NCBI GenBank assembly: GCA_011049455.1 | Contig: DSBL01000082.1 | Coordinates: forward strand, 1-64,000 | DNA: 64,000 nt | Reading direction: 5' to 3' | Origin: Desulfonatronum sp. | Lineage (GTDB): Bacteria; Desulfobacterota; Desulfovibrionia; Desulfovibrionales; Desulfonatronaceae | Part shown: one piece after another, positions 1-64,000 of the stretch | How the letters are laid out: each line of letters opens with the position of its first letter | How positions within the stretch are numbered: the stretch's first letter is position 1 | Translations under genes and position numbers: made by a program | Notes under the pieces: generated by a model | What the model was told of the DNA's origin: nothing | The model's input: only the letters and a program-made list of their open reading frames with translations | Databases searched by the model: none

Positions 1-121
1 CCATTATACTGGCCATAAGGTGGCCTCATTACGCTGGCCAAAGGGTGGCTCCATTAGACTGGCCAGAAGGTGGCCTCATTATACCGGCCCTCAAGTGGCT
101 CTATAGCAGTGGCCAACAACA
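1..121. repeat. 25-bp imperfect direct tandem repeats (units at 2, 27, 52, 77, degenerate fifth at ~102), probably the terminus of an IS21-family-like element running off the left edge
   Basis: Units CATTATACTGGCCATAAGGTGGCCT / CATTACGCTGGCCAAAGGGTGGCTC / CATTAGACTGGCCAGAAGGTGGCCT / CATTATACCGGCCCTCAAGTGGCTC. Read on the minus strand, the boundary begins TGTTGTTGGCCAC, i.e. 5'-TG with multiple internal repeats, as in IS21-type ends. No transposase is visible. Confidence 0.6.
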
Positions 122-1425
122 GCCAACTCAGCGATTGTGATGCCAGGATTTTCCCGCGCTGCTCGTAAAATCTTCTCCGACGTTTTCTCCGACGTTTTCT
201 CCGACGTTTTCTCCGACGTTTTCTCCGACGTTTTTCCGGTTTCACCCGCTTCGGGGACGCTGACTATCATCCGGAAGGCATCTCCCTCGACAAGTTGCGG
301 ATCGGCTCCGCCGTACAACTTGCCGTATTTCATCATGTTGCGCATGCCGGAGCCGAGTTCGTCCGCCCGGTCGATTTCCCGGAAAAAGGCACCGATCACC
401 GGGTTCTTGGGATATGGAGCGAAGGTGTCGGGATCAAGAGCGCCAAAGCCATGAGCACGGTTGGCATTGTAGGTTGTCACCTTACCGCGCTCGATGACAA
501 GCCGGGCGGGAACGCCGCTGGCATATTCCCGGTGGATCAGCAGATTGGATGCCACTTCCCGGAAGATGGCATCCCGCAGGCTTCGACGCTCATCGCCTTC
601 CAGATAGAATGGATCGGGGAGATGCTTCCGGATGAAGGCCATGATCCGGTCGTAAGTGTCAATCAGGTTGGTGCGCACCAGGTCGCGGTCGTCGTAGCGG
701 TCCAGATTCACCTTGCGCAAGATCAGATCCATCCTGTGGGCCGGACAGACCTGCAGGATCTGGGAGTCGGTTCCGAGCAGCATGATTCCGGCCAATGTGA
801 TGCCGAAGCCGCGGTTTTCCGGATGCGGCTGGTAGAGCTGGGCACTTTTCACCAGCGCTTCATCATCCATTCCGACCCACGGATGCCCCGGGTGATTGAT
901 GCGCACATGGTTTCGGCAGCGTTCAATCAGGTCGGCACGAAGATCGGCAGGCTGGATATGCACATAAACCGTGTTCTCGCTGTAGGTGGCCTATTTGCGC
1001 TGGTAGAGGCGGGCAACCTGGACGGTATTGTCGGTGATGTCCAAGTCACCGTCCTCGTTGCGGTCGTAGATGCGCCCGTTACAGCGATGTACCTGCGAGC
1101 TTTCCGGGATATAAATATGTAGCAGCGTTTTCCCTTCCAGCACAACTTCATCCATCGAGAGGTAGGCGGGGGGCTGTAGTTTTTGGGGGTTGTTTATAGC
1201 CGCAACAAAATCCTTTTTCAGTTGCCCCACCGCATCACTGGCGATGCCGGTTATTGTGCCCGAGTCCTCAACACCGAGAAGCACTGTTCCGCCATGGCGA
1301 TTGAGAAAGGCGCAAACCGTATCGTAGACGTCCCGGCTGACTTGGTTCCGGCACGCTTTGAACTCGGTCGAGATTCCCTCGCCCCCCGCGATCAGCGCCC
1401 TCAACTTGTGTTCATTCGTGTTCAT
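122..1425 (-). pseudogene. AlbA_2 / RecG-like ATP-binding transcriptional regulator, interrupted by in-frame TAG and truncated at the 3' end
   Basis: ORF 991..1425 (AlbA_2-like: STEFKACRNQ...GGTVLLGVEDSG) and ORF 91..963 (HATPase_c_4-like: REVASNLLIHREY...GSGMRNM) are in the same frame, separated by one TAG at 991-993 followed by ATYSENTVYV. The C-terminal ITIAELA motif runs into the 25-bp repeat array. Confidence 0.75.
169..235. repeat. 12-bp tandem microsatellite (CGTTTTCTCCGA) encoding (TSEK)n on the minus strand
   Basis: Four perfect 12-bp units at 181-228 with degenerate flanking units; translated TSEKTSEKTSEKTSEKTSEK. Confidence 0.9.
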
Positions 1426-1660
1426 TCGCGGTCCTTCCGCCCCACAGTTCCTTCACGTCGAACGATGCTGTGGAAGGCCTGTTCGGTGAGCAGGATTTTG
1501 TTATGCGGATCGTCGTGGAACCGGGGTCAGGTCTTGTATTTCAGCGTTTTCCCTTCAAGATACTACTCACTTTGTTGAACACTGAGCTTCTCGGACTGTT
1601 GAAACATGAAACCCACAGCCTGAACAGCACAGCCCCGGAATTAACAACACGCAAAAATGT

Positions 1661-2002
1661 TTAACTTAACGGCTGCGGGGCACAGCTACGCGGCGTCCCC
1701 ATTACCTGCTGATTATGCCGCATGAGATTCTGCACCTTGAGATCCTTGGCCTTTTGCTCAGCTTCCCACAGGTCGTGCTGCATCTGCTGATTCAGCCAGC
1801 TCTCCGGGGTGGTGTCAAAGGCCTTGGCCAAGCGAAGCGCCATTTCCGGGCTGATGCCGGAACGGCCGTTCAGGATCGCGGAAAGCGTTTTCCGGCTCAC
1901 GCCAAGGGCATGTGCGGCATCCGTAACCGAAATACCGAGCGGTTCTATGCACAGCTCGCGCAGAACCTCGCCGGGATGGGGTGGGTTGTGCATTCTCATC
2001 AT
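1661..2002 (-). CDS. higA: HigA-family antitoxin, XRE helix-turn-helix
   Basis: [57 protein letters not shown] is typical HigA/VapI HTH; directly downstream of a HigB-like ORF. Confidence 0.92.
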
Positions 2003-2013
2003 CGCCCTCTCTC

Positions 2014-2292
2014 TTAGTGATAATCTTCGTAATCAACGACAATCGCATCTTCGCCCTCAAACTGAAATGTGATGCGCCAGTTCCCGCTCACGCTTACCGA
2101 CCACGTTCCCTTCCGGTTGCCGGTCAGTTCGTGCAAACGAAGCCCGGGCAGGTTCATATCCCGCGGACTGGTCGATGCGTTCAACCGGGCAAGAATCAAG
2201 CGGATTCGCTTCTCATGCTTGGCCTGAATACCAGAGCGGCTACCCTCTAGGAAGTAGCGCTCCAGGCCGCGATGGCGAAAGCTCTTGATCAT
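2014..2292 (-). CDS. higB: HigB/RelE-type toxin
   Basis: [22 protein letters not shown]...[33 protein letters not shown]...VVDYEDYH is characteristic of HigB. Confidence 0.93.
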
Positions 2293-2299
2293 GGCCCAA

Positions 2300-2320
2300 G
2301 TGTAACCTGTGGCGTTACGA
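2300..2320. promoter_or_regulatory. Putative HigA operator palindrome GTAAC-N7-GTTAC
   Basis: tGTAACctgtggcGTTACga at 2302-2318, just upstream of the higB start (2292, minus strand). Confidence 0.6.
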
Positions 2321-2701
2321 GTGTCAATTGCTCAAAGATTCGGGTCCGCGCCAACATGGAGGAGAGGGGTCAAATCTGCTCTTGGCTCGCAAATATTTTT
2401 TCAGCAAACCCACCCTTCTCTGAAGCTCCTTTTCCTCCTTCAGCCCGGTCTCGAACCGTGCCGATCTGCTGATTTGTCGAGTGATATGCTCCAAAACAGG
2501 CCGTTGTTTTGCCTTAGAACGCCCATTTTTATCCCCAAAATGGGCGCTGTTGGATTCTTGTTCTACGGATCACGGCCCCACAGAGTCGTTGACATTTCAA
2601 GGAATGCCGCCAGTTCATTCATGGCCGGTCATTGCTACACTCGATACCGTATCCACTTTGGATCGCGGCGACAGTCGAGTATGGCGCGCACTCTGATCAG
2701 G

Positions 2702-3088
2702 TCAGCCTTGATATGTGATGACGTTGAAGAACGCCCCTTGCGGATCCTGGAGGACGCAGAATCGTCCGACTCCGGGGATGTCCGTGGGCGGCACGAGCAC
2801 GGTCCCGCCAAGTTGCATCGCCTTTTGAGCCACGGCGTCCACGTCATTCACGGTGACGTAGACGCCCCAGTGTGGCGGGGTGCCCTTGGGCGCTTGCGGC
2901 GGCATGTCCATGATCCCGGCGACTTGCTCTGCGCCGGCCTTAACCACGGTGTAGCGCATGCCCCCGGCGTTCATGTCTTCCAGGGTCCATCCCAGAAGAT
3001 CGCCGTAGAATTTTTTGGCGCCCTGAACGTCGATGGTCAGCAGTTCGCACCAGCTGAAAGCTCCGTGGGTCGTGAATCTGTAGCTCAT
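2702..3088 (-). CDS. VOC-family (glyoxalase/bleomycin-resistance-like) protein
   Basis: GAFSWCELLTIDVQGAKKFYGDLLGWTLEDM...GVYVTVNDVDAVAQKAMQLGGTVLVPPTDIPGVGRFCVLQDPQGAFFNVI. Confidence 0.9.
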   Translation of the reverse strand: MSYRFTTHGAFSWCELLTIDVQGAKKFYGDLLGWTLEDMNAGGMRYTVVKAGAEQVAGIMDMPPQAPKGTPPHWGVYVTVNDVDAVAQKAMQLGGTVLVPPTDIPGVGRFCVLQDPQGAFFNVITYQG

Positions 3089-3319
3089 ATTTGTTCCTTT
3101 TGAAAAACGCGTTGCGCTGCCTGCGATGCAACTATTGCATCAGACAGGCGGTTGGAAACCGAAAAATGACTATTGTTCCGCTCGTGAATGCTGTCAAATC
3201 CTTTTGCGGGACGGCTTGTTGCCAGGCAGGCTGATGACAGCCGACGATGAAAGGGCTAGAAGCCGTTTTCAGGTCCTGGTTGATTTGGACCGATACTATT
3301 CTGGCAAAGGGATCAGGCC

Positions 3320-4756
3320 ATGAAACGCATTCTTCTCGCTTCCACTGACACGCGCAGCCCCAGGGTGGTGACCGAAGCCTTTGCCCCGGATTGCAAGGTG
3401 GATACCGCCGCCACCAGGGACCATCTGCAGGACCGGCTGACAAAGAGGGAATACGACTTCATCATGGTGGACATCGGCTTTCTGGACATTCTTCCGGAAA
3501 AGACCGTGCCCGACTATCGCAAGGACCTGCAGTGCTACTGGCGCAACAACCCCAACGCCGAGATCATCGTGCTCACCCCGCCGGAGCGGATCCGCGACGC
3601 GGTCTTCGTAGTCAAGGCCGGGGCCGGCAACTACCTGACCTATCCTCTGAACAAGGACGAACTGCTGTTCGTCATCGAGAGCCTGTACGAGTCTTTGAAG
3701 GTCCAGTCCGAACTGGATCATTTCCGGGACGAGGCCATGGTCGGCGACATCTGCCGGCTGACCGAGATGAACAGCCCGGCCATGCGCAAGGTGCACGAGA
3801 AGATCAAGCTGGTGGCCGGCACCAACACCACGGTGCTGTTGAACGGCGAGACCGGTACGGGCAAGGGGGTCATTGCCCGGACCATCCACTCCTACAGCCC
3901 GAGAGCCCAGGAGCCTTTCATCGGCGTGCACTGCGGGGCCATTCCGGAAACGCTCATCGAGAGCGAGTTTTTCGGGCACGAAAAGGGCTCCTTCACCGGC
4001 GCGGTGCGCCGCAAGCTGGGCAAGTTCGAGCTGGCTGCCAAGGGTACCATTTTTCTAGACGAGATCAGCACCATCAGCCCTTCCACCCAGATCAAGCTAC
4101 TCCAGGTGTTGCAGGATAAGGTCTTTCAGCGTGTCGGAGGCGAGCGGGACATCCGGCTGGAGGCGCGGATCATCGCCGCCTCCAACGTGGACCTGAAGCC
4201 ATTAAGCGACCAGGGCGCGTTCCGCACGGACCTCTACTACCGGCTGAATGTCTTTCCCATCGATATTCCGCCCCTGCGCGAGCGGAGCGAGGACATTCCC
4301 CTGCTGGTGGACCACTTTTTGAAGCGGCTGAACCGGTTGCACATCAAGGAAATCCACGGCGTGCATCCGGCGGTTTCCCACGCCCTGACCAACTACGACT
4401 GGCCGGGCAACGTGCGCGAGCTGGAAAACATCATCGAACGGGCCTTTTTGTTGGAAACGTCCCATGTGCTCACGCCGGAGAGCATGCCCCAGGAGATGTT
4501 CGAGGGGCTTGGCCAGGGCGTGACCTTTGCCCTGGACATCACCCAACCCCTGGCCGAGGTCCGGCGCATGGCCCTGGACAACGTGGAGCGGTCCTATCTC
4601 AAGGCTTTGCTGGAAAAATACCAAGGCAGGATCAAGCTGTCCGCGACGCATATCGGCATTACCCCTCGCCAACTGCACAACCTGATGATCCGCCACGGCC
4701 TGCGCAAGGAGGAATTCAAGCGGTCAGGAGGGGCGTCAACCACGAGGGCTCACTGA
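3320..4756 (+). CDS. Sigma54-dependent response regulator (NtrC family) with degenerate receiver domain
   Basis: Walker [18 protein letters not shown] loop, [22 protein letters not shown]-finger region, C-terminal Fis-like HTH; N-terminal ~120 aa CheY-like fold with VDIGFLD. Confidence 0.9.
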
Positions 4757-4883
4757 AACATGCCCGCCCTGTTTGACAGGGATGGGACAAACTTCAAGGG
4801 TTGGTTTCCTCCTTGACCCTCTCCGGCAATGCCTTTAGACATTTTTTGCAATTTCCGGCAAGCTATCCAGCCCGGCCTTTATC

Positions 4884-5714
4884 ATGCCTGAACCGATCCT
4901 TTTCGAAAAACCAACTCTCAAAGCACTGTTGCATCCAGCCTGCATCGAGACCACTGTGGTCTCCTTGACCCGGGTCGGCTCAATCTCAGGACCGGACAAA
5001 CCTTTGTGGCTTCTGGACCTGGCCATGCCGAACCGGAGTCGATGGCGGCCGGGCCAATTCGTCATGCTGCGACCCGCGTCTTGGGGCTTTGAACCGCTGT
5101 GGGCCAGGCCCTTTTCCATCTGCATGGCTGAAGGGGGAGTGCTGCGCGTTTTTTTTCAGGAAGTCGGCCGGGGCACAGCCGCCCTAACCAAAATCCGGTC
5201 TGGAGAAACCGTGGTCATGTGGGGGCCGCTGGGCAACGGTTTTGCGGTCAAACCGCACACACCGACCCTGCTGCTGGCCGGAGGTATCGGCTTGGCCCCG
5301 TTTATCGGCTATGCCCGAGCACATCCCACTCTGGAAAGCCTGCATCTGATTTTGGGCCACCGTCAGGACAAGTCCTGCTATCCTTTGAATCTCTTGCCCG
5401 CCGGTCTTTCCCGGGAAGTCCTGCGCCAGGAAACAGAGGCTGATCTGCAATCGTTCGTGAGGCATCTGGAGGAAATAATCCAGGCGTATTCAGCCCGAGA
5501 CAGTCTGGTTCTGGTTTGCGGACCGCATCCTTTTTTGCGCGTCGTGCACGGTCTGGTCCTGAAGCATGGCGTTATGACCCAGCTTTCCCTGGAAAACCGC
5601 ATGGCTTGCGGCGTGGGGGCTTGTTTGGGCTGCGTCGTTGAGGCTGTTCAGGGTCCTCCTTTGCGTGTTTGCGCCCAGGGTCCGGTGTTTTGGGCCACGG
5701 ATGTCAAATTCTAG
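4884..5714 (+). CDS. pyrK: Dihydroorotate dehydrogenase electron-transfer subunit
   Basis: FAD/NAD-binding ferredoxin-reductase fold, C-terminal MACGVGACLGCVV...RVCAQGPVF 2Fe-2S motif; immediately upstream of pyrD. Confidence 0.92.
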   Translation: MPEPILFEKPTLKALLHPACIETTVVSLTRVGSISGPDKPLWLLDLAMPNRSRWRPGQFVMLRPASWGFEPLWARPFSICMAEGGVLRVFFQEVGRGTAALTKIRSGETVVMWGPLGNGFAVKPHTPTLLLAGGIGLAPFIGYARAHPTLESLHLILGHRQDKSCYPLNLLPAGLSREVLRQETEADLQSFVRHLEEIIQAYSARDSLVLVCGPHPFLRVVHGLVLKHGVMTQLSLENRMACGVGACLGCVVEAVQGPPLRVCAQGPVFWATDVKF

Positions 5715-5723
5715 GCAACAACA

Positions 5724-6635
5724 ATGGATTTAAGCGTCGACATCGCCGGACTGCGGCTGAAAAACCCGATTTTGACCGCTTCCGGTACTTTTGGCTACGG
5801 TCTGGAGTTCATGCCCTACGGCAATTTGACCTCTCTGGGCGGCATAGTGGTCAAAGGGCTGTCCTGGGAGCCTCGGCAGGGCAATCCCATGCCGCGGATC
5901 GCGGAGACGTCCTGCGGCATGCTCAATGCCGTCGGCCTGCAAAACATCGGTGTTGAATCCTTTGTAGAGAAAAAATTGCCCCTCTTGCCCTGGTCCGAGG
6001 TGCCCGTCATCGCCAACCTGTACGCCCGAGACGCCGAGGAATTCGCCCGCTTGGCCGAGTATTTGGCCGATCAAGAGGGCATCGCGGCTTTAGAGGTGAA
6101 CATTTCCTGCCCCAATGTCCGCGCCGGCGGGGTGCTTTTCGGCCAGGATCCGTTTCAGGCCGCCGAGGTGACCAAGGCGGTGAAGGATAAGGCCGGAACC
6201 AAGCCGGTCATCGTCAAGCTTTCGCCCAATGTTACGGATATCACAGCCATAGCCAAGGCCGGGGCCGACGCCGGGGCCGATGCCCTGTCTTTGATCAACA
6301 CCCTGTCAGGAACGGCCGTGGATATCCGCACCCGAAAACCCAGGCTGGCCAATGTTGTCGGCGGTCTGTCCGGGCCGGCCATCAAACCAGTGGCTCTGCG
6401 CTGCGTGCTTCAGGTCTGCCGAGCCCTGCACCTTCCGGTGATAGGCATTGGAGGCATCGCCTCGGCTGAGGATGTCCTGGAGTTCATTCTCGTGGGGGCC
6501 AGGGCCGTGCAGATCGGCACGGCCAATTTCCTGCGGCCGGACATGTCCTTTCAAATTGCAGCCCGTTTGCCCGAATTGCTGAAAGAATTGAACGTGTCGT
6601 CCTGGGAGAAATTTCGGGGTACATTGGAAGCTTGA
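5724..6635 (+). CDS. pyrD: Dihydroorotate dehydrogenase (type 1B)
   Basis: MDLSVDIAGLRLKNPILTASGTFGYG...NISCPNVRAGG...VKLSPNVTDI...GIGGIASAEDVLEFILVGARAVQIGTANF. Confidence 0.96.
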   Translation: MDLSVDIAGLRLKNPILTASGTFGYGLEFMPYGNLTSLGGIVVKGLSWEPRQGNPMPRIAETSCGMLNAVGLQNIGVESFVEKKLPLLPWSEVPVIANLYARDAEEFARLAEYLADQEGIAALEVNISCPNVRAGGVLFGQDPFQAAEVTKAVKDKAGTKPVIVKLSPNVTDITAIAKAGADAGADALSLINTLSGTAVDIRTRKPRLANVVGGLSGPAIKPVALRCVLQVCRALHLPVIGIGGIASAEDVLEFILVGARAVQIGTANFLRPDMSFQIAARLPELLKELNVSSWEKFRGTLEA

Positions 6636-6675
6636 GCCACAAAAGCGCATGGTTTTTTTATCCGACTCCAAGGGT

Positions 6676-9267
6676 TCAGCGCTGAAACGAATAATTTTCC
6701 TTGAAAAACTGCTCCACATACCAGGGGATCTGTTCCTCGTCGGAAAGGACCATGTCCAATAGGCGCACCGAGCCCAGCAGGCGACCCAATTGATCCAGTT
6801 TGTCCTCCATGCGCGGTCGGTCGTATTTCCGGATTTCCGCACGCACCATGTCTCCCTTGATTTCAGTGCGCAGACCCAACCGGCGCAATACAGCCGCGAT
6901 CATCTGCGCTCGTCGAGTGCGCCGGGACACGTCTGCGGCCCCGCCCTTGAACGAAAAGGTGATGTAATTGTCGTTTACGTTTTCGCCGCAAAAGGCGTCG
7001 ATGGTCACGAAGTGATAGCCCAGCCGGGCACTGTAGTTCAGATATTCTTTGGAGATGATGGCATAATTCGGGCCGCCCATGGGCGCTTCGCGCTGGGGAT
7101 CGTTGAGCACGGTCTCGGCGATGATCGAGGCGAAACCGGTCAAATGCACGCCCACCGGTCCGACCCAGTGCACGCCTGGATGGGACATCCCCCGCAACAG
7201 GGCCAGAAACGGTCGGGAAACGATGGTTTCCTCCCGGACAACATCGCCTTCGGAAGCCCCCTTGAATCCGCCACCCAGATCAAGAACATAGGTGTTCAGC
7301 GGCAGGGAGGTCTGCAGTCGCAAGGCTCGGTTCTTGTCCTCCCGAATGTCTTCGCCCAGGCGGAACATTTCAGTCATGGCCTTTTCATGGACGAAGCGGA
7401 CCACGTCGTGCAGGGTCAGACATCCTTCGGGGCGGAAATCCTCGCGCTTGGGGTCGATCAGATGCAAAGGCACGACTTTTTTTAGTGTTTCCTTTACCAG
7501 GCGAAACAAAGGGCTGCCTTTCATCATGTTGGTGCGAGGCTTGGAGCGCGTCAGGGCGCTCACTGTTCCGGCGTAGACCACTCGGCGTGAGGCGTCCAGA
7601 GTGATCTCCTCCCCGTGGGGCAGAATATGGGTGCCCTTTTCCACGCCAACCAGGGTTGGCAGGCCGAATTCCCGAGCCACTGCAGCCATGTGACCGGCCA
7701 CGCTGCCCACATCCGTGATGATGCCCCTGATTTTGCTCATTAAGGGCACATACATGGGCGAGGTCTGGGCAGTCACCAAGATCGCGCCCTCAGGCACAGC
7801 GGAAAGGTTGTGGTCGGATTTCAGGACAAAAGCCGGTCCGCTGGCAGCCCCGGCCGAGGCAGTCACCCCTCCGGACAAGAGAATTTCATGGCTGGCGGCG
7901 GTTGCTCTCCCATCCTTCTTGTGCGCATCGGCTCGATCCTCGGTTTCCAATTGGTCCAGGTCCTTCAAATTCAGCGGCCGAGCCTGAAGGACAAACAGCT
8001 TGCCGGACTGGTCAACGGCCCACTCGATGTCCAGGGGCTGTTTGTAGTGTTTTTCCAGGGCCTTGCCGTGGCTTGCCAGCAGCCGGATTTCGTCCTGTTC
8101 CAGACACGATCGCTCTGCCTTTGACGCTTCAACGCTCACCTCGGCCAGTCCACCTTCCGGGCTCATGACCAGCTGCTGGTGTTTGGCCGCAACTTTGGAC
8201 TCCAACACTTCGAGGTCCTTTTTGCCGATCTTCCAGCAATCCGTGGGCATGGAACCGTCCACCACGCTCACTCCCAGCCCCCAGGCCGCGCTGACGATCA
8301 TGGTTTCCGCACGCGGGGCGTTGGGATCCACGGTATAGAGAACGCCGCTGGAACGGGCGTTGACCATGTTCAGACACAAGACGCACATGATCATGTCCTG
8401 GTCCCGATAGCCCACGCTTCGCCGGTAAAAAACAGCGCGAGGGTTGTACATGCTGGCCATGACCTGCTTGTACGCCTTGATAATGTTTTTGTCCGTGACG
8501 TTAAGCACCGTGGAATGCTGTCCGGCGAAGGAGGAATCAGAGTCTTCACCGGTGGCGCTGCTGCGTACGGCCAAGCGCGTGTCCGAGCCGAAGTTCCTGA
8601 ACAGCTGACAGGTTTCGTAAAGAATTCGATTTTTCAGTTCTTCGGGAAGGGGCGCGGCCATGATCCGTTCCTGTACGACTCGACAGGCTGTTTCCAATTG
8701 ATTCGTGTCCGCGATGTCCAATCCCTTGAACTGCTCGCGGATTACGTCGTAGAGCTTGCTGGTGCGCAAAAAATGATGTCCGGCGTAGGCCGTGACGGCA
8801 AACCCACGGGGCGTGGGCAATCCCGCCCGGTTGGCGATTTCTCCCAGATTGGCCGCCTTGCCGCCGACCTGCTCCTGGTTTTCACGGCTTAACGCGGCCA
8901 GCGGCATGACCAGGCAGGAGCGCTCCAGTTTCCTCTGGCGTGACAACCCGTGCAGCACCTGAACGCCGATTTTTTCCGCGGCAGTGAAAAGGCTCGGGTA
9001 CTTGCCCTGGGAGAGGGCATTCAAGTCCTCGGCCAATTCGTAAACCACACCGACCAGCTCCTCGCAACGCCCCAGGACTTCCTCAAAAGTGAAAGGGCGC
9101 TGGGCAAAGAGGAGATTTTCCAGATCATTGATGATTTCCAGGGCCTTGTGGTTGTGCCCGAGCAGCTGCTTGAAATATTGATATTTGCGTTGGGACTCCG
9201 ACTCATCCCCGGCAACGCGCATGGCGATTTTGCTTTTTTGAAAAAGCTGATCTAAAAATTTGAACAT
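6676..9267 (-). CDS. PEP/pyruvate-binding-domain protein (PEP-synthase-like) with atypical C-terminal domain
   Basis: PPDK_N-like ATP-grasp (QVGGKAANLGEIANRAGLPTPRGFAVT...AVRSSATGEDSDSSFAGQHSTVLNV), mobile His domain (GSVAGHMAAVAREFGLPTLVG), then ~290 aa without the canonical PEP-utiliser TIM-barrel motifs. Confidence 0.85.
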   Translation of the reverse strand: MFKFLDQLFQKSKIAMRVAGDESESQRKYQYFKQLLGHNHKALEIINDLENLLFAQRPFTFEEVLGRCEELVGVVYELAEDLNALSQGKYPSLFTAAEKIGVQVLHGLSRQRKLERSCLVMPLAALSRENQEQVGGKAANLGEIANRAGLPTPRGFAVTAYAGHHFLRTSKLYDVIREQFKGLDIADTNQLETACRVVQERIMAAPLPEELKNRILYETCQLFRNFGSDTRLAVRSSATGEDSDSSFAGQHSTVLNVTDKNIIKAYKQVMASMYNPRAVFYRRSVGYRDQDMIMCVLCLNMVNARSSGVLYTVDPNAPRAETMIVSAAWGLGVSVVDGSMPTDCWKIGKKDLEVLESKVAAKHQQLVMSPEGGLAEVSVEASKAERSCLEQDEIRLLASHGKALEKHYKQPLDIEWAVDQSGKLFVLQARPLNLKDLDQLETEDRADAHKKDGRATAASHEILLSGGVTASAGAASGPAFVLKSDHNLSAVPEGAILVTAQTSPMYVPLMSKIRGIITDVGSVAGHMAAVAREFGLPTLVGVEKGTHILPHGEEITLDASRRVVYAGTVSALTRSKPRTNMMKGSPLFRLVKETLKKVVPLHLIDPKREDFRPEGCLTLHDVVRFVHEKAMTEMFRLGEDIREDKNRALRLQTSLPLNTYVLDLGGGFKGASEGDVVREETIVSRPFLALLRGMSHPGVHWVGPVGVHLTGFASIIAETVLNDPQREAPMGGPNYAIISKEYLNYSARLGYHFVTIDAFCGENVNDNYITFSFKGGAADVSRRTRRAQMIAAVLRRLGLRTEIKGDMVRAEIRKYDRPRMEDKLDQLGRLLGSVRLLDMVLSDEEQIPWYVEQFFKENYSFQR

Positions 9268-9476
9268 ATCCAGAATGGTTTGATTTTGCGAGCAAAGCTT
9301 TATTGGGGAGCGGACTCAAAAAATAAATATACTCCCGATCTTGTTGAATGACAACAATGATTCATGCGAATCGGCTCGAAGCGGCCTCGAATTCCCTCTG
9401 GAATACTGGAGCGTTTTCGGATAGGTACATGGAGCGCCCCACATTACACCTTTATTTTTCCAAAACAGGAACGGTT

Positions 9477-10418
9477 ATGCTTTGGCCCCACAAGGATCTG
9501 CTCTGCATTTCCCAGCTGACACCAGCGGAAATCCTGCATGTATTCGAGATGGCCAGACGTTTCGCGGAGATCAATTCCCGGCCCATAAAAAAAGTCCCCA
9601 CGCTCAAGGGCAAAACCGTGGTGCTCTTTTTTGTCGAGCCCAGCACCCGTACGAAAACCTCTTTTGACATTGCCGGCAAACGTCTTTCCGCGGATACCTA
9701 TTCCCTGACAGCGTCAACCAGCAGTCTGCGCAAGGGCGAAAATCTGAAGGATTCGGCCCTGACCCTGCAGGCCATGCATCCGGACGCCCTTGTCCTGCGC
9801 CATCAGCAGAGCGGGGCTGCGGCGTTTTTGGCCCGGCGCCTCTCCTGTTCGGTGATCAACGCCGGGGACGGCTGGCATGCCCATCCCACCCAGGCTCTTT
9901 TGGACGGATTCACCCTGAGCGAAATCTGGGGTGAGGCCATGACCGGCAAGAATATTTTGATTGTGGGCGATATTGCCCATAGTCGGGTGGCCCGGTCCGA
10001 TGTGCAGCTGTTTACCTCTTTGGGCATGAATGTGAGGCTGTGCGCGCCGAAAACCCTGTTGCCCTCGGGCGTGGATGGTTGGCCGGTGGAGGTCGTGCCT
10101 GATTTGACGGCAGCCAGCAGAGGCATGGACGCCGTGATCTGCCTGCGTCTGCAGTTGGAGCGCCAGCAAGCCGGACTGCTTCCGGATCTTCGAGAATACG
10201 CCCGCCATTTTGGATTAACCGCCGCGCATCTTCGTCTGGCCAATCCAGGAGTGCGGGTGATGCACCCCGGCCCTATGAATCGCGGCGTTGAAATCGACGC
10301 GGCCTTGGCCGATGGAGAACAAAGTTTGATTTTGGACCAGGTTTCCGCCGGCGTGGCCACGCGCATGGCCTTGCTGTTTCTCTATCTGACCCGCAAAGAC
10401 CAGACCGGGGAGGAATGA
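9477..10418 (+). CDS. pyrB: Aspartate carbamoyltransferase catalytic chain
   Basis: [37 protein letters not shown]...[16 protein letters not shown]...[13 protein letters not shown]. Start at 9477 preferred over the ORF-track start at 9348 because of homology onset and an AGGA-type RBS. Confidence 0.94.
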
Positions 10419-11704
10419 CCATGTCCGGACCGGATTTGATTGTGAACAATGCCTTGTGGCAGGGGGACATGGTGGACGTCTGGGTCGATCAAGGACGCAT
10501 CCTGCGGTTTGCCCCTGTCGGAGAGGTCGGACCCGTCTGCCGCAAGATCGACGGCCACGGAGCACTGCTGCTGCCCGGTCTGGTTGACGGCCATGTGCAT
10601 TTGCGCGAACCCGGCTTCGAGTACAAGGAGGACATTGCCTCGGGCTTGGCCGCTGCCGCCGGCGGAGGATTTCGCGCGGTTCTGGCCATGGCCAACACCA
10701 ATCCGGTCAACGACAGCGCGGCCGTGACCACCTTTATGCTGGATCAAGCTTTTCGGTCCCATCCCCACGGTCCGCTTCTGCATCCGGTGGGAGCGCTGAC
10801 CAGGAATCTGGAGGGACAGGAACTGGCGCCCCTGGCCGAACTGTCCGAGGCCGGTTGCAAGGCCTTGTCCAACGACGGCATGCCCGTGTCCAATCCGGAC
10901 CTGTTCCGCAGGGCCTTGGAATACGCCTCGGACTTGGGGTTGCCGGTCATCGACCATTGCGAGGATCCGCATCTGGCCACTGGAGCGGTCATGAACGAGG
11001 GTCGAGTCAGCGGACTCATGGGCCTCAAAGGACAGCCCGTGGTGGCCGAGAGTCTGCATGTGGCCCGGGACATTCTGATGGCCGAATATCTAAATTTGCC
11101 CGTGCATCTGGCGCATATCAGCTGCCGCCAATCCGTGGAATTGATCGCCTGGGCCAAACAACGGGGAGTACGCATTACGGCCGAGACCTGTCCACATTAT
11201 CTGTTATGGACCGAGGACATGGTGGAGGGCTACAACACCCTGGCCAAGGTCAATCCGCCGCTGCGCACCGCGGATGACGTGGAAGCCTTGCGCCAAGCCG
11301 TTCGTCAGGGGATCATCGACATCCTGGTCACGGACCACGCTCCACACGCGGACCATGAGAAGGAAGCCCCCATGGACGACGCGCCCAACGGCATCAGCGG
11401 CCTGGACACGGCCTTGTCTTTGAGTTGGACCCTGGTGCAGCGGGGCATTCTTGTTTTGGACGATCTCTGCCGGCTGTGGTCCCGACGCCCCGCGGAAATT
11501 TTTTCCCTGCGCAAAAACAGCCTCGCGCCGGGCGATCCCGCGGATTTTCTTTTATTCGACCCTGACGCGACCTGGACCGTTACGCCGCAAATCTTGCGTT
11601 CCAAGGGCAAGAACACTCCCTGCCTCGGCCAAACCCTGCCCGGGCGGGTCAGGCTTAATGTGGTTGACGGCCATACTGTTTTTCATGACGCCACTGTTCC
11701 ATAA
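10415..11704 (+). CDS. pyrC: Dihydroorotase
   Basis: [34 protein letters not shown]...VIDHCEDP...VHLAHIS...ETCPHYL...LVTDHAPH; overlaps the pyrB stop. Confidence 0.95.
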
Positions 11705-11713
11705 GGAGAATTC

Positions 11714-13045
11714 ATGTCCCAACCCTTGAAGGATGCCGTGGGCATCTGCAAGACCATCATGCGCAACGGTTTTGACGCCTACGTGATCAACGCCAGGCTG
11801 CAGGAAAAGATCCTGGAAACAGGCAAGGAACGCGAGGTGGATATCTGCTGCGACGCGGATTTTGAGGATCTGAGCAAACTTTTCCCCCTTCTTGAGCCCA
11901 TTGGGGCGCCCAACCTGGTGGGCACGCTCAAGGAGGGCGACGTCCTGATCCGCATCTACCCGGCGGACACCGAAGAAGGATCCTATCCGGAATCCTCCCT
12001 GGCCCGGTTCACCCCTGGGATGCTCAAGGCCTTGGAGCAAACCGACGGCGGACTGCCTTTGGAATTGGCCTGTCCGTACATGCCTCGATCCGTGGAGCTC
12101 TACGACGGCTTCGCCGATATCGGCGAGGGCCTGATCCGCTTTCAAGGACTGCCCGATGAAACCCTGAAACAAAACTATTTGCGGGCCGTGCGCGCCCTGC
12201 GATTTGCGGCCAATTTTCAGCTGCCCATTGAGCCCAACTCCTGGATGGCCATTGTCCGTTCGGCCAGGAGGGTGCTGGATTATGTTTCCATTTCGGACAT
12301 CATGGACGAATGGCGCAAGGTGGAAGCCGAGAACATGTGGTTTTTCGTGAAACTGCTTTACGACAGCACCATCCTGCATGGATTGATTCCCGAGGTGGCC
12401 GCGTTGAGCCGGGTTAAGCAGGTCAAGAACCCGGAGGAAGGGGAGGAACTGGTTCTGGATCACACCTTGGAACTGATGCGCCGCTATCCAGAGGAATTGC
12501 CTTATGATTGGTACGGGGCCATGGCCTGCCTGTTTCACGACGTGGGCAAGCTTTATGCCGCGGAGTATTTTGCCGGCCAGTGGACTTTTTACCACCACCA
12601 TCGCATCGGCGCCAAAGTGACCCGCAAGATCCTGATGCGCCTAAGGTTTTTGCCCGAGGACATCGACATGATCTGTCACCTGGTGCGCCATCACATGCGC
12701 TTTCACTTCATGCTCACGGACCGGGGCATTCGCCGCTTCGTGGCCCTGAACGACTATCCCCGGCTGATTGAAATCACCCGGGCGGACATCAAGGCCCGCA
12801 ACGGCTCCTACAAGGAATTCAACCACAACATGAAAATGCTGGAACGCGCCGCGATTCCGGAGGAAGCCCTGGAACCGCTGCTCAACGGCCACGAAATCAT
12901 GGAATTCGCGGAAATCAAGCCTGGTCCGGCCGTGGGATTGATCCGCGAGGCCCTGCTTCAGGCCCAGATCGCCGGCGACGTGACTTCCGTGCCCGAAGCC
13001 GTGGAATTCGTGCGCAGCTACGGTCAACGGGAGAAACTGCACTGA
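11714..13045 (+). CDS. HD-domain protein with degenerate poly(A) polymerase/CCA-transferase-like N-terminus
   Basis: CCA-transferase-like RNA-binding region (TLKQNYLRAVRALRFAANFQLPIEPNSW) and HD motif (CLFHDVGK...HHRIGAKVTRKILMRLRF), but no GG..RD nucleotidyltransferase motif. Confidence 0.8.
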   Translation: MSQPLKDAVGICKTIMRNGFDAYVINARLQEKILETGKEREVDICCDADFEDLSKLFPLLEPIGAPNLVGTLKEGDVLIRIYPADTEEGSYPESSLARFTPGMLKALEQTDGGLPLELACPYMPRSVELYDGFADIGEGLIRFQGLPDETLKQNYLRAVRALRFAANFQLPIEPNSWMAIVRSARRVLDYVSISDIMDEWRKVEAENMWFFVKLLYDSTILHGLIPEVAALSRVKQVKNPEEGEELVLDHTLELMRRYPEELPYDWYGAMACLFHDVGKLYAAEYFAGQWTFYHHHRIGAKVTRKILMRLRFLPEDIDMICHLVRHHMRFHFMLTDRGIRRFVALNDYPRLIEITRADIKARNGSYKEFNHNMKMLERAAIPEEALEPLLNGHEIMEFAEIKPGPAVGLIREALLQAQIAGDVTSVPEAVEFVRSYGQREKLH

Positions 13046-13052
13046 CAGGCCC

Positions 13053-14096
13053 TTGAAGAATCTCCTCGACTTGACCCTGACCGAATTGGAGCGGTTTTGC
13101 GATGTTCTGGGCGAGCCGCCATTCCGGGCCCTGCAGATTTGGCAATGGCTGTGGCAGAAGCACGCCCGCGACTTTGCGACGATGACCAACGTCTCCAAGG
13201 AGTTGCGGCAACGCCTGGCCAGGATTGCGGTGATTGCGTGGCCGGAAGTGGTTCGAACCCAGACCAGCAGCGACGGCACGATCAAGTTTCTGCTGGCCCT
13301 AGTGGACAACCAGCGCATTGAAACCGTGCTCATCCCTGAAAAGGATCATTATACTCAATGTCTGTCATCGCAAGTTGGGTGCGCCTTGGGTTGCACTTTT
13401 TGCGCCACGGGGCAGATGGGCCTGGCTCGCAACCTGGGGTTGGCGGAGATTCTGGGCCAGATTCTGGTGGCCCAGAAATACCTGGCCGGCAGCGGCTCGG
13501 ATCTGAAACTGCGCAATCTGGTGTTCATGGGCATGGGCGAGCCCCTGCTCAACTGGACCAATGTCCGCCGAGCACTGGAATCCCTGCATCATCCCCTGGG
13601 CATGAATTTTTCAAGGCGGCGCATCACGCTCTCCACCGTGGGCTTGCCCCATGTTCTGCATGAACTGGGCACCTCGGGGCTGGCCAGCTTGGCTGTGTCC
13701 CTGCACGCCCCTAATCAGGAATTGCGCGCCCGGATCATGCCCAAGGCGGCTCGCTACCCTCTGGATGAACTGATTCGAGATTTGGAAACCTATCCGCTTC
13801 AGCCCAGGCGAAAAATCACCATTGAATACGTCCTGTTGGGCGGGGTCAACGACAGTCTGAGCCATGCCCGGGATTTGGTCCGCCTGCTGAACAAGATCAA
13901 GGTCAAGATCAACCTGATTCCCTTTCACCCGTCTCCCGAACTGCCTTATGACGCCCCGGACATGGGCAGGGTCCTGGACTTTGAGGCCCTGCTCAAAACC
14001 AAGGGCTTGCCCGCGACCTTGCGCAAAAGCAAGGGGCAGGATATTGTAGCAGCCTGTGGGCAATTGCTTGTCCAGAGCCGAACTCAGGCGTTTTGA
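13053..14096 (+). CDS. rlmN: 23S rRNA (adenine2503-C2)-methyltransferase, radical SAM
   Basis: SSQVGCALGCTFCATGQMGLARNL...FMGMGEPLLN...ISTVGLPHVL-like and ITIEYVLLGGVND motifs; TTG start. Confidence 0.96.
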   Translation: MKNLLDLTLTELERFCDVLGEPPFRALQIWQWLWQKHARDFATMTNVSKELRQRLARIAVIAWPEVVRTQTSSDGTIKFLLALVDNQRIETVLIPEKDHYTQCLSSQVGCALGCTFCATGQMGLARNLGLAEILGQILVAQKYLAGSGSDLKLRNLVFMGMGEPLLNWTNVRRALESLHHPLGMNFSRRRITLSTVGLPHVLHELGTSGLASLAVSLHAPNQELRARIMPKAARYPLDELIRDLETYPLQPRRKITIEYVLLGGVNDSLSHARDLVRLLNKIKVKINLIPFHPSPELPYDAPDMGRVLDFEALLKTKGLPATLRKSKGQDIVAACGQLLVQSRTQAF

Positions 14097-14168
14097 CCTC
14101 GAATCATCCGGACCTTTGACTGGTCTTGCTGTTTTTCCCGCGATGAAAAAATTTCAACAGGAGTAGCC

Positions 14169-14540
14169 GTGAAGCCTGATTTTGCAAAATGCGGGGGCTT
14201 GGTGCCCGCCATTGTTCAGGACGTGAAAAGCCTGGAAGTGCTCATGCTGGCCTATATGAGTGAGGAGGCATGGGAAAAGACCCTGGCCTCGGGGGAAGCC
14301 CATTTCTACAGCCGCAGCCGCCAAAAACTCTGGCACAAGGGTGCCACGTCCGGTCATATCCAGAAGGTTCGCGCCGTGCGCCTGGACTGCGACGCGGACA
14401 CGGTTTTGCTGCTGGTGGAACAGGTGGGGAATGCCGCCTGCCACGAGGGCTACCGTTCCTGCTTTTTCAGGGAGCTGGACGCTGGCGATTGGAAAATTTG
14501 CGTTCCGAAGGTTTTTGATCCCAAGGAGGTTTACAAATAA
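14169..14540 (+). CDS. hisI: Phosphoribosyl-AMP cyclohydrolase
   Basis: [54 protein letters not shown]...[28 protein letters not shown]. Confidence 0.97.
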
Positions 14541-15425
14541 ATGGCAGCAAACAGCGATCAACTCAAACTAGGCATCCCCAAAGGCTCCCTGCAGGATGCG
14601 ACCATCAATCTTTTCGCCCGCTCCGGCTGGAAGATCCACCTGCATCATCGCAATTACTTTCCGGAAATCAACGACCCGGCCATTCAGTGCAGCATCTGCC
14701 GGGCTCAGGAAATGGCTCGCTACGTCGAGGCCGGGACCCTGGACGCCGGGTTGACCGGCAAGGACTGGATCATGGAATACGAATCCGATGTCCATGTGGT
14801 CTCGGATTTGGTCTACTCCAAAGTCAGCTCCAGGCCCGCGCGCTGGGTTTTGGCCGTAGCCGGGGAGTCGCCTTACCGTCGACCCGAAGATTTGGCCGGG
14901 AAAAAAATTTCCACGGAGCTGGTCAATTTTACCCAGCGCTATTTTCAGTCCGCGGGAATCCCGGTGACCGTGGAGTTCTCCTGGGGCGCCACCGAAGCCA
15001 AGGTTGTCGAGGGCTTGGCCGATGCCATTGTCGAGGTCACGGAAACCGGATCAACCATCAAGGCCCATGGTCTGCGCATCATCGCTGAAATGATGCAGAC
15101 CAACACGCAGTTCATCGCCAACAAAAAGGCTTGGGATAATCCTATCAAAAGGGCCAAGATCGAGCAGATCGACATGATGCTCAAGGGCGCGCTCAGGGCT
15201 GAAAAGCTGGTCGGCCTGAAAATGAACGTGCCCCAGGCACGCATCGAGGGGATCATGGAAACTTTGCCCAGCCTGAATTCACCGACGGTCGCCCACCTGC
15301 ACAACAGCGACTGGCTGTCCGTGGAGGTCATTGTCCAGGAGGACGTGGTCCGGGAACTTATCCCGAACTTGGCGCGCATGGGGGCTGAGGGCATCATCGA
15401 ATATTCGCTGAACAAGGTGATTTGA
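14541..15425 (+). CDS. hisG: ATP phosphoribosyltransferase (long form)
   Basis: [23 protein letters not shown]...[10 protein letters not shown]...[13 protein letters not shown]...GATEAKV...[21 protein letters not shown]. Confidence 0.96.
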
Positions 15426-15496
15426 GCCGACGCGCAGCGTCACTGTCGAGGCCGGAAGTGCGATACAAGACACGGCGTCAGGTCCGAAAGCAGACA

Positions 15497-16678
15497 ATGT
15501 TCGGTTATTTTTTGTCATTCGCCTGCATTTCTTTCTTGGGAGTTATTATGCTCCTGGCCGGATGTGCAGGTCACCAGACCAAACGCGGCGATGAGCGCGT
15601 CAGCAACCGGGAAATGGAGATACGCTTGGACTTGGCCGAGGCCTATCTGCGCAATGGCGAACATCGCTTGGCCCTGCAGGAATTGAGTTCAATCCAGTCT
15701 CAGGCCCAATTCCTGCCGCGTTTCCACTTTTGTCTGGGCTATACCGAACTCATGTTGGGCAATGGAGTCGAGGCCAGCGTTGCGTTTCGAAAAGCCGTGA
15801 CCCTTGACCCGGATCATGCGGAGGCCTGGAACAATCTCGGATTGGCCCTGCTGTCCATCAACAAACCAGAACAGGCCGAGGAGGCTTTTGCCAGCGCCCT
15901 GGCCATTCCCACCTACCGTACCCCGGAAGTGCCTGCCTTGAACCTTGCCCGGTTGCATCTGGACCGCGATCGTCAGGATTTGGCCTTGCGCTATGTGCAT
16001 CTGGCCTTGGAACTGAACTGGCGCTTTACCAAGGCCTATTTGCTTGCGGCGGAAATCGAAATGGCGCGTGGCCAAACCGACCAGGCCATCGCTTTCCTTA
16101 AAAGAGGCGCTGAAGCCAACCTCAATGATCCCCAAATTTTGCTCACCTTGGCTGAATATCTTCTCCTTTCCGGCCATTTTGACCAGGCTGCGCCGTGGCT
16201 GGAGCGCCTGCTCGCCACGGCCGCCCCGGACAGCAAGGAGGCGGCAAGAGCCTTGGAATATCAACAGGCCTTGGCGCAACGACATGAGGCCTTCATGATT
16301 CAGGAAGAGGTGATCATGGAGCGTGACGTGCCGGAATTAGACCGCCTGGAACAGGCTGAGCAGGCGCCTGTTCCAGGAGTCTCTCCGGACGATCAAGACG
16401 GGAGCTTTTCCCAAAATCCTTCGGAATTTGTATATATTGTGCAGGTCGGCGGTTTTCTGGATAAAAGCAATGCCTCGAAATTCCAGGAAATCCTGAAAGC
16501 CAAGGCCTACTCGGCGGAATTGACCGAGATTTTGCGCAGGGGAAAGATTTGGCATTTGGTGTTCATTGCCGCGACACAAGACAGACTGGAAGCTGAGGGA
16601 ATAGCCAAGCAGTTCAGGAAGCGGGAAAAAATGGATGCCGTGGTGGTCAAGGTTGGACAGGGACGGTATCTGGAGTGA
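15497..16678 (+). CDS. TPR lipoprotein with C-terminal SPOR domain (PilW-like)
   Basis: Lipobox LLAGC; TPRs (AWNNLGLALLSINKPEQAEEAF); C-terminal FVYIVQVGGFLDKSNASKFQEILKAKAY...IAKQFRKREKMDAVVVKVG SPOR-like. Confidence 0.82.
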   Translation: MFGYFLSFACISFLGVIMLLAGCAGHQTKRGDERVSNREMEIRLDLAEAYLRNGEHRLALQELSSIQSQAQFLPRFHFCLGYTELMLGNGVEASVAFRKAVTLDPDHAEAWNNLGLALLSINKPEQAEEAFASALAIPTYRTPEVPALNLARLHLDRDRQDLALRYVHLALELNWRFTKAYLLAAEIEMARGQTDQAIAFLKRGAEANLNDPQILLTLAEYLLLSGHFDQAAPWLERLLATAAPDSKEAARALEYQQALAQRHEAFMIQEEVIMERDVPELDRLEQAEQAPVPGVSPDDQDGSFSQNPSEFVYIVQVGGFLDKSNASKFQEILKAKAYSAELTEILRRGKIWHLVFIAATQDRLEAEGIAKQFRKREKMDAVVVKVGQGRYLE

Positions 16679-16688
16679 CGCGTTCCGG

Positions 16689-18071
16689 GTGAGTCCAAGA
16701 ATCGACGAGTTTGCGTTAAATCAGCATATGGCCGCGTTTCTCCGGACGGTTCCAAGCCCTCGCAACCGACCAAGGATTCTGGGGATCAATCCTTGGATTT
16801 ACGATTTTGCCGCATTCAACCTGTGGTCCCGACCCGTCGGTCTATTGGCCTGCCTGAGCATGCTGCGCCGCGCCGGGGCGTCCGTTGACCTGCTGGACTG
16901 CCTGGAACCCGCCGATGAAAGCGGCTTTTGGCCGTCGACACGAAACAACGGAACGGGGCGCTATCCCAAGACGCTCATCCCCAAACCCAACGCCCTGCGC
17001 TTCATCCCTCGCAATTTTGGCCGCTACGGCCTGCCCCCGGCACATGTCGAATCCGTTCTGAAGCGGTTTGCATCCCCGCCCGACGCCGTGTTGCTCTCCT
17101 GCGTCATGACCTATTGGTATCCCGGGATCACGGCCATGATCCGCCTTGTGCGCCGCATCTGGCCTCGAACGCCGATCATCCTGGGCGGCATTTACGCCAC
17201 GCTCTGTCCGGATCATGCCCAGGGTCAGGAGGCTGATCTTGTTTTGCCGGGCCCCTTGGAACTCGCTGACAATTGGAAGAGCTTTTGGCGATTTTTGGGA
17301 TGCGAACCGCCTTTGCTACCGCGAAACGCCGGCTTTGAACTGGCTCTGGATCTGTATGCCCGGCCGGATTTTTCCGTTTTGCTGGGTTCCAGGGGGTGTC
17401 CGTTTGCCTGCCCCTACTGCGCATCCAAACAGCTTTTTACCGGATATTGGCATCAATCCGCCTTTGATCTTGCGCAAGCCCTGGCGAAAGAATCCGCAAG
17501 GGGCGTGCGGAATTTTGCTTTTTACGACGACGCGTTGCTGGTGGACGCAAAAGATTGGCTGATTCCATTTATGGAGAAGTTGTCGCGAAACAACGTTTCT
17601 TTTCGATTCCATACGCCCAATGCCGTCCATATTCGTTATCTGACGCCGGCCTTGTGCCAGTTGATGCGCCGCGCTGGTTTTCAAACCATCCGTCTCGGCC
17701 TGGAAACCTCGGCTTTTGAGGCTCGCTTGGATGAAAAGCTCAATGTGGAACACTGGGTTGCGGCCCTGGAGGCCCTTTTTGCGACTGGATTCACCGCGGA
17801 ACAAATCGGCGCGTACGTTTTGTTCGGTTTGCCGGATCAGGACATGGACGAGGTCCGCGAAACCATTCGCTTTGTACGCAGTTCAGGACTTCGGCCGCAT
17901 TTGGCCTTTTACTCGCCCATTCCGGGGAGCGCCCTTTTTTCCCGTGCTTGCGAAACATCTTCCTACCCCCTAAAGGACGAGCCGCTTTTCCACAATCCTT
18001 CTCTCTGGCCCTGCGTGCCCGGGGGATTTTCCTGGCAGGCCAGGGATCAATGGCGACGGCTGACCTGTTAA
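16689..18071 (+). CDS. B12-binding-type radical SAM protein
   Basis: N-terminal cobalamin-binding-like region (IRLVRRIWPRTPIILGGIYATLCPDHA), then SRGCPFACPYCASKQL (CxxxCxxC). Start codon uncertain (ORF track 16635; GTG at 16689). Confidence 0.85.
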   Translation: MSPRIDEFALNQHMAAFLRTVPSPRNRPRILGINPWIYDFAAFNLWSRPVGLLACLSMLRRAGASVDLLDCLEPADESGFWPSTRNNGTGRYPKTLIPKPNALRFIPRNFGRYGLPPAHVESVLKRFASPPDAVLLSCVMTYWYPGITAMIRLVRRIWPRTPIILGGIYATLCPDHAQGQEADLVLPGPLELADNWKSFWRFLGCEPPLLPRNAGFELALDLYARPDFSVLLGSRGCPFACPYCASKQLFTGYWHQSAFDLAQALAKESARGVRNFAFYDDALLVDAKDWLIPFMEKLSRNNVSFRFHTPNAVHIRYLTPALCQLMRRAGFQTIRLGLETSAFEARLDEKLNVEHWVAALEALFATGFTAEQIGAYVLFGLPDQDMDEVRETIRFVRSSGLRPHLAFYSPIPGSALFSRACETSSYPLKDEPLFHNPSLWPCVPGGFSWQARDQWRRLTC

Positions 18072-18230
18072 TTGGAATTGTTTCTCTTGGCCTGGCTGGA
18101 AAAAGTCTTTATTTTCAGTTAATAAAAATGATCACGGCGATATGAAGCCAGCCATGCCGATGACGCGGCATGGAGAAAAACGCACTGAAGCAGACAGCAT
18201 TTGCCAAACACTTCACCTTCGGGAGCAGCC

Positions 18231-21200
18231 ATGGCCCAAATCAAACAGGCCCGGCTCCTTGACGATCCGTTGTGGTACAAGGATGCCGTTGTTTATGAAG
18301 TTCACATCAAGGCTTTTTTCGACAGCAACGCCGACGGAATCGGCGATCTGCCCGGCCTGACTCGCAAATTGGACTACCTGGCTGATCTGGGCATCTCGGC
18401 CATTTGGCTGTTGCCGTTTTATCCCTCGCCGCTGCGCGACGATGGCTACGACATCGCGGACTATTTCAGCGTCCATCCGCAATACGGCACGATCAAGGAC
18501 TTCAAGACCTTTTTGCGCGAGGCCCACAAGCGCGGTCTGCGCGTGATTACCGAGCTGGTGCTCAACCACACCTCGGATCAGCATCCCTGGTTTCAACGCG
18601 CCCGGCACGCCCCGCCCGGTTCGGCCTGGCGCAATTTCTACGTCTGGAGCGACACCCCGGAGAGCTACCAGGACGCCCGAATCATTTTCAAGGATTTCGA
18701 AACCTCCAACTGGTCCTGGGATCCAGTGGCCAAGGCCTACTACTGGCATCGGTTCTACTCGCACCAGCCGGATCTGAACTTCGACAACCCCCAGGTGGGC
18801 AAGGCCCTGTTTCGGGTTATTGACTTCTGGATGAAGATGGGGGTTGACGGCATGCGCCTGGACGCCGTGCCCTATCTTTATGAACGCGAGGGCACCAACT
18901 GTGAAAACCTGCCGGAAACGCACCAGTTCCTCAAGGATCTGCGCTCCCACATCGATGCGCGTTACCCCAACAGAATGCTGCTGGCCGAAGCCAACCAGTG
19001 GCCGGAGGATGCCTCGGCCTATTTCGGCGACGGCGATTCCTGCCACATGGCCTTTCATTTTCCGCTCATGCCCAGGCTGTTCATGGCCTTGCACATGGAG
19101 GAATATCATCCGATCATCGATATTTTTGAGCAGACCCCGGCCATTCCGGACAATTGCCAGTGGGCTTTTTTCCTGCGCAACCACGACGAACTGACCCTGG
19201 AAATGGTTACGGACGAAGAGCGGGACTACATGTATAGGATGTACGCCCGCGATCCGCGGGCGCGGATCAATCTCGGCATCCGCCGTCGCCTGGCCCCGTT
19301 GCTGGAGAATGACCGCAAAAAGATCAACCTGCTCAACGCCATCCTCTTCACCATGCCCGGCTCCGTGGTCCTCTATTACGGAGACGAATTGGGCATGGGC
19401 GACAACTATTATCTGGGCGACCGCGACGGGGTGCGCACGCCCATGCAGTGGAGCGCGGACCGTAATGCCGGCTTTTCCCGGGCCAATCCCCAAAAGCTTT
19501 ACCTGCCCGTGGTCATTGACCCAGAGTACCACTACGAAGCCATCAACGTGGAAACCCAGGCCCAGAACCAGGCCTCATTGCTGTGGTGGAACAAGCGACT
19601 GATCGCCATGTACAAGAGGTTCAAGGCTTTTGGCCGAGGGGAGATCGACTTTTTGCGCCCGGACAACCCCAAGGTGCTGGCTTTTCTGCGCCGCCACCAG
19701 GACGAACACCTGCTGGTGGTGGCCAACCTGTCCCGCCACTGCCAGCCGGTTCAGCTGGACCTGGAGGGCTATGCCGGATGGATCCCGGAAGAGGTTTTCA
19801 GCCGCAACCGGTTTCAGCCCGTGCAGGACGATTCCTATTCCCTGACCTTGAGCTCCTACGGCTATTACGTTTTTCAACTCATTCGCGCCCAACAGTCCGA
19901 AAAGATCGCGCACCTCAAGGAGCTGCCTGTGCTGGCCATCCGGTCGGCTGAGCAGGACATCTGGAGCGGCGAGGTCGGCCGGCGCTTGGAGAACCAAATC
20001 CTGCCGAGCTTCTTGCCGACCCGGCGGTGGTTCAGGGGCAAGGCCCGGTCCATCCAGCAGGTGTCCATCGTCGATGTCCTGGAGTTCAACCATTCGGATC
20101 AGGTCTCGCTGATCCTGATTGTGGACGTGGAATATGTCGAAGGCTCGGCCGAAACATATGTCCTGCCCTTGACCATGGCCTGGGGCGAGGACGCCGGGAC
20201 GATTCTGCGCCGGGAAGCGGCGCATGTGCTCAGCCGCATCGAGCGGAACTCCCGCTCAGAGACCATCCAGGGCGTCCTGTTCGAAGCCCTGTATGCCCCG
20301 GACTTCGGCAAACGGATGATCAAATTCCTGGCCAAACGCCAACACCTCAAGGGGCGGCGGGGCGAACTGCATGCCTGGCCCGGCAAAAACCTCCGGCAAC
20401 GCGATGTTCTGCGCCTGGAGCCGCAGCTGATGCGCCTGGAGCAGAGCAATTCATCCCTGAACTACGATTCCGAGCTGATCCTGAAACTCTATCGTCGGCT
20501 GGATCACGGGCCCCAGCCGGAGCTGGAACTGTGCCGTTTCCTCACGGAGCGTACCACGTTTTGCAACATCCCGCTGTATGCCGGCGCGTTGACCTATCAC
20601 CAGAACGGGGCCGAGGAGTGCGTTTTGGGCGTGCTGCAACAGTTCGTGCCCAGCCATGGGGATGCCTGGAAATACAGCCAGGACGCCCTGGAGCGGTTCG
20701 TTGAATTGATTCTGGCCCAGGGCACTCTCCTCGAAGTCCCGCAGTGCCCCTGCGGGTATTGGGATGTTCTGGGGGGGAACACGTCGCAGTCGGTGACCGA
20801 GCTGGTCGGTCCGTACCTGGAGATGATTGCCCTGCTCGGCAAACGCACGGCTGAGATGCACATTGCCCTGTCCTGCAAAAAAGACGATCCGGCTTTTGCT
20901 CCGGAACCTTTTTCCTATCTTTACCAGCGTTCCCTGTATCAAAGCCTGCAAAGCCAGCTCAAGACCGTGTTCGGATTGTTGCGCAAGAACATCAAGCGCC
21001 TGGAGCCCGATCAAGCAGAGTCGGCCCAGGCGGTCCTGGCTGCGGAAAAACAGATCCTGGAGCGGTTCAGAGCCGTGCACCGGCATAAGATCGAGGTGTC
21101 CAAGATCCGCATCCATGGCGATTATCACCTGGGGCAGGTCCTGTACACGGGCAAGGATTTCGTGATCATCGACTTCGAAGGCGAACCGGCCCGGCCCTTG

Positions 21201-21563
21201 AGCGAGCGGAGGCTGAAACGTTCGGCCCTGCGCGACGTGGCCGGAATGCTGCGCTCCTTCGACTATCTGGCCCAGATGGTCCTGCGCGACCAAATTCAGG
21301 TGCGCAAGACCGACGCGGCCCTGCTCGAGCCCTGGCTCGACGCCTGGTCCTCGACGGTTTCCGGCGTGTTTCTCAAGGCCTATCTGCTCGATGCCAAGGG
21401 CCGCGTCTTTCTCCCAAAGGACGACGCGGAGATCAAGAATCTCTTGGATATTTTCGTTCTGGACAAGGCCGTGTACGAACTGGGATACGAGCTGAACAAC
21501 CGCCTGGATTGGGTGGACTTGCCGCTCAAGGGCCTCAAAAACCTCACGGAGGTGACGATATGA
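18231..21563 (+). CDS. treS: Trehalose synthase / maltokinase fusion (TreS-Mak)
   Basis: GH13 TreS domain ([54 protein letters not shown]...[10 protein letters not shown]...RNHDEL) and maltokinase-like C-terminus ([15 protein letters not shown]...[26 protein letters not shown]). Confidence 0.95.
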
Positions 21564-23566
21564 ACCAAGCCGTAGCGGGAATCAGCCTGTTTTCGGAAAC
21601 GGATATCTATTTGTTCAAGGAAGGCCGTCATTTCCGGCTTTATGACAAGCTGGGCGCGCACCCTATGGAGGTGGACGGCCGGCACGGCACCCTGTTCGCG
21701 GTCTGGGCGCCCAATGCCGAACGGGTCAGCGTGATCGGTGATTTCAATGACTGGAATCATGACACTCATGTCTTCTATCCCCGGCTGGATGAATCCGGCG
21801 TGTGGGAAGGTTTCGTGCCCGGCGCGCATCATGGCCATCTCTATAAATACCACATTCGCTCCAAGCATCACCTGTACAGCACGGACCGGGCCGACCCCTT
21901 TGCCCGGCACACGGAAATGCCGCCGAACACCTCCTCGGTGATTTGGAATCTGGATCACCACTGGCATGACGATCCATGGATGACCGAGCGCGGGTTGCGG
22001 AATGCTTTGCGCGCCCCGCAAGCCTTATATGAAATGCATCTCGGCTCCTGGCGGCGCGTTCCCGAGGAATCCAACCGGTTTCTGAACTATCGTGAGCTGG
22101 CGGCCCGCCTGCCCGGCTATGTCCGTGATCTGGGTTTCACGCACGTGGAACTGCTCCCTGTCATGGAGCACCCGTTCTATGGCTCCTGGGGGTATCAGAC
22201 CCTGGGTTATTTCGCCCCCACCTCGCGCTTCGGCCCGCCCCAGGAGTTCATGTATCTGGTGGATCAGCTGCATCAACACGGCATCGGCGTGATCCTGGAC
22301 TGGGTGCCGTCACACTTTCCGGGCGACGGCCACGGCCTGGCCTATTTCGACGGGACCCACCTCTACGAGCACGAGGACCCGCGCCAAGGCTACCACCCGG
22401 ACTGGAACAGCTATATTTTCAACTACGGCCGCAGCGAAGTGCGTTCCTTTTTGATCAGTTCGGCCCTGTTCTGGCTGGACAAGTATCATGTGGACGGCCT
22501 GCGCGTGGATGCCGTGGCGTCCATGCTCTACCTGGACTATTCCCGGCAAGACGGTGAATGGATCCCGAACAGGTTCGGAGGCCGGGAAAACCTCGAAGCC
22601 ATTGATTTTTTGCGGGCCATGAACGAAGCCGTGTACGCCAACTATCCGGATGCTCAGACCACAGCCGAGGAATCCACGGCCTGGCCCATGGTTTCCCGAC
22701 CCACGGATGCCGGGGGCTTGGGTTTCGGCATGAAATGGAACATGGGCTGGATGCACGACACCCTGGACTATATGTCCAGGGATCCGATCCACCGGCGGCA
22801 CCACCACAATCAGTTGACCTTCAGCATCTGGTATTCCTTTGCCGAGAACTTTGTCTTGCCCATGTCCCATGACGAGGTGGTCTACGGCAAAGGCTCGTTG
22901 CTGAACAAGATGCCGGGCGACGAATGGCAAAAGCGGGCCAACCTGCGCCTGCTCTACGGCTATATGTACGGCCACCCCGGCAAAAAGCTGCTGTTCATGG
23001 GCGGGGAGATCGGACAGTGGTCGGAGTGGAGCCACGAAAAGAGCCTGGAGTGGCACCTGCTGGAGCAATCCGAACACCTGGGCTTGCAGCGCTGGGTGCG
23101 GGATTTGAACCATCTTTACCGCGCAGAACCTGCATTGTATGAATTGGATTTTGATCAGGCCGGCTTTTCCTGGGTTGAATGCAATGATGCCGATCAAAGT
23201 GTGGTCAGTTTTATACGCAACGGCGCTTGTACCAAGGATCTTGTGCTGCTGGTGGCGAATTTCACGCCGGTGCCGCGGATGAATTATCGTGTGGGTGTGC
23301 CCAGGGGAGGATTCTGGCGGGAAATTCTGAACAGCGACGCCCCCCTGTACGGAGGCAGCGGCCAAGGAAACATGGGGGGAGTGGAAGCGGCCCCTTTGCC
23401 ATGTCATGGTCACTATTCTTCTCTGGCTTTGACCCTTCCTCCTTTAGGAGTCATTTTCCTGAAAAGCGACGATCCTGGAAATAATGACGAGGTTTGTCGC
23501 AACGATTTGCTTGCGGATATCCCGGAAATGCCCACGGTGGATTTCTTTCTGAGAAGGCTGGGTTAG
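21560..23566 (+). CDS. glgB: 1,4-alpha-glucan branching enzyme
   Basis: [32 protein letters not shown]...[17 protein letters not shown]...[17 protein letters not shown]...[14 protein letters not shown]...[15 protein letters not shown]. Confidence 0.97.
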
Positions 23567-23624
23567 CTTACAGGGGAAATGAAAAAAGCGCGCGAGACGA
23601 GCTGAATCCCGAATCCCTAAGACC

Positions 23625-25139
23625 ATGTCCATTCAACGTTCCAGCGGCATCCTTTTGCACATCACCTCTTTGCCCTCGCGATTCGGCATCGGCGATCTGG
23701 GGCCGGAGGCCAAGCGGTTCGTGGACTTCTTGGCTCGCTCCGGCCAGAGTTGGTGGCAGATCCTGCCGCTCAACCCAACATCGTCCGTCCACGGCAACTC
23801 CCCCTACAGCAGCAGCTCGGCCTACGCCGGCAACACGTTGCTGATCAGCCCGGAGGAAATGCTCTACTCCGGGCTGTTGGAAGACCAGGATCTGGACTGT
23901 TTGCCGAGCATGCCCCTGGGCCGTGCCGATTACGATCAAGCCGAGTCTTTGCGCGCTTCCCTGCTACTGAAGGCTTTTGCCCTGCTGGACTCCAGGCCGG
24001 AAATCAGGGAATCTTTTTTCGGCTTTTGCGCTCGGCAGGCGCATTGGCTCCATGATTACGCGCTGTTCATGGCTCTGAAACAGTCTTTCCAGAACAGGCC
24101 CTGGTACCAATGGCCCGAGCAACTTCGCAGGCGCGATCCCCAGGCTCTGGGTGAATACAGCCTCTCTCTGCGCCCGGAAATGGATCTGATCCGTTTCGGA
24201 CAATATATTTTTTTCACGCAGTGGACCACCTTGCGTCGGTACTGCCAAGACCACGGCGTGCAGCTGATCGGCGACATCCCCATTTACGTCAACGAAGACA
24301 GCGCCGATGTCTGGGCCCACCCCCATGTTTTCAAGCTGGACGAAAACCTCCGGCCGCGTGTGCTGGCCGGCGTACCACCGGATTACTTCAGCGCCACGGG
24401 CCAGCTTTGGGGCAACCCCGTCTACGACTGGGAACAGCTGCGTGCGGACGGCTTTTCCTGGTGGCTGAACCGGATCCGGCACAATACCGAGATGTTCGAT
24501 CTGGTCCGGCTGGACCACTTTCGGGGGTTTGTCGGTTGCTGGGAAGTGCCGGCGGGTGAAACCACCGCTGTCAACGGCTCCTGGGTGGATGTGCCGGCCA
24601 GGGATTTTTTGCGGGCCGTGGCCGACAATCACACCCCCTTGCCCTTGATCGCCGAGGATCTGGGCACCATAACGGACGACGTGCGCACGGTGATGCGCGA
24701 ATTCGGTTTGCCGGGCATGAAAATCCTGCTTTTCGCCTTTGGCCCGGATCTGCCCACGAACCCGTACGCCCCGCATAATCATGAGCGCAAATGCGTTGTC
24801 TACACTGGAACCCACGACAACAACACGGTCCGCGGCTGGTTTGAGCAGGAAGCAGACCAGGAGACCCGCGCCCGGCTCGAAGCCTATTTGGGCGTCGAAT
24901 GCAAGGCGGACAACATCGCCTTGAAAATGGTCCGCCTGACCATGCAGTCCGTGGCAGATTTGGCGATTTTTCCCCTCCAGGACCTGCTCGGCATGGACGC
25001 CGGAGCGCGGATGAACATGCCGGGCGTGGCCAACGGCCATTGGACGTGGCGGCTTCAGTCGGGGATTCTGACGAATACTTTGGCCGAGAACCTCTTGACG
25101 TTAACCGCGCTCTACGGCAGGACTTCGCAACACCCATGA
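23625..25139 (+). CDS. malQ: 4-alpha-glucanotransferase
   Basis: RSSGILLHITSLPSRFGIGDLGPEAKRFVDFLARSGQSWWQILPLNPTS...LIGDIPIYVNEDSADVWAHPHVF...VRLDHFRGFVGCWEVPAGE...YTGTHDNNTVRGWF. Confidence 0.97.
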   Translation: MSIQRSSGILLHITSLPSRFGIGDLGPEAKRFVDFLARSGQSWWQILPLNPTSSVHGNSPYSSSSAYAGNTLLISPEEMLYSGLLEDQDLDCLPSMPLGRADYDQAESLRASLLLKAFALLDSRPEIRESFFGFCARQAHWLHDYALFMALKQSFQNRPWYQWPEQLRRRDPQALGEYSLSLRPEMDLIRFGQYIFFTQWTTLRRYCQDHGVQLIGDIPIYVNEDSADVWAHPHVFKLDENLRPRVLAGVPPDYFSATGQLWGNPVYDWEQLRADGFSWWLNRIRHNTEMFDLVRLDHFRGFVGCWEVPAGETTAVNGSWVDVPARDFLRAVADNHTPLPLIAEDLGTITDDVRTVMREFGLPGMKILLFAFGPDLPTNPYAPHNHERKCVVYTGTHDNNTVRGWFEQEADQETRARLEAYLGVECKADNIALKMVRLTMQSVADLAIFPLQDLLGMDAGARMNMPGVANGHWTWRLQSGILTNTLAENLLTLTALYGRTSQHP

Positions 25140-26242
25140 AACACGTTTTGATCATCATCGTCATGCTGGCGTTTTCGGGGGCATGGATCGCTTCGGCCCC
25201 CTGCGTCGAGGCCTCGTTGGATCAGGCCGTCCAGTTTTTTCAAGTTGAGAAAAACACCGAAGCCCTCCAGGCAGTGCAAGATTATCTACGCAAGAGGCCC
25301 GATGAACCCCGGGGCATGTTTCTGCACGGCTTGATTTTGGAGCGGATGGGGCAGACCATGGAAGCCATGGAAGTTTACCAAGATCTTATCCGCATTCATC
25401 CTGAATTTCCCGAGCCATACAACAATTTGGCCGGACTGCTGGCCCGTGAGGGACGCTACGAGGAGGCCAAAGAAATCCTCCAGCAGGCATTGCTGACCCA
25501 TCCCAGTTATGCCGCTGCGCACCAGAACTTGAGCAAGATTTATTCAGCCATGGCTAGTCAGGCGTATCGCCGTGTACTTGGAGCCAAGGAAAACGGCTTG
25601 CAGGTCAGCCTTGAACCGCTTGAAGAGCTTTCATCCTTTGACCGGCAGACCCTTTTGGCTGTTTCCGCCACGGCCGGGGCACCTCCTTCCTCTTCCCCTC
25701 CCTTGACTGAGGAAAAGTCTACAGCCGCTGAGACGCCCGTTGTTCCCCTGACTGTTGCTGAAGTGAGCAAAAATGAAGACCCAAGTCAGAAGCAGCCAGT
25801 CCCTGAGCCCACGCCGTCCGCCCGCGTTGCGGAAGAATTGCCGCGAACTCCAGAGCCTTCGAGAACGCCTGACCCAGTATGGCCGCAGGCATTGGATCTG
25901 CAACAGCAGATGAAAAGTCTGCTCCATGAATGGGCCAAGGCCTGGGCCAACCAGGACGTATCGGCTTACTTGTCCTTTTACAGTTCATCGTTTGTTCCGG
26001 AAAGGGGCTTGAGCCGTCAGGCATGGCAAGAACAGCGCAAGACCAGGGTCGCAGCACCCCCGTTCATCAACATTACTTTGTCCGAGGTCACGGTAACCCG
26101 ACAGAGCCAGGATCTTGTTCAGGTCCATTTTTCACAGCATTACCGCTCCAATGTCATCAACGACCAGGTTCGCAAGGAAATTCTCTTCAAGAAGGATAAC
26201 GGACAATGGCGCATTATCCGGGAACGACTCCTGCCGCGATGA
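25136..26242 (+). CDS. Secreted TPR protein with C-terminal NTF2-like/Cds6-type domain
   Basis: Signal peptide MKHVLIIIVMLAFSGAWIASAPCVEA; TPR-like repeats; C-terminal WAKAWANQDVSAYLSFYSSSFVP...QHYRSNVINDQVRKEILFKKDNGQWRIIRERLLPR. ATGA overlap with malQ. Confidence 0.8.
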   Translation: MKHVLIIIVMLAFSGAWIASAPCVEASLDQAVQFFQVEKNTEALQAVQDYLRKRPDEPRGMFLHGLILERMGQTMEAMEVYQDLIRIHPEFPEPYNNLAGLLAREGRYEEAKEILQQALLTHPSYAAAHQNLSKIYSAMASQAYRRVLGAKENGLQVSLEPLEELSSFDRQTLLAVSATAGAPPSSSPPLTEEKSTAAETPVVPLTVAEVSKNEDPSQKQPVPEPTPSARVAEELPRTPEPSRTPDPVWPQALDLQQQMKSLLHEWAKAWANQDVSAYLSFYSSSFVPERGLSRQAWQEQRKTRVAAPPFINITLSEVTVTRQSQDLVQVHFSQHYRSNVINDQVRKEILFKKDNGQWRIIRERLLPR

Positions 26243-27456
26243 AGTGTCAACATCTGGGCATCTCCCTTGTGGCCATTTATTTGATTTGCGTTGGCGCAGG
26301 TTTTGCCCGGGCAGCCCTGGATTCGCCCTTTGTCCAGGATGCCGGTTTGAGCATATCCAAGCAGCCGGAGTCATCTTTGCTCAACGCCCTGGAAAACTTG
26401 AATGAACAGCAACTGGACCAAGCGCAGGGCCTTTTGGAGCAGCTGGTCCGGCAGACGCCGGATTTTCGGTTGGCCCACTTGGTCTACGCCGACATTCTGG
26501 CGGCCAAGGCAGGGCAGTTGACTGGTCTGGGCGCCGGGATGATTCCGGAATTAGAACTTGCCGGCCTGGAGGACGAAGCGCGGCGGCGCTGGCTGCACCA
26601 TTTGCGCCAACCGCCCAGAAAATTGACGCCTTCCAATTTGCTTCGTCTTGGAGCGAATCAGCCGTATGCGCTGGTGGTGGATTTGGAACTTTCCCGCATG
26701 TACGTCTTCGCGAACGACAGCCGAACTCTCCGTTTTGTGGACGACTATTATATTTCCGGCGGGAAACACGGGCCGGTGAAACAGCGAGAAGGCGATCAAC
26801 GCACTCCCGTTGGGGTATATTTTATTCAGGGGCATATCCTTGGCAGCAACCTGCCCGACTACTATGGGTGGGGGGCCTTTCCTTTGGATTATCCCAATGC
26901 CTGGGACCGCAGGCAGGGCAAAACCGGTTCGGGCATCTGGCTGCACGGAAACCCCGTCGGCATGTTCAGCAGGCCGCCCCAGGCCAGCGACGGTTGCGTG
27001 ACCATGCACAATCAGGATTTGGCAGTTCTCGCTCCCTTGTTGAAAACCGGACGCATCCCAGTGATCATTGCCCGAAATGTGGAATGGGCTGATCCCGAGA
27101 TCCAGCGTCGAATTGATTCGGAAATGGCCACTCGTTTGGAGAAGTGGCGACTTGACTGGGAAAGCCGGAACACTCAAGCCTATTTGCAACATTATTCACG
27201 GGATTTTCAGAGCGGGAGCCAGGATTATGCCGCCTGGGCCAAACACAAATCGCGGGTCAACGCAGCTAAGAAAAAAATACAGGTCAGGTTGAACAATTTG
27301 TCTTTTTTACGGTACCCGGAAGATCAAGATCTCATCGTGGCGGTTTTCCATCAGGACTATTGGAGCGACAATTACCAGTCAAAATCCGAAAAGCACCAAT
27401 ATTGGCGCAAGGAAAAAGATGGACACTGGAGGATTATCTATGAGGGAGCAAATTGA
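26239..27456 (+). CDS. L,D-transpeptidase (YkuD) with C-terminal Cds6/NTF2-like domain
   Basis: YALVVDLELSRMYVF...YYISGGKHGPVKQREGDQRTPVGVYFI...SGIWLHGNPVGMFSRPPQASDGCVTM catalytic motif; C-terminus aligns by eye with that of the upstream TPR protein. Confidence 0.9.
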   Translation: MKCQHLGISLVAIYLICVGAGFARAALDSPFVQDAGLSISKQPESSLLNALENLNEQQLDQAQGLLEQLVRQTPDFRLAHLVYADILAAKAGQLTGLGAGMIPELELAGLEDEARRRWLHHLRQPPRKLTPSNLLRLGANQPYALVVDLELSRMYVFANDSRTLRFVDDYYISGGKHGPVKQREGDQRTPVGVYFIQGHILGSNLPDYYGWGAFPLDYPNAWDRRQGKTGSGIWLHGNPVGMFSRPPQASDGCVTMHNQDLAVLAPLLKTGRIPVIIARNVEWADPEIQRRIDSEMATRLEKWRLDWESRNTQAYLQHYSRDFQSGSQDYAAWAKHKSRVNAAKKKIQVRLNNLSFLRYPEDQDLIVAVFHQDYWSDNYQSKSEKHQYWRKEKDGHWRIIYEGAN

Positions 27457-27466
27457 TTTTGCACCC

Positions 27467-27494
27467 TAAAGTTTTTGCACCTCCTTGCCGATAA
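27467..27494 (+). promoter_or_regulatory. Sigma28 (FliA) promoter TAAAGTTT-N12-GCCGATAA
   Basis: Exact match to the enterobacterial FliA half-sites with 12-nt spacing (canonical 11), upstream of a flagellar-type ORF and flgM. Confidence 0.85.
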
Positions 27495-27516
27495 TAAATA
27501 CGAGGAGTATTTTTCG

Positions 27517-27933
27517 GTGACCATCAAGCCGCAAATTTTTCAAAACATGCTCCGGGTCTACGGCCACCACTCGGTGCAAGGCCGGAGAATGGCCCGGTAT
27601 CGCATGTTGCTTCAGCAATCCATGGCCGGGGACATGGTCACCTTGTCCAAGGAATCAAAAAGAAAGCAGTTGGTGGAAAAAATCGCCCGGGAAATTATGG
27701 AAAGTCTGATGGTCTCGGAAAGCTCTAACCCGGTGGTTCAGGATGTCAAAAAGGAACTGCAGGATGAATTCGGGTTTTTCATGGAGTTCGGATACCCTCC
27801 ACTGGCAACTGAAATCCAGATTTTGCGCAAGGAAGGGGAGAATCTCCAGGAAATCACCGGCGAAGAGAAACGCTTCATGTTGGAAAAGCTTTGGCGCATC
27901 ATCCTCAACAAAGTCAATGAAACCATGCTGTAA
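27517..27933 (+). CDS. Conserved small protein in a flagellar late operon (function unknown)
   Basis: VTIKPQIFQNMLRVYGHHSVQGRRMARYRMLLQQ...; GTG start at 27517 with GAGGAG RBS fits the upstream sigma28 promoter better than the ORF-track start at 27475. Confidence 0.7.
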   Translation: MTIKPQIFQNMLRVYGHHSVQGRRMARYRMLLQQSMAGDMVTLSKESKRKQLVEKIAREIMESLMVSESSNPVVQDVKKELQDEFGFFMEFGYPPLATEIQILRKEGENLQEITGEEKRFMLEKLWRIILNKVNETML

Positions 27934-27951
27934 AAAGCTGGAGGACGATCC

Positions 27952-28266
27952 ATGCAGATAAAAAATTTGACGGAAATGTTTCGTCCCGTGGATAACACGG
28001 ACAATCGTTCCCAAAAAAACAAGGCTGGCCGGTCCGATCGTGATGATTCCTCAGCCGTTGCCGGGGGGGATAGAGTCAGTCTGTCCCGGGCGGCGCAACA
28101 GTACAAATTGGTACAGCAAACGGCCCGAAACAGTCCGGATGTTCGCGCTGAAATGGTTGGGCAGATCAAGGGTCAAGTGGCGAATGGCACTTATGAACTG
28201 AACAGCCGCAAGACCGCCGAGAAGATGATGGAACAGGAATTTGCCTTGTGGAATGAGAATACATAG
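27952..28266 (+). CDS. flgM: Anti-sigma28 factor FlgM
   Basis: MQIKNLTEMF...GDRVSLSRAAQQYKLVQQTARNSPDVRAEMVGQIKGQVANGTYELNSRKTAEKMM. Confidence 0.88.
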   Translation: MQIKNLTEMFRPVDNTDNRSQKNKAGRSDRDDSSAVAGGDRVSLSRAAQQYKLVQQTARNSPDVRAEMVGQIKGQVANGTYELNSRKTAEKMMEQEFALWNENT

Positions 28267-28341
28267 AAAGCCGCTCCGCCGGGTTTGTTCGTCTTATGAC
28301 ACTGATGGCGCTTGAATTCTCCAGCAATTTGGCGTCAGACG

Positions 28342-28791
28342 TTATTGCCTTTCCGGATTCAATCTCACTCTCGGCGGGTGGCGCAACTGGTTTTGCGGCA
28401 CCTGCATTCCCCGTCGCGCTCGCGCATTGATCACCAGTGGCCCAACCAGATTGATCACCGCGTCCTCGGGCCTGCCCGGGGGGATGGTCACGGTTACCAA
28501 AACCACCGCTTCCCGTATATTTTTCAAACGCAGCATCTCCTGCTCCGCCGTCCCGATTCGGATGCGGTAGTCGGGCACGTAAACATACGGATCGGCTACC
28601 ATCAAACCCAGACTCGGGTCGCTGCTGCTTTGCAGGAGGAAAAAGGCCGAGTCTTCCCGTACCCGTACCAGGGCGAATTCTCTTTGGTGCTCGAAACCCA
28701 TCAGGCCCTTGGGGAAGAGGATCAGCCGGTCTTCTTCCACGGTCAATGGACCGACACGAGAATGAATTATTTTTTTGGCTTTCTTGACCAT
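28342..28791 (-). CDS. fliW: Flagellar assembly factor FliW
   Basis: [25 protein letters not shown]...[26 protein letters not shown]; adjacent to csrA. Confidence 0.93.
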
Positions 28792-29006
28792 AGTTGCGTC
28801 GCCACTAATAGATCCCGGTCACTGGCCTGAACAGCCATCAGGTTTTCTTCCTTGATCCGCAAATAGATCTCCTCCCGATACACGGTCAGCTCCCTGGGCA
28901 CGTCCAGACCCAGTTTGACCTGGCTACCCTGGACCTTGAGCACCGTGACTTTGATCTCGTCTCCTAGATGCAGGCTTTCCCCGACTTTTCGGGTCAGAAT
29001 AAGCAT
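28767..29006 (-). CDS. csrA: Carbon storage regulator CsrA
   Basis: [51 protein letters not shown]. Confidence 0.97.
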
Positions 29007-29031
29007 GGTCCGCCTCGAGTTCCCGTGGCTT

Positions 29032-30525
29032 CTACAAATAATTGACCAGGCTCATGCGCATGATGGTGGAGGAGGATTTGAGCACCGCCTCATAGGTGAT
29101 CTGCTGCATGGCCATTTTGGTCATCAGGTCGGCCACGTCCACATCCTCGATCTTGCTCTTGCGTTCCTGGGCGTTGAGTTGCAGTCCGTACAGGACGCTG
29201 TCCGTCAAGGCGAGGCGGTTCTCTCGCGCCCCGACCCCGGCCAGATAGGTGGTGATGTGCGTATGGGCTGCGGTCAGTTCCTCCAAGGCCTGTTGAGCCC
29301 CTTGCTGGGTATTTGTTTCCAGGTAGCCGATCAGCTTGCCCACGGTCTCGAACAAATTTGAGCCGGGCTTGCCCAGATCCACCGGCTGATCGTTGTACAG
29401 CCCGCCGAAAACATCCTTGCCGATGTTGTTCATCTGGATGGTTTCGTTCTGGGAAATCTCCACGTGCATCAGGGCCCGATTGGGTCGGATCACAAACTGA
29501 TCGCCTTGCGCGGGCAAGGGATCAACTTCAAGAAAACCTCCAGGAACGGATAAAGAAGCAGGAGGCCCAGCGGGTACGGTATTGCCTGTGGTCCAGTTCT
29601 GACCTCCATCCGAGCTGTAGGAATATCCAATGGATGCGCCAACTGCATCAATCCGAACCATGATATTGCTTCGAAAAACACCGGTTGCATCGGTACTCAG
29701 GCCACCTACAGCACCAAAATATTCAACATCGACCCCGTTCTCGTCATCCCCCTGGTAGACAGCCGTGGGCCGCACCCAGAGCCATGTGCCTGAAGTGTCG
29801 TTGTAGTCATCTTCAGCTGTAGCCGCTACTTCCGACCCAGCGGCAAGAGTGACCTGCACTCCTCCGAGGTCCATGACAACGGGATCATCCGGATTTGCTG
29901 AGGCAGGAAGGATACCATCAGCCCAAGTTTTGCCACCATTGTTAGAATACCTGTATTCTAACGGTACGCTCCCAATTTCCCCGTCTTCAAGAAACTGCAC
30001 CAAGATGGTGCCGCTGGGCCCTCCGGATATATTTTGAATATCCTCGCTGTTGATACTTCCATCATTGCTTTGTCCGAACAAAGCCTCCTTGAATGCCGGC
30101 GTGTCGGTCTTATGCCCGGAATAAATATACTTCCCTTCATAAGAGGCGTTGGAGAGCATGATCAATTGCTGGTACAGCTGACGCGCTTCGTAGGAAATCT
30201 GCTCCCGGTTGTCTCCGCTGAAGGTGCCTGTGGCGCCCTGTTGGGCGAGTTCCTTGAGCCGGGTGACGATGGTGCTGACCTGCATCAGATTCTCGTCAGC
30301 CAGCCCCAGCCATCCCTGTGCCGTGTCGATGTTGTTGCGATATTGCTCCATGGATTTGAGCGAGTCGCGATAGGACAATACGCGTGTCATGCCGATGGGA
30401 TTGTCCGACGGTCTGTTGATCTCCTTTTGGCTGGACGCCTTCAGATTCAACTCCACCAAACCCGTCAGAGAATGGTTCATATAGGTGAGCATGTTCGCGT
30501 AGATATTGCGATGGCTGACGCGCAT
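29032..30525 (-). CDS. flgL: Flagellar hook-associated protein 3 (FlgL), enlarged
   Basis: N-terminal [53 protein letters not shown] and C-terminal [37 protein letters not shown]; internal insertion with SxDGGxxW motifs. Confidence 0.93.
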
Positions 30526-30591
30526 GTGAGATCACTCCTTGCCAATGGTATTGAATGACTTGGCACTTTTGGGCAATGACAAACATTGCTC

Positions 30592-32694
30592 CTACTTCAT
30601 GGACAGAATGGTCTGGAACATCTGGTCGGCGGTGGAAATGAGCTTGGCCGCGGCGCTGTAGGAATGCTGAAATTTGATCAGACTGCTCATTTCCTCGTCC
30701 AGGTTTACTCCGGATACTTCTTCCTGCCGGTTGTTCAAATCCGTGGCCAATGCCTTGTGGTAATTGAAGTTGAACCTGGCGTTGGCTGTGGCCGCGCCTA
30801 CATTACCCACCAGGGAGTTGTAGTAGTCGGACAAGGTTTGCGTTGTATTGCCTTCGAACGACGTACTGAAACCGACCTTGGCATACTGCAGGGAGGCCAT
30901 GGCCAAGGCCGTAGCGTTGTCGCCAGGATTAACCTCTCCGACGCCGTTCACATGCCCGGCGTTGATCATGTCCAGGTTGTTGAACACGGTCTGGTTCATG
31001 CTCAAGCCGCGAGCGTCGTCTCCCTCGAAAAAGGTGTTGATACCCAAAGCGGCCAACAGGCCTGTGGAGTCGGAGCCGAAGGCAAAGGAATAGTCGTTAT
31101 AGGTTGGGTCAGGGTCCACAGATATTTGCAGACGATTATTAACAATTGATGCAGTAATCCCGTCTACGGCATTAAATGCGTCTTCAACATCTTGGAGAGT
31201 GTGGAACGCTGGGTCAAAATTGGGATCAACGCTGCCACCCGCAGGAAAGACTAAACTCGTTGGAGTCGGATTGCCGTTAGGGTCATAAACCCAGATGGTC
31301 AGGCTCCCTTCCTGCAGCTTGTCACCAAAAAAAAGTCCGGAGGTCAGATCACCCAATGCCGCGCCGGTATCGGAAAGACCATACGTTCCATACACTTCGG
31401 TGAAGTTCTGCAATCCGGCGCCCTGACTGTGGATGCGGTTTGCTTCCCAGGCCAGAGTCACAGCCAGGGAGTCCAGTTTTTCCCGGAACTGACCGACATA
31501 GTCGTCGCGGAAATTGAAATACCCGGCCAAGCTCCCGCCCACGGCCCGGCGATTGTTGTCCTCGCCGTTGAAATGAATCTGCGGGGTGATGTTCATGTAC
31601 GAAGAGGTGTTCTCGTACCAATACAGGCCGGTCTTGGGCACGACGGTAAAGCGATCGCCGACTGATAAATTGCCAGCCGTGCCAGGATCAAACCAAATTT
31701 CCACTCCGTTGATATTGATCGAATAGTCACTGTCGCCGGCGGTAAATGTTTCCGAAAGCCAAGATTTTCCTCCATCCAAAGAGACCTCGAATTTTGGCCT
31801 GTTTGCAGGGTCAGCATCTGATAAATCGCCGGCTGTAACGATTCTTACAAGATACTCCCGCTCGGAACTTCCCGAAAATTCAATGCTTCCATTGAATGTG
31901 GACCCGGAAGTCAGCGAAGCATAACTCTTCGGCCCATCAAATTTCAGCTCGAAGTGGGTTTCACCGTCCACCAGCGTGTGCCCGGCCTTGGTGATCACCA
32001 GGAGTTGGCCGCTGCCCTTGTCCTGGGTCTGGATGTCGATGATCCCGGCCAGTTCCCTGAGCAGAGAGTCCCGCTCGTCATACAGGGCATTGGCGTTGTT
32101 CTGGCCGGGGATGTCGTGCACCCTGATCTGGAGGTTGAGTTCCGCGATCTGGACCATCAGTTCATTGGCCCGATCCACGTCCTGACGGATGAAGTCATCC
32201 ATCTGCTGTTGGAACAAAGACAGGTCCCGGTCCACCTGGTTGATGATCTGGGTCACGTTGTGCGCAGTGCTCATGAGCTGGCTGCGCGAGGCCATATCGT
32301 CGGGCCGCAACGACAGGTTCTGCCAATCCGCCCAGAATTTGGCCATGGCGTTGTTCAGCCCATCACCAATGGATTCGTTGAACAGCAGTTCCACGTTGCG
32401 CAAATTGGTGAACAGGGCGTCCCATCGGTCACGGGACGAGGACTTGTCCAGGTACTGGCGCTCGATGAAATAGTCGAAATGGCGAAGGACCCCGGCGGCC
32501 TTGACTCCGGTCCCGATCTGCCCTGGCCGGTAGTCGATGCTGACGTTTTCCTCCAGGCGCACGGACCGTCGGCTGTAGCCCGGGGTGTTCACATTGGCGA
32601 TGTTCTCGCCGGTCACGTGAATGGCCGCCTGAAAAGCCAGCAGCGCTCCTTTGCCAGTGTTCAGCAGCGAGTTGATGCCGACGGTCATCAGCAA
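30592..32694 (-). CDS. flgK: Flagellar hook-associated protein 1 (FlgK)
   Basis: INSLLNTGKGALLAFQAAIHVTGENIANVNTPGYSRRSV...; C-terminal EEMSSLIKFQHSYSAAAKLISTADQMFQTILSMK. Confidence 0.95.
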   Translation of the reverse strand: MLMTVGINSLLNTGKGALLAFQAAIHVTGENIANVNTPGYSRRSVRLEENVSIDYRPGQIGTGVKAAGVLRHFDYFIERQYLDKSSSRDRWDALFTNLRNVELLFNESIGDGLNNAMAKFWADWQNLSLRPDDMASRSQLMSTAHNVTQIINQVDRDLSLFQQQMDDFIRQDVDRANELMVQIAELNLQIRVHDIPGQNNANALYDERDSLLRELAGIIDIQTQDKGSGQLLVITKAGHTLVDGETHFELKFDGPKSYASLTSGSTFNGSIEFSGSSEREYLVRIVTAGDLSDADPANRPKFEVSLDGGKSWLSETFTAGDSDYSININGVEIWFDPGTAGNLSVGDRFTVVPKTGLYWYENTSSYMNITPQIHFNGEDNNRRAVGGSLAGYFNFRDDYVGQFREKLDSLAVTLAWEANRIHSQGAGLQNFTEVYGTYGLSDTGAALGDLTSGLFFGDKLQEGSLTIWVYDPNGNPTPTSLVFPAGGSVDPNFDPAFHTLQDVEDAFNAVDGITASIVNNRLQISVDPDPTYNDYSFAFGSDSTGLLAALGINTFFEGDDARGLSMNQTVFNNLDMINAGHVNGVGEVNPGDNATALAMASLQYAKVGFSTSFEGNTTQTLSDYYNSLVGNVGAATANARFNFNYHKALATDLNNRQEEVSGVNLDEEMSSLIKFQHSYSAAAKLISTADQMFQTILSMK

Positions 32695-32700
32695 TCTCCT

Positions 32701-33180
32701 TTACATTCGCCCATGGAGCAGGGCGCCGGCTCCGTCAGGATGCCGCCATGTGCCGCGCTGGGAGTAGGTATGTCCATTCTTGGGCTTAATCTCCGCGCTC
32801 AAAAAATTCAGCAAGGCTTGGTTTTGGTCCAGCAAGGCCATGGCCGTTTCCATGATTTGGGCTGCTTTGCGCGCGCAGATCTGTTCCTGCTGATCGATAT
32901 CCCGCAGCAAAGACGCCACCATTGACTGATCGGCCTGGTCCACCAGGGACGGCAGATCGCGCATGGCCGGTAACGCCGGATCCAATGCCTGGATCTGCCC
33001 TTTGAGTTCCTGGCGTTCAACGGCCAACTGCCTGAGCAGATCCTGAATGGAGAATTCGATTTGAGAAACGGACTGAGGGTCACCCTTGGAAAGGAATCCA
33101 AACTCTTCGTCCTGCAGTTGTTCCAAGAGTGCAAGGGCTTGTTTCTGACGGTTGAGATTCTCGGAAAATGGCTGGCTCAT
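32701..33180 (-). CDS. flgN: FlgN-like flagellar chaperone
   Basis: Coiled-coil MSQPFSENLNRQKQALALLEQLQDEEFGFLSKGDPQSVSQIEFSIQDLLRQLAVERQEL; position between flgJ and flgK; downstream start chosen over the ORF-track start. Confidence 0.72.
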   Translation of the reverse strand: MSQPFSENLNRQKQALALLEQLQDEEFGFLSKGDPQSVSQIEFSIQDLLRQLAVERQELKGQIQALDPALPAMRDLPSLVDQADQSMVASLLRDIDQQEQICARKAAQIMETAMALLDQNQALLNFLSAEIKPKNGHTYSQRGTWRHPDGAGALLHGRM

Positions 33181-33218
33181 AAGCACCTCGAGACAATGAG
33201 AGGGTTTTACATCATTTT

Positions 33219-34346
33219 TTAGACTGAATCCGGCCGACCTATGGGCAGTCCAGCCAACAGACGGTCCCGGATCTGTTTCGGATTCCAAGCCAGGTTCCCC
33301 TGGCGGATCTCGAAATGCAGGTGCGGCCCTGTAGATCGCCCGGAAGCTCCCACAGTGGCGATGGTCTGCCCAGCATGCACCTGATCCCCGACCCTGGCCT
33401 TGTTTGCATCATTGTGCGCGTAGTATGTACGCCACCCCCCGTCGTGCTCCAGCACAACCATCTTGCCGTATCCGCCCCGTTCGCCGGCGAACACGACCCG
33501 ACCATCCCAGGCCGCCTGCACAGGGGTTCCCATGGCCGCGACAAGGTCCACGCCGGCATGCCAGGCGCGTTCTCCGGTGAACGGATCATTGCGCCAGCCG
33601 AAACCGGAAGAAACCCGCGACTGCAAAGGCCACTGCATGGGCGGCAGGCCGACGGGGGGCGTCATTTCAGGAGTTGTGCCTCCCTCCAGGGACAAAGCGC
33701 CGGGGTGCTCCGGAACAACACCGCCGCGCTCCTCAATGGCACGGGCCAAAGAACGCACAATCCCCATGACCCCGGAAGGCCCGGGCATGATCACCGGTTC
33801 AGCCTGTCCATTCTCCGTGGATACATGAGATCCTTTGCCTGATCCCGCGTTTTGTCCGTTGGTCATGGCTCGCTGGTCGAAGGATTCCCTGGTCTTGTTC
33901 GACGAGGTTCCTTTTTCATTCACCGCGTGGTCGTATGGTTCAAGCAGGGTCATAGTCGGGATGTTGCCGGATGGGGGGGAGCTGGTCTGGCTGGCTTTGA
34001 CCTGATGTTCGCGAAGTTGTTCAAAAATCATGTCGCCCAGGCCGATGCCTCCTCTGCGGGCCAAAAGCACGGACATTTCAGCATCAAAATGAGATTGCCA
34101 GAACTCCTCGTCCCGGCTGTGCAACAATCCCTCCTTGGGAACCGTAGCCCGCATCTGCTTGAGCATTTGATGGATGAAAATGGCTTCGAAATCCTGACTG
34201 GCCTCCCGCAGCTTGTCCTCGCGTTTGTCCCCGGCCGAGTTCTCCAGCTGCTCCCGCAAGCGCATGGATTCCATGCGACGCCGGACATCCTCGTGCATGG
34301 CTTGGGGCAGCAACCCCCCGGGGTTCAGAGGGGAATCAACCATCAA
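33219..34346 (-). CDS. flgJ: FlgJ-type rod-binding domain fused to LytM/M23 peptidase
   Basis: N-terminal REASQDFEAIFIHQMLKQMRATVPKEGLLH...EFWQSHFDAEMSVLLARRGGIGLGDMIFEQL; C-terminal WHAGVDLVAAMGTPVQAAWDGRVVFAGERGGYGKMVVLEHDGGWRTYYAHND...RSTGPHLHFEIR. Confidence 0.92.
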   Translation of the reverse strand: MMVDSPLNPGGLLPQAMHEDVRRRMESMRLREQLENSAGDKREDKLREASQDFEAIFIHQMLKQMRATVPKEGLLHSRDEEFWQSHFDAEMSVLLARRGGIGLGDMIFEQLREHQVKASQTSSPPSGNIPTMTLLEPYDHAVNEKGTSSNKTRESFDQRAMTNGQNAGSGKGSHVSTENGQAEPVIMPGPSGVMGIVRSLARAIEERGGVVPEHPGALSLEGGTTPEMTPPVGLPPMQWPLQSRVSSGFGWRNDPFTGERAWHAGVDLVAAMGTPVQAAWDGRVVFAGERGGYGKMVVLEHDGGWRTYYAHNDANKARVGDQVHAGQTIATVGASGRSTGPHLHFEIRQGNLAWNPKQIRDRLLAGLPIGRPDSV

Positions 34347-35464
34347 ATGACCTCCACATCCGCATGCAGGGCTCCGGCGGCTTTTAACGTGCGCAAGATG
34401 GAGATCAGATCGCGCGGGGTCGCACCGATGGCGTTCAGGCCATTGATCAGGTCTTGCAGCGTGGCCCCCTCAAGCAGGGTCAACCGGCGGTCTTCCTCGC
34501 GAATGCCCAATTCCGTACGCGGTACAACAGCCGTTTCGCCCAAGGAAAAAGGCATGGGCTGAACCACTTCCGGCTGTTCGGAAACCACAATGTGCAAGTT
34601 GCCGTGCGCTACGGCCACCTTGGACAAGCGCACATTTTGCCCCACCACCACGGTTCCGGTCTTTTCATCGACAACAACCCGCGCTCGATCGTCCGGGATG
34701 ACCGGGAGATTTTCCAGGGCCGCCACGAACGGCACAAGATTGCCCTGGTAAAGGTCGGGGACGTCCACTTCGATGGTGGAGATGTCCATGGCCCGGGCCA
34801 AGGGAGAACCGAAATTCTGGTTGATCCTGTCCACGACCTGCAGGGCCGTGGAGAAATCATTGGTCTGCAAATGTAAAACCACGTTTTCCTGCTGGTTGAA
34901 GGCAAAAGGCACGGAGCGTTCCACCGTGGCGCCATTGGGGATCAATCCCACAGTGGTTATGTTTTTCTGGGCCTGGGCAGCTTCTCCGCCAGCGCTGAAT
35001 CCCCCGATAATCAACGGACCCTGGGCCAAAGCATAAATCTCGCCGTCCACGCCGCGCATCGGCGTCATGAGCAAAACCCCGCCCAAAAGGCTCGTGGAAT
35101 CGCCAACGGACGACACGGATACGTCCAGGCTGGAGCCGGCTTTGGAAGATACGGGCATCTGGGTGGTGACCATGACCGCGGCGACATTGCGCACCCGCAA
35201 TTTGGTTCGATCCACGCGCACACCCATGCGTTCCAGCATGTTGGACATGGATTGTATCGTGAACTCCGCTCCGCGACGATCCCCTGTCCCGGAAAGGCCC
35301 ACCACCAGACCGTATCCCACCAACTGATTGCTTCTGGCCCCGGCAAACGTGGCGATATCCTTGATTCGGACCGTGGCCTGGACGGACGAGGGGAGCAATG
35401 TGAACACCACGCCCATAATCAAAGCCAGAAGGGGCGTGCGCAGGCAAAAAAATGTGGAATGCAT
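34343..35464 (-). CDS. flgI: Flagellar P-ring protein FlgI
   Basis: VRIKDIATFAGARSNQLVGYGLVVGLSGTGDR...VSSVGDSTSLLGGVLLMTPMRGVDGEIYALAQGPL. Confidence 0.97.
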   Translation of the reverse strand: MHSTFFCLRTPLLALIMGVVFTLLPSSVQATVRIKDIATFAGARSNQLVGYGLVVGLSGTGDRRGAEFTIQSMSNMLERMGVRVDRTKLRVRNVAAVMVTTQMPVSSKAGSSLDVSVSSVGDSTSLLGGVLLMTPMRGVDGEIYALAQGPLIIGGFSAGGEAAQAQKNITTVGLIPNGATVERSVPFAFNQQENVVLHLQTNDFSTALQVVDRINQNFGSPLARAMDISTIEVDVPDLYQGNLVPFVAALENLPVIPDDRARVVVDEKTGTVVVGQNVRLSKVAVAHGNLHIVVSEQPEVVQPMPFSLGETAVVPRTELGIREEDRRLTLLEGATLQDLINGLNAIGATPRDLISILRTLKAAGALHADVEVI

Positions 35465-35536
35465 AAAATCAACTCCCTTGGTCTATTCACAGGTCACAAT
35501 GCGGTTGAAATTTAATCGTGTTGTGAATTTTAGTCC

Positions 35537-36274
35537 CTAGAACGGCCAGACATTTTCCAGAATCCGGGTCAGCCAGCCTGGGCGTTGCTTGTCCGCCAAG
35601 ATCCCCATGCCGTAGAATTCAATCGTGGCATCAGCCATGTGCGTGGAGGGAATGGTGTTGTCCTGATCAATGTCCGTGGAGCGTACCAGACCCCGGACAA
35701 CAATGATCTGGGTTTCGTTGTTGACGCGGATTTCTCGAGCCCCTTCCACCTGCAACACTCCGCCTTGAAGCACCCGGACAACCCTCGCGCCCACCGTGGC
35801 GGTGATTGTGGATTCCCGTTTGGTTTCGCCGTCGCCCTTGAATTCGCTGGTGGAACTTGCCCTGATAAGCGGAGTGTCACCAAAATTGTCCCGGTCAACT
35901 CCCAAGCCTGACAGTCCCATGTTGATCAGCCGCTGATCCAAGAGATGTTCAATGCCCATGCCGATGCTGGAATCGCGGGAAGCGTCCGTGGTGGCCTTGT
36001 TGGTGGCCTGGGAATTCTCCACGATATTGATCATGACGATGTCCCCGACTCTGCGAGCCCGGTTGTCCGCAAAAAGCATCTCAGCGCTGGCCGGATTGAA
36101 CAGCGACCCCGGATTCTGTTCCGCCGGGGGAGGAATCTCGACTCCCTGGGTGAGCAGGGGGGTCGGCACGCTCTGCGTTGTTGCAGGGGCGCAGGCATAA
36201 GCGCCGACAAGCAACCCCAAGGTCAGGATTGCTGAAACAAGGTCATTTTGCTTTGGCTGCGGGAATATATGCAT
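35537..36274 (-). CDS. flgH: Flagellar L-ring lipoprotein FlgH
   Basis: SLFNPASAEMLFADNRARRVGDIVMINIVENSQATNKATT...REIRVNNETQIIVVRGLVRSTDIDQDNTIPSTHMADATIEFYGMGILADKQRPGWLTRI; downstream start at 36274 chosen. Confidence 0.95.
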   Translation of the reverse strand: MHIFPQPKQNDLVSAILTLGLLVGAYACAPATTQSVPTPLLTQGVEIPPPAEQNPGSLFNPASAEMLFADNRARRVGDIVMINIVENSQATNKATTDASRDSSIGMGIEHLLDQRLINMGLSGLGVDRDNFGDTPLIRASSTSEFKGDGETKRESTITATVGARVVRVLQGGVLQVEGAREIRVNNETQIIVVRGLVRSTDIDQDNTIPSTHMADATIEFYGMGILADKQRPGWLTRILENVWPF

Positions 36275-36333
36275 ACTGCCTCCGATCTTTCCTTGTCTTA
36301 CAACAACTGGTGCCGCTTTTTGTTGTTCCGAAA

Positions 36334-37383
36334 TCACCTGACCACGACGGTTTCAAAATCTCGAATTCTAGCCAGGATTTCACTGGAATTCTGCAAATTT
36401 CGCACCGGAATGGTTTCGCCGACAGCGCCATCCGCCATGGCTTGGGCCAGGATCTGAAGCCGGACCGTCTCGCCTTCGTATACCAGCAGGACATGATCGC
36501 CCTTGCGTACCGCAGGCAGCGGTTGCAATGATGAACGATATACGACCTGATCCATGCCCACGGGGGTGCGGATCTGCCACGGTCCTCCCGTGCCGTCCCA
36601 AGGCGTCTCGCGCAGATGGGCCAGGTTTTTGCGCTGAAAGATAATGTCTTCAGGCCCTACCGGGGTTCCGGTATTCAGCGGTCTGGCGGCGCAGGGCACG
36701 GACTGCCAGACGTCCAGGAACACCGTTCCCGTCAGTCTGCGAACAATTGTTCCGTCCACGGCGCGAGCCACAAAACGCAGGCTGTTGCGACCAGGCTGCA
36801 GGGTGCCGGGCAACTCAATCTCCAACCTGTCCTGAATATGAGACAAAAAAATATGACTTGGAAGGCGATAATCGCGCAAAACGGTTTCTTCTCCCATCAG
36901 TCGGGCATGAGGAGTCAAAAATGTGACAATGCGGGCTTGAAGATCTTCCTCCAAGATAACCTGTCCCCCGCCCTGCAGCACAACCTGAGAGGGCACTCGA
37001 CAAACCCTCGCCGTCCTTCCCATGTATTGTCCCAGCAAGGATAAAATTTGATCTCTGGACAGGGTCATGGTTCGTCCGGTTTCCGGTGCCGGCCATAATT
37101 CCTGCCCGGAAAGATTTGCCCACTGGTTCCTGCCCTGGGCGGTCAATGGCGCGGCAATATCGCCGAAGGTTACGTGGGAACCGGAAATGGCCGCCACCGG
37201 CTGGATATAAAAATGCCAATAATCCTGTTGGGCTATGGCAATAACAGGGACAATCCCGAAAAGGATGCACGCAAGGACGGCTTGGATTGCAAGCCCCGCT
37301 CGGCTTCGCAACCTCGTCCATGGAACTCTTTGTCTTTGCATAACGATTCCCTGACATCGAACTAAAAAAACGGGTCTGATCAT
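36334..37383 (-). CDS. flgA: Flagella basal body P-ring formation protein FlgA
   Basis: HVTFGDIAAPL...; C-terminal SAF-like domain (RPLNTGTPVGPEDIIFQRKNL...GMDQVVYRSSLQPLPAVRKGDHVLLVYEGETVRLQILAQAMADGAVGETIPVRN). Confidence 0.9.
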   Translation of the reverse strand: MIRPVFLVRCQGIVMQRQRVPWTRLRSRAGLAIQAVLACILFGIVPVIAIAQQDYWHFYIQPVAAISGSHVTFGDIAAPLTAQGRNQWANLSGQELWPAPETGRTMTLSRDQILSLLGQYMGRTARVCRVPSQVVLQGGGQVILEEDLQARIVTFLTPHARLMGEETVLRDYRLPSHIFLSHIQDRLEIELPGTLQPGRNSLRFVARAVDGTIVRRLTGTVFLDVWQSVPCAARPLNTGTPVGPEDIIFQRKNLAHLRETPWDGTGGPWQIRTPVGMDQVVYRSSLQPLPAVRKGDHVLLVYEGETVRLQILAQAMADGAVGETIPVRNLQNSSEILARIRDFETVVVR

Positions 37384-38162
37384 CGCTTCATTTGGTTGGC
37401 GATCTGCAGCATCTGGTCCGAGGTTTGGATGGACTTGGAATTAATTTCATAGGCTCGCTGGCCGGTGATGAGTTTGACAATTTCTTCGACCATGTCCACG
37501 TTGGACAGCTCTAGAAACCCCTGGGCTATGGTCCCCACGTTTTCCTCGCCGGGTACTCCTTCCAATTCCTCCCCGGAGGCCTCGGTGGGCAAGTACAGGT
37601 TACGTCCAATGCTGTTCAGACCGGGCGGATTGACAAAGGTGAACAAGGGAATGTCAGCGGCTGCCAGTTCTTCGCCGAATTTGTCCATGGCCACGATGCG
37701 TCCGTTTTCCGTGACCACAATGTTCTGGGTGTCCTGCGGAACAATGAATTCAGGCTGCAATGCATACCCATTGGCGGTCAGAACGCGGCCTTCATTGTCA
37801 AGCTTGAACGCGCCGGCCCGGGTATAGGCAAACTCGCCGTTGACCTCCACCTGGAAGAATCCGTCCCCTTCTATGGCCAAGTCCAGAGGGTTGTCTGTTC
37901 TCTGGTAGGCTCCCTGGGAAAATTCCTTGTGCACGGTAACCGGCCGCACGCCCATGCCCACTTGCAGGCCCGTGGGAATGCGTTCTCCGGCGGCAGTGGT
38001 CGAACCGGCGATCTTCAGCGTCTGATACATCAAGTCCTCGAATTCGGCACGGCTTTTCTTGAATCCGGTGGTATTCACATTCGCCAGATTGTTGGCCGTG
38101 ACGTCAATATTCATCTGCATGGCCATCATTCCCGAGGCCGCTGTCCATAATGACCGCATCAT
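37380..38162 (-). CDS. flgG: Flagellar basal-body rod protein FlgG
   Basis: MMRSLWTAASGMMAMQMNIDVTANNLANVNTTGFKKSRAEFEDLMYQTL...LELSNVDMVEEIVKLITGQRAYEINSKSIQTSDQMLQIANQMKR. Confidence 0.98.
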   Translation of the reverse strand: MMRSLWTAASGMMAMQMNIDVTANNLANVNTTGFKKSRAEFEDLMYQTLKIAGSTTAAGERIPTGLQVGMGVRPVTVHKEFSQGAYQRTDNPLDLAIEGDGFFQVEVNGEFAYTRAGAFKLDNEGRVLTANGYALQPEFIVPQDTQNIVVTENGRIVAMDKFGEELAAADIPLFTFVNPPGLNSIGRNLYLPTEASGEELEGVPGEENVGTIAQGFLELSNVDMVEEIVKLITGQRAYEINSKSIQTSDQMLQIANQMKR

Positions 38163-38240
38163 GGGTGATTTCCTCTGTGGGTGTTCAATCCTTCGATCAG
38201 CTTCTGAAATTCATTGGATCGCTATGCTGTGGGCAAATTC

Positions 38241-39017
38241 TTAACGGGCCGAGGCTAAGTCGCGGATTACTTTTTGATCCGCTTCTTGCGTGGTGTGCAT
38301 GACCTTTTGGTAGGCTTCGAACAGACGATGGGTGTCGATCATGCCGACCATCTCCTGAACCACTTCCACATTGGCGTTCTCCAGGTATCCATTGACCACG
38401 GCAGTGTTCTCCGCTGGCTGTTCAAGGGCGTTCATCCCCTCTCGGATGCGGTACAGGTTCTGGCCCATTTTTTCGAGCACCTGCGGATTTTCAAAGGTCA
38501 CAATCTGCAACACCCCAGCGGCCTCGCCATTGATCGAGATTTCTCCATTGGGCGCGATGTCAATCCAGCCTCCGGGCTCGACCAGAATTTCTCCGGCCTC
38601 ACCCAGTACGGGATAGTTCTGGCCGTTGACCAGTTGTCCTTCGGGCGTCAAATGAAAATTCCCGTTGCGTGTATAGAAATCGCCCTGCGCGGTTCGCACC
38701 TTGAAAAACCCCTCCCCATTCAGGGCAACATCCAGAGGATTGCCTGTCTCGCGCATCCCCCCCTGGCTGAAGTCTATATGCGACAAAGCGATCCGGGCTT
38801 GAGCCATCTGATCGGGTTCGGGCAACAAGGATTTTTCGTGGACGGCGGATATGGGATCCAGCATGTCATGGCCAAAGCGAATGAAGACATCCCGGAAGGC
38901 CAGTTGTTCCCGCTTGTAGCCAGAAGTATTTACGTTGGCCAAATTGTTGGAAATGTTCGCTAAGCGGTGTTCCTGGGTCAATGCGCCAAACAGCGCATTG
39001 TACATGCTTGATTGCAT
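38241..39017 (-). CDS. flgF: Flagellar basal-body rod protein FlgF-like
   Basis: MQSSMYNALFGALTQEHRLANISNNLANVNTSGYKREQLAFRDVF...GYLENANVEVVQEMVGMIDTHRLFEAYQKVMHTTQEADQKVI; start at 39017 (RBS GGAGGAA). Confidence 0.92.
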   Translation of the reverse strand: MQSSMYNALFGALTQEHRLANISNNLANVNTSGYKREQLAFRDVFIRFGHDMLDPISAVHEKSLLPEPDQMAQARIALSHIDFSQGGMRETGNPLDVALNGEGFFKVRTAQGDFYTRNGNFHLTPEGQLVNGQNYPVLGEAGEILVEPGGWIDIAPNGEISINGEAAGVLQIVTFENPQVLEKMGQNLYRIREGMNALEQPAENTAVVNGYLENANVEVVQEMVGMIDTHRLFEAYQKVMHTTQEADQKVIRDLASAR

Positions 39018-39043
39018 ATTGCTTCCTCCTGGCAAAAAAATTA

Positions 39044-39059
39044 TGCACGATTCAGGCCA
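39044..39059 (-). promoter_or_regulatory. Sigma54 promoter candidate TGGCCTGAATCGTGCA upstream of flgF
   Basis: Minus-strand TGGCCTG-AATC-GTGCA: GG and GC dinucleotides separated by 10 nt, close to consensus TGGCACG-N4-TTGCA, ~27 nt upstream of the flgF start. Confidence 0.7.
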
Positions 39060-39099
39060 GTTTCCATTCAAGGAGCAAAGCAGATTTTCAGCCATTCCC

Positions 39100-39128
39100 T
39101 TGACAAGCCCACATATGTCGAGCATATG
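39100..39128 (+). promoter_or_regulatory. Sigma70-type promoter for tRNA-Gly (TTGACA-N17-CATATG)
   Basis: Perfect -35, 17-nt spacer, weak -10, 15 nt upstream of the tRNA 5' end. Confidence 0.55.
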
Positions 39129-39142
39129 GGCTTTTGCGTTGA

Positions 39143-39218
39143 GCGGGCGTAGCTCAGCTGGTAGAGTACAAGCTTCCCAAGCTTGGTGTCGCGGGTTCGA
39201 CCCCCGTCGCCCGCTCCA
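39143..39218 (+). tRNA. tRNA-Gly (anticodon CCC)
   Basis: GCGGGCG...CGCCCGC acceptor stem, GGTTCGA T-loop, CAAGC-TTCCCAA-GCTTG anticodon arm, encoded CCA end. Confidence 0.95.
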
Positions 39219-39318
39219 GATGTCAACGCAGCATCCTGTCGGTTACGGCCAGTTCGCAAGTATTTACGCGAACAAACGGGGTGGGCCTTTGGTCCACTTT
39301 TTTTTTGGTTTTTGCAGC

Positions 39319-39831
39319 ATGATCTTTATGCCATCCTCGTCTTCGTCTTCCACGGAAAGACGCACTGAAATAATGCACCGCCTAAAGGCGCTGGTTCTGC
39401 CGGTGGTTCACGGGTTGGGCTTGGAGCTCTGGGGCATGGAATTTATTCCTGTCGGTCGTAAAGCCATTGTGCGCATTTACGTGGAAGGAGAAGACGGGAT
39501 TAGTGTGGAGCAATGCGCTCAGGTCAGTCGACAACTCAGTCCAGCATTGGAAGTTGAAGAAATTTTGCCCGGTTCCTTTACCTTGGAGGTGTCGTCGCCG
39601 GGTTTGGAGCGTCTTTTTTTCAGCCCCGAACAACTCCCGGCGTATCTTGGCCATATTGTCCAGGTGAAGCTCACGGAACCAGTGGGTGATCGCAAAGCAT
39701 TCCGGGGGGTGTTGGACGGCGTCGAGGATGCGTGGATCACCCTGGATGAAGACGGGACAAAAGTACGCTTGCATTGGAACCAGATGAAAAAAATTCATTT
39801 AATCTATATGTCAGGGCACAATAATTATTAG
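39319..39831 (+). CDS. rimP: Ribosome maturation factor RimP
   Basis: VLPVVHGLGLELWGMEFIPVGRKAIVRIYVEGEDGISVEQCAQVSRQLSPALEVEEILPGSFTLEVSSPGLERLF; position before nusA. Start codon uncertain. Confidence 0.92.
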   Translation: MIFMPSSSSSSTERRTEIMHRLKALVLPVVHGLGLELWGMEFIPVGRKAIVRIYVEGEDGISVEQCAQVSRQLSPALEVEEILPGSFTLEVSSPGLERLFFSPEQLPAYLGHIVQVKLTEPVGDRKAFRGVLDGVEDAWITLDEDGTKVRLHWNQMKKIHLIYMSGHNNY

Positions 39832-39972
39832 TCGATATTGTTACGTACCCCACATTCTCAAGCATGTCGGGCATCAACCATCCCGCGGAGAGTGCGCGGT
39901 CACATGACGGTTGCCCGCGCCAAGCCCGAGCAAGAATAGCTTTTAGGGACAAAATACCCTGGAGGAAAAAAT

Positions 39973-41346
39973 ATGAGCGCCGAACTACGCAAGGCCATTG
40001 AACAAATCAGCAAGGACAGAGGGATCGACAAGGATCTGCTCATAGACACCCTGGAACGTGCCGTGCGTTCATCTGTAACCAAAAAATTCGGCGAGGATGT
40101 TGATATCGAGGTGTCCTTCAACGACGACAAGGGGGAATTCGAGGTCTACCAATTCAAGACCGTGGTGGAGAAGGTCAAGGATCCCGTAATGGAAATTTCC
40201 CTTGCTGATGCTCAGAAACAGGATGCGACATTTCAGCTTGACGATGAAATCGGCATTCAGGTCAAGGTGGAGGATCTGGGGCGCATTGCCGCCCAGTCAG
40301 CCAAGCAGGTGATCATCCAAAGAATGCGCGAGGCCGAACAGGAGATCATTTATGAGGAGTATAAAGATCGCAAGCGGGAAATCATCAGCGGCATCATCCA
40401 GCGCCGGGATCGTTCCGGATGGATCATAAATTTGGGGCGAACAGAAGCGCTTTTGCCCAAGGAAGAGCAGATCCCCAAGGAGCGTTTTCGCCGGGGCGAC
40501 CGGGTGCAGGCGCTTTTGATCGACGTGCGCAAGGAGGGACGCGGCCCTCAAATCATTGTTTCGCGCTCCCATCCGGACTATTTGACGGTTCTTTTTCATC
40601 GCGAGGTCCCAGAGGTGGCCGACGGGTTCGTGCGCATCATGGGCGTAGCCAGGGACCCCGGCAGCCGGGCCAAAGTGGCGGTTATGTCCACAGACCGTGA
40701 CGTGGATCCCGTGGGGGCCTGCGTTGGAGTGCGTGGTTCGCGTATTCAGAACATTGTCCAGGAATTGCGCGGGGAACGGATCGATATCATTGTCTGGAAT
40801 CCGGAAATCACCACCTATGCCGTCAATGCCCTGTCTCCCGCGCGAATATCCAGAATCACGGTCGATGAAGAAGACCGGGGATTGGAGGTCGTTGTTCCCG
40901 ATGACCAGCTGACCCTGGCCATCGGGCGCAAGGGGCAAAACGTCAAGCTGGCGGCCAAGCTTCTGGGCTGGAAGATCGATATCTTTACGGAAAGTCGTTA
41001 TGGAACAATGTACAAGGAACGGCAAGGTCTGGAACAACTCGCAAGCGTGGCCGAAATTCCCATGGATGCGTTTATAGCCGCTGGATTTGACGGCACCACG
41101 GCCGTGGCTCAGGCCAGCGACGAACAGCTCTTGACCATAAAAGGCATTGATTCAACAAAAATTGCTGATGTACGTTCGGCCATCAACTTCCTCGGCCTGG
41201 AAGGTCTTGAGGAAAGTGATGGATCCGCAGCGTCCGAGGATGAGAATTCTGCAGAAGAAAGCGACCAGGCAGCTGGTGGTGAGGAGATGCCCGATGAGGC
41301 AGACCTCGAGACGGATCAACCGGCTGAACCGCAAGATCTGCCATAA
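39973..41346 (+). CDS. nusA: Transcription termination/antitermination factor NusA
   Basis: S1 and KH domains: [24 protein letters not shown]...[32 protein letters not shown]...[23 protein letters not shown]. Confidence 0.97.
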
Positions 41347-41358
41347 GATGGAGCAGGT

Positions 41359-41613
41359 ATGGAAGTACAAGCCGGCAAGCAAGGGACAAGTCTTCATGCC
41401 CCCGTGCGCATGTGCATCTTTTGCCGCGGCAGGTTTCCCAAGTCCCACTTGCGGCGTTTTGTTTGCGATCCCGTTTTGGGACAAACGGCTGATCCCTTGC
41501 AACGACTGCCTGGCCGGGGTTTTTATGTATGTGAACACTCAGCATGTCTGGACAAAATAACGTCGATGGGGAAATGTCGGAAGCGGCGCAAGGGAGAAAT
41601 TCATGGCCAATAA
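41359..41613 (+). CDS. ylxR: YlxR-family (DUF448) RNA-binding protein
   Basis: [22 protein letters not shown]...[17 protein letters not shown]; between nusA and infB. Confidence 0.88.
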
Positions 41614-44374
41614 GATTCGAATCATGGAACTGTCCTCCGAGCTGGGAGTGAGCAACAAGGATTTGCTGCAGGTGCTGCGAGAACTGGATATTCCAGTCAA
41701 AAGCCATGTCAGCAGCATCACGGACGAGGAGGCCGCCCAGGTTCGCGAAAAAATCCAGTCAAAAGAGGCCGCTCCGGCAGTAGTTCAACGCGAGGTCCAG
41801 CCGGGGGTGATTCTCAGACGCCGAAAAAAGGTTCAGGAAAAGCCCATTTCCGCCGACGAACCCGGTCCGGCCAAGCCCCGCAAAAAGTCGGCGGAAAAAA
41901 CACCGAAACAGGTGGACGAGCAGGTAAAGCCTGAACCTGTGGTCCAGGATGCGGCAGGGACAGTAGGGATCCCTTTGACAGGTCCGGATGCTTCCGTGGA
42001 ATCCCTGGTTGAAACAGCGGCTGATGATCAAACACCCTCTGGGCCGGAGCAACCCTCGGAAGCGGTGCCCTTGACCGAACCTGCTCCGGAGGCGACAGAC
42101 GTCAAGGAACAGGCCGCTGAAGCGCCGGCGGCTGAGCCGGCCGAACAGCCTGATGCCGAGGGTGTCCAGACAGCGCAGGACACCGTGGAAAAGCCCAGAA
42201 AGCGCAGGACAAAGAAAAAGGAGCCCGTGATCCAGGCTGGTCCGCAAGTGCGTATTATTTCCAAGCCGGAAGTCAAGCCGGACTTTTCTTATCAGCCGGA
42301 ATCCAAACCCTACAAGCCTACGCCCGTGACCCTGGGGCCGGAAGCGGCGATTCCCAAGAGTGATATCCCTCGTGACGAAAAACCAGTGGAAGGGCAGCAG
42401 GAACGAAAAAAGAAAAAGAAGGGCAAGCGGACCGTTGAGATTGCACAGCCCCAGATGGATCCCGATCTGGGCAGAACAGACCCTTCGTGGAAAAAGAAAA
42501 GAGGTTCTCCAGTACAGGACCGCACCGGCGGCAAGATTCGGGCAAGGCGTCCGCGCCAAAAAGGCCGTGACTTTGTCCAAGAACAACAGCCTCAGGCCGT
42601 TACGCAACCGATAAAGGCCGCTAAGCGCAAGGTGCGCATGGACGAAGCCATTCGGATTTCGGACATGGCCAAGCAGATGGGCCTCAAGGCTCAAGAAATC
42701 ATCAAGGCCTTGTTCAGCATGGGGGTGATGACCACCATCAACCAATCCATTGACGTGGACACCGCCACGCTGGTCGCTTCTGAATTCGGCTACGAGGTGG
42801 AGCAGGTCGGCTTCATGGAGCAGGACTTTACCCAGATCATGGGAGAGGATAAGGCCGAGGACTTGACGCCTCGGTCTCCGGTGGTGACCATCATGGGGCA
42901 CGTGGATCACGGCAAGACCTCTCTTTTGGACGCCATCCGAGAAACCAATGTCACCAAAGGGGAAGCCGGGGGAATCACCCAGCACATCGGTGCGTACCAT
43001 GTTCAGACAAGCCGGGGGACGATTACTTTTCTGGACACCCCAGGGCACGAGGCGTTCACGGCCATGCGAGCGCGCGGCGCCCAGGTTACGGACTTGGTTA
43101 TTCTGGTGGTCGCCGCGGACGACGGGGTCATGGAGCAAACCAAGGAGGCGGTTAACCACGCCCGTGCGGCCAAGGTGCCCATTGTGGTGGCGGTGAACAA
43201 AATCGACAAGGAAGACGCCAATCCGGAGCGCGTCCTGCGTGAACTGAGCGAGATCGGCCTGTTGGCCGAAGCGTGGGGCGGGGACACAATTTTCGCCAAC
43301 GTATCGGCCAAACAGCGAATTGGTCTGGATGAACTCCTGGAGATGGTTCTCTTGCAGGCCGAGGTTCTGGATCTCAAGGCCAATCCGAACAAGCGGGCCC
43401 GGGGACGGATTGTCGAGGCCAGGCTGGATAAAGGTCGCGGCCCCGTAGCCACGGTGCTCATCCAGGAGGGTTCCCTGCACGAGAGCGACGTGTTTGTCTG
43501 CGGGCTCTATCAGGGCAAGGTTAGGGCCATGTTCAACGACCAGGGACAAAAAATCAAGGAGGCAGGGCCGGCGTATCCTATTGAGGTGCAAGGATTTGAC
43601 GGCTTGGCTGAATCCGGTGATGAATTCGTGGTCGTGGCCGATGAAAAAATTGCCCGGCGGATCGCCTCCTCAAGGCAGGCCAAAGAAAGGGAAAAAGCCT
43701 TGGCCCAAGCAACAAAAGTGACGCTGGACAGCTTTCTGGCATCCAAGGCCGCGGGCGAAGCCAAAGTACTCAACCTGGTGATCAAGACCGATGTGCAGGG
43801 TTCAGCCGAGGCCATTGCCGAATCATTGAACAAACTGTCCACGGATGAGGTGCGGGTACAGATTGTTCACGCCGGCGCCGGGGCCATCACCGAATCCGAT
43901 GTCATGCTGGCTGCGGCATCTTCGGCGATTATCATCGGTTTCAATGTCCGGCCCATGGCCAAGGTCAAGGAAGTGGCCGAATCAGCAAGCGTGGAAATTC
44001 GTTTCTACGATATAATTTACGATCTCTTGAACGATATCCGCGACGCCTTGACCGGGATGCTTTCACCGATCATCCGCGAATCCTACCTCGGCCAGGCCGA
44101 GGTCCGGCAAACTTTCAACGTGCCCAAGATCGGCACGGTGGCCGGTTGCGCGGTCATGGACGGCAAGCTTCTGCGTAATGCGAAAATCCGCTTGCTGCGC
44201 GAGGGCGTGGTTATCTATACGGGCAAGCTCAGTTCACTGAAACGGTTCAAGGATGATGCCAAGGAAGTGTTGAAGGGCTTTGAATGCGGTGTCGGCTTGG
44301 CCAACTTCAATGACATCAAAGTGGGAGATGTTATCGAGGCTTTTGAGGAAGTTTCGGAAAAAGCGACATTGTAG
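41603..44374 (+). CDS. infB: Translation initiation factor IF-2
   Basis: IF2_N domains, GTPase motifs [48 protein letters not shown]. Confidence 0.98.
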
Positions 44375-44385
44375 AAGACAGTGGT

Positions 44386-44418
44386 CAGGGCTTGAAATGA
44401 ACCTCATTTCCTCCCCTG
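44386..44418 (+). other. Intergenic stem-loop between infB and ylxP
   Basis: CAGGG-ctt-GAAATGA-acc-TCATTTC-ctc-CCCTG: 7-bp inner and 5-bp outer stems separated by a symmetrical 3x3 internal loop. Confidence 0.6.
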
Positions 44419-44448
44419 GTCCTGATCTTGGAATTTGAGCCCGTTTTC

Positions 44449-44787
44449 ATGATCATCGGCGTGCTGCATCTGGAGTTTCGGCTCCATGGCAACAATTCCC
44501 TGAAGGGCAAGCGCAAGGTGGCCCAAAGCCTGAAACAGAAGCTGCGCAATAAATTCAATGTCGCGGTTTCCGAGGTTGAAGCCCAGGACGAGCATGAACG
44601 TCTCGTTCTGGCCGCGGTTACCGTGTCCAGAGATCAGACCAGGGTCGAAAGTCTTCTGCACAAAGCCATGTCCCTGGCCGAAGCTGCGGCTCCCGCGGAA
44701 TTTTTATACGGCAATACGGAAATTTTCACCTCCAGGCATGATCCGGCGCAAAGGCGGGCGGACCTCCTGGAAGGAGGCGAATGGTAG
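44449..44787 (+). CDS. ylxP: DUF503 family protein (YlxP-like)
   Basis: MIIGVLHLEFRLHGNNSLKGKRKVAQSLKQKLRNKFNVAVSEVEAQDEHERLVLAAVTVS; between infB and rbfA. Confidence 0.9.
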   Translation: MIIGVLHLEFRLHGNNSLKGKRKVAQSLKQKLRNKFNVAVSEVEAQDEHERLVLAAVTVSRDQTRVESLLHKAMSLAEAAAPAEFLYGNTEIFTSRHDPAQRRADLLEGGEW

Positions 44788-45122
44788 TGGCAATGCGAGA
44801 CAGAGCCCCATCGCGACGGTCCATGCGTTTGGCGGACATGATCCAAAGGGATCTGGCCATGCTTCTGGTGGAGGAAGTGCAGGATCCGCGCCTGGAATTG
44901 GTGACCATCAGCGGGGTCAAGATGAACCAGGATTTGAGCATTGCCAAAGTTTTCTATACCTGCACGGATGATCCCGCCCGCAGGGAGGAAATCGCCTTGT
45001 CTTTGGACAAGGCCAGGGGCTATCTGCGCAAACTTTTGGGACATCGCCTGAAGCTTCGCAGTGTTCCGGAATTGCGATTTCAGCGAGATACGTTTCTGGA
45101 AGATATGGTCTATGCAGGATAA
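44781..45122 (+). CDS. rbfA: Ribosome-binding factor A
   Basis: RSMRLADMIQRDLAMLLVEEVQDPRLELVTISGVKMNQDLSIAKVFYT...LRKLLGHRLKLRSVPELRFQRD. Confidence 0.95.
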   Translation: MVVAMRDRAPSRRSMRLADMIQRDLAMLLVEEVQDPRLELVTISGVKMNQDLSIAKVFYTCTDDPARREEIALSLDKARGYLRKLLGHRLKLRSVPELRFQRDTFLEDMVYAG

Positions 45123-46107
45123 CTGGGAAAAAATCCTTGATCTGTTGCGCAAGGAAGACCGTTTCCTGGTGGCCGCGCACAGCAACCCGGATGGAGACGC
45201 CTTGGGTTCCACAGCGGCCATGGGTTGGGTCCTGGAGGCCCTGGGCAAGCAATATTGGCTGTACAACGCCTCGCCGTTGCCCGTTCGCTTTGCCTGGATT
45301 TCGTTGTCCCAGACTCTGCATTGCGACCCCCCCCCCTGGGAGCCGCGCTGGTACATCCTCCTGGATTGCGGCGATGTTCATCGTATCGGCAAGGATGCGG
45401 CCATTCAGCTTCCCGCTGATCGAACGGTCAACATTGACCATCATGTCAGCAACGCTGGATTCGGCGGCCTTAATTTGGTGGAAGCGGGCCGTTCTTCAGT
45501 GGGGGAGATCATTGGCTATCTGGCCATGGATTTGGGCATTTCTTTACACGGCCCTTTGGGTGAAGCGATCTACCTGGCAATGTCCACGGATACGGGATCA
45601 TTCAGCTTTGAAAGCACCAGCCCCGAGTGCTTGGAGTTGGCTGCTGAAGTCATTCGGCAAGGTTTGAATCCGGGTATTTTCAATGCCCGTATGCAAAACC
45701 AATGGCGTCTGAACCGCCTGCATCTTATGGGCGAGGTGCTGCGCCGAGCCAGACTCTTTTCCAAAGGACGCATCGGTATTGTCTCCATTTCCGCGGAGAT
45801 GCGAAAAAAAACCAATGCCACCATTGAGGACTGTGACGACGTGGTGGATTATATCCGCCGGGTCAAGGGAATCGAGGTTGCGGTCAGTCTGCGCGAGGAT
45901 GAGCCAAAAAAAATCAAGTTCAGTTTGCGTTCTTTCGGAGATACGGACGTGGGTGCCATGGCTGCGGCCGTGGGCGGGGGGGGACATAAAAACGCCTCCG
46001 GAGGAGAGTTGCCCTATTCTCTGGATGAGGCCGAAGAATTTTTAATTCGTCTCGTCGACAAACATCTGGCCATGGCGGACCAAAAACGGGCTTCCACGTT
46101 TGCCTGA
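45112..46107 (+). CDS. nrnA: DHH/DHHA1 phosphoesterase (NrnA-like oligoribonuclease)
   Basis: FLVAAHSNPDGDALGSTAAMGWVLEALGK...NIDHHVSN...AMSTDTGSFSFESTSPECLELAAEVIRQG...GGGGHKNASGGEL. Confidence 0.94.
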   Translation: MQDNWEKILDLLRKEDRFLVAAHSNPDGDALGSTAAMGWVLEALGKQYWLYNASPLPVRFAWISLSQTLHCDPPPWEPRWYILLDCGDVHRIGKDAAIQLPADRTVNIDHHVSNAGFGGLNLVEAGRSSVGEIIGYLAMDLGISLHGPLGEAIYLAMSTDTGSFSFESTSPECLELAAEVIRQGLNPGIFNARMQNQWRLNRLHLMGEVLRRARLFSKGRIGIVSISAEMRKKTNATIEDCDDVVDYIRRVKGIEVAVSLREDEPKKIKFSLRSFGDTDVGAMAAAVGGGGHKNASGGELPYSLDEAEEFLIRLVDKHLAMADQKRASTFA

Positions 46108-46143
46108 AGACCAGGTTTCACGACCTGATGTAGTTTATTCGTT

Positions 46144-47118
46144 GTGAACAACGTATTCAAGCCCCCCCAGGCCCACGGCCTGCTGATCCTGAACAAACCC
46201 TCCGGGCCGACGTCCACTCATTGTCTGGAGAAGATCAAGCGCAGTCTTGGTCAGAAAAAAATCGGTCACGCCGGCACCTTGGATCCCTTGGCCAGTGGTG
46301 TTTTACTCGTGCTTTTGGGCCAGGCCACGAAGATCGCCTCCCATCTTACCCGGGGGCGCAAAAGCTACCAGGGTCTGTTGCGTTTGGGTATGGAAACAGA
46401 TACATATGATGTTTCGGGAAAAATTCTTGCGGCTCGCGGCTTCAAGCAGGTTGCGCCAGACCAGGCGGAAGCGGCGGTTGCGGAATGGATTGAACTGAAG
46501 GAACAGGACGTTCCCCCGTATTCGGCGGCCAAGCACAAGGGCAGGCCCTTGTATGCCTTGAGCCGTTCGGGACAGGAAGTCCCGGTAAAACGAAAACCCA
46601 TTGAAATTTTTCAGGCGGAGGTCATTCACACGGACCTTCCCCTGGTGCGCTTTCGCGTGGAATGTTCCGCCGGCACCTATATACGTTCCCTGGTCCACAG
46701 CCTGGGGATACGCCTGCAGTGCGGGGCCGTGTTGGAGGAACTGATTCGCGAGCGCAGCCATCCCTTCACCCTTGACCAGGCCCACGATCTTGAAAGTGTC
46801 CTGGGGGAACCGGAAAGCTTCGGGAGAAAGATCATTCCGTTGACAGCGGCTTTGCCGCACCTTCCCTGCTTCTTGCTTCCCGAGGATCTGGCTCGAGCGG
46901 TGCGCCACGGCGTTCGTCTGCCCCGGGAAGTGTTGGGGAATGAGTCCATCACGGATGAAGTCGGAGCGCAGGCCTTGTTTCTGGATACCCGGGAACAGCC
47001 CTTGGCCTTGGTCGAGCTACGAAATGAGGATGGCCGATTGCAGTGGACTGTCCTGCGCGGGCTGTTTTTAGACCCCGTCCAGGACCCGGACTCAAACCGG
47101 GCCCCATCAATTTCCTGA
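46144..47118 (+). CDS. truB: tRNA pseudouridine(55) synthase
   Basis: [54 protein letters not shown]...[23 protein letters not shown]...[15 protein letters not shown]. Confidence 0.97.
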
Positions 47119-47153
47119 CAAGGAAGAATCCCAAGGAGGAGAGCGCTGTGGTC

Positions 47154-47417
47154 ATGAATTCAGAGGAAAAATCCAAAATCATCGAGGAATACCGGCTCAA
47201 GGAGGGCGATACCGGTTCGCCCGAGGTGCAGGTGGCGCTTTTGACTCACCGCATCAACGACTTGACCGGCCATTTCAAAATCCACAAAAAGGACTTCCAT
47301 TCCCGAACAGGCCTGCTCAAGCTGGTCGGGAAGCGAAGAAATCTGCTGAAGTATCTGAAGAAAAAAGACATTGCACGCTACCGTGAGATCATCGAGCGCC
47401 TCAACCTGCGCAAGTAG
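47154..47417 (+). CDS. rpsO: 30S ribosomal protein S15
   Basis: [82 protein letters not shown]. Confidence 0.98.
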
Positions 47418-47435
47418 CGGGTGCATGTTTTTCCC

Positions 47436-47460
47436 GAGGGTCGCCCTTCAGGCGGCCCTC
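47436..47460 (+). other. rpsO-pnp intergenic stem-loop (terminator/attenuator or RNase III-type processing hairpin)
   Basis: GAGGGTCGCC-cttca-GGCGGCCCTC, 10-bp stem with one G-U pair, followed by CCCACTTTT. Confidence 0.6.
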
Positions 47461-47494
47461 CCCACTTTTATCACGCAAGGACAATACGAGTACA

Positions 47495-49699
47495 ATGAGA
47501 GATCTTTTTAAGACCACGCGATTGACGACAACAGCCGGCGGCAAGGAAATGATCATCGAGACCGGACGCATGGCCAACCAAGCCGACGGCGCGGTTTGGG
47601 TGCAGTGCGGCGATACAGTGGTATTGGTCACTGCCGTGGCCCAGCCCCTGGACCGGGATGTTTCCTTCCTGCCCCTGACCGTCAATTATCAAGAAATGTC
47701 ATACGCCGCCGGGCAGATTCCCGGTAATTTTTTCAGGCGCGAAATCGGTCGTCCCAGTGATCGGGAAACCCTGGTTTCCCGAGTCATCGATCGGCCCATT
47801 CGGCCGCTGTTTCCCAAGAAATTTCCCATGGAAATTCAGGTCATCGCCACGGTACTTTCAGCGGACCCGGACAACGATCCGGACGTTCTGGCCCTTACCG
47901 GGGCCTCCGCGGCCCTGCACCTGTCCAAGATTCCTTTTCTTGGGCCTGTGGCCGGGATCCGAGTTGGTTGCGTCGAAGGCAAGTTCATACTCAACCCCAG
48001 CTTCAAGGAACTCGGAGAAAGCACCCTGAACATGATCATGGCCGCGACCCGTGACGCCGTGGTCATGGTCGAGGCCGGCGCAAACTTCGTGCCCGAGGCG
48101 CTGATCACCGAGGCCCTGGAATGGGGACAGACCAAGATCCTGCCGCTTTTGGACATGCAGGAAGAGCTGCGCGAAAAAGTCGGCAAACCCAAGATCGCTC
48201 CAAAATTGTCCATCATCGCCCCGGAACTAACCGCGGCAGTGCGTGCGATTGCCGAACCCAAACTGGAAAAAGTCCTGCGGATCCCTGAAAAGCAGGAACG
48301 CAAGGAAGCTCAGAGAACCGTGCAACAGGACGTGCTTCAAGGGTTGCTGGAACAGGGCGTGGACATCCAGGCCCTGGCCTCCCAAGTAGAGGAAATCATG
48401 GAGATCCTGGAAAAGGAGCTGATGCGTACCCGCATCCACAAGGAGCATAAGCGCCTGGACGGCCGCGATCTGACCACGGTCCGGCCCATTGGCATCCAGG
48501 TCGGCCTGCTTCCCAGGACTCACGGTTCGGCCTTGTTCGCCAGGGGCGAAACCAAGGTCCTGGCTGTGGCCACCATGGGCAGCACCCGGGACGAACAGCG
48601 TCTGGATACTCTCGGTGGGGAAAGCACCAAACGGTTCATGCTGCACTATAATTTTCCGCCCTATTGCGTGGGCGAGGCCCGCATTTTACGCGGACCCGGT
48701 CGCCGGGAAATCGGCCACGGCCAACTGGCCGAGCGCGCACTGTTGCCAGTACTGCCCCAACCCGAGGACTATCCCTTTACCCTGCGCATCGTCTCCGAGG
48801 TTATGGAAAGCAACGGCTCTTCCTCTATGGCCACGGTCTGCGGGGCTTCCCTGGCATTGATGGATGCGGGCGTACCCATTTCCGAGCCGGTGGCCGGCAT
48901 TGCCATGGGCCTGATCAAGGAAGGGGAAGACTTTTTGGTGCTGACGGATATTCTAGGAGCAGAGGATCACCTGGGTGACATGGATTTCAAGGTCGCGGGG
49001 ACGGCCCGCGGGGTCACCTCGCTGCAAATGGACATCAAGATCGCCGGAATCCCCACCAATGTGCTCAGCCGGGCCCTGGATCAAGCCAGGCAGGCCAGGC
49101 TGCACATTCTCGGTGAGATGGCCAAGGCGTTGGACAAGCCGCGTGAGGAGCTGTCGCCCTATGCCCCGCAACTCAGCGTGGTGAACATCAATCCGGAAAA
49201 AATCCGCGAGGTGATCGGCCCCGGCGGAAAGACTGTCAAGGCCATCACCGCGGCCACTGGAGCGTCCATCGACATCGACGATTCCGGGAAGATCTCCATT
49301 TTCGCGCCCACCAAGGACGCCTTGGACTTGGCCGTGGACATGGTTACCTTCTACAACCAAGTGCCGGAAATCGGCAAGGATTATATCGGGCGGGTGAAGA
49401 AGGTCATCGAATTCGGAGCGGTAGTGGAGATTCTGCCCGGCGTGGAAGGCTTGGTCCATGTTTCCCAGCTGGACACCTCGCGGGTGGAGCAGCCGTCGGA
49501 CGTTGTCCAGCTCGGCCAGGAATTGAAGGTCAAGGTCATCGAGGTGGAACCCTCGGGCCGCGTGCGCTTGTCCCGCAAGGCCGTGATCATGGAGGAACGC
49601 GGGGAGGTTTTTGATATGGCCTCTGCGGTCAGACCCTCAGGACCCCGCCGGGACAGCGGGCGTGACCGTGGACGCGGAGACCGGCAGCGCCGTTCCTGA
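47495..49699 (+). CDS. pnp: Polyribonucleotide nucleotidyltransferase
   Basis: Two RNase PH domains, KH and S1: EIGRPSDRETLVSRVIDRPIRPLFPK...RTHGSALFARGETKVLAVATMG...INPEKIREVIGPGGKTVKAI...VVEILPGVEGLVHVSQL. Confidence 0.98.
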   Translation: MRDLFKTTRLTTTAGGKEMIIETGRMANQADGAVWVQCGDTVVLVTAVAQPLDRDVSFLPLTVNYQEMSYAAGQIPGNFFRREIGRPSDRETLVSRVIDRPIRPLFPKKFPMEIQVIATVLSADPDNDPDVLALTGASAALHLSKIPFLGPVAGIRVGCVEGKFILNPSFKELGESTLNMIMAATRDAVVMVEAGANFVPEALITEALEWGQTKILPLLDMQEELREKVGKPKIAPKLSIIAPELTAAVRAIAEPKLEKVLRIPEKQERKEAQRTVQQDVLQGLLEQGVDIQALASQVEEIMEILEKELMRTRIHKEHKRLDGRDLTTVRPIGIQVGLLPRTHGSALFARGETKVLAVATMGSTRDEQRLDTLGGESTKRFMLHYNFPPYCVGEARILRGPGRREIGHGQLAERALLPVLPQPEDYPFTLRIVSEVMESNGSSSMATVCGASLALMDAGVPISEPVAGIAMGLIKEGEDFLVLTDILGAEDHLGDMDFKVAGTARGVTSLQMDIKIAGIPTNVLSRALDQARQARLHILGEMAKALDKPREELSPYAPQLSVVNINPEKIREVIGPGGKTVKAITAATGASIDIDDSGKISIFAPTKDALDLAVDMVTFYNQVPEIGKDYIGRVKKVIEFGAVVEILPGVEGLVHVSQLDTSRVEQPSDVVQLGQELKVKVIEVEPSGRVRLSRKAVIMEERGEVFDMASAVRPSGPRRDSGRDRGRGDRQRRS

Positions 49700-49725
49700 T
49701 ATGATTATGAATGCATTCATTCCAA

Positions 49726-49757
49726 AGAAAAGGCGCTCCGGCGCCTTTTCTTTTTTT
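49726..49757 (+). terminator. Rho-independent terminator downstream of pnp
   Basis: AAAAGGCGC-tccg-GCGCCTTTT followed by a T-rich tract CTTTTTTT. Confidence 0.88.
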
Positions 49758-49800
49758 GACCCCTTGTCTGTCCCGGATTTTGTTCATAAAGGGTCGAGAA

Positions 49801-50595
49801 ATGGTCACGCAACAACAGAACCCGCAAAAAATAGCCATTGGTCGGCAACTGCGGCATTGCTCCTCGGTGTTTTGTCTTGGCGCCAGGACCAACCTTTCGG
49901 ACTACTCCGCCGATGAACTGGCCCTGATCCGCGAGGCCCCCAAGATCTATTTTCCGACCGGATTGCTGGCCGAACCTCTGGCCGCCCTTGGTAAGCTCAC
50001 TTTTCCCAGCATTCAGACCTATCGCTTTGCCGGGAATAAAATTCTGCAAACCCATCTGTTTCAATTGCTCGGACTGCCCATGCCCCGCACCAGAGTCTAC
50101 TACGGCCCGCGACAACAGACCCGCATCGCGCAGGATTTTTCCCTGCCTTTGATCGCCAAAGTTCCGCGCAATTCCTCCCGGGGGCTGGGCGTCTTCCTGA
50201 TCCGCACCCAGGCTGAATTGCAGGGTTTCATCGCAGCGGATCATCCCGCATACATCCAGGAATATCTGCCCATCACCCGGGATCTGCGTGTGGTCATTCT
50301 AGGTCGGCGAATCGTCCATGCCTATTGGCGACAAGCCCCGCCTGAGGACTTTCGCAGCAACGTGTCCCAGGGAGGGCGAATCAGTTTTGCCGATGTGCCG
50401 GCTTCAGCCCTTGAACTGGCTCTGGATGCGGCCAAGCGTTGCGGATTCGATCATGTTGGTATGGATTTGTGCGAGCATGGGGGCCGATTTTTTTTTCTCG
50501 AGGCGAACATGACCTTTGGGCTGAAAGGGTTTCGCGTTGCGGGATTGGATTTCAAGGCCATCCTTAGGGACATGGTGGAAAATAATGAAGTCTAA
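49801..50595 (+). CDS. RimK-like ATP-grasp domain protein
   Basis: FAGNKILQTHLFQLLGLPMPRTRVYYG...LPLIAKVPRNSSRGLGVFLIRTQAELQGFI...YIQEYLPITRDLRVVILGRRIVHAYWRQ...FDHVGMDLCEHGGRFFFLEANMTFGLKGF. Confidence 0.88.
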   Translation: MVTQQQNPQKIAIGRQLRHCSSVFCLGARTNLSDYSADELALIREAPKIYFPTGLLAEPLAALGKLTFPSIQTYRFAGNKILQTHLFQLLGLPMPRTRVYYGPRQQTRIAQDFSLPLIAKVPRNSSRGLGVFLIRTQAELQGFIAADHPAYIQEYLPITRDLRVVILGRRIVHAYWRQAPPEDFRSNVSQGGRISFADVPASALELALDAAKRCGFDHVGMDLCEHGGRFFFLEANMTFGLKGFRVAGLDFKAILRDMVENNEV

Positions 50596-52255
50596 AGGCC
50601 ATCGTCCGCTTCGTCTTTGCCTGGTCAGCTGTTCCCTGGCCCCCGCGTTTCGAAAACTCGGGCACGAGGTTCTGGCCTTGCGGCCCAACCCCGGTGTATG
50701 CGATTTTCCCCGCCTTTTACGCGTCAAAAACTTCTCCCCGGACATCATCATTCAACAGGAAAGTCTGGGACCGCGGATTCTGCTATGCGGGCTGGAGTCG
50801 ATTCCTTGTCTCAAGGTGTTCTGGTCCATTGACACCCATTTGAATGCCTTTTGGCAGGAAGAATACGCTCGTCTGTTCGATCTGACCTTGTCCACGCAAA
50901 AACGCTGGGCCGATTGCCTCCGGCGCTGGGGACCGATCAACACGGCTTGGCTGCCCTGGTTTGGTCAGCGTCTTCTCTGGAAACCCTGGAAGGATCGGAC
51001 CAGGCAGATGGCTTTTGTCGGCCGGGTCACGGAGCACAGGCCCTCACGCAAGCGTTTCGTCGAGTTCCTGCAGGAGCGTTTCGGTCTGGAGCCTATTCAA
51101 GACGTGAGTTTTGAGGAAATGCTGCAGATCTACCGGCAAACCCGGCTGGCTCCCAACGAGGCCATTTTCGGGGAAATCAACTTCCGGGTCTTTGAGGCGG
51201 CGTCTTGCGGCTGCCTGGTGTTCAACCAGGCTGGCATCCCCGGGCTGGAGGATATCCTGACCCCTGACCGTGAAATCGTGGTTTTCACCCATGCCCTGGA
51301 GCTGGCCGCCAAGATTTCACGTTTCCTGAACAATCCAATGGAAGCCGAGCGCATGGCCAAGGCCGCCTGGGCCAGAATACAGGATTCTCACCTGCCTGTG
51401 CACCGTGCCCAAAAACTGCTGGCCTTGGCGCAGGACATCATCACCTCCACCGCCCAGGTCGATAACCACGTCCAGGCCAGGGGAACCCAATCCTGGACAC
51501 TGGCCCTGTACAGGCTCTGGCAGGCTAAACGGGCGCCTGTAAATGGCGATCATTTGCGGGACATGCTTCTGGCGTTGCCTGAATCGTCCGAAAAAAGAGT
51601 CGCGTTGATGGGTTTCTGGACTGGTATGCAAGAGAAGAAAACACTTGCTCATTCCCTTTCAGGGATGCTTCAGTCCAACCACTATCAGGGTAATGCCTTG
51701 GTAAATCAGGTTGCGTCCCTGGCCGCCCTGCAACTGGGAGACACGACCATGGCCAAAGCCTTTTGGCTGCGGCATCGGGCAACAAGTGCGCTTGGCTGCA
51801 TCACACCCGGATCAGCCATGGAGTTCTATCTCGCTTGGGCCAGGGAATGGCAGCGGCTCGGCCGGCCGGCTCGGCCCGGCCTGCCCTTTGACCATGAACG
51901 CCATTTGCCGGAAAGCGCCCTGGAATGTCTGATCATGGCGCACCGGCTGGATTCCCGGAACATGGACGTTTGTCGACGTATAGACGCCTTACTGGATAAG
52001 CAGTCGGGCTTTGAGCCGCTGCGCCTGTCCCTGCTTTCGCATTTGACTCTGCACCAGCGGCAGGACTGGCTGGCCAGCCTCAAACTGGGGCTGGTCAACC
52101 TGCAAGGATTCAGGCTAAAACAAGGACTTGAGGAAATCGTGCTGGCCGAACAACACGCCGGTAGACAGAGCCAGGCCCAGAAGTTCCGGGACGCCCTGGC
52201 GGTGATCGACTCAAACGGCTTGATTCGACAAACCTTGTTTTCGAGATCATTTTAA
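50585..52255 (+). CDS. CgeB-like glycosyltransferase with long C-terminal region
   Basis: KNFSPDIIIQQESLG...KVFWSIDTHLN...RQMAFVGRVTEHRPSRKRFVEFLQERF...FEEMLQIYRQTRLAPNEAIFGEINFRVFEAASCGCLVFNQAGIPGLEDILTPDREIVVF; ATG overlaps the ATP-grasp stop. Confidence 0.82.
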   Translation: MKSKGHRPLRLCLVSCSLAPAFRKLGHEVLALRPNPGVCDFPRLLRVKNFSPDIIIQQESLGPRILLCGLESIPCLKVFWSIDTHLNAFWQEEYARLFDLTLSTQKRWADCLRRWGPINTAWLPWFGQRLLWKPWKDRTRQMAFVGRVTEHRPSRKRFVEFLQERFGLEPIQDVSFEEMLQIYRQTRLAPNEAIFGEINFRVFEAASCGCLVFNQAGIPGLEDILTPDREIVVFTHALELAAKISRFLNNPMEAERMAKAAWARIQDSHLPVHRAQKLLALAQDIITSTAQVDNHVQARGTQSWTLALYRLWQAKRAPVNGDHLRDMLLALPESSEKRVALMGFWTGMQEKKTLAHSLSGMLQSNHYQGNALVNQVASLAALQLGDTTMAKAFWLRHRATSALGCITPGSAMEFYLAWAREWQRLGRPARPGLPFDHERHLPESALECLIMAHRLDSRNMDVCRRIDALLDKQSGFEPLRLSLLSHLTLHQRQDWLASLKLGLVNLQGFRLKQGLEEIVLAEQHAGRQSQAQKFRDALAVIDSNGLIRQTLFSRSF

Positions 52256-52274
52256 ACATCATTATTCTTTGTCC

Positions 52275-53864
52275 ATGCTGGAACTGCTGCGCATTCGCCA
52301 ACTGGCCCTGATCGAAGACCTGGAACTGGAATTCGGCCCAAGTCTGAACGTGCTTACCGGAGAAACCGGCGCGGGCAAGTCCTTCATTGTGCGCGCCCTT
52401 GACTTTTTGCTGGGCGAAAAGTTGACAACGAATCTGATCCGCCCGGGCCGGGACAAAGCTCGGGTGGAGGCTTTGTTCGTCGTCGGCGATCCGGCTGCGC
52501 CCGAGGAAGTGCTCATTCGGCGAGAACTTTTCGCGGAAACCGGTCGCAGCCGAGTCTGGATCAACGACGACCTGGCCTCCCAAGACGCCCTCAAACAGTT
52601 GCGGAAAAGGCTGATCATTCATGCCAGTCAGCATTCCCAGCAACAACTGCGCTTGCCCTCCTTTCATGTCCGGCTATTGGACCGTTTTTTGTCCCAACCG
52701 GAACTGACAACCCAAAAGGAGCGCCATCTGGCCGTCTTGAGCGCCTTGGTGGAAGAAGAGGAGCAGTTGGAGGCCCGGCTCAAAGACTTGCTGGAGCGAC
52801 GTGAATTGTTGGAGTACCAGCGCGCTGAGATCGCCAAGGTCGTCCCCGTGTCGGGCGAAGAAGAGGAGCTGGAGGCTCGCAAACAAACCCTGCGCGACCA
52901 GACCTTGGTCCAGGAAAACGCCCGTTTGGCCACGGAGCTGCTTTGCGCCTCGGAAATCGGCCTGCATGAAACTCTGGGCAGGTTGCGCAAGGCTGTGAGC
53001 GAGCTTTTGGTAATTCACCCGGAACTGGGAAGCGATGCCACCGCTCTGGATTCCATGGTCGAGCAGGCCCAGGACCTGGAACGCAAACTGCGCGGCCTGT
53101 TGCGCGTCCAAAATGCCCAAAACGAATTGGAGGGCATTGAGGCCCGGTTGTGGGCCTTGGCCCAGCTGAAGCGCAAACTGAAACGGCCCCTGGCGGACAT
53201 CGTCCGGCTACGGGAGGAAATCGAGGCCAACCTGTCCCTGCTGGACTCCTCGGCCCTGGACCGCAAACATTTGGAGCGCCGCCAGGAGGCGGCCCGGAAC
53301 GAACTTGTCAAGACCCTTGAGGCCCTGGATGCGGACCGCCGTCAAACCGCCCGAACCTTGACCGAAAAATTGCATCGGGAATTGCTGGACCTTGGTTTTT
53401 CGGAACATTTGAAAATAGAATTCGCCTTTACAGCACAGGAAATTTTTCCGGGCATCATGGAAAGCCGGCCCCGGCTGCTCTGGGCACCCAACCCAGGCCA
53501 GCCTTTTCAGGCCCTGGATGAAATCGCCTCGGGCGGCGAATTGTCCCGGGTGCTTTTGGCCGTTACCGGCCTGATGGCCGATGCAAACAACCCGACCTTG
53601 ATCTTCGACGAGGTGGACGCCGGCATCGGGGGCATGACCCTGAACCGGGTAGGCGAGCGGCTGGCGAATCTGGCCAAGACCCAGCAGGTGCTTCTGATCA
53701 CTCACTGGCCGCAGTTGGCGGCCCTGGGGCAAAAGCATTTTCAGATTCGCAAGGAAGTGGTGGATGGTGCCACCTTCACACGCTGCACCCCCATGGACGG
53801 CCCTGAGCGCCAGCAGGAGCTGGAACGCATGACCGGCGGCGCCTGGAAATCCGACAACCTCTGA
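52275..53864 (+). CDS. recN: DNA repair protein RecN
   Basis: [47 protein letters not shown]...[70 protein letters not shown]. Confidence 0.95.
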
Positions 53865-53889
53865 CCTCTTACCCTCCAAGGAGTCTCTC

Positions 53890-54852
53890 ATGTCCAATCT
53901 TCTTAAGCAACTCAGGCAATACTCCATTGTTGTCGCGGACACCGGCGACTTTGCCGGGATCAAGAAGTTCCAGCCCCAGGACGCCACCACCAATCCCAGC
54001 CTGATCGCCAAGGCCGCGACCATGCCCGAGTATCGTGACCTGGTGGACAAGACCATTGCCGACGCCAGAAAGCGGTCCACTTCGACCGAGATTTTCCTGG
54101 CGTCTGCAATGGATGGTCTGTTCGTGGCTTTTGGAGTGGAGATCCTGAAAATCGTTCCTGGCCGCGTGTCCACTGAGGTGGACGCCCGGCTCAGCTTTGA
54201 CGTGCAGGGCTCCGTGGACAAGGCCAGGACCTTGATCAGCCTGTATGAAAAGGCGGGGCAGCCGCAGGAACGGGTGCTCGTCAAATTGGCCTCCACCTGG
54301 GAGGGGATTCAGGCCGCAAAGATCCTGGCCAAAGACTCCATCCGCTGCAATATGACCCTGCTCTTTTCTTTCGCCCAGGCCGTGGCCTGCGCCGAGGCTA
54401 AAGTGCAACTTATTTCGCCGTTCGTCGGTCGGATTTTGGATTGGTTCAAGAAGCACACTGGCAAGGACGCCTACCCTGCACACGAGGATCCGGGCGTGCT
54501 CTCCGTGGCCAGGATCTACAACTATTACAAGAACCATGGGTATGCCACGGAGATCATGGGCGCCAGCTTCCGCAACTCCGGGGAGATTCTGGAACTGGCC
54601 GGCTGCGACCTGCTGACCATCAGTCCCGGGCTGCTTCAGGAACTGCACGACGCCCAGGGAGAGTTAGAGCGCAAACTCAGCCCGGAAAAAGCCAAGGCCA
54701 ACCAAGAAGACAAACTCTCCCTTGACGAAAAAGCTTTTCGCTGGATGCTCAACGAGGACCAAATGGCCACGGAAAAACTGGCCGAAGGCATCCGGCTGTT
54801 CGCCGCGGATGCAATCAAGCTGGAGAAGATGATCCTGAGCGAGATGAAGTGA
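53890..54852 (+). CDS. tal: Transaldolase (TalB type)
   Basis: [41 protein letters not shown]...[18 protein letters not shown]...[33 protein letters not shown]. Confidence 0.97.
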
Positions 54853-55012
54853 CATTTTACCAAGAAGCCTTTTCCTTTGGACGTTGTTCCCGACGGAAAA
54901 CAGAACCCGGAGGCGGAATGTCATGCCATGGATTTTGCGTCGCCCGGCTCGAGGAGCCGAACGAATGATCGCAATCCGTTATCGTCCAATGCGATAATCA
55001 CGGGAGGGACCG

Positions 55013-55633
55013 ATGAAGCGCCTTACTTCCTTGATTACGATTGCGTCCGTGTTTTTTTTCGCCGTAGCGTGGACAGGCCGGGCCGAATTTCCGGGCGGCG
55101 ACGGACGGTCCTGGGCCTGGAATCACGCACCCCAGCGGTTCCCCTCTCGCCCGGGGGGAGTTTTTGCGCGGCCTGATCATCCCCAAAGGCCTGCCCCTTA
55201 CGGATTCTTTTTCCATGGCCACCGCCCGCCTGCGCACATGCACCACCCTTTCCCTCGTCCTGTGCGACCCGGCCGTCCTCCCGGATCGCACCTTGAATTC
55301 CCCGCTCATCCGTTCTTTTTTCCGCTTCTTCCCTACCCGTTGTATCTGCCGCACTATGAACCCGACCCTCTGCTTCCCTGGATCGACGACAGGACACTGC
55401 TCCCGGCTGGAAGGCTGCTTTTGTTGGCGGATCCGGTGCATGCCCAGGCCTTTGTGGACGGATATCCCCTGGAGCGGAATTCGGACCTTTCCTATGAGGT
55501 GGGGCTATTGGAGGGCGAGCACCAGGTGGAGGTTACGGCCGAAGGGTATACGCCCTTCCAGGACACGGTTTTGATCCGGGGCGGCCGAGTGTTGCGTCTG
55601 AACATCCGCCTGGAGCGAGCCTGGGAGCCTTAG
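55013..55633 (+). CDS. Secreted Pro/His-rich protein with PEGA-like C-terminal domain
   Basis: Signal peptide MKRLTSLITIASVFFFAVAWTGRA; H/P/F-rich middle; C-terminal LLLLADPVHAQAFVDGYPLERNSDLSYEVGLLEGEHQVEVTAEGYTPFQDTVLIRGGRVLRLNIRLE. Confidence 0.75.
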   Translation: MKRLTSLITIASVFFFAVAWTGRAEFPGGDGRSWAWNHAPQRFPSRPGGVFARPDHPQRPAPYGFFFHGHRPPAHMHHPFPRPVRPGRPPGSHLEFPAHPFFFPLLPYPLYLPHYEPDPLLPWIDDRTLLPAGRLLLLADPVHAQAFVDGYPLERNSDLSYEVGLLEGEHQVEVTAEGYTPFQDTVLIRGGRVLRLNIRLERAWEP

Positions 55634-55673
55634 AACGATCAAGACGTAAGATCAGTACGCAGCGTCCTGATTA

Positions 55674-56414
55674 TTACTCAAGCCTCCCGCAGCGCAGGCG
55701 TCCGCGCAGCTCCCGCCAGCCGGGCAGGAACCGGTCCATGAGGGTGGTGAAACGTTTGTTGTGAGACGGCTCCAGAAGATGGGCCATCTCATGGACCACG
55801 ACATATTCCAAGAGTTGCGGCGTCCGCGCGGTCAAACCTGTGTTCAGGCGGATCGTCCCCTTGCAATGGCTGCAACTGCCCCAGCGGGTCTTCATTCTGC
55901 GCACGAAGACCCGCGCAACCTTGACCCCCATGACCGGCTCCCATTTGGCGATCAAGGACTGGGCCGCCTTCCTCACTTCTTCTCTGCGCCACTGTTCCAC
56001 GATCTTGCGCCTATCGGTCGCATCCGTCCCCGGCCGCACATGAAGGATCAGGCGGGACGGATCCAATTCCACGAACGGCGGGCGGTCCTCTTCCACGACG
56101 CGGAGCAGACGGGGTGCGCCCCAGACATGCAGGGTTTCCCTGTCCAGATACTGAAGGGGCGGGGGAAGCCTCCGTGCGTTGATCATTTCCCGGTGCCTGC
56201 TGATCCAGTCCAGCCTGGAATCGATGAAGGCATGGACGGACTCCAGGCTCATGCGCCTGGGCGCGGACACGCGGACCTCTCCGGCGGGGGGCAGGACCCG
56301 CAGGTAGATGTTTTTGATCCTCTTGAAGGTCACCTCCACGCAGATGCCGCCGACGTTGATCCGTCCGTCCAGCTTGTTTTCGGGTGCTTCAAGGGTGAAA
56401 CGGAATGTGAGCAT
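55674..56414 (-). CDS. YgjP/DUF45-type zinc metallopeptidase
   Basis: MKTRWGSCSHCKGTIRLNTGL...YVVVHEMAHLLEPSHNKRFTTLMDRFLPGWRELRGRL (HExxH-like HEMAH). Confidence 0.9.
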   Translation of the reverse strand: MLTFRFTLEAPENKLDGRINVGGICVEVTFKRIKNIYLRVLPPAGEVRVSAPRRMSLESVHAFIDSRLDWISRHREMINARRLPPPLQYLDRETLHVWGAPRLLRVVEEDRPPFVELDPSRLILHVRPGTDATDRRKIVEQWRREEVRKAAQSLIAKWEPVMGVKVARVFVRRMKTRWGSCSHCKGTIRLNTGLTARTPQLLEYVVVHEMAHLLEPSHNKRFTTLMDRFLPGWRELRGRLRCGRLE

Positions 56415-56757
56415 ATCCTCTTCGAATGTTTGGTATTGTGCTGTCTTATACTGTTTCCAACTCGATGTTTCACTTTCGGGATCGGAATCGACGCTTCGCC
56501 ATCGCTATCTGGATCACAGTCAGGTTATACGCATCCAAACATTATCGATCCCGATTCCGATTCCGTCGCTGCAATAGTATTTGCTCGAGCCTATAATGCA
56601 GTGTTGAATGAGATCGGGATTAATCGTAACGACAAGCTCGGGTATGAACCAGCGCATCGCTGATCAGATGGAGCATAGGTGCCGGGATGTGAAGCCGAGG
56701 GAGCATCGGGAGTGAGAAGATTAAGAGTCAGGATTGGATTTGACCCATTTTTCGTTT

Positions 56758-56793
56758 CGGCTGCGGGCATGTGTCTGATCATGCCCGCAGCCG
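56758..56793. other. Perfect 14-bp inverted repeat (hairpin) downstream of dodecin
   Basis: CGGCTGCGGGCATG-tgtctgat-CATGCCCGCAGCCG; no U-tract on the dodecin-sense side. Confidence 0.8.
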
Positions 56794-56818
56794 GGCGAGG
56801 TTGCGCCGGAGGGGATCG

Positions 56819-57034
56819 TTATTCCTTGGGCTGATACTTGAAGGACAGGGTCACCCTGGCCCGATAGGCCACGATTTTTGCCCCTTCGATCTTGGCGTCG
56901 AGCTTCTGCACCTCGGCGACACGCAGATCGCGAAGGGTCTTTGAAGCCTTGCTCACCACATTCTGCACCGCGTCCTCCCAGGATGTCGGACTCGTCCCCA
57001 CCAGTTCGATGATTTTGTACACGCTGTCGGACAT
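56819..57034 (-). CDS. Dodecin family flavin-binding protein
   Basis: MSDSVYKIIELVGTSPTSWEDAVQNVVSKASKTLRDLRVAEVQKLDAKIEGAKIVAYRARVTLSFKYQPKE. Confidence 0.95.
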   Translation of the reverse strand: MSDSVYKIIELVGTSPTSWEDAVQNVVSKASKTLRDLRVAEVQKLDAKIEGAKIVAYRARVTLSFKYQPKE

Positions 57035-57174
57035 GGCTGCCTCCCTTGTCTGGTTTTTTTGTGACAAGCCCCGGTGGATGAATGCTTTTCCTGAACACAC
57101 TGCCTCCGACGTTCTTGGCCGGGACTCTTTTGACAACTATTGATAAAATAACCCATTCCAACTCCCCTTGCAAC

Positions 57175-57227
57175 GCAACATTTGCTACTGATATGCAACA
57201 TTTGCTACTGATATGCAACATTTGCTT
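57175..57227. repeat. 20-bp direct tandem repeat, 2.65 copies
   Basis: GCAACATTTGCTACTGATAT at 57175-57194 and 57195-57214, partial copy GCAACATTTGCTT at 57215-57227. Confidence 0.95.
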
Positions 57228-57408
57228 AAAGGTTTGGCCCGCAGCAAAGTGGGCAGGGGGCGAATCTCGCCTTGACCCTTGAAGCAAGCAAACACGGTCG
57301 CGCCGTTTTCAAGACCGGGTATCTCTCTTCGCCTCGCGGACAGGAGCATTGATTCTTGAAACGAATGACAGCTCTTTGCTTGATATTGAGCAAGTGATGT
57401 TTTAACGA

Positions 57409-58428
57409 TTGTATCAAATGAATCAAAATCCATTTTCCCGTCATATCTTTCCATGGCGGCTTTTCTTTGTCGCAATTCTCATTGCACTCCTCCTTGCGTG
57501 CGACGCCAAGCCCAGGCGTTTTCGTATTGATATTCTGAGCAACAACCCTGATTTTGAGGAAATCGTCAAGGGGTTCAAGCATGAGATGTCCGCTTTGGGG
57601 TATGTGGAAGGCAGAGACGTCTCGTATAACCTGAGGGATCACAATGCCTCATTTGAAGCAATACAGGTCGCCGAAAGGGAAATCCTGGCATCCAACGACG
57701 TGGACCTCGTGCTTGCCCTGTTTACAGAAGCCGCTCTTGTGGCAAAGGAAGCGACACGCGACAGCGGTATCCCCGTGGTTTTCGCCTACGCAGGAATCGA
57801 AGGGTCTCATTTGGTTCACAGTATACCGGAACCGGGGGGGCGCATCACCGGCGTTCGTTTTCCAGGTCCCGAGCAAATCAGCAAACGTCTTGAAATCCTG
57901 AACCAGATAGCGCCGCAAAGGAAACGTGTTTTCATCGCGTACAGCCGGAACTATCCCAACACAGTGCCGGCCCTGTCCATGTTGCGGGTACTTGCCAGTC
58001 AACTTGGGGTGTCTCTGGTCGAGGCGCCTGTGGATGGGCTCAAAGAACTAGAACATGATTTGCTTAAGCGCGATCAGTCGTTAGATGCCGGCATGGATGC
58101 CGTCCTTCTCATGCCCGATTCCATCAATCACTCCTTTGAAGGCTGGAAAATGATCCGAGAATTTGCAGCCAGGCACGAGCTGCCCATTGCCGGCAGTTTC
58201 CTCTTCACCGTTGAGCAGGGCGCCCTGTTCGGGAACGCCAATGACCTTGTGAAAGTCGGCGAGCTGGCGGCTTTGCTGGCGCATAAAATCCTCCAGGGGA
58301 TACCCGCCGGAACCATCCCGGTGGTTACCCCGGAACAGGACCTGTTTATTAACTTCAAACGCGCGCAGGAGTTGGGTCTTGAGGTGCCTGAGGGTTTGTT
58401 GCGACAGGCCAGGAAAATCCTCCGGTAA
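57409..58428 (+). CDS. ABC-type substrate-binding lipoprotein (TrpX/ABC_sub_bind family)
   Basis: Lipobox LLLAC; RFRIDILSNNPDFEEIVKGFKHEMSALGYVEGRDVSYNLRDHNAS...GIPVVFAYAGIEGSHLVHSIPEPGGRITGVRF...LPIAGSFLFTVEQGALFGNANDLVKVGELAALLAHKILQGIPAGTIPV. Confidence 0.88.
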   Translation: MYQMNQNPFSRHIFPWRLFFVAILIALLLACDAKPRRFRIDILSNNPDFEEIVKGFKHEMSALGYVEGRDVSYNLRDHNASFEAIQVAEREILASNDVDLVLALFTEAALVAKEATRDSGIPVVFAYAGIEGSHLVHSIPEPGGRITGVRFPGPEQISKRLEILNQIAPQRKRVFIAYSRNYPNTVPALSMLRVLASQLGVSLVEAPVDGLKELEHDLLKRDQSLDAGMDAVLLMPDSINHSFEGWKMIREFAARHELPIAGSFLFTVEQGALFGNANDLVKVGELAALLAHKILQGIPAGTIPVVTPEQDLFINFKRAQELGLEVPEGLLRQARKILR

Positions 58429-58447
58429 GTAGAGCGCGACGTTTTCA

Positions 58448-61165
58448 ATGGTGCGGGGGGAGTTTGTGATTTTACGTTCCGGCAGGACAAAGCCTGATAA
58501 GAATCTGACCCAACTCCTGACCACCGCCTTTGTTTCTCTCAGCCTGATAATCCTCTTTGTTGCCGGGGGGCTGCAACTCTTTTTTTATTTTCAAAGCGAA
58601 AAAGAAGTGTTGTACAGCAAACAGCAACTGATCGCCGAAGGCGCCAAAAGCGCCGTCAACAACTTTCTTCAGAAAAAAATTCAGGCATTGGAAGCAACAG
58701 CCGGTCTGTACAACCCCGACGCCACTCTCCCCAAGGAATGGGAACTCGCCCTGCAACGCCTCTTAGGCCTGGAAACAGCTTTTCGAGGTCTCGGCCTCTT
58801 TGATCTCCACGATGAACCCATCACTTATGTGGCGCGTTTTTCCCCTTCGCAGGTTGACCACTCGGCGGACGTCCTGAAAAGTGTTCGACATTGTCACTCC
58901 ACTCCCCTGGAACCCTTCATCAGCGAAGTGCATATCGACCCCCAAACCAGCGAACCGGTTGTATACATTTGCGTTCCAGTGATGAATGCGCTGAGGGAAT
59001 TGAGAGGCTATTTGACTGCGGAACTGAACTTGAAATTTATTTGGGACTTGGTTGGTCAACTCAAAGTGGGCAATACTGGGTATGTGTATGTCGCCGACCA
59101 AAGTGGGCGTCTGATTGCATTCGACGACACCTCACGCGTTTTGAAGGGGGAAATTGTCTCCGGGCTGCCGCCAGTGGATAATTTTCAGGATAAAACAAAT
59201 ATCCAGGCAACGGAGAGGTCACGCCTTTATAAAGGGTTGTCCGGAACCCATGTCATGGGCACAGCAGTCTTGCTGAAGGAAGCATCATGGACGATAGTTG
59301 CTGAAATGCCGTGGAAGGAGGCCTATCAGGTTGTACTGCGAACAGGAGTGATTTTTATGGGTATTGTTGCCGGCATGGCGTTTTTGGCCGCCGTGTTGGG
59401 AGCAATGGTCGCCCGGAAATTGACGGTTCCTCTGAGAGACTTGCAGGAAACGGCCGTGCGCATAGCCAACGGCGACAGAAGACTGCAAGCCAGGACAGCC
59501 GGCCCGGCCGAGGTTGCCGGCTTGGCCGAGGCGTTCAACAGCATGGCTTCCCAGCTGTTAAAAAGTCTTCAGGAAACAGAGTCCCAGTATGAGCAGATCA
59601 AAGTCGCTCGGGATGCTCTTCAGAAAAGTGAAGCGCGCCTTCAATTGGCCTTGGAAGGCACCGCCGACGGCATATGGAATTGGAACCTGGAAACGCATCA
59701 GTTCTATTTCAGCCCCCGCTGGTATAGGATCCTGGGCTATGAGCCCGATGAATTGCAAATTTCCACTGCAGGATGGAGTGCTCTGATTCATCCTGAAGAC
59801 CTTGAGACCGTCAAATCGCGTTTCAACAACGCGATTCTTTCCCGTGCCCCTTTCGCCATCGAATTCCGGATGATGACTAAAAACGGGCAATGGCTTTGGG
59901 TATTGTCTCGCGGCAAGGTCGTTGAGGCCGCGGCAGACGGCAGACCTATACAGGTGGCCGGCTCCCTTGCGGACATCGCGCAACGCAAGCAGGCCGAATC
60001 GGAACGAGCGGAATTGGAGGCCAAATTTCTCCAGGCCCAGAAAATGGAGTCCATCGGTCGTCTGGCCGGTGGGGTGGCCCACGATTTCAACAACATGCTG
60101 ACGATCATTCTCGGCCGTGCGGAATTGGCCATGCTGAAGCTGGCCTCTTCAGCCCCATTTTACAAGGATTTTCATGAAATAATGGAGGTTGGAAAACGTT
60201 CCGCGGCCCTCACGCGTCAACTTTTGGGCTTTGCCCGCAAGCAAACCATCGAACCCAGGGTTCTCGACTTCAACAAGACCGTTGAAGAAATGCTCGATCT
60301 GTTGCGCCGACTGATCGGCGAGGGCATTGAAATTTCCTGGAAACCGTCCCCTGGGGTTTGGCCTGTCAAAATGGATCCGGCCCAGGTTGATCAGCTCTTG
60401 ACGAACCTGGTGATCAATGCACGGGATGCCATCAAAGACGTGGGGCATGTGACCATTGAAACATATAACACGATGCTGGACGAGGCGTATTGCAGCTCGC
60501 ATCCGGGTTTCTCGCCGGGAGACTATGCAACCTTGGCGGTAAGCGACAATGGTTGCGGAATGGACAAGAAAACCCTGGACAACATTTTTGAACCATTTTT
60601 TACCACAAAGCAGCTGGGCCATGGAACAGGTCTGGGGCTGGCCACGGTTTACGGCATCATCAAGCAGAACAATGGCTTTATCAATGCATACAGCGAGTCC
60701 GGCAAGGGCACTAGCTTCAAAATCTACATCCCCCGTCATCATTTAGAAGGTGTGGCGATGGCAGAGGTGGACATGCTTGCGCAAAGGCAACCCGGCCAGG
60801 AGACGATCCTGCTGGTGGAGGACAATGAATCCTTGCTGGAAATTACAACGGCCATGCTCAAGGAGCTGGGATACAACGTCCTGGCGGCTGACGGCCCGCA
60901 AGCAGCGCTTCAATTGGCGGAGGTGCACGATGCTCCCCCCCATCTGGTGATGACCGATGTGATCATGCCCGGCATGAACGGCCTGGAACTCCAAAAATAT
61001 CTCAGCATCTTGCTACCGGGAATAAAATGCCTGTTCATGTCCGGGTACACCGCCAACGTCATTGCGCATCAGGGCATTCTTGAGGAAGGATGCAATTTCT
61101 TGAGCAAGCCGTTCTCCATCCACGATTTGGCCGTGAAACTACGCGCTATTCTGGATGGGGAATAA
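58448..61165 (+). CDS. Hybrid sensor histidine kinase (periplasmic sensor, HAMP, PAS, HisKA/HATPase, receiver)
   Basis: HAMP ([20 protein letters not shown]), PAS ([37 protein letters not shown]), [68 protein letters not shown]...[15 protein letters not shown]...LSKPFS. Confidence 0.95.
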
Positions 61166-61251
61166 TTATGAGGAACGGGTGAAGAAGGGGCAGGATCGTT
61201 TTTTCTCGACAACCACGACAGTTGAACACGCATCCATTGGAGGATACGGAC

Positions 61252-61809
61252 ATGCAATTTCTTCTAATCCGGGTTTGCGCGGCATTTTTTCTCATGGGGG
61301 TCATGCCCTGGTCCTTGGCCCACGGTCAATTCTCGGCCGGGCAAACGCCTTGCGACTACTTCACCAAGGCCGATGCCGAAGCCCTTTTCCAAAGAACCGT
61401 GAATGACCCGATCCTCAAGGCCGTCAGTGCTCCGGCAGGACAGAGTTGCCGCTACACCTTTTCACATGCCGGGGACAGCGGCTACGGGGTCGCGATCCGG
61501 ATATCGACCACGTCGGAAATTGCTCGGGAGGGCATCTTTTCCTCGGTCAAGGAGCGCATGGACAGACAAAAAAAGACCTTGTCAGAACGCTCCGACGCCT
61601 TCAAGGATCTGGCGGGGCTTGGCGAGGACGCCTTCTGGAATGGAACAGACCTCTGGATGTCGCAAGCAGACATGCTGATCATCGTCACGGTCCACCCGGT
61701 TCTGGAAGGTTCTTTTCCAGACATGAACGCCGCCCATGAGGCCAAATCCGAACAGGCCCTGACTTTGTCCAAGCAGGTGGCTTTGGCCATTCTCGATCGG
61801 CTGCCTTAG
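61252..61809 (+). CDS. Secreted protein of unknown function
   Basis: Signal peptide MQFLLIRVCAAFFLMGVMPWSLAHG; PCDYFTKADAEALF...APAGQSCRYTF. Confidence 0.65.
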   Translation: MQFLLIRVCAAFFLMGVMPWSLAHGQFSAGQTPCDYFTKADAEALFQRTVNDPILKAVSAPAGQSCRYTFSHAGDSGYGVAIRISTTSEIAREGIFSSVKERMDRQKKTLSERSDAFKDLAGLGEDAFWNGTDLWMSQADMLIIVTVHPVLEGSFPDMNAAHEAKSEQALTLSKQVALAILDRLP

Positions 61810-61901
61810 AAAATGAGCTTCATGAGAATAGAAATCGCTTTACCAATCAGAATGGACAAAGAGCGGGCGGATTGAAATTCTAGCAAGAAACATTTTGAGG
61901 G

Positions 61902-61930
61902 AGACGATTTGATTTGTCTGAAAATCGTCT
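61902..61930 (+). promoter_or_regulatory. Inverted repeat AGACGATTT-N11-AAATCGTCT upstream of the DUF485/symporter operon
   Basis: Perfect 9-bp arms, 11-nt loop. Confidence 0.6.
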
Positions 61931-62040
61931 TCCGTGACCTTCTCTTTTGCGCCGTTAAACGACTAACATGTGCATTTTTGAACAAGTTTGTCCATGGTGT
62001 GCTGGTTCTCGCTCCAAACCTTCTATCTAAAGGAGATGCC

Positions 62041-62349
62041 ATGCACATCGACCGTTCCCCTGGCGTAATGGACAGCAAGAAGTTTCAAGCGCTTGTCGTC
62101 AGCAAGTGGAAAGTCTCGCTTTCCCTGACCGCGATCATGCTGGCGGTCTACTTCGGATTTATTCTTGTCCTGGCTTTTGCCAAGGACCTTCTGGCCGTGA
62201 AGATCGGCGAGCATATGACCTTGGGCATTCCCGTGGGCATTCTGGTCATCGTTCTGGCCTGCGTCCTTACCGGAATCTATGTCTTTTGGGCCAATTCCCG
62301 CTACGATAAGTCCGTTCAGGATGTCCTGAAAAGCATGAGGAGGAGATAA
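62041..62349 (+). CDS. DUF485 membrane protein
   Basis: [34 protein letters not shown]...[31 protein letters not shown]; adjacent to an SSS symporter. Confidence 0.92.
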
Positions 62350-62350
62350 C

Positions 62351-63898
62351 ATGGATCCCATGATCACCTCCATCGGTCAGCCCAATCCCACGTCCATCAT
62401 TTTCTTTTTTGTTTTCGTTTCCGCGACCCTGGTCATCACCTATTACGCAGCCAAGAAAAGCCGTTCCGCCGCCCAGTTTTACGCTGCCGGCAGGAGCGTG
62501 ACCGGCCTGCAGAACGGCTTGGCCCTGGCCGGCGACTACATGAGCGCGGCCTCGTTTCTGGGTATAGCCGGTCTTGTTTCCCTGAAGGGTTATGACGGTC
62601 TGATCTATTCCATCGGCTGGCTGGTGGGTTGGCCGATCGTCATGTTTCTCATTGCCGAGCCATTGCGCAATCTCGGCAAATTCACCTTTGCGGACGTGGT
62701 GGCCTACCGCCTTTCACAAAAGCCGATCCGCATCGCCGCGTCCATCGGGTCCCTGATGACCGTGTGTTTTTATCTTATCGCCCAGATGGTCGGTTCCGGA
62801 TCCCTGATCAAAATGGTTTTCGGAATGCCCTATGAGGTCGCCGTGGTCATCGTGGGCGTGGTCATGATCATGTACGTGCTCTTCGGCGGCATGCTGGCCA
62901 CGACCTGGGTCCAGATCATCAAGGCCGTCCTGCTTCTGGGCGGGGCCACGTTTCTGGTTTTTTTGGTCCTGCTGCATTTCGGATTCAGCTATACGGAGCT
63001 GTTCAAGCAGGCGGCCGTGAAATACGGGAGCAAGGTCCTGGAACCGGGCGGCCTGGTATCAAATCCCTGGGATGCCGTTTCCCTGGGCATCGCCTTGATG
63101 TTCGGCACGGCGGGTCTGCCGCATATCCTGATGCGTTTCTATACCGTGCCCGATGCCAAGCAGGCCCGCAAGTCAGTCTTCTATGCCACCGGATTCATCG
63201 GCTACTTCTACATCCTGACCTTCACCATCGGTTTCGGGGCCATGGTCATCGTCGGCCAGGACGTCATCTCCAAGATGGACGCCGGGGGGAACATGGCCGC
63301 TTTGCTTCTGGCAGAAGCTGCAGGGGGGACGGTCTTCCTGGGATTTATCGCCGCCGTGGCCTTTGCCACCATCCTGGCCGTGGTGGCAGGGCTGACTTTG
63401 GCCGGGGCCAGCACCCTGTCCCATGACCTTTATGTCAGCGTATTCCGATCGGGACGGTCCTCGGAAGAAGAAGAAGTCAAGGTGGCCAGGATGGCCACCC
63501 TGGCTCTGGGCGTGGTGGCCATTGTCCTAGGTTTGGCCTTCAAGGGCCAGAACGTGGCCTTCATGGTCGGACTGGCCTTTGCCATCGCGGCCAGCGCCAA
63601 TTTTCCGGCTTTGCTTATGTCCATCCTCTGGAGGAATTTCTCCACCTTTGGCGCAGCATTGAGCATTGCCACGGGGACCACATTGGCCGTGGGTTTGATC
63701 ATCGTCAGCCCCACGGTCTGGGTTGACATCCTCCATAATCCCCTGGCTATATTTCCATTGAGAAACCCGGCTATCATTTCCATGACCGGTGCTTTCGCTG
63801 CCGGATATCTGGGATCGAAACTCAGGCCGGACGCCGAGGCCTCGCGCAAGTACGAGGAGCAAAAGATCAGGAACTATCTGGGCGTTGGAGCGGAATGA
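62351..63898 (+). CDS. actP: Sodium/solute (acetate-type) symporter, ActP-like
   Basis: [91 protein letters not shown]...[34 protein letters not shown]. Confidence 0.94.
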
Positions 63899-64000
63899 AC
63901 AACGAAATCATGGCCTTTTGGGCCAGAATATATCCGTTGTCCGACCTCCCCAGGACGCAACAGGGAGAGGTCGGTTCCCATGTCAGCCAAAAACACGTTT
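63895..64000 (+). CDS. Partial ORF running off the right edge (unknown)
   Basis: ATGA overlap with the symporter stop; [35 protein letters not shown], open to the window end. Confidence 0.45.

Follow-up and report, generated by a model that had tools for sequence, protein, structure and literature searches.

The PEP-utilizing dikinases are built around an ATP-grasp domain and a swivel domain that carries a histidine. In PEP synthase (PpsA; NF005057/TIGR01418, PDB 2ols and 9dae) the protein also has a PEP-utilizers_C TIM barrel, and enzyme I of the sugar phosphotransferase system, which has the swivel His domain, uses PEP via a C-terminal barrel. Rifampin phosphotransferase (RPH; NF041857, PDB 5hv1), HpeHI, PpsAB and CreHI have the ATP-grasp and swivel His domains with the acceptor part replaced, and the principle of a swapped domain was already known from RPH and the HpeHI-type kinases (PMC4844700, PMC12167813). 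A protein annotated as a 'pyruvate phosphate dikinase' has also been described genetically. The nitrate cluster of Desulfovibrio reported by Korte et al. in 2014 comprises the TauE-like DVU0251, the hypothetical DVU0250, the PtxB-like DVU0249, the kinase DVU0248, the receiver DVU0247 (360 bp), the dikinase DVU0246 and the phosphatase DVU0245 (PMC4001038). With an insertion in DVU0246, DVU0247, DVU0250 or DVU0251, 100 mM nitrate no longer affected growth, and a leaky thiosulfate transporter was suggested by these authors. The sole annotations of DVU0246 and its counterpart Dde_0604 were PEP/pyruvate-binding and mobile domains (PMC4001038). A dikinase of this nitrate-cluster type is not mentioned in Trotter 2023 or Rajeev 2011.

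The gene analysed here lies at 6676..9267 on the minus strand of a 64,000-nucleotide stretch of Desulfonatronum sp. DNA (contig DSBL01000082.1, positions 1 to 64,000), referred to below as the window. From the ORF and the AlphaFold model it encodes a PEP-synthase-like dikinase of 863 aa with an unnamed C-terminal domain. The original prediction concerned 6676-7572, which corresponds to codons ~566-863 plus the stop, the last third of the gene, and the motifs quoted in it were all located. The PPDK_N-type ATP-binding domain and the mobile phospho-His domain that it described were both found by Pfam: PPDK_N (PF01326) at aa 131-438 (7954..8877, minus strand; E 7e-92) and the PEP-utilizers mobile, or swivel, domain (PF00391) at aa 491-560 (7588..7797, minus strand; E 4e-20). 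The codon of His526, the predicted phospho-carrier, is at 7690..7692 (minus strand), and this residue was kept without exception in the 70 full-length homologues. The additional N-terminal ~130 aa noted in the same prediction proved to be real and conserved across the relatives; aa 24-109 (8941..9198, minus strand) form three long helices according to AlphaFold and the alignment, with F32, L36, N39, F59 and L93 near-invariant among the 70 full-length sequences. The C-terminal domain spans aa ~586-863 (6679..7512, minus strand) and matched no Pfam, NCBIfam or PDB family. In Pfam, aa 1-130 and the last ~300 aa gave nothing above cut-off, even at E ≤ 10.

The resemblance to PEP synthase, comprising PPDK_N and the central swivel phospho-His, extends over aa ~117-581, whereas the TIM barrel is missing from the window protein, which has the unnamed domain and the extra N-terminal helices. 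The NCBIfam PEP synthase models scored 382.9 bits (cut-off 598) and 360.8 bits (cut-off 739.75), far below the equivalog cut-offs, with the alignment ending at ~aa 581; PDB sequence matches to PEP synthase ended at ~aa 577. PEP-utilizers_C (PF02896) was absent from the window protein and from all 83 homologous C-terminal domains at Pfam E ≤ 10, and a PDB sequence search with the C-terminal domain returned nothing significant. Genuine PEP-utilizers_C proteins, one of 596 aa, are encoded separately in the same genome. The AlphaFold models were confident, with pLDDT 88.6 and pTM 0.80 for the full length and pLDDT 86 and pTM 0.68 for the C-terminal part. The latter consists of a long helix (619-647) together with largely antiparallel strands and helices, with no eight-fold beta/alpha barrel. 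Foldseek with the full-length model retrieved PEP synthase, RPH and PPDK, the best match covering approximately the first two domains. With the C-terminal model, nothing in the PDB was matched at E ≤ 0.001 (best 2plg, E 0.025, TM 0.22), and among viral structures the matches were weak (best 4.6e-3, TM 0.18). The proposal that the last ~290 aa lack a PEP/pyruvate TIM barrel was thus upheld by Pfam, the PDB searches and the predicted fold, and the PEP-utilizers_C match that would have contradicted it was found by neither sequence nor fold.

Other assignments of this domain were considered. A diverged TIM barrel was ruled out by the Pfam searches of the 83 sequences at E ≤ 10 together with the predicted fold. 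A YbjN or type III secretion-chaperone fold for the second half was hinted at by 2plg, 4h5b and 3kxy (E ≥ 0.025, TM ≤ 0.22), and profile comparison gave the YbjN fold a probability below 1%. An internal duplication within the domain was looked for and none was seen.

Conservation was measured on an alignment of 70 full-length family sequences. K137, R235, E415, Q428 and R430 of the ATP-grasp domain and H526 of the swivel domain were invariant in all 70; the first five are presumably the counterparts of the essential nucleotide-site residues of PPDK, and H526 that of the phospho-carrier histidine. Both domains that define the PEP-utilizing dikinase superfamily are thus present with their catalytic residues. 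In the C-terminal domain, C616, H620, D621, R624, H627, H752, N767, F773, G775, G776, R786 and D838 were invariant and D806 and E628 nearly so, E628 being retained in 96% of the 70 sequences. These residues include the motif C616-x3-H620-D621-x2-R624-x2-H627-E628 (CLTLHDVVRFVHE in the window protein; 7384..7422, minus strand), which falls mostly on the single long helix of the model, and a second patch, N767-Y768-x4-F773-x-G775-G776 (6940..6969, minus strand), both delimited from the alignment. Every site was intact in 173 of 191 aligned rows, a count that includes repeats and truncated contigs. Since the ATP-grasp and His residues are intact, the first catalytic step, phosphorylation of His526 by ATP, is likely to be retained; by homology, the ATP-grasp domain would move the beta-phosphate of ATP to His526. 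The second step must need something other than a pyruvate site. As the pyruvate barrel has been replaced by a different conserved domain, the acceptor is likely to be other than pyruvate. We propose that the swivel would bring the phosphate to the C-terminal domain and that the C/HD/R/H site there may take part in its transfer to a nonpyruvate acceptor, which might be a protein or a small molecule that all the paralogs share.

This architecture is not a one-off. At least 513 relatives were confirmed in the genome contig search, and this number together with the residues invariant in 70 sequences places the conserved combination with the unnamed domain far beyond chance. The C-terminal domain was found in 107 of 297 sampled genomes of the phylum, with between one and eight copies per genome detected at that search's sensitivity, and the family frames in these genomes were almost all ~830-1080 aa in length. 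As many as eight or nine paralogs were counted in a single genome, with the same C-terminal site. The relatives among the matches listed include records labelled Nitrospirae, Acidobacteria, Schekmanbacteria, Ignavibacteria, Deferribacteres and Rhodocyclaceae. Two frames of 1,261-1,833 aa with the look of giant fusions (L142 and L125) were left out, as the N-terminal ~950 aa of L142 resembles out-of-frame translation and L125 has runs of N. The genome of the window itself encodes seven full-length copies, the other six being 29-38% identical to the window protein; in one paralog (L007; L009:15069-17627, plus strand) the C-terminus is degenerate. The clade of the window protein is the sister of one that holds L013, L073 and a LamG-tailed group, whose neighbours are ChrB-like, MFS and HD-domain genes, mostly with no TauE or receiver. 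This last group comprises the paralog L003 (L010:9140-12319, plus strand) from the same genome and L027, L030, L034, L044, L059, L060 and L080, and carries a tail of ~200 aa weakly resembling LamG/3-keto-disaccharide hydrolase domains.

One extrapolation from the known swapped-domain enzymes is an ordinary small-molecule dikinase, whose C-terminal domain would bind a metabolite that is imported or exported by nearby transporters, and whose product would feed a pathway. Both RPH and hydroxyphenylethanone kinase act on small molecules (PMC4844700, PMC12167813). The C-terminal invariants other than F773, G775 and G776, together with D806, are polar and resemble a ligand or catalytic site, and transporters do adjoin the family genes. 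We nevertheless regard this explanation as unlikely. Up to eight or nine paralogs share the one site, their contexts are varied and dominated by regulators rather than by the enzymes of one pathway, and some relatives have no kinase part. A direct parallel with RPH is also lacking in the layout, as the His domain of RPH is at the C-terminal end, while in the window protein it lies centrally (aa 491-560) and ~290 aa follow. Against a cut-off of 999, NF041857 scored 258.8 bits, and the RIF-binding domain was not matched in sequence. Of the original suggestion that a swapped acceptor domain implies a different substrate, the different acceptor is likely given the replaced barrel, whereas the C-terminal domain is at most a candidate for an acceptor-substrate domain of the RPH kind, being shared by seven paralogs and also joined to the N-terminal part in dikinase-less relatives, in a family that sits with two-component and TauE permease genes. 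Nothing was found in favour of glucans or carbohydrates as acceptors.

In four relatives of 390-408 aa (L137:1811-2989, L149:1477-2655, L138:1667-2890 and L144:2077-3246, all minus strand) the N-terminal part is joined directly to the C-terminal domain and the dikinase is missing, which points to a separable module made of the two ends of the protein, with the dikinase inserted between them. Because these relatives keep the C-terminal domain, it is possible that this domain accepts no phosphate. Degenerate copies with a decayed ATP-grasp, His or C-terminal site were found at L140:1456-5394 (minus strand), L143:5114-7603 (minus strand) and L146:3722-6382 (plus strand). In some clusters (L143, L146 and the L140 pair) copies with a decayed ATP-grasp adjoin intact ones, which suggests catalytic/pseudo pairs, and members of the family could function in hetero-assemblies. 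A noncatalytic role would fit these observations, with the module binding a receiver, phosphatase or permease as a structural partner and the dikinase acting as a regulatory insertion. The short proteins do adjoin such genes, namely a receiver and a DSP phosphatase at L137 and L149/L178, and C8-TauE at L138 and L144, and the pseudo-copies lie next to intact ones. The intactness of the ATP-grasp and His residues in the great majority of aligned rows (the 173 of 191, repeats and truncated contigs included) argues against it, and we consider a purely structural role quite improbable.

Eighty loci were picked by the C-terminal domain alone, and the flanking genes were clustered and then relabelled by profiles. 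Receiver genes were present at 51 of the 80 loci, histidine kinases at 47, TauE/SafE permeases at 30, universal stress proteins at 19 and DUF4881 proteins at 14. For 25 of 95 family genes a same-strand receiver was found at a distance of 350 bp or less, 18 of these being CheY-like in length. Across 13 complete genomes, 20 of 34 family genes lay within 10 kb of TauE, where circular shifts predicted 1.66 and not one shift in 20,000 attained 20, and a family gene lay within 12 kb of TauE in 12 of the 13 compared with 1.5 expected; these figures measure co-location rather than control, among genomes that, being partly related, are not fully independent. The linkage is not one frozen block, as three or more layouts carry it: C4-DUF4881-TauE running divergently from the dikinase, TauE-C8-Usp-receivers-dikinase, and TauE adjoining the dikinase. 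Within the genome of the window, a receiver gene is within 5 kb of five of the seven copies, a set to which the window copy does not belong. The survey of architecture and neighbours proposed in the original prediction revealed a widespread domain accompanied by TauE and two-component genes. The strong linkage of the family to TauE/SafE permeases, histidine kinases and CheY-like receivers is new here; no paper naming the C-terminal domain or this linkage was found in a literature search that covered mostly open-access papers. Two recurrent, unnamed neighbours, c4 (~267 aa; e.g., L035:2230-3030, minus strand) and c8 (~242 aa; e.g., L011:10383-11108, minus strand), appear to be membrane-bound and accompany TauE in the clusters, with DUF4881 as a third partner. 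At L139:1718-4289 (minus strand), on a complete genome, frames of 177 and 634 aa beside Usp-C8-TauE are the pieces of one broken family gene.

Since signalling genes and sulfite/sulfate-type transporters adjoin the family, its members in sulfate-reducing and related bacteria are probably anion-uptake regulators rather than metabolic pyruvate enzymes. Many paralogs with one conserved site are what would be expected of a signalling family, and the dikinase-less module, the seven paralogs and the two-component and TauE neighbours point no less to signalling or the control of transport than to a small-molecule kinase. We hypothesized that the window dikinase belongs to a family of signalling dikinases, most likely controlling the transport of anions of the sulfur oxyanion type via TauE/SafE and two-component systems, a reading for which belief and doubt weigh about equally. 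In such a system the partner pair of CheY-like receiver and histidine kinase would set, or receive, the activity of the dikinase, and the activity of the permease would be altered, as judged from the gene neighbourhood and the published mutants of a syntenic relative.

Swivel domains can also serve protein acceptors, as that of enzyme I passes its phosphate to a protein; the window protein, which shares this domain, lacks the barrel through which enzyme I uses PEP. On this precedent the family could act as an alternative histidine kinase, the phosphate moving from His526 to H620 on the HD helix and from there to an aspartate in the partner CheY-like receiver. At many loci a receiver gene stands immediately upstream, the HD pair opens the long helix of the model, and H620 is invariant in the 70 full-length proteins. 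Yet the same cluster usually contains a conventional histidine kinase, and any likeness to a kinase H-box is one of appearance. In L137, L138, L144 and L140 it seemed that H620 was strictly lost along with the dikinase, a rule broken by L149, which lacks the dikinase and keeps H620. Such a phosphorelay is considered quite improbable. A broader version would make the family another class of bacterial signalling kinase, whose ATP-charged His526 and HD site relay to CheY-like receivers or directly to TauE-type permeases and so tie anion uptake by sulfate reducers to the energy state of the cell; this is distinctly unlikely.

The favoured reading, control of anion transport, connects to the nitrate cluster through gene order. 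At locus L013, the paralog L006 from the genome of the window is found with a PtxB/phosphonate-binding protein, a histidine kinase, a CheY-like receiver and a DSP phosphatase, in the published order of DVU0249 to DVU0245. L073 is nearly alike, with the order TauE, PtxB, kinase, family protein, DSP phosphatase and receiver. From this gene order DVU0246 was inferred to be a family member, although at an annotated 2235 bp it falls short of the usual family length. DVU0246 and Dde_0604 represent a paralog other than the window gene, which lies outside any such cluster and does not share the gene order. Many proteins of the family probably carry a PEP synthase or pyruvate phosphate dikinase annotation despite the missing pyruvate-handling domain, and recognition of the family would clear false gluconeogenic enzymes out of metabolic models. 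It also offers a handle on why loss of a 'dikinase' gives nitrate resistance in Desulfovibrio, nitrate being an inhibitor of oil souring. Should the TauE link be true, an ATP-driven phosphohistidine enzyme would join the control of sulfur-anion transport.

The window copy itself sits between pyrD and pyrB according to the ORF reading. No TauE was found on its contig and the nearest strong receiver is 53 kb away, and with neither TauE nor a receiver-only gene nearby, the role proposed for this copy is an extension from the family. A sigma-54 promoter upstream of the dikinase gave no match, the window containing fewer matches than its shuffles, and a defence system was rejected on finding no PADLOC match. 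Near the pyrimidine genes, an NtrC-type sigma-54 activator is encoded at 3320-4756 (plus strand), its receiver domain scoring below the Pfam cut-off (20.9 versus 30.2 bits). At 91-1425 (minus strand), tandem frames of 144 and 290 aa look like one regulator split near 963-991, and the second frame carries a run of SEKT repeats.
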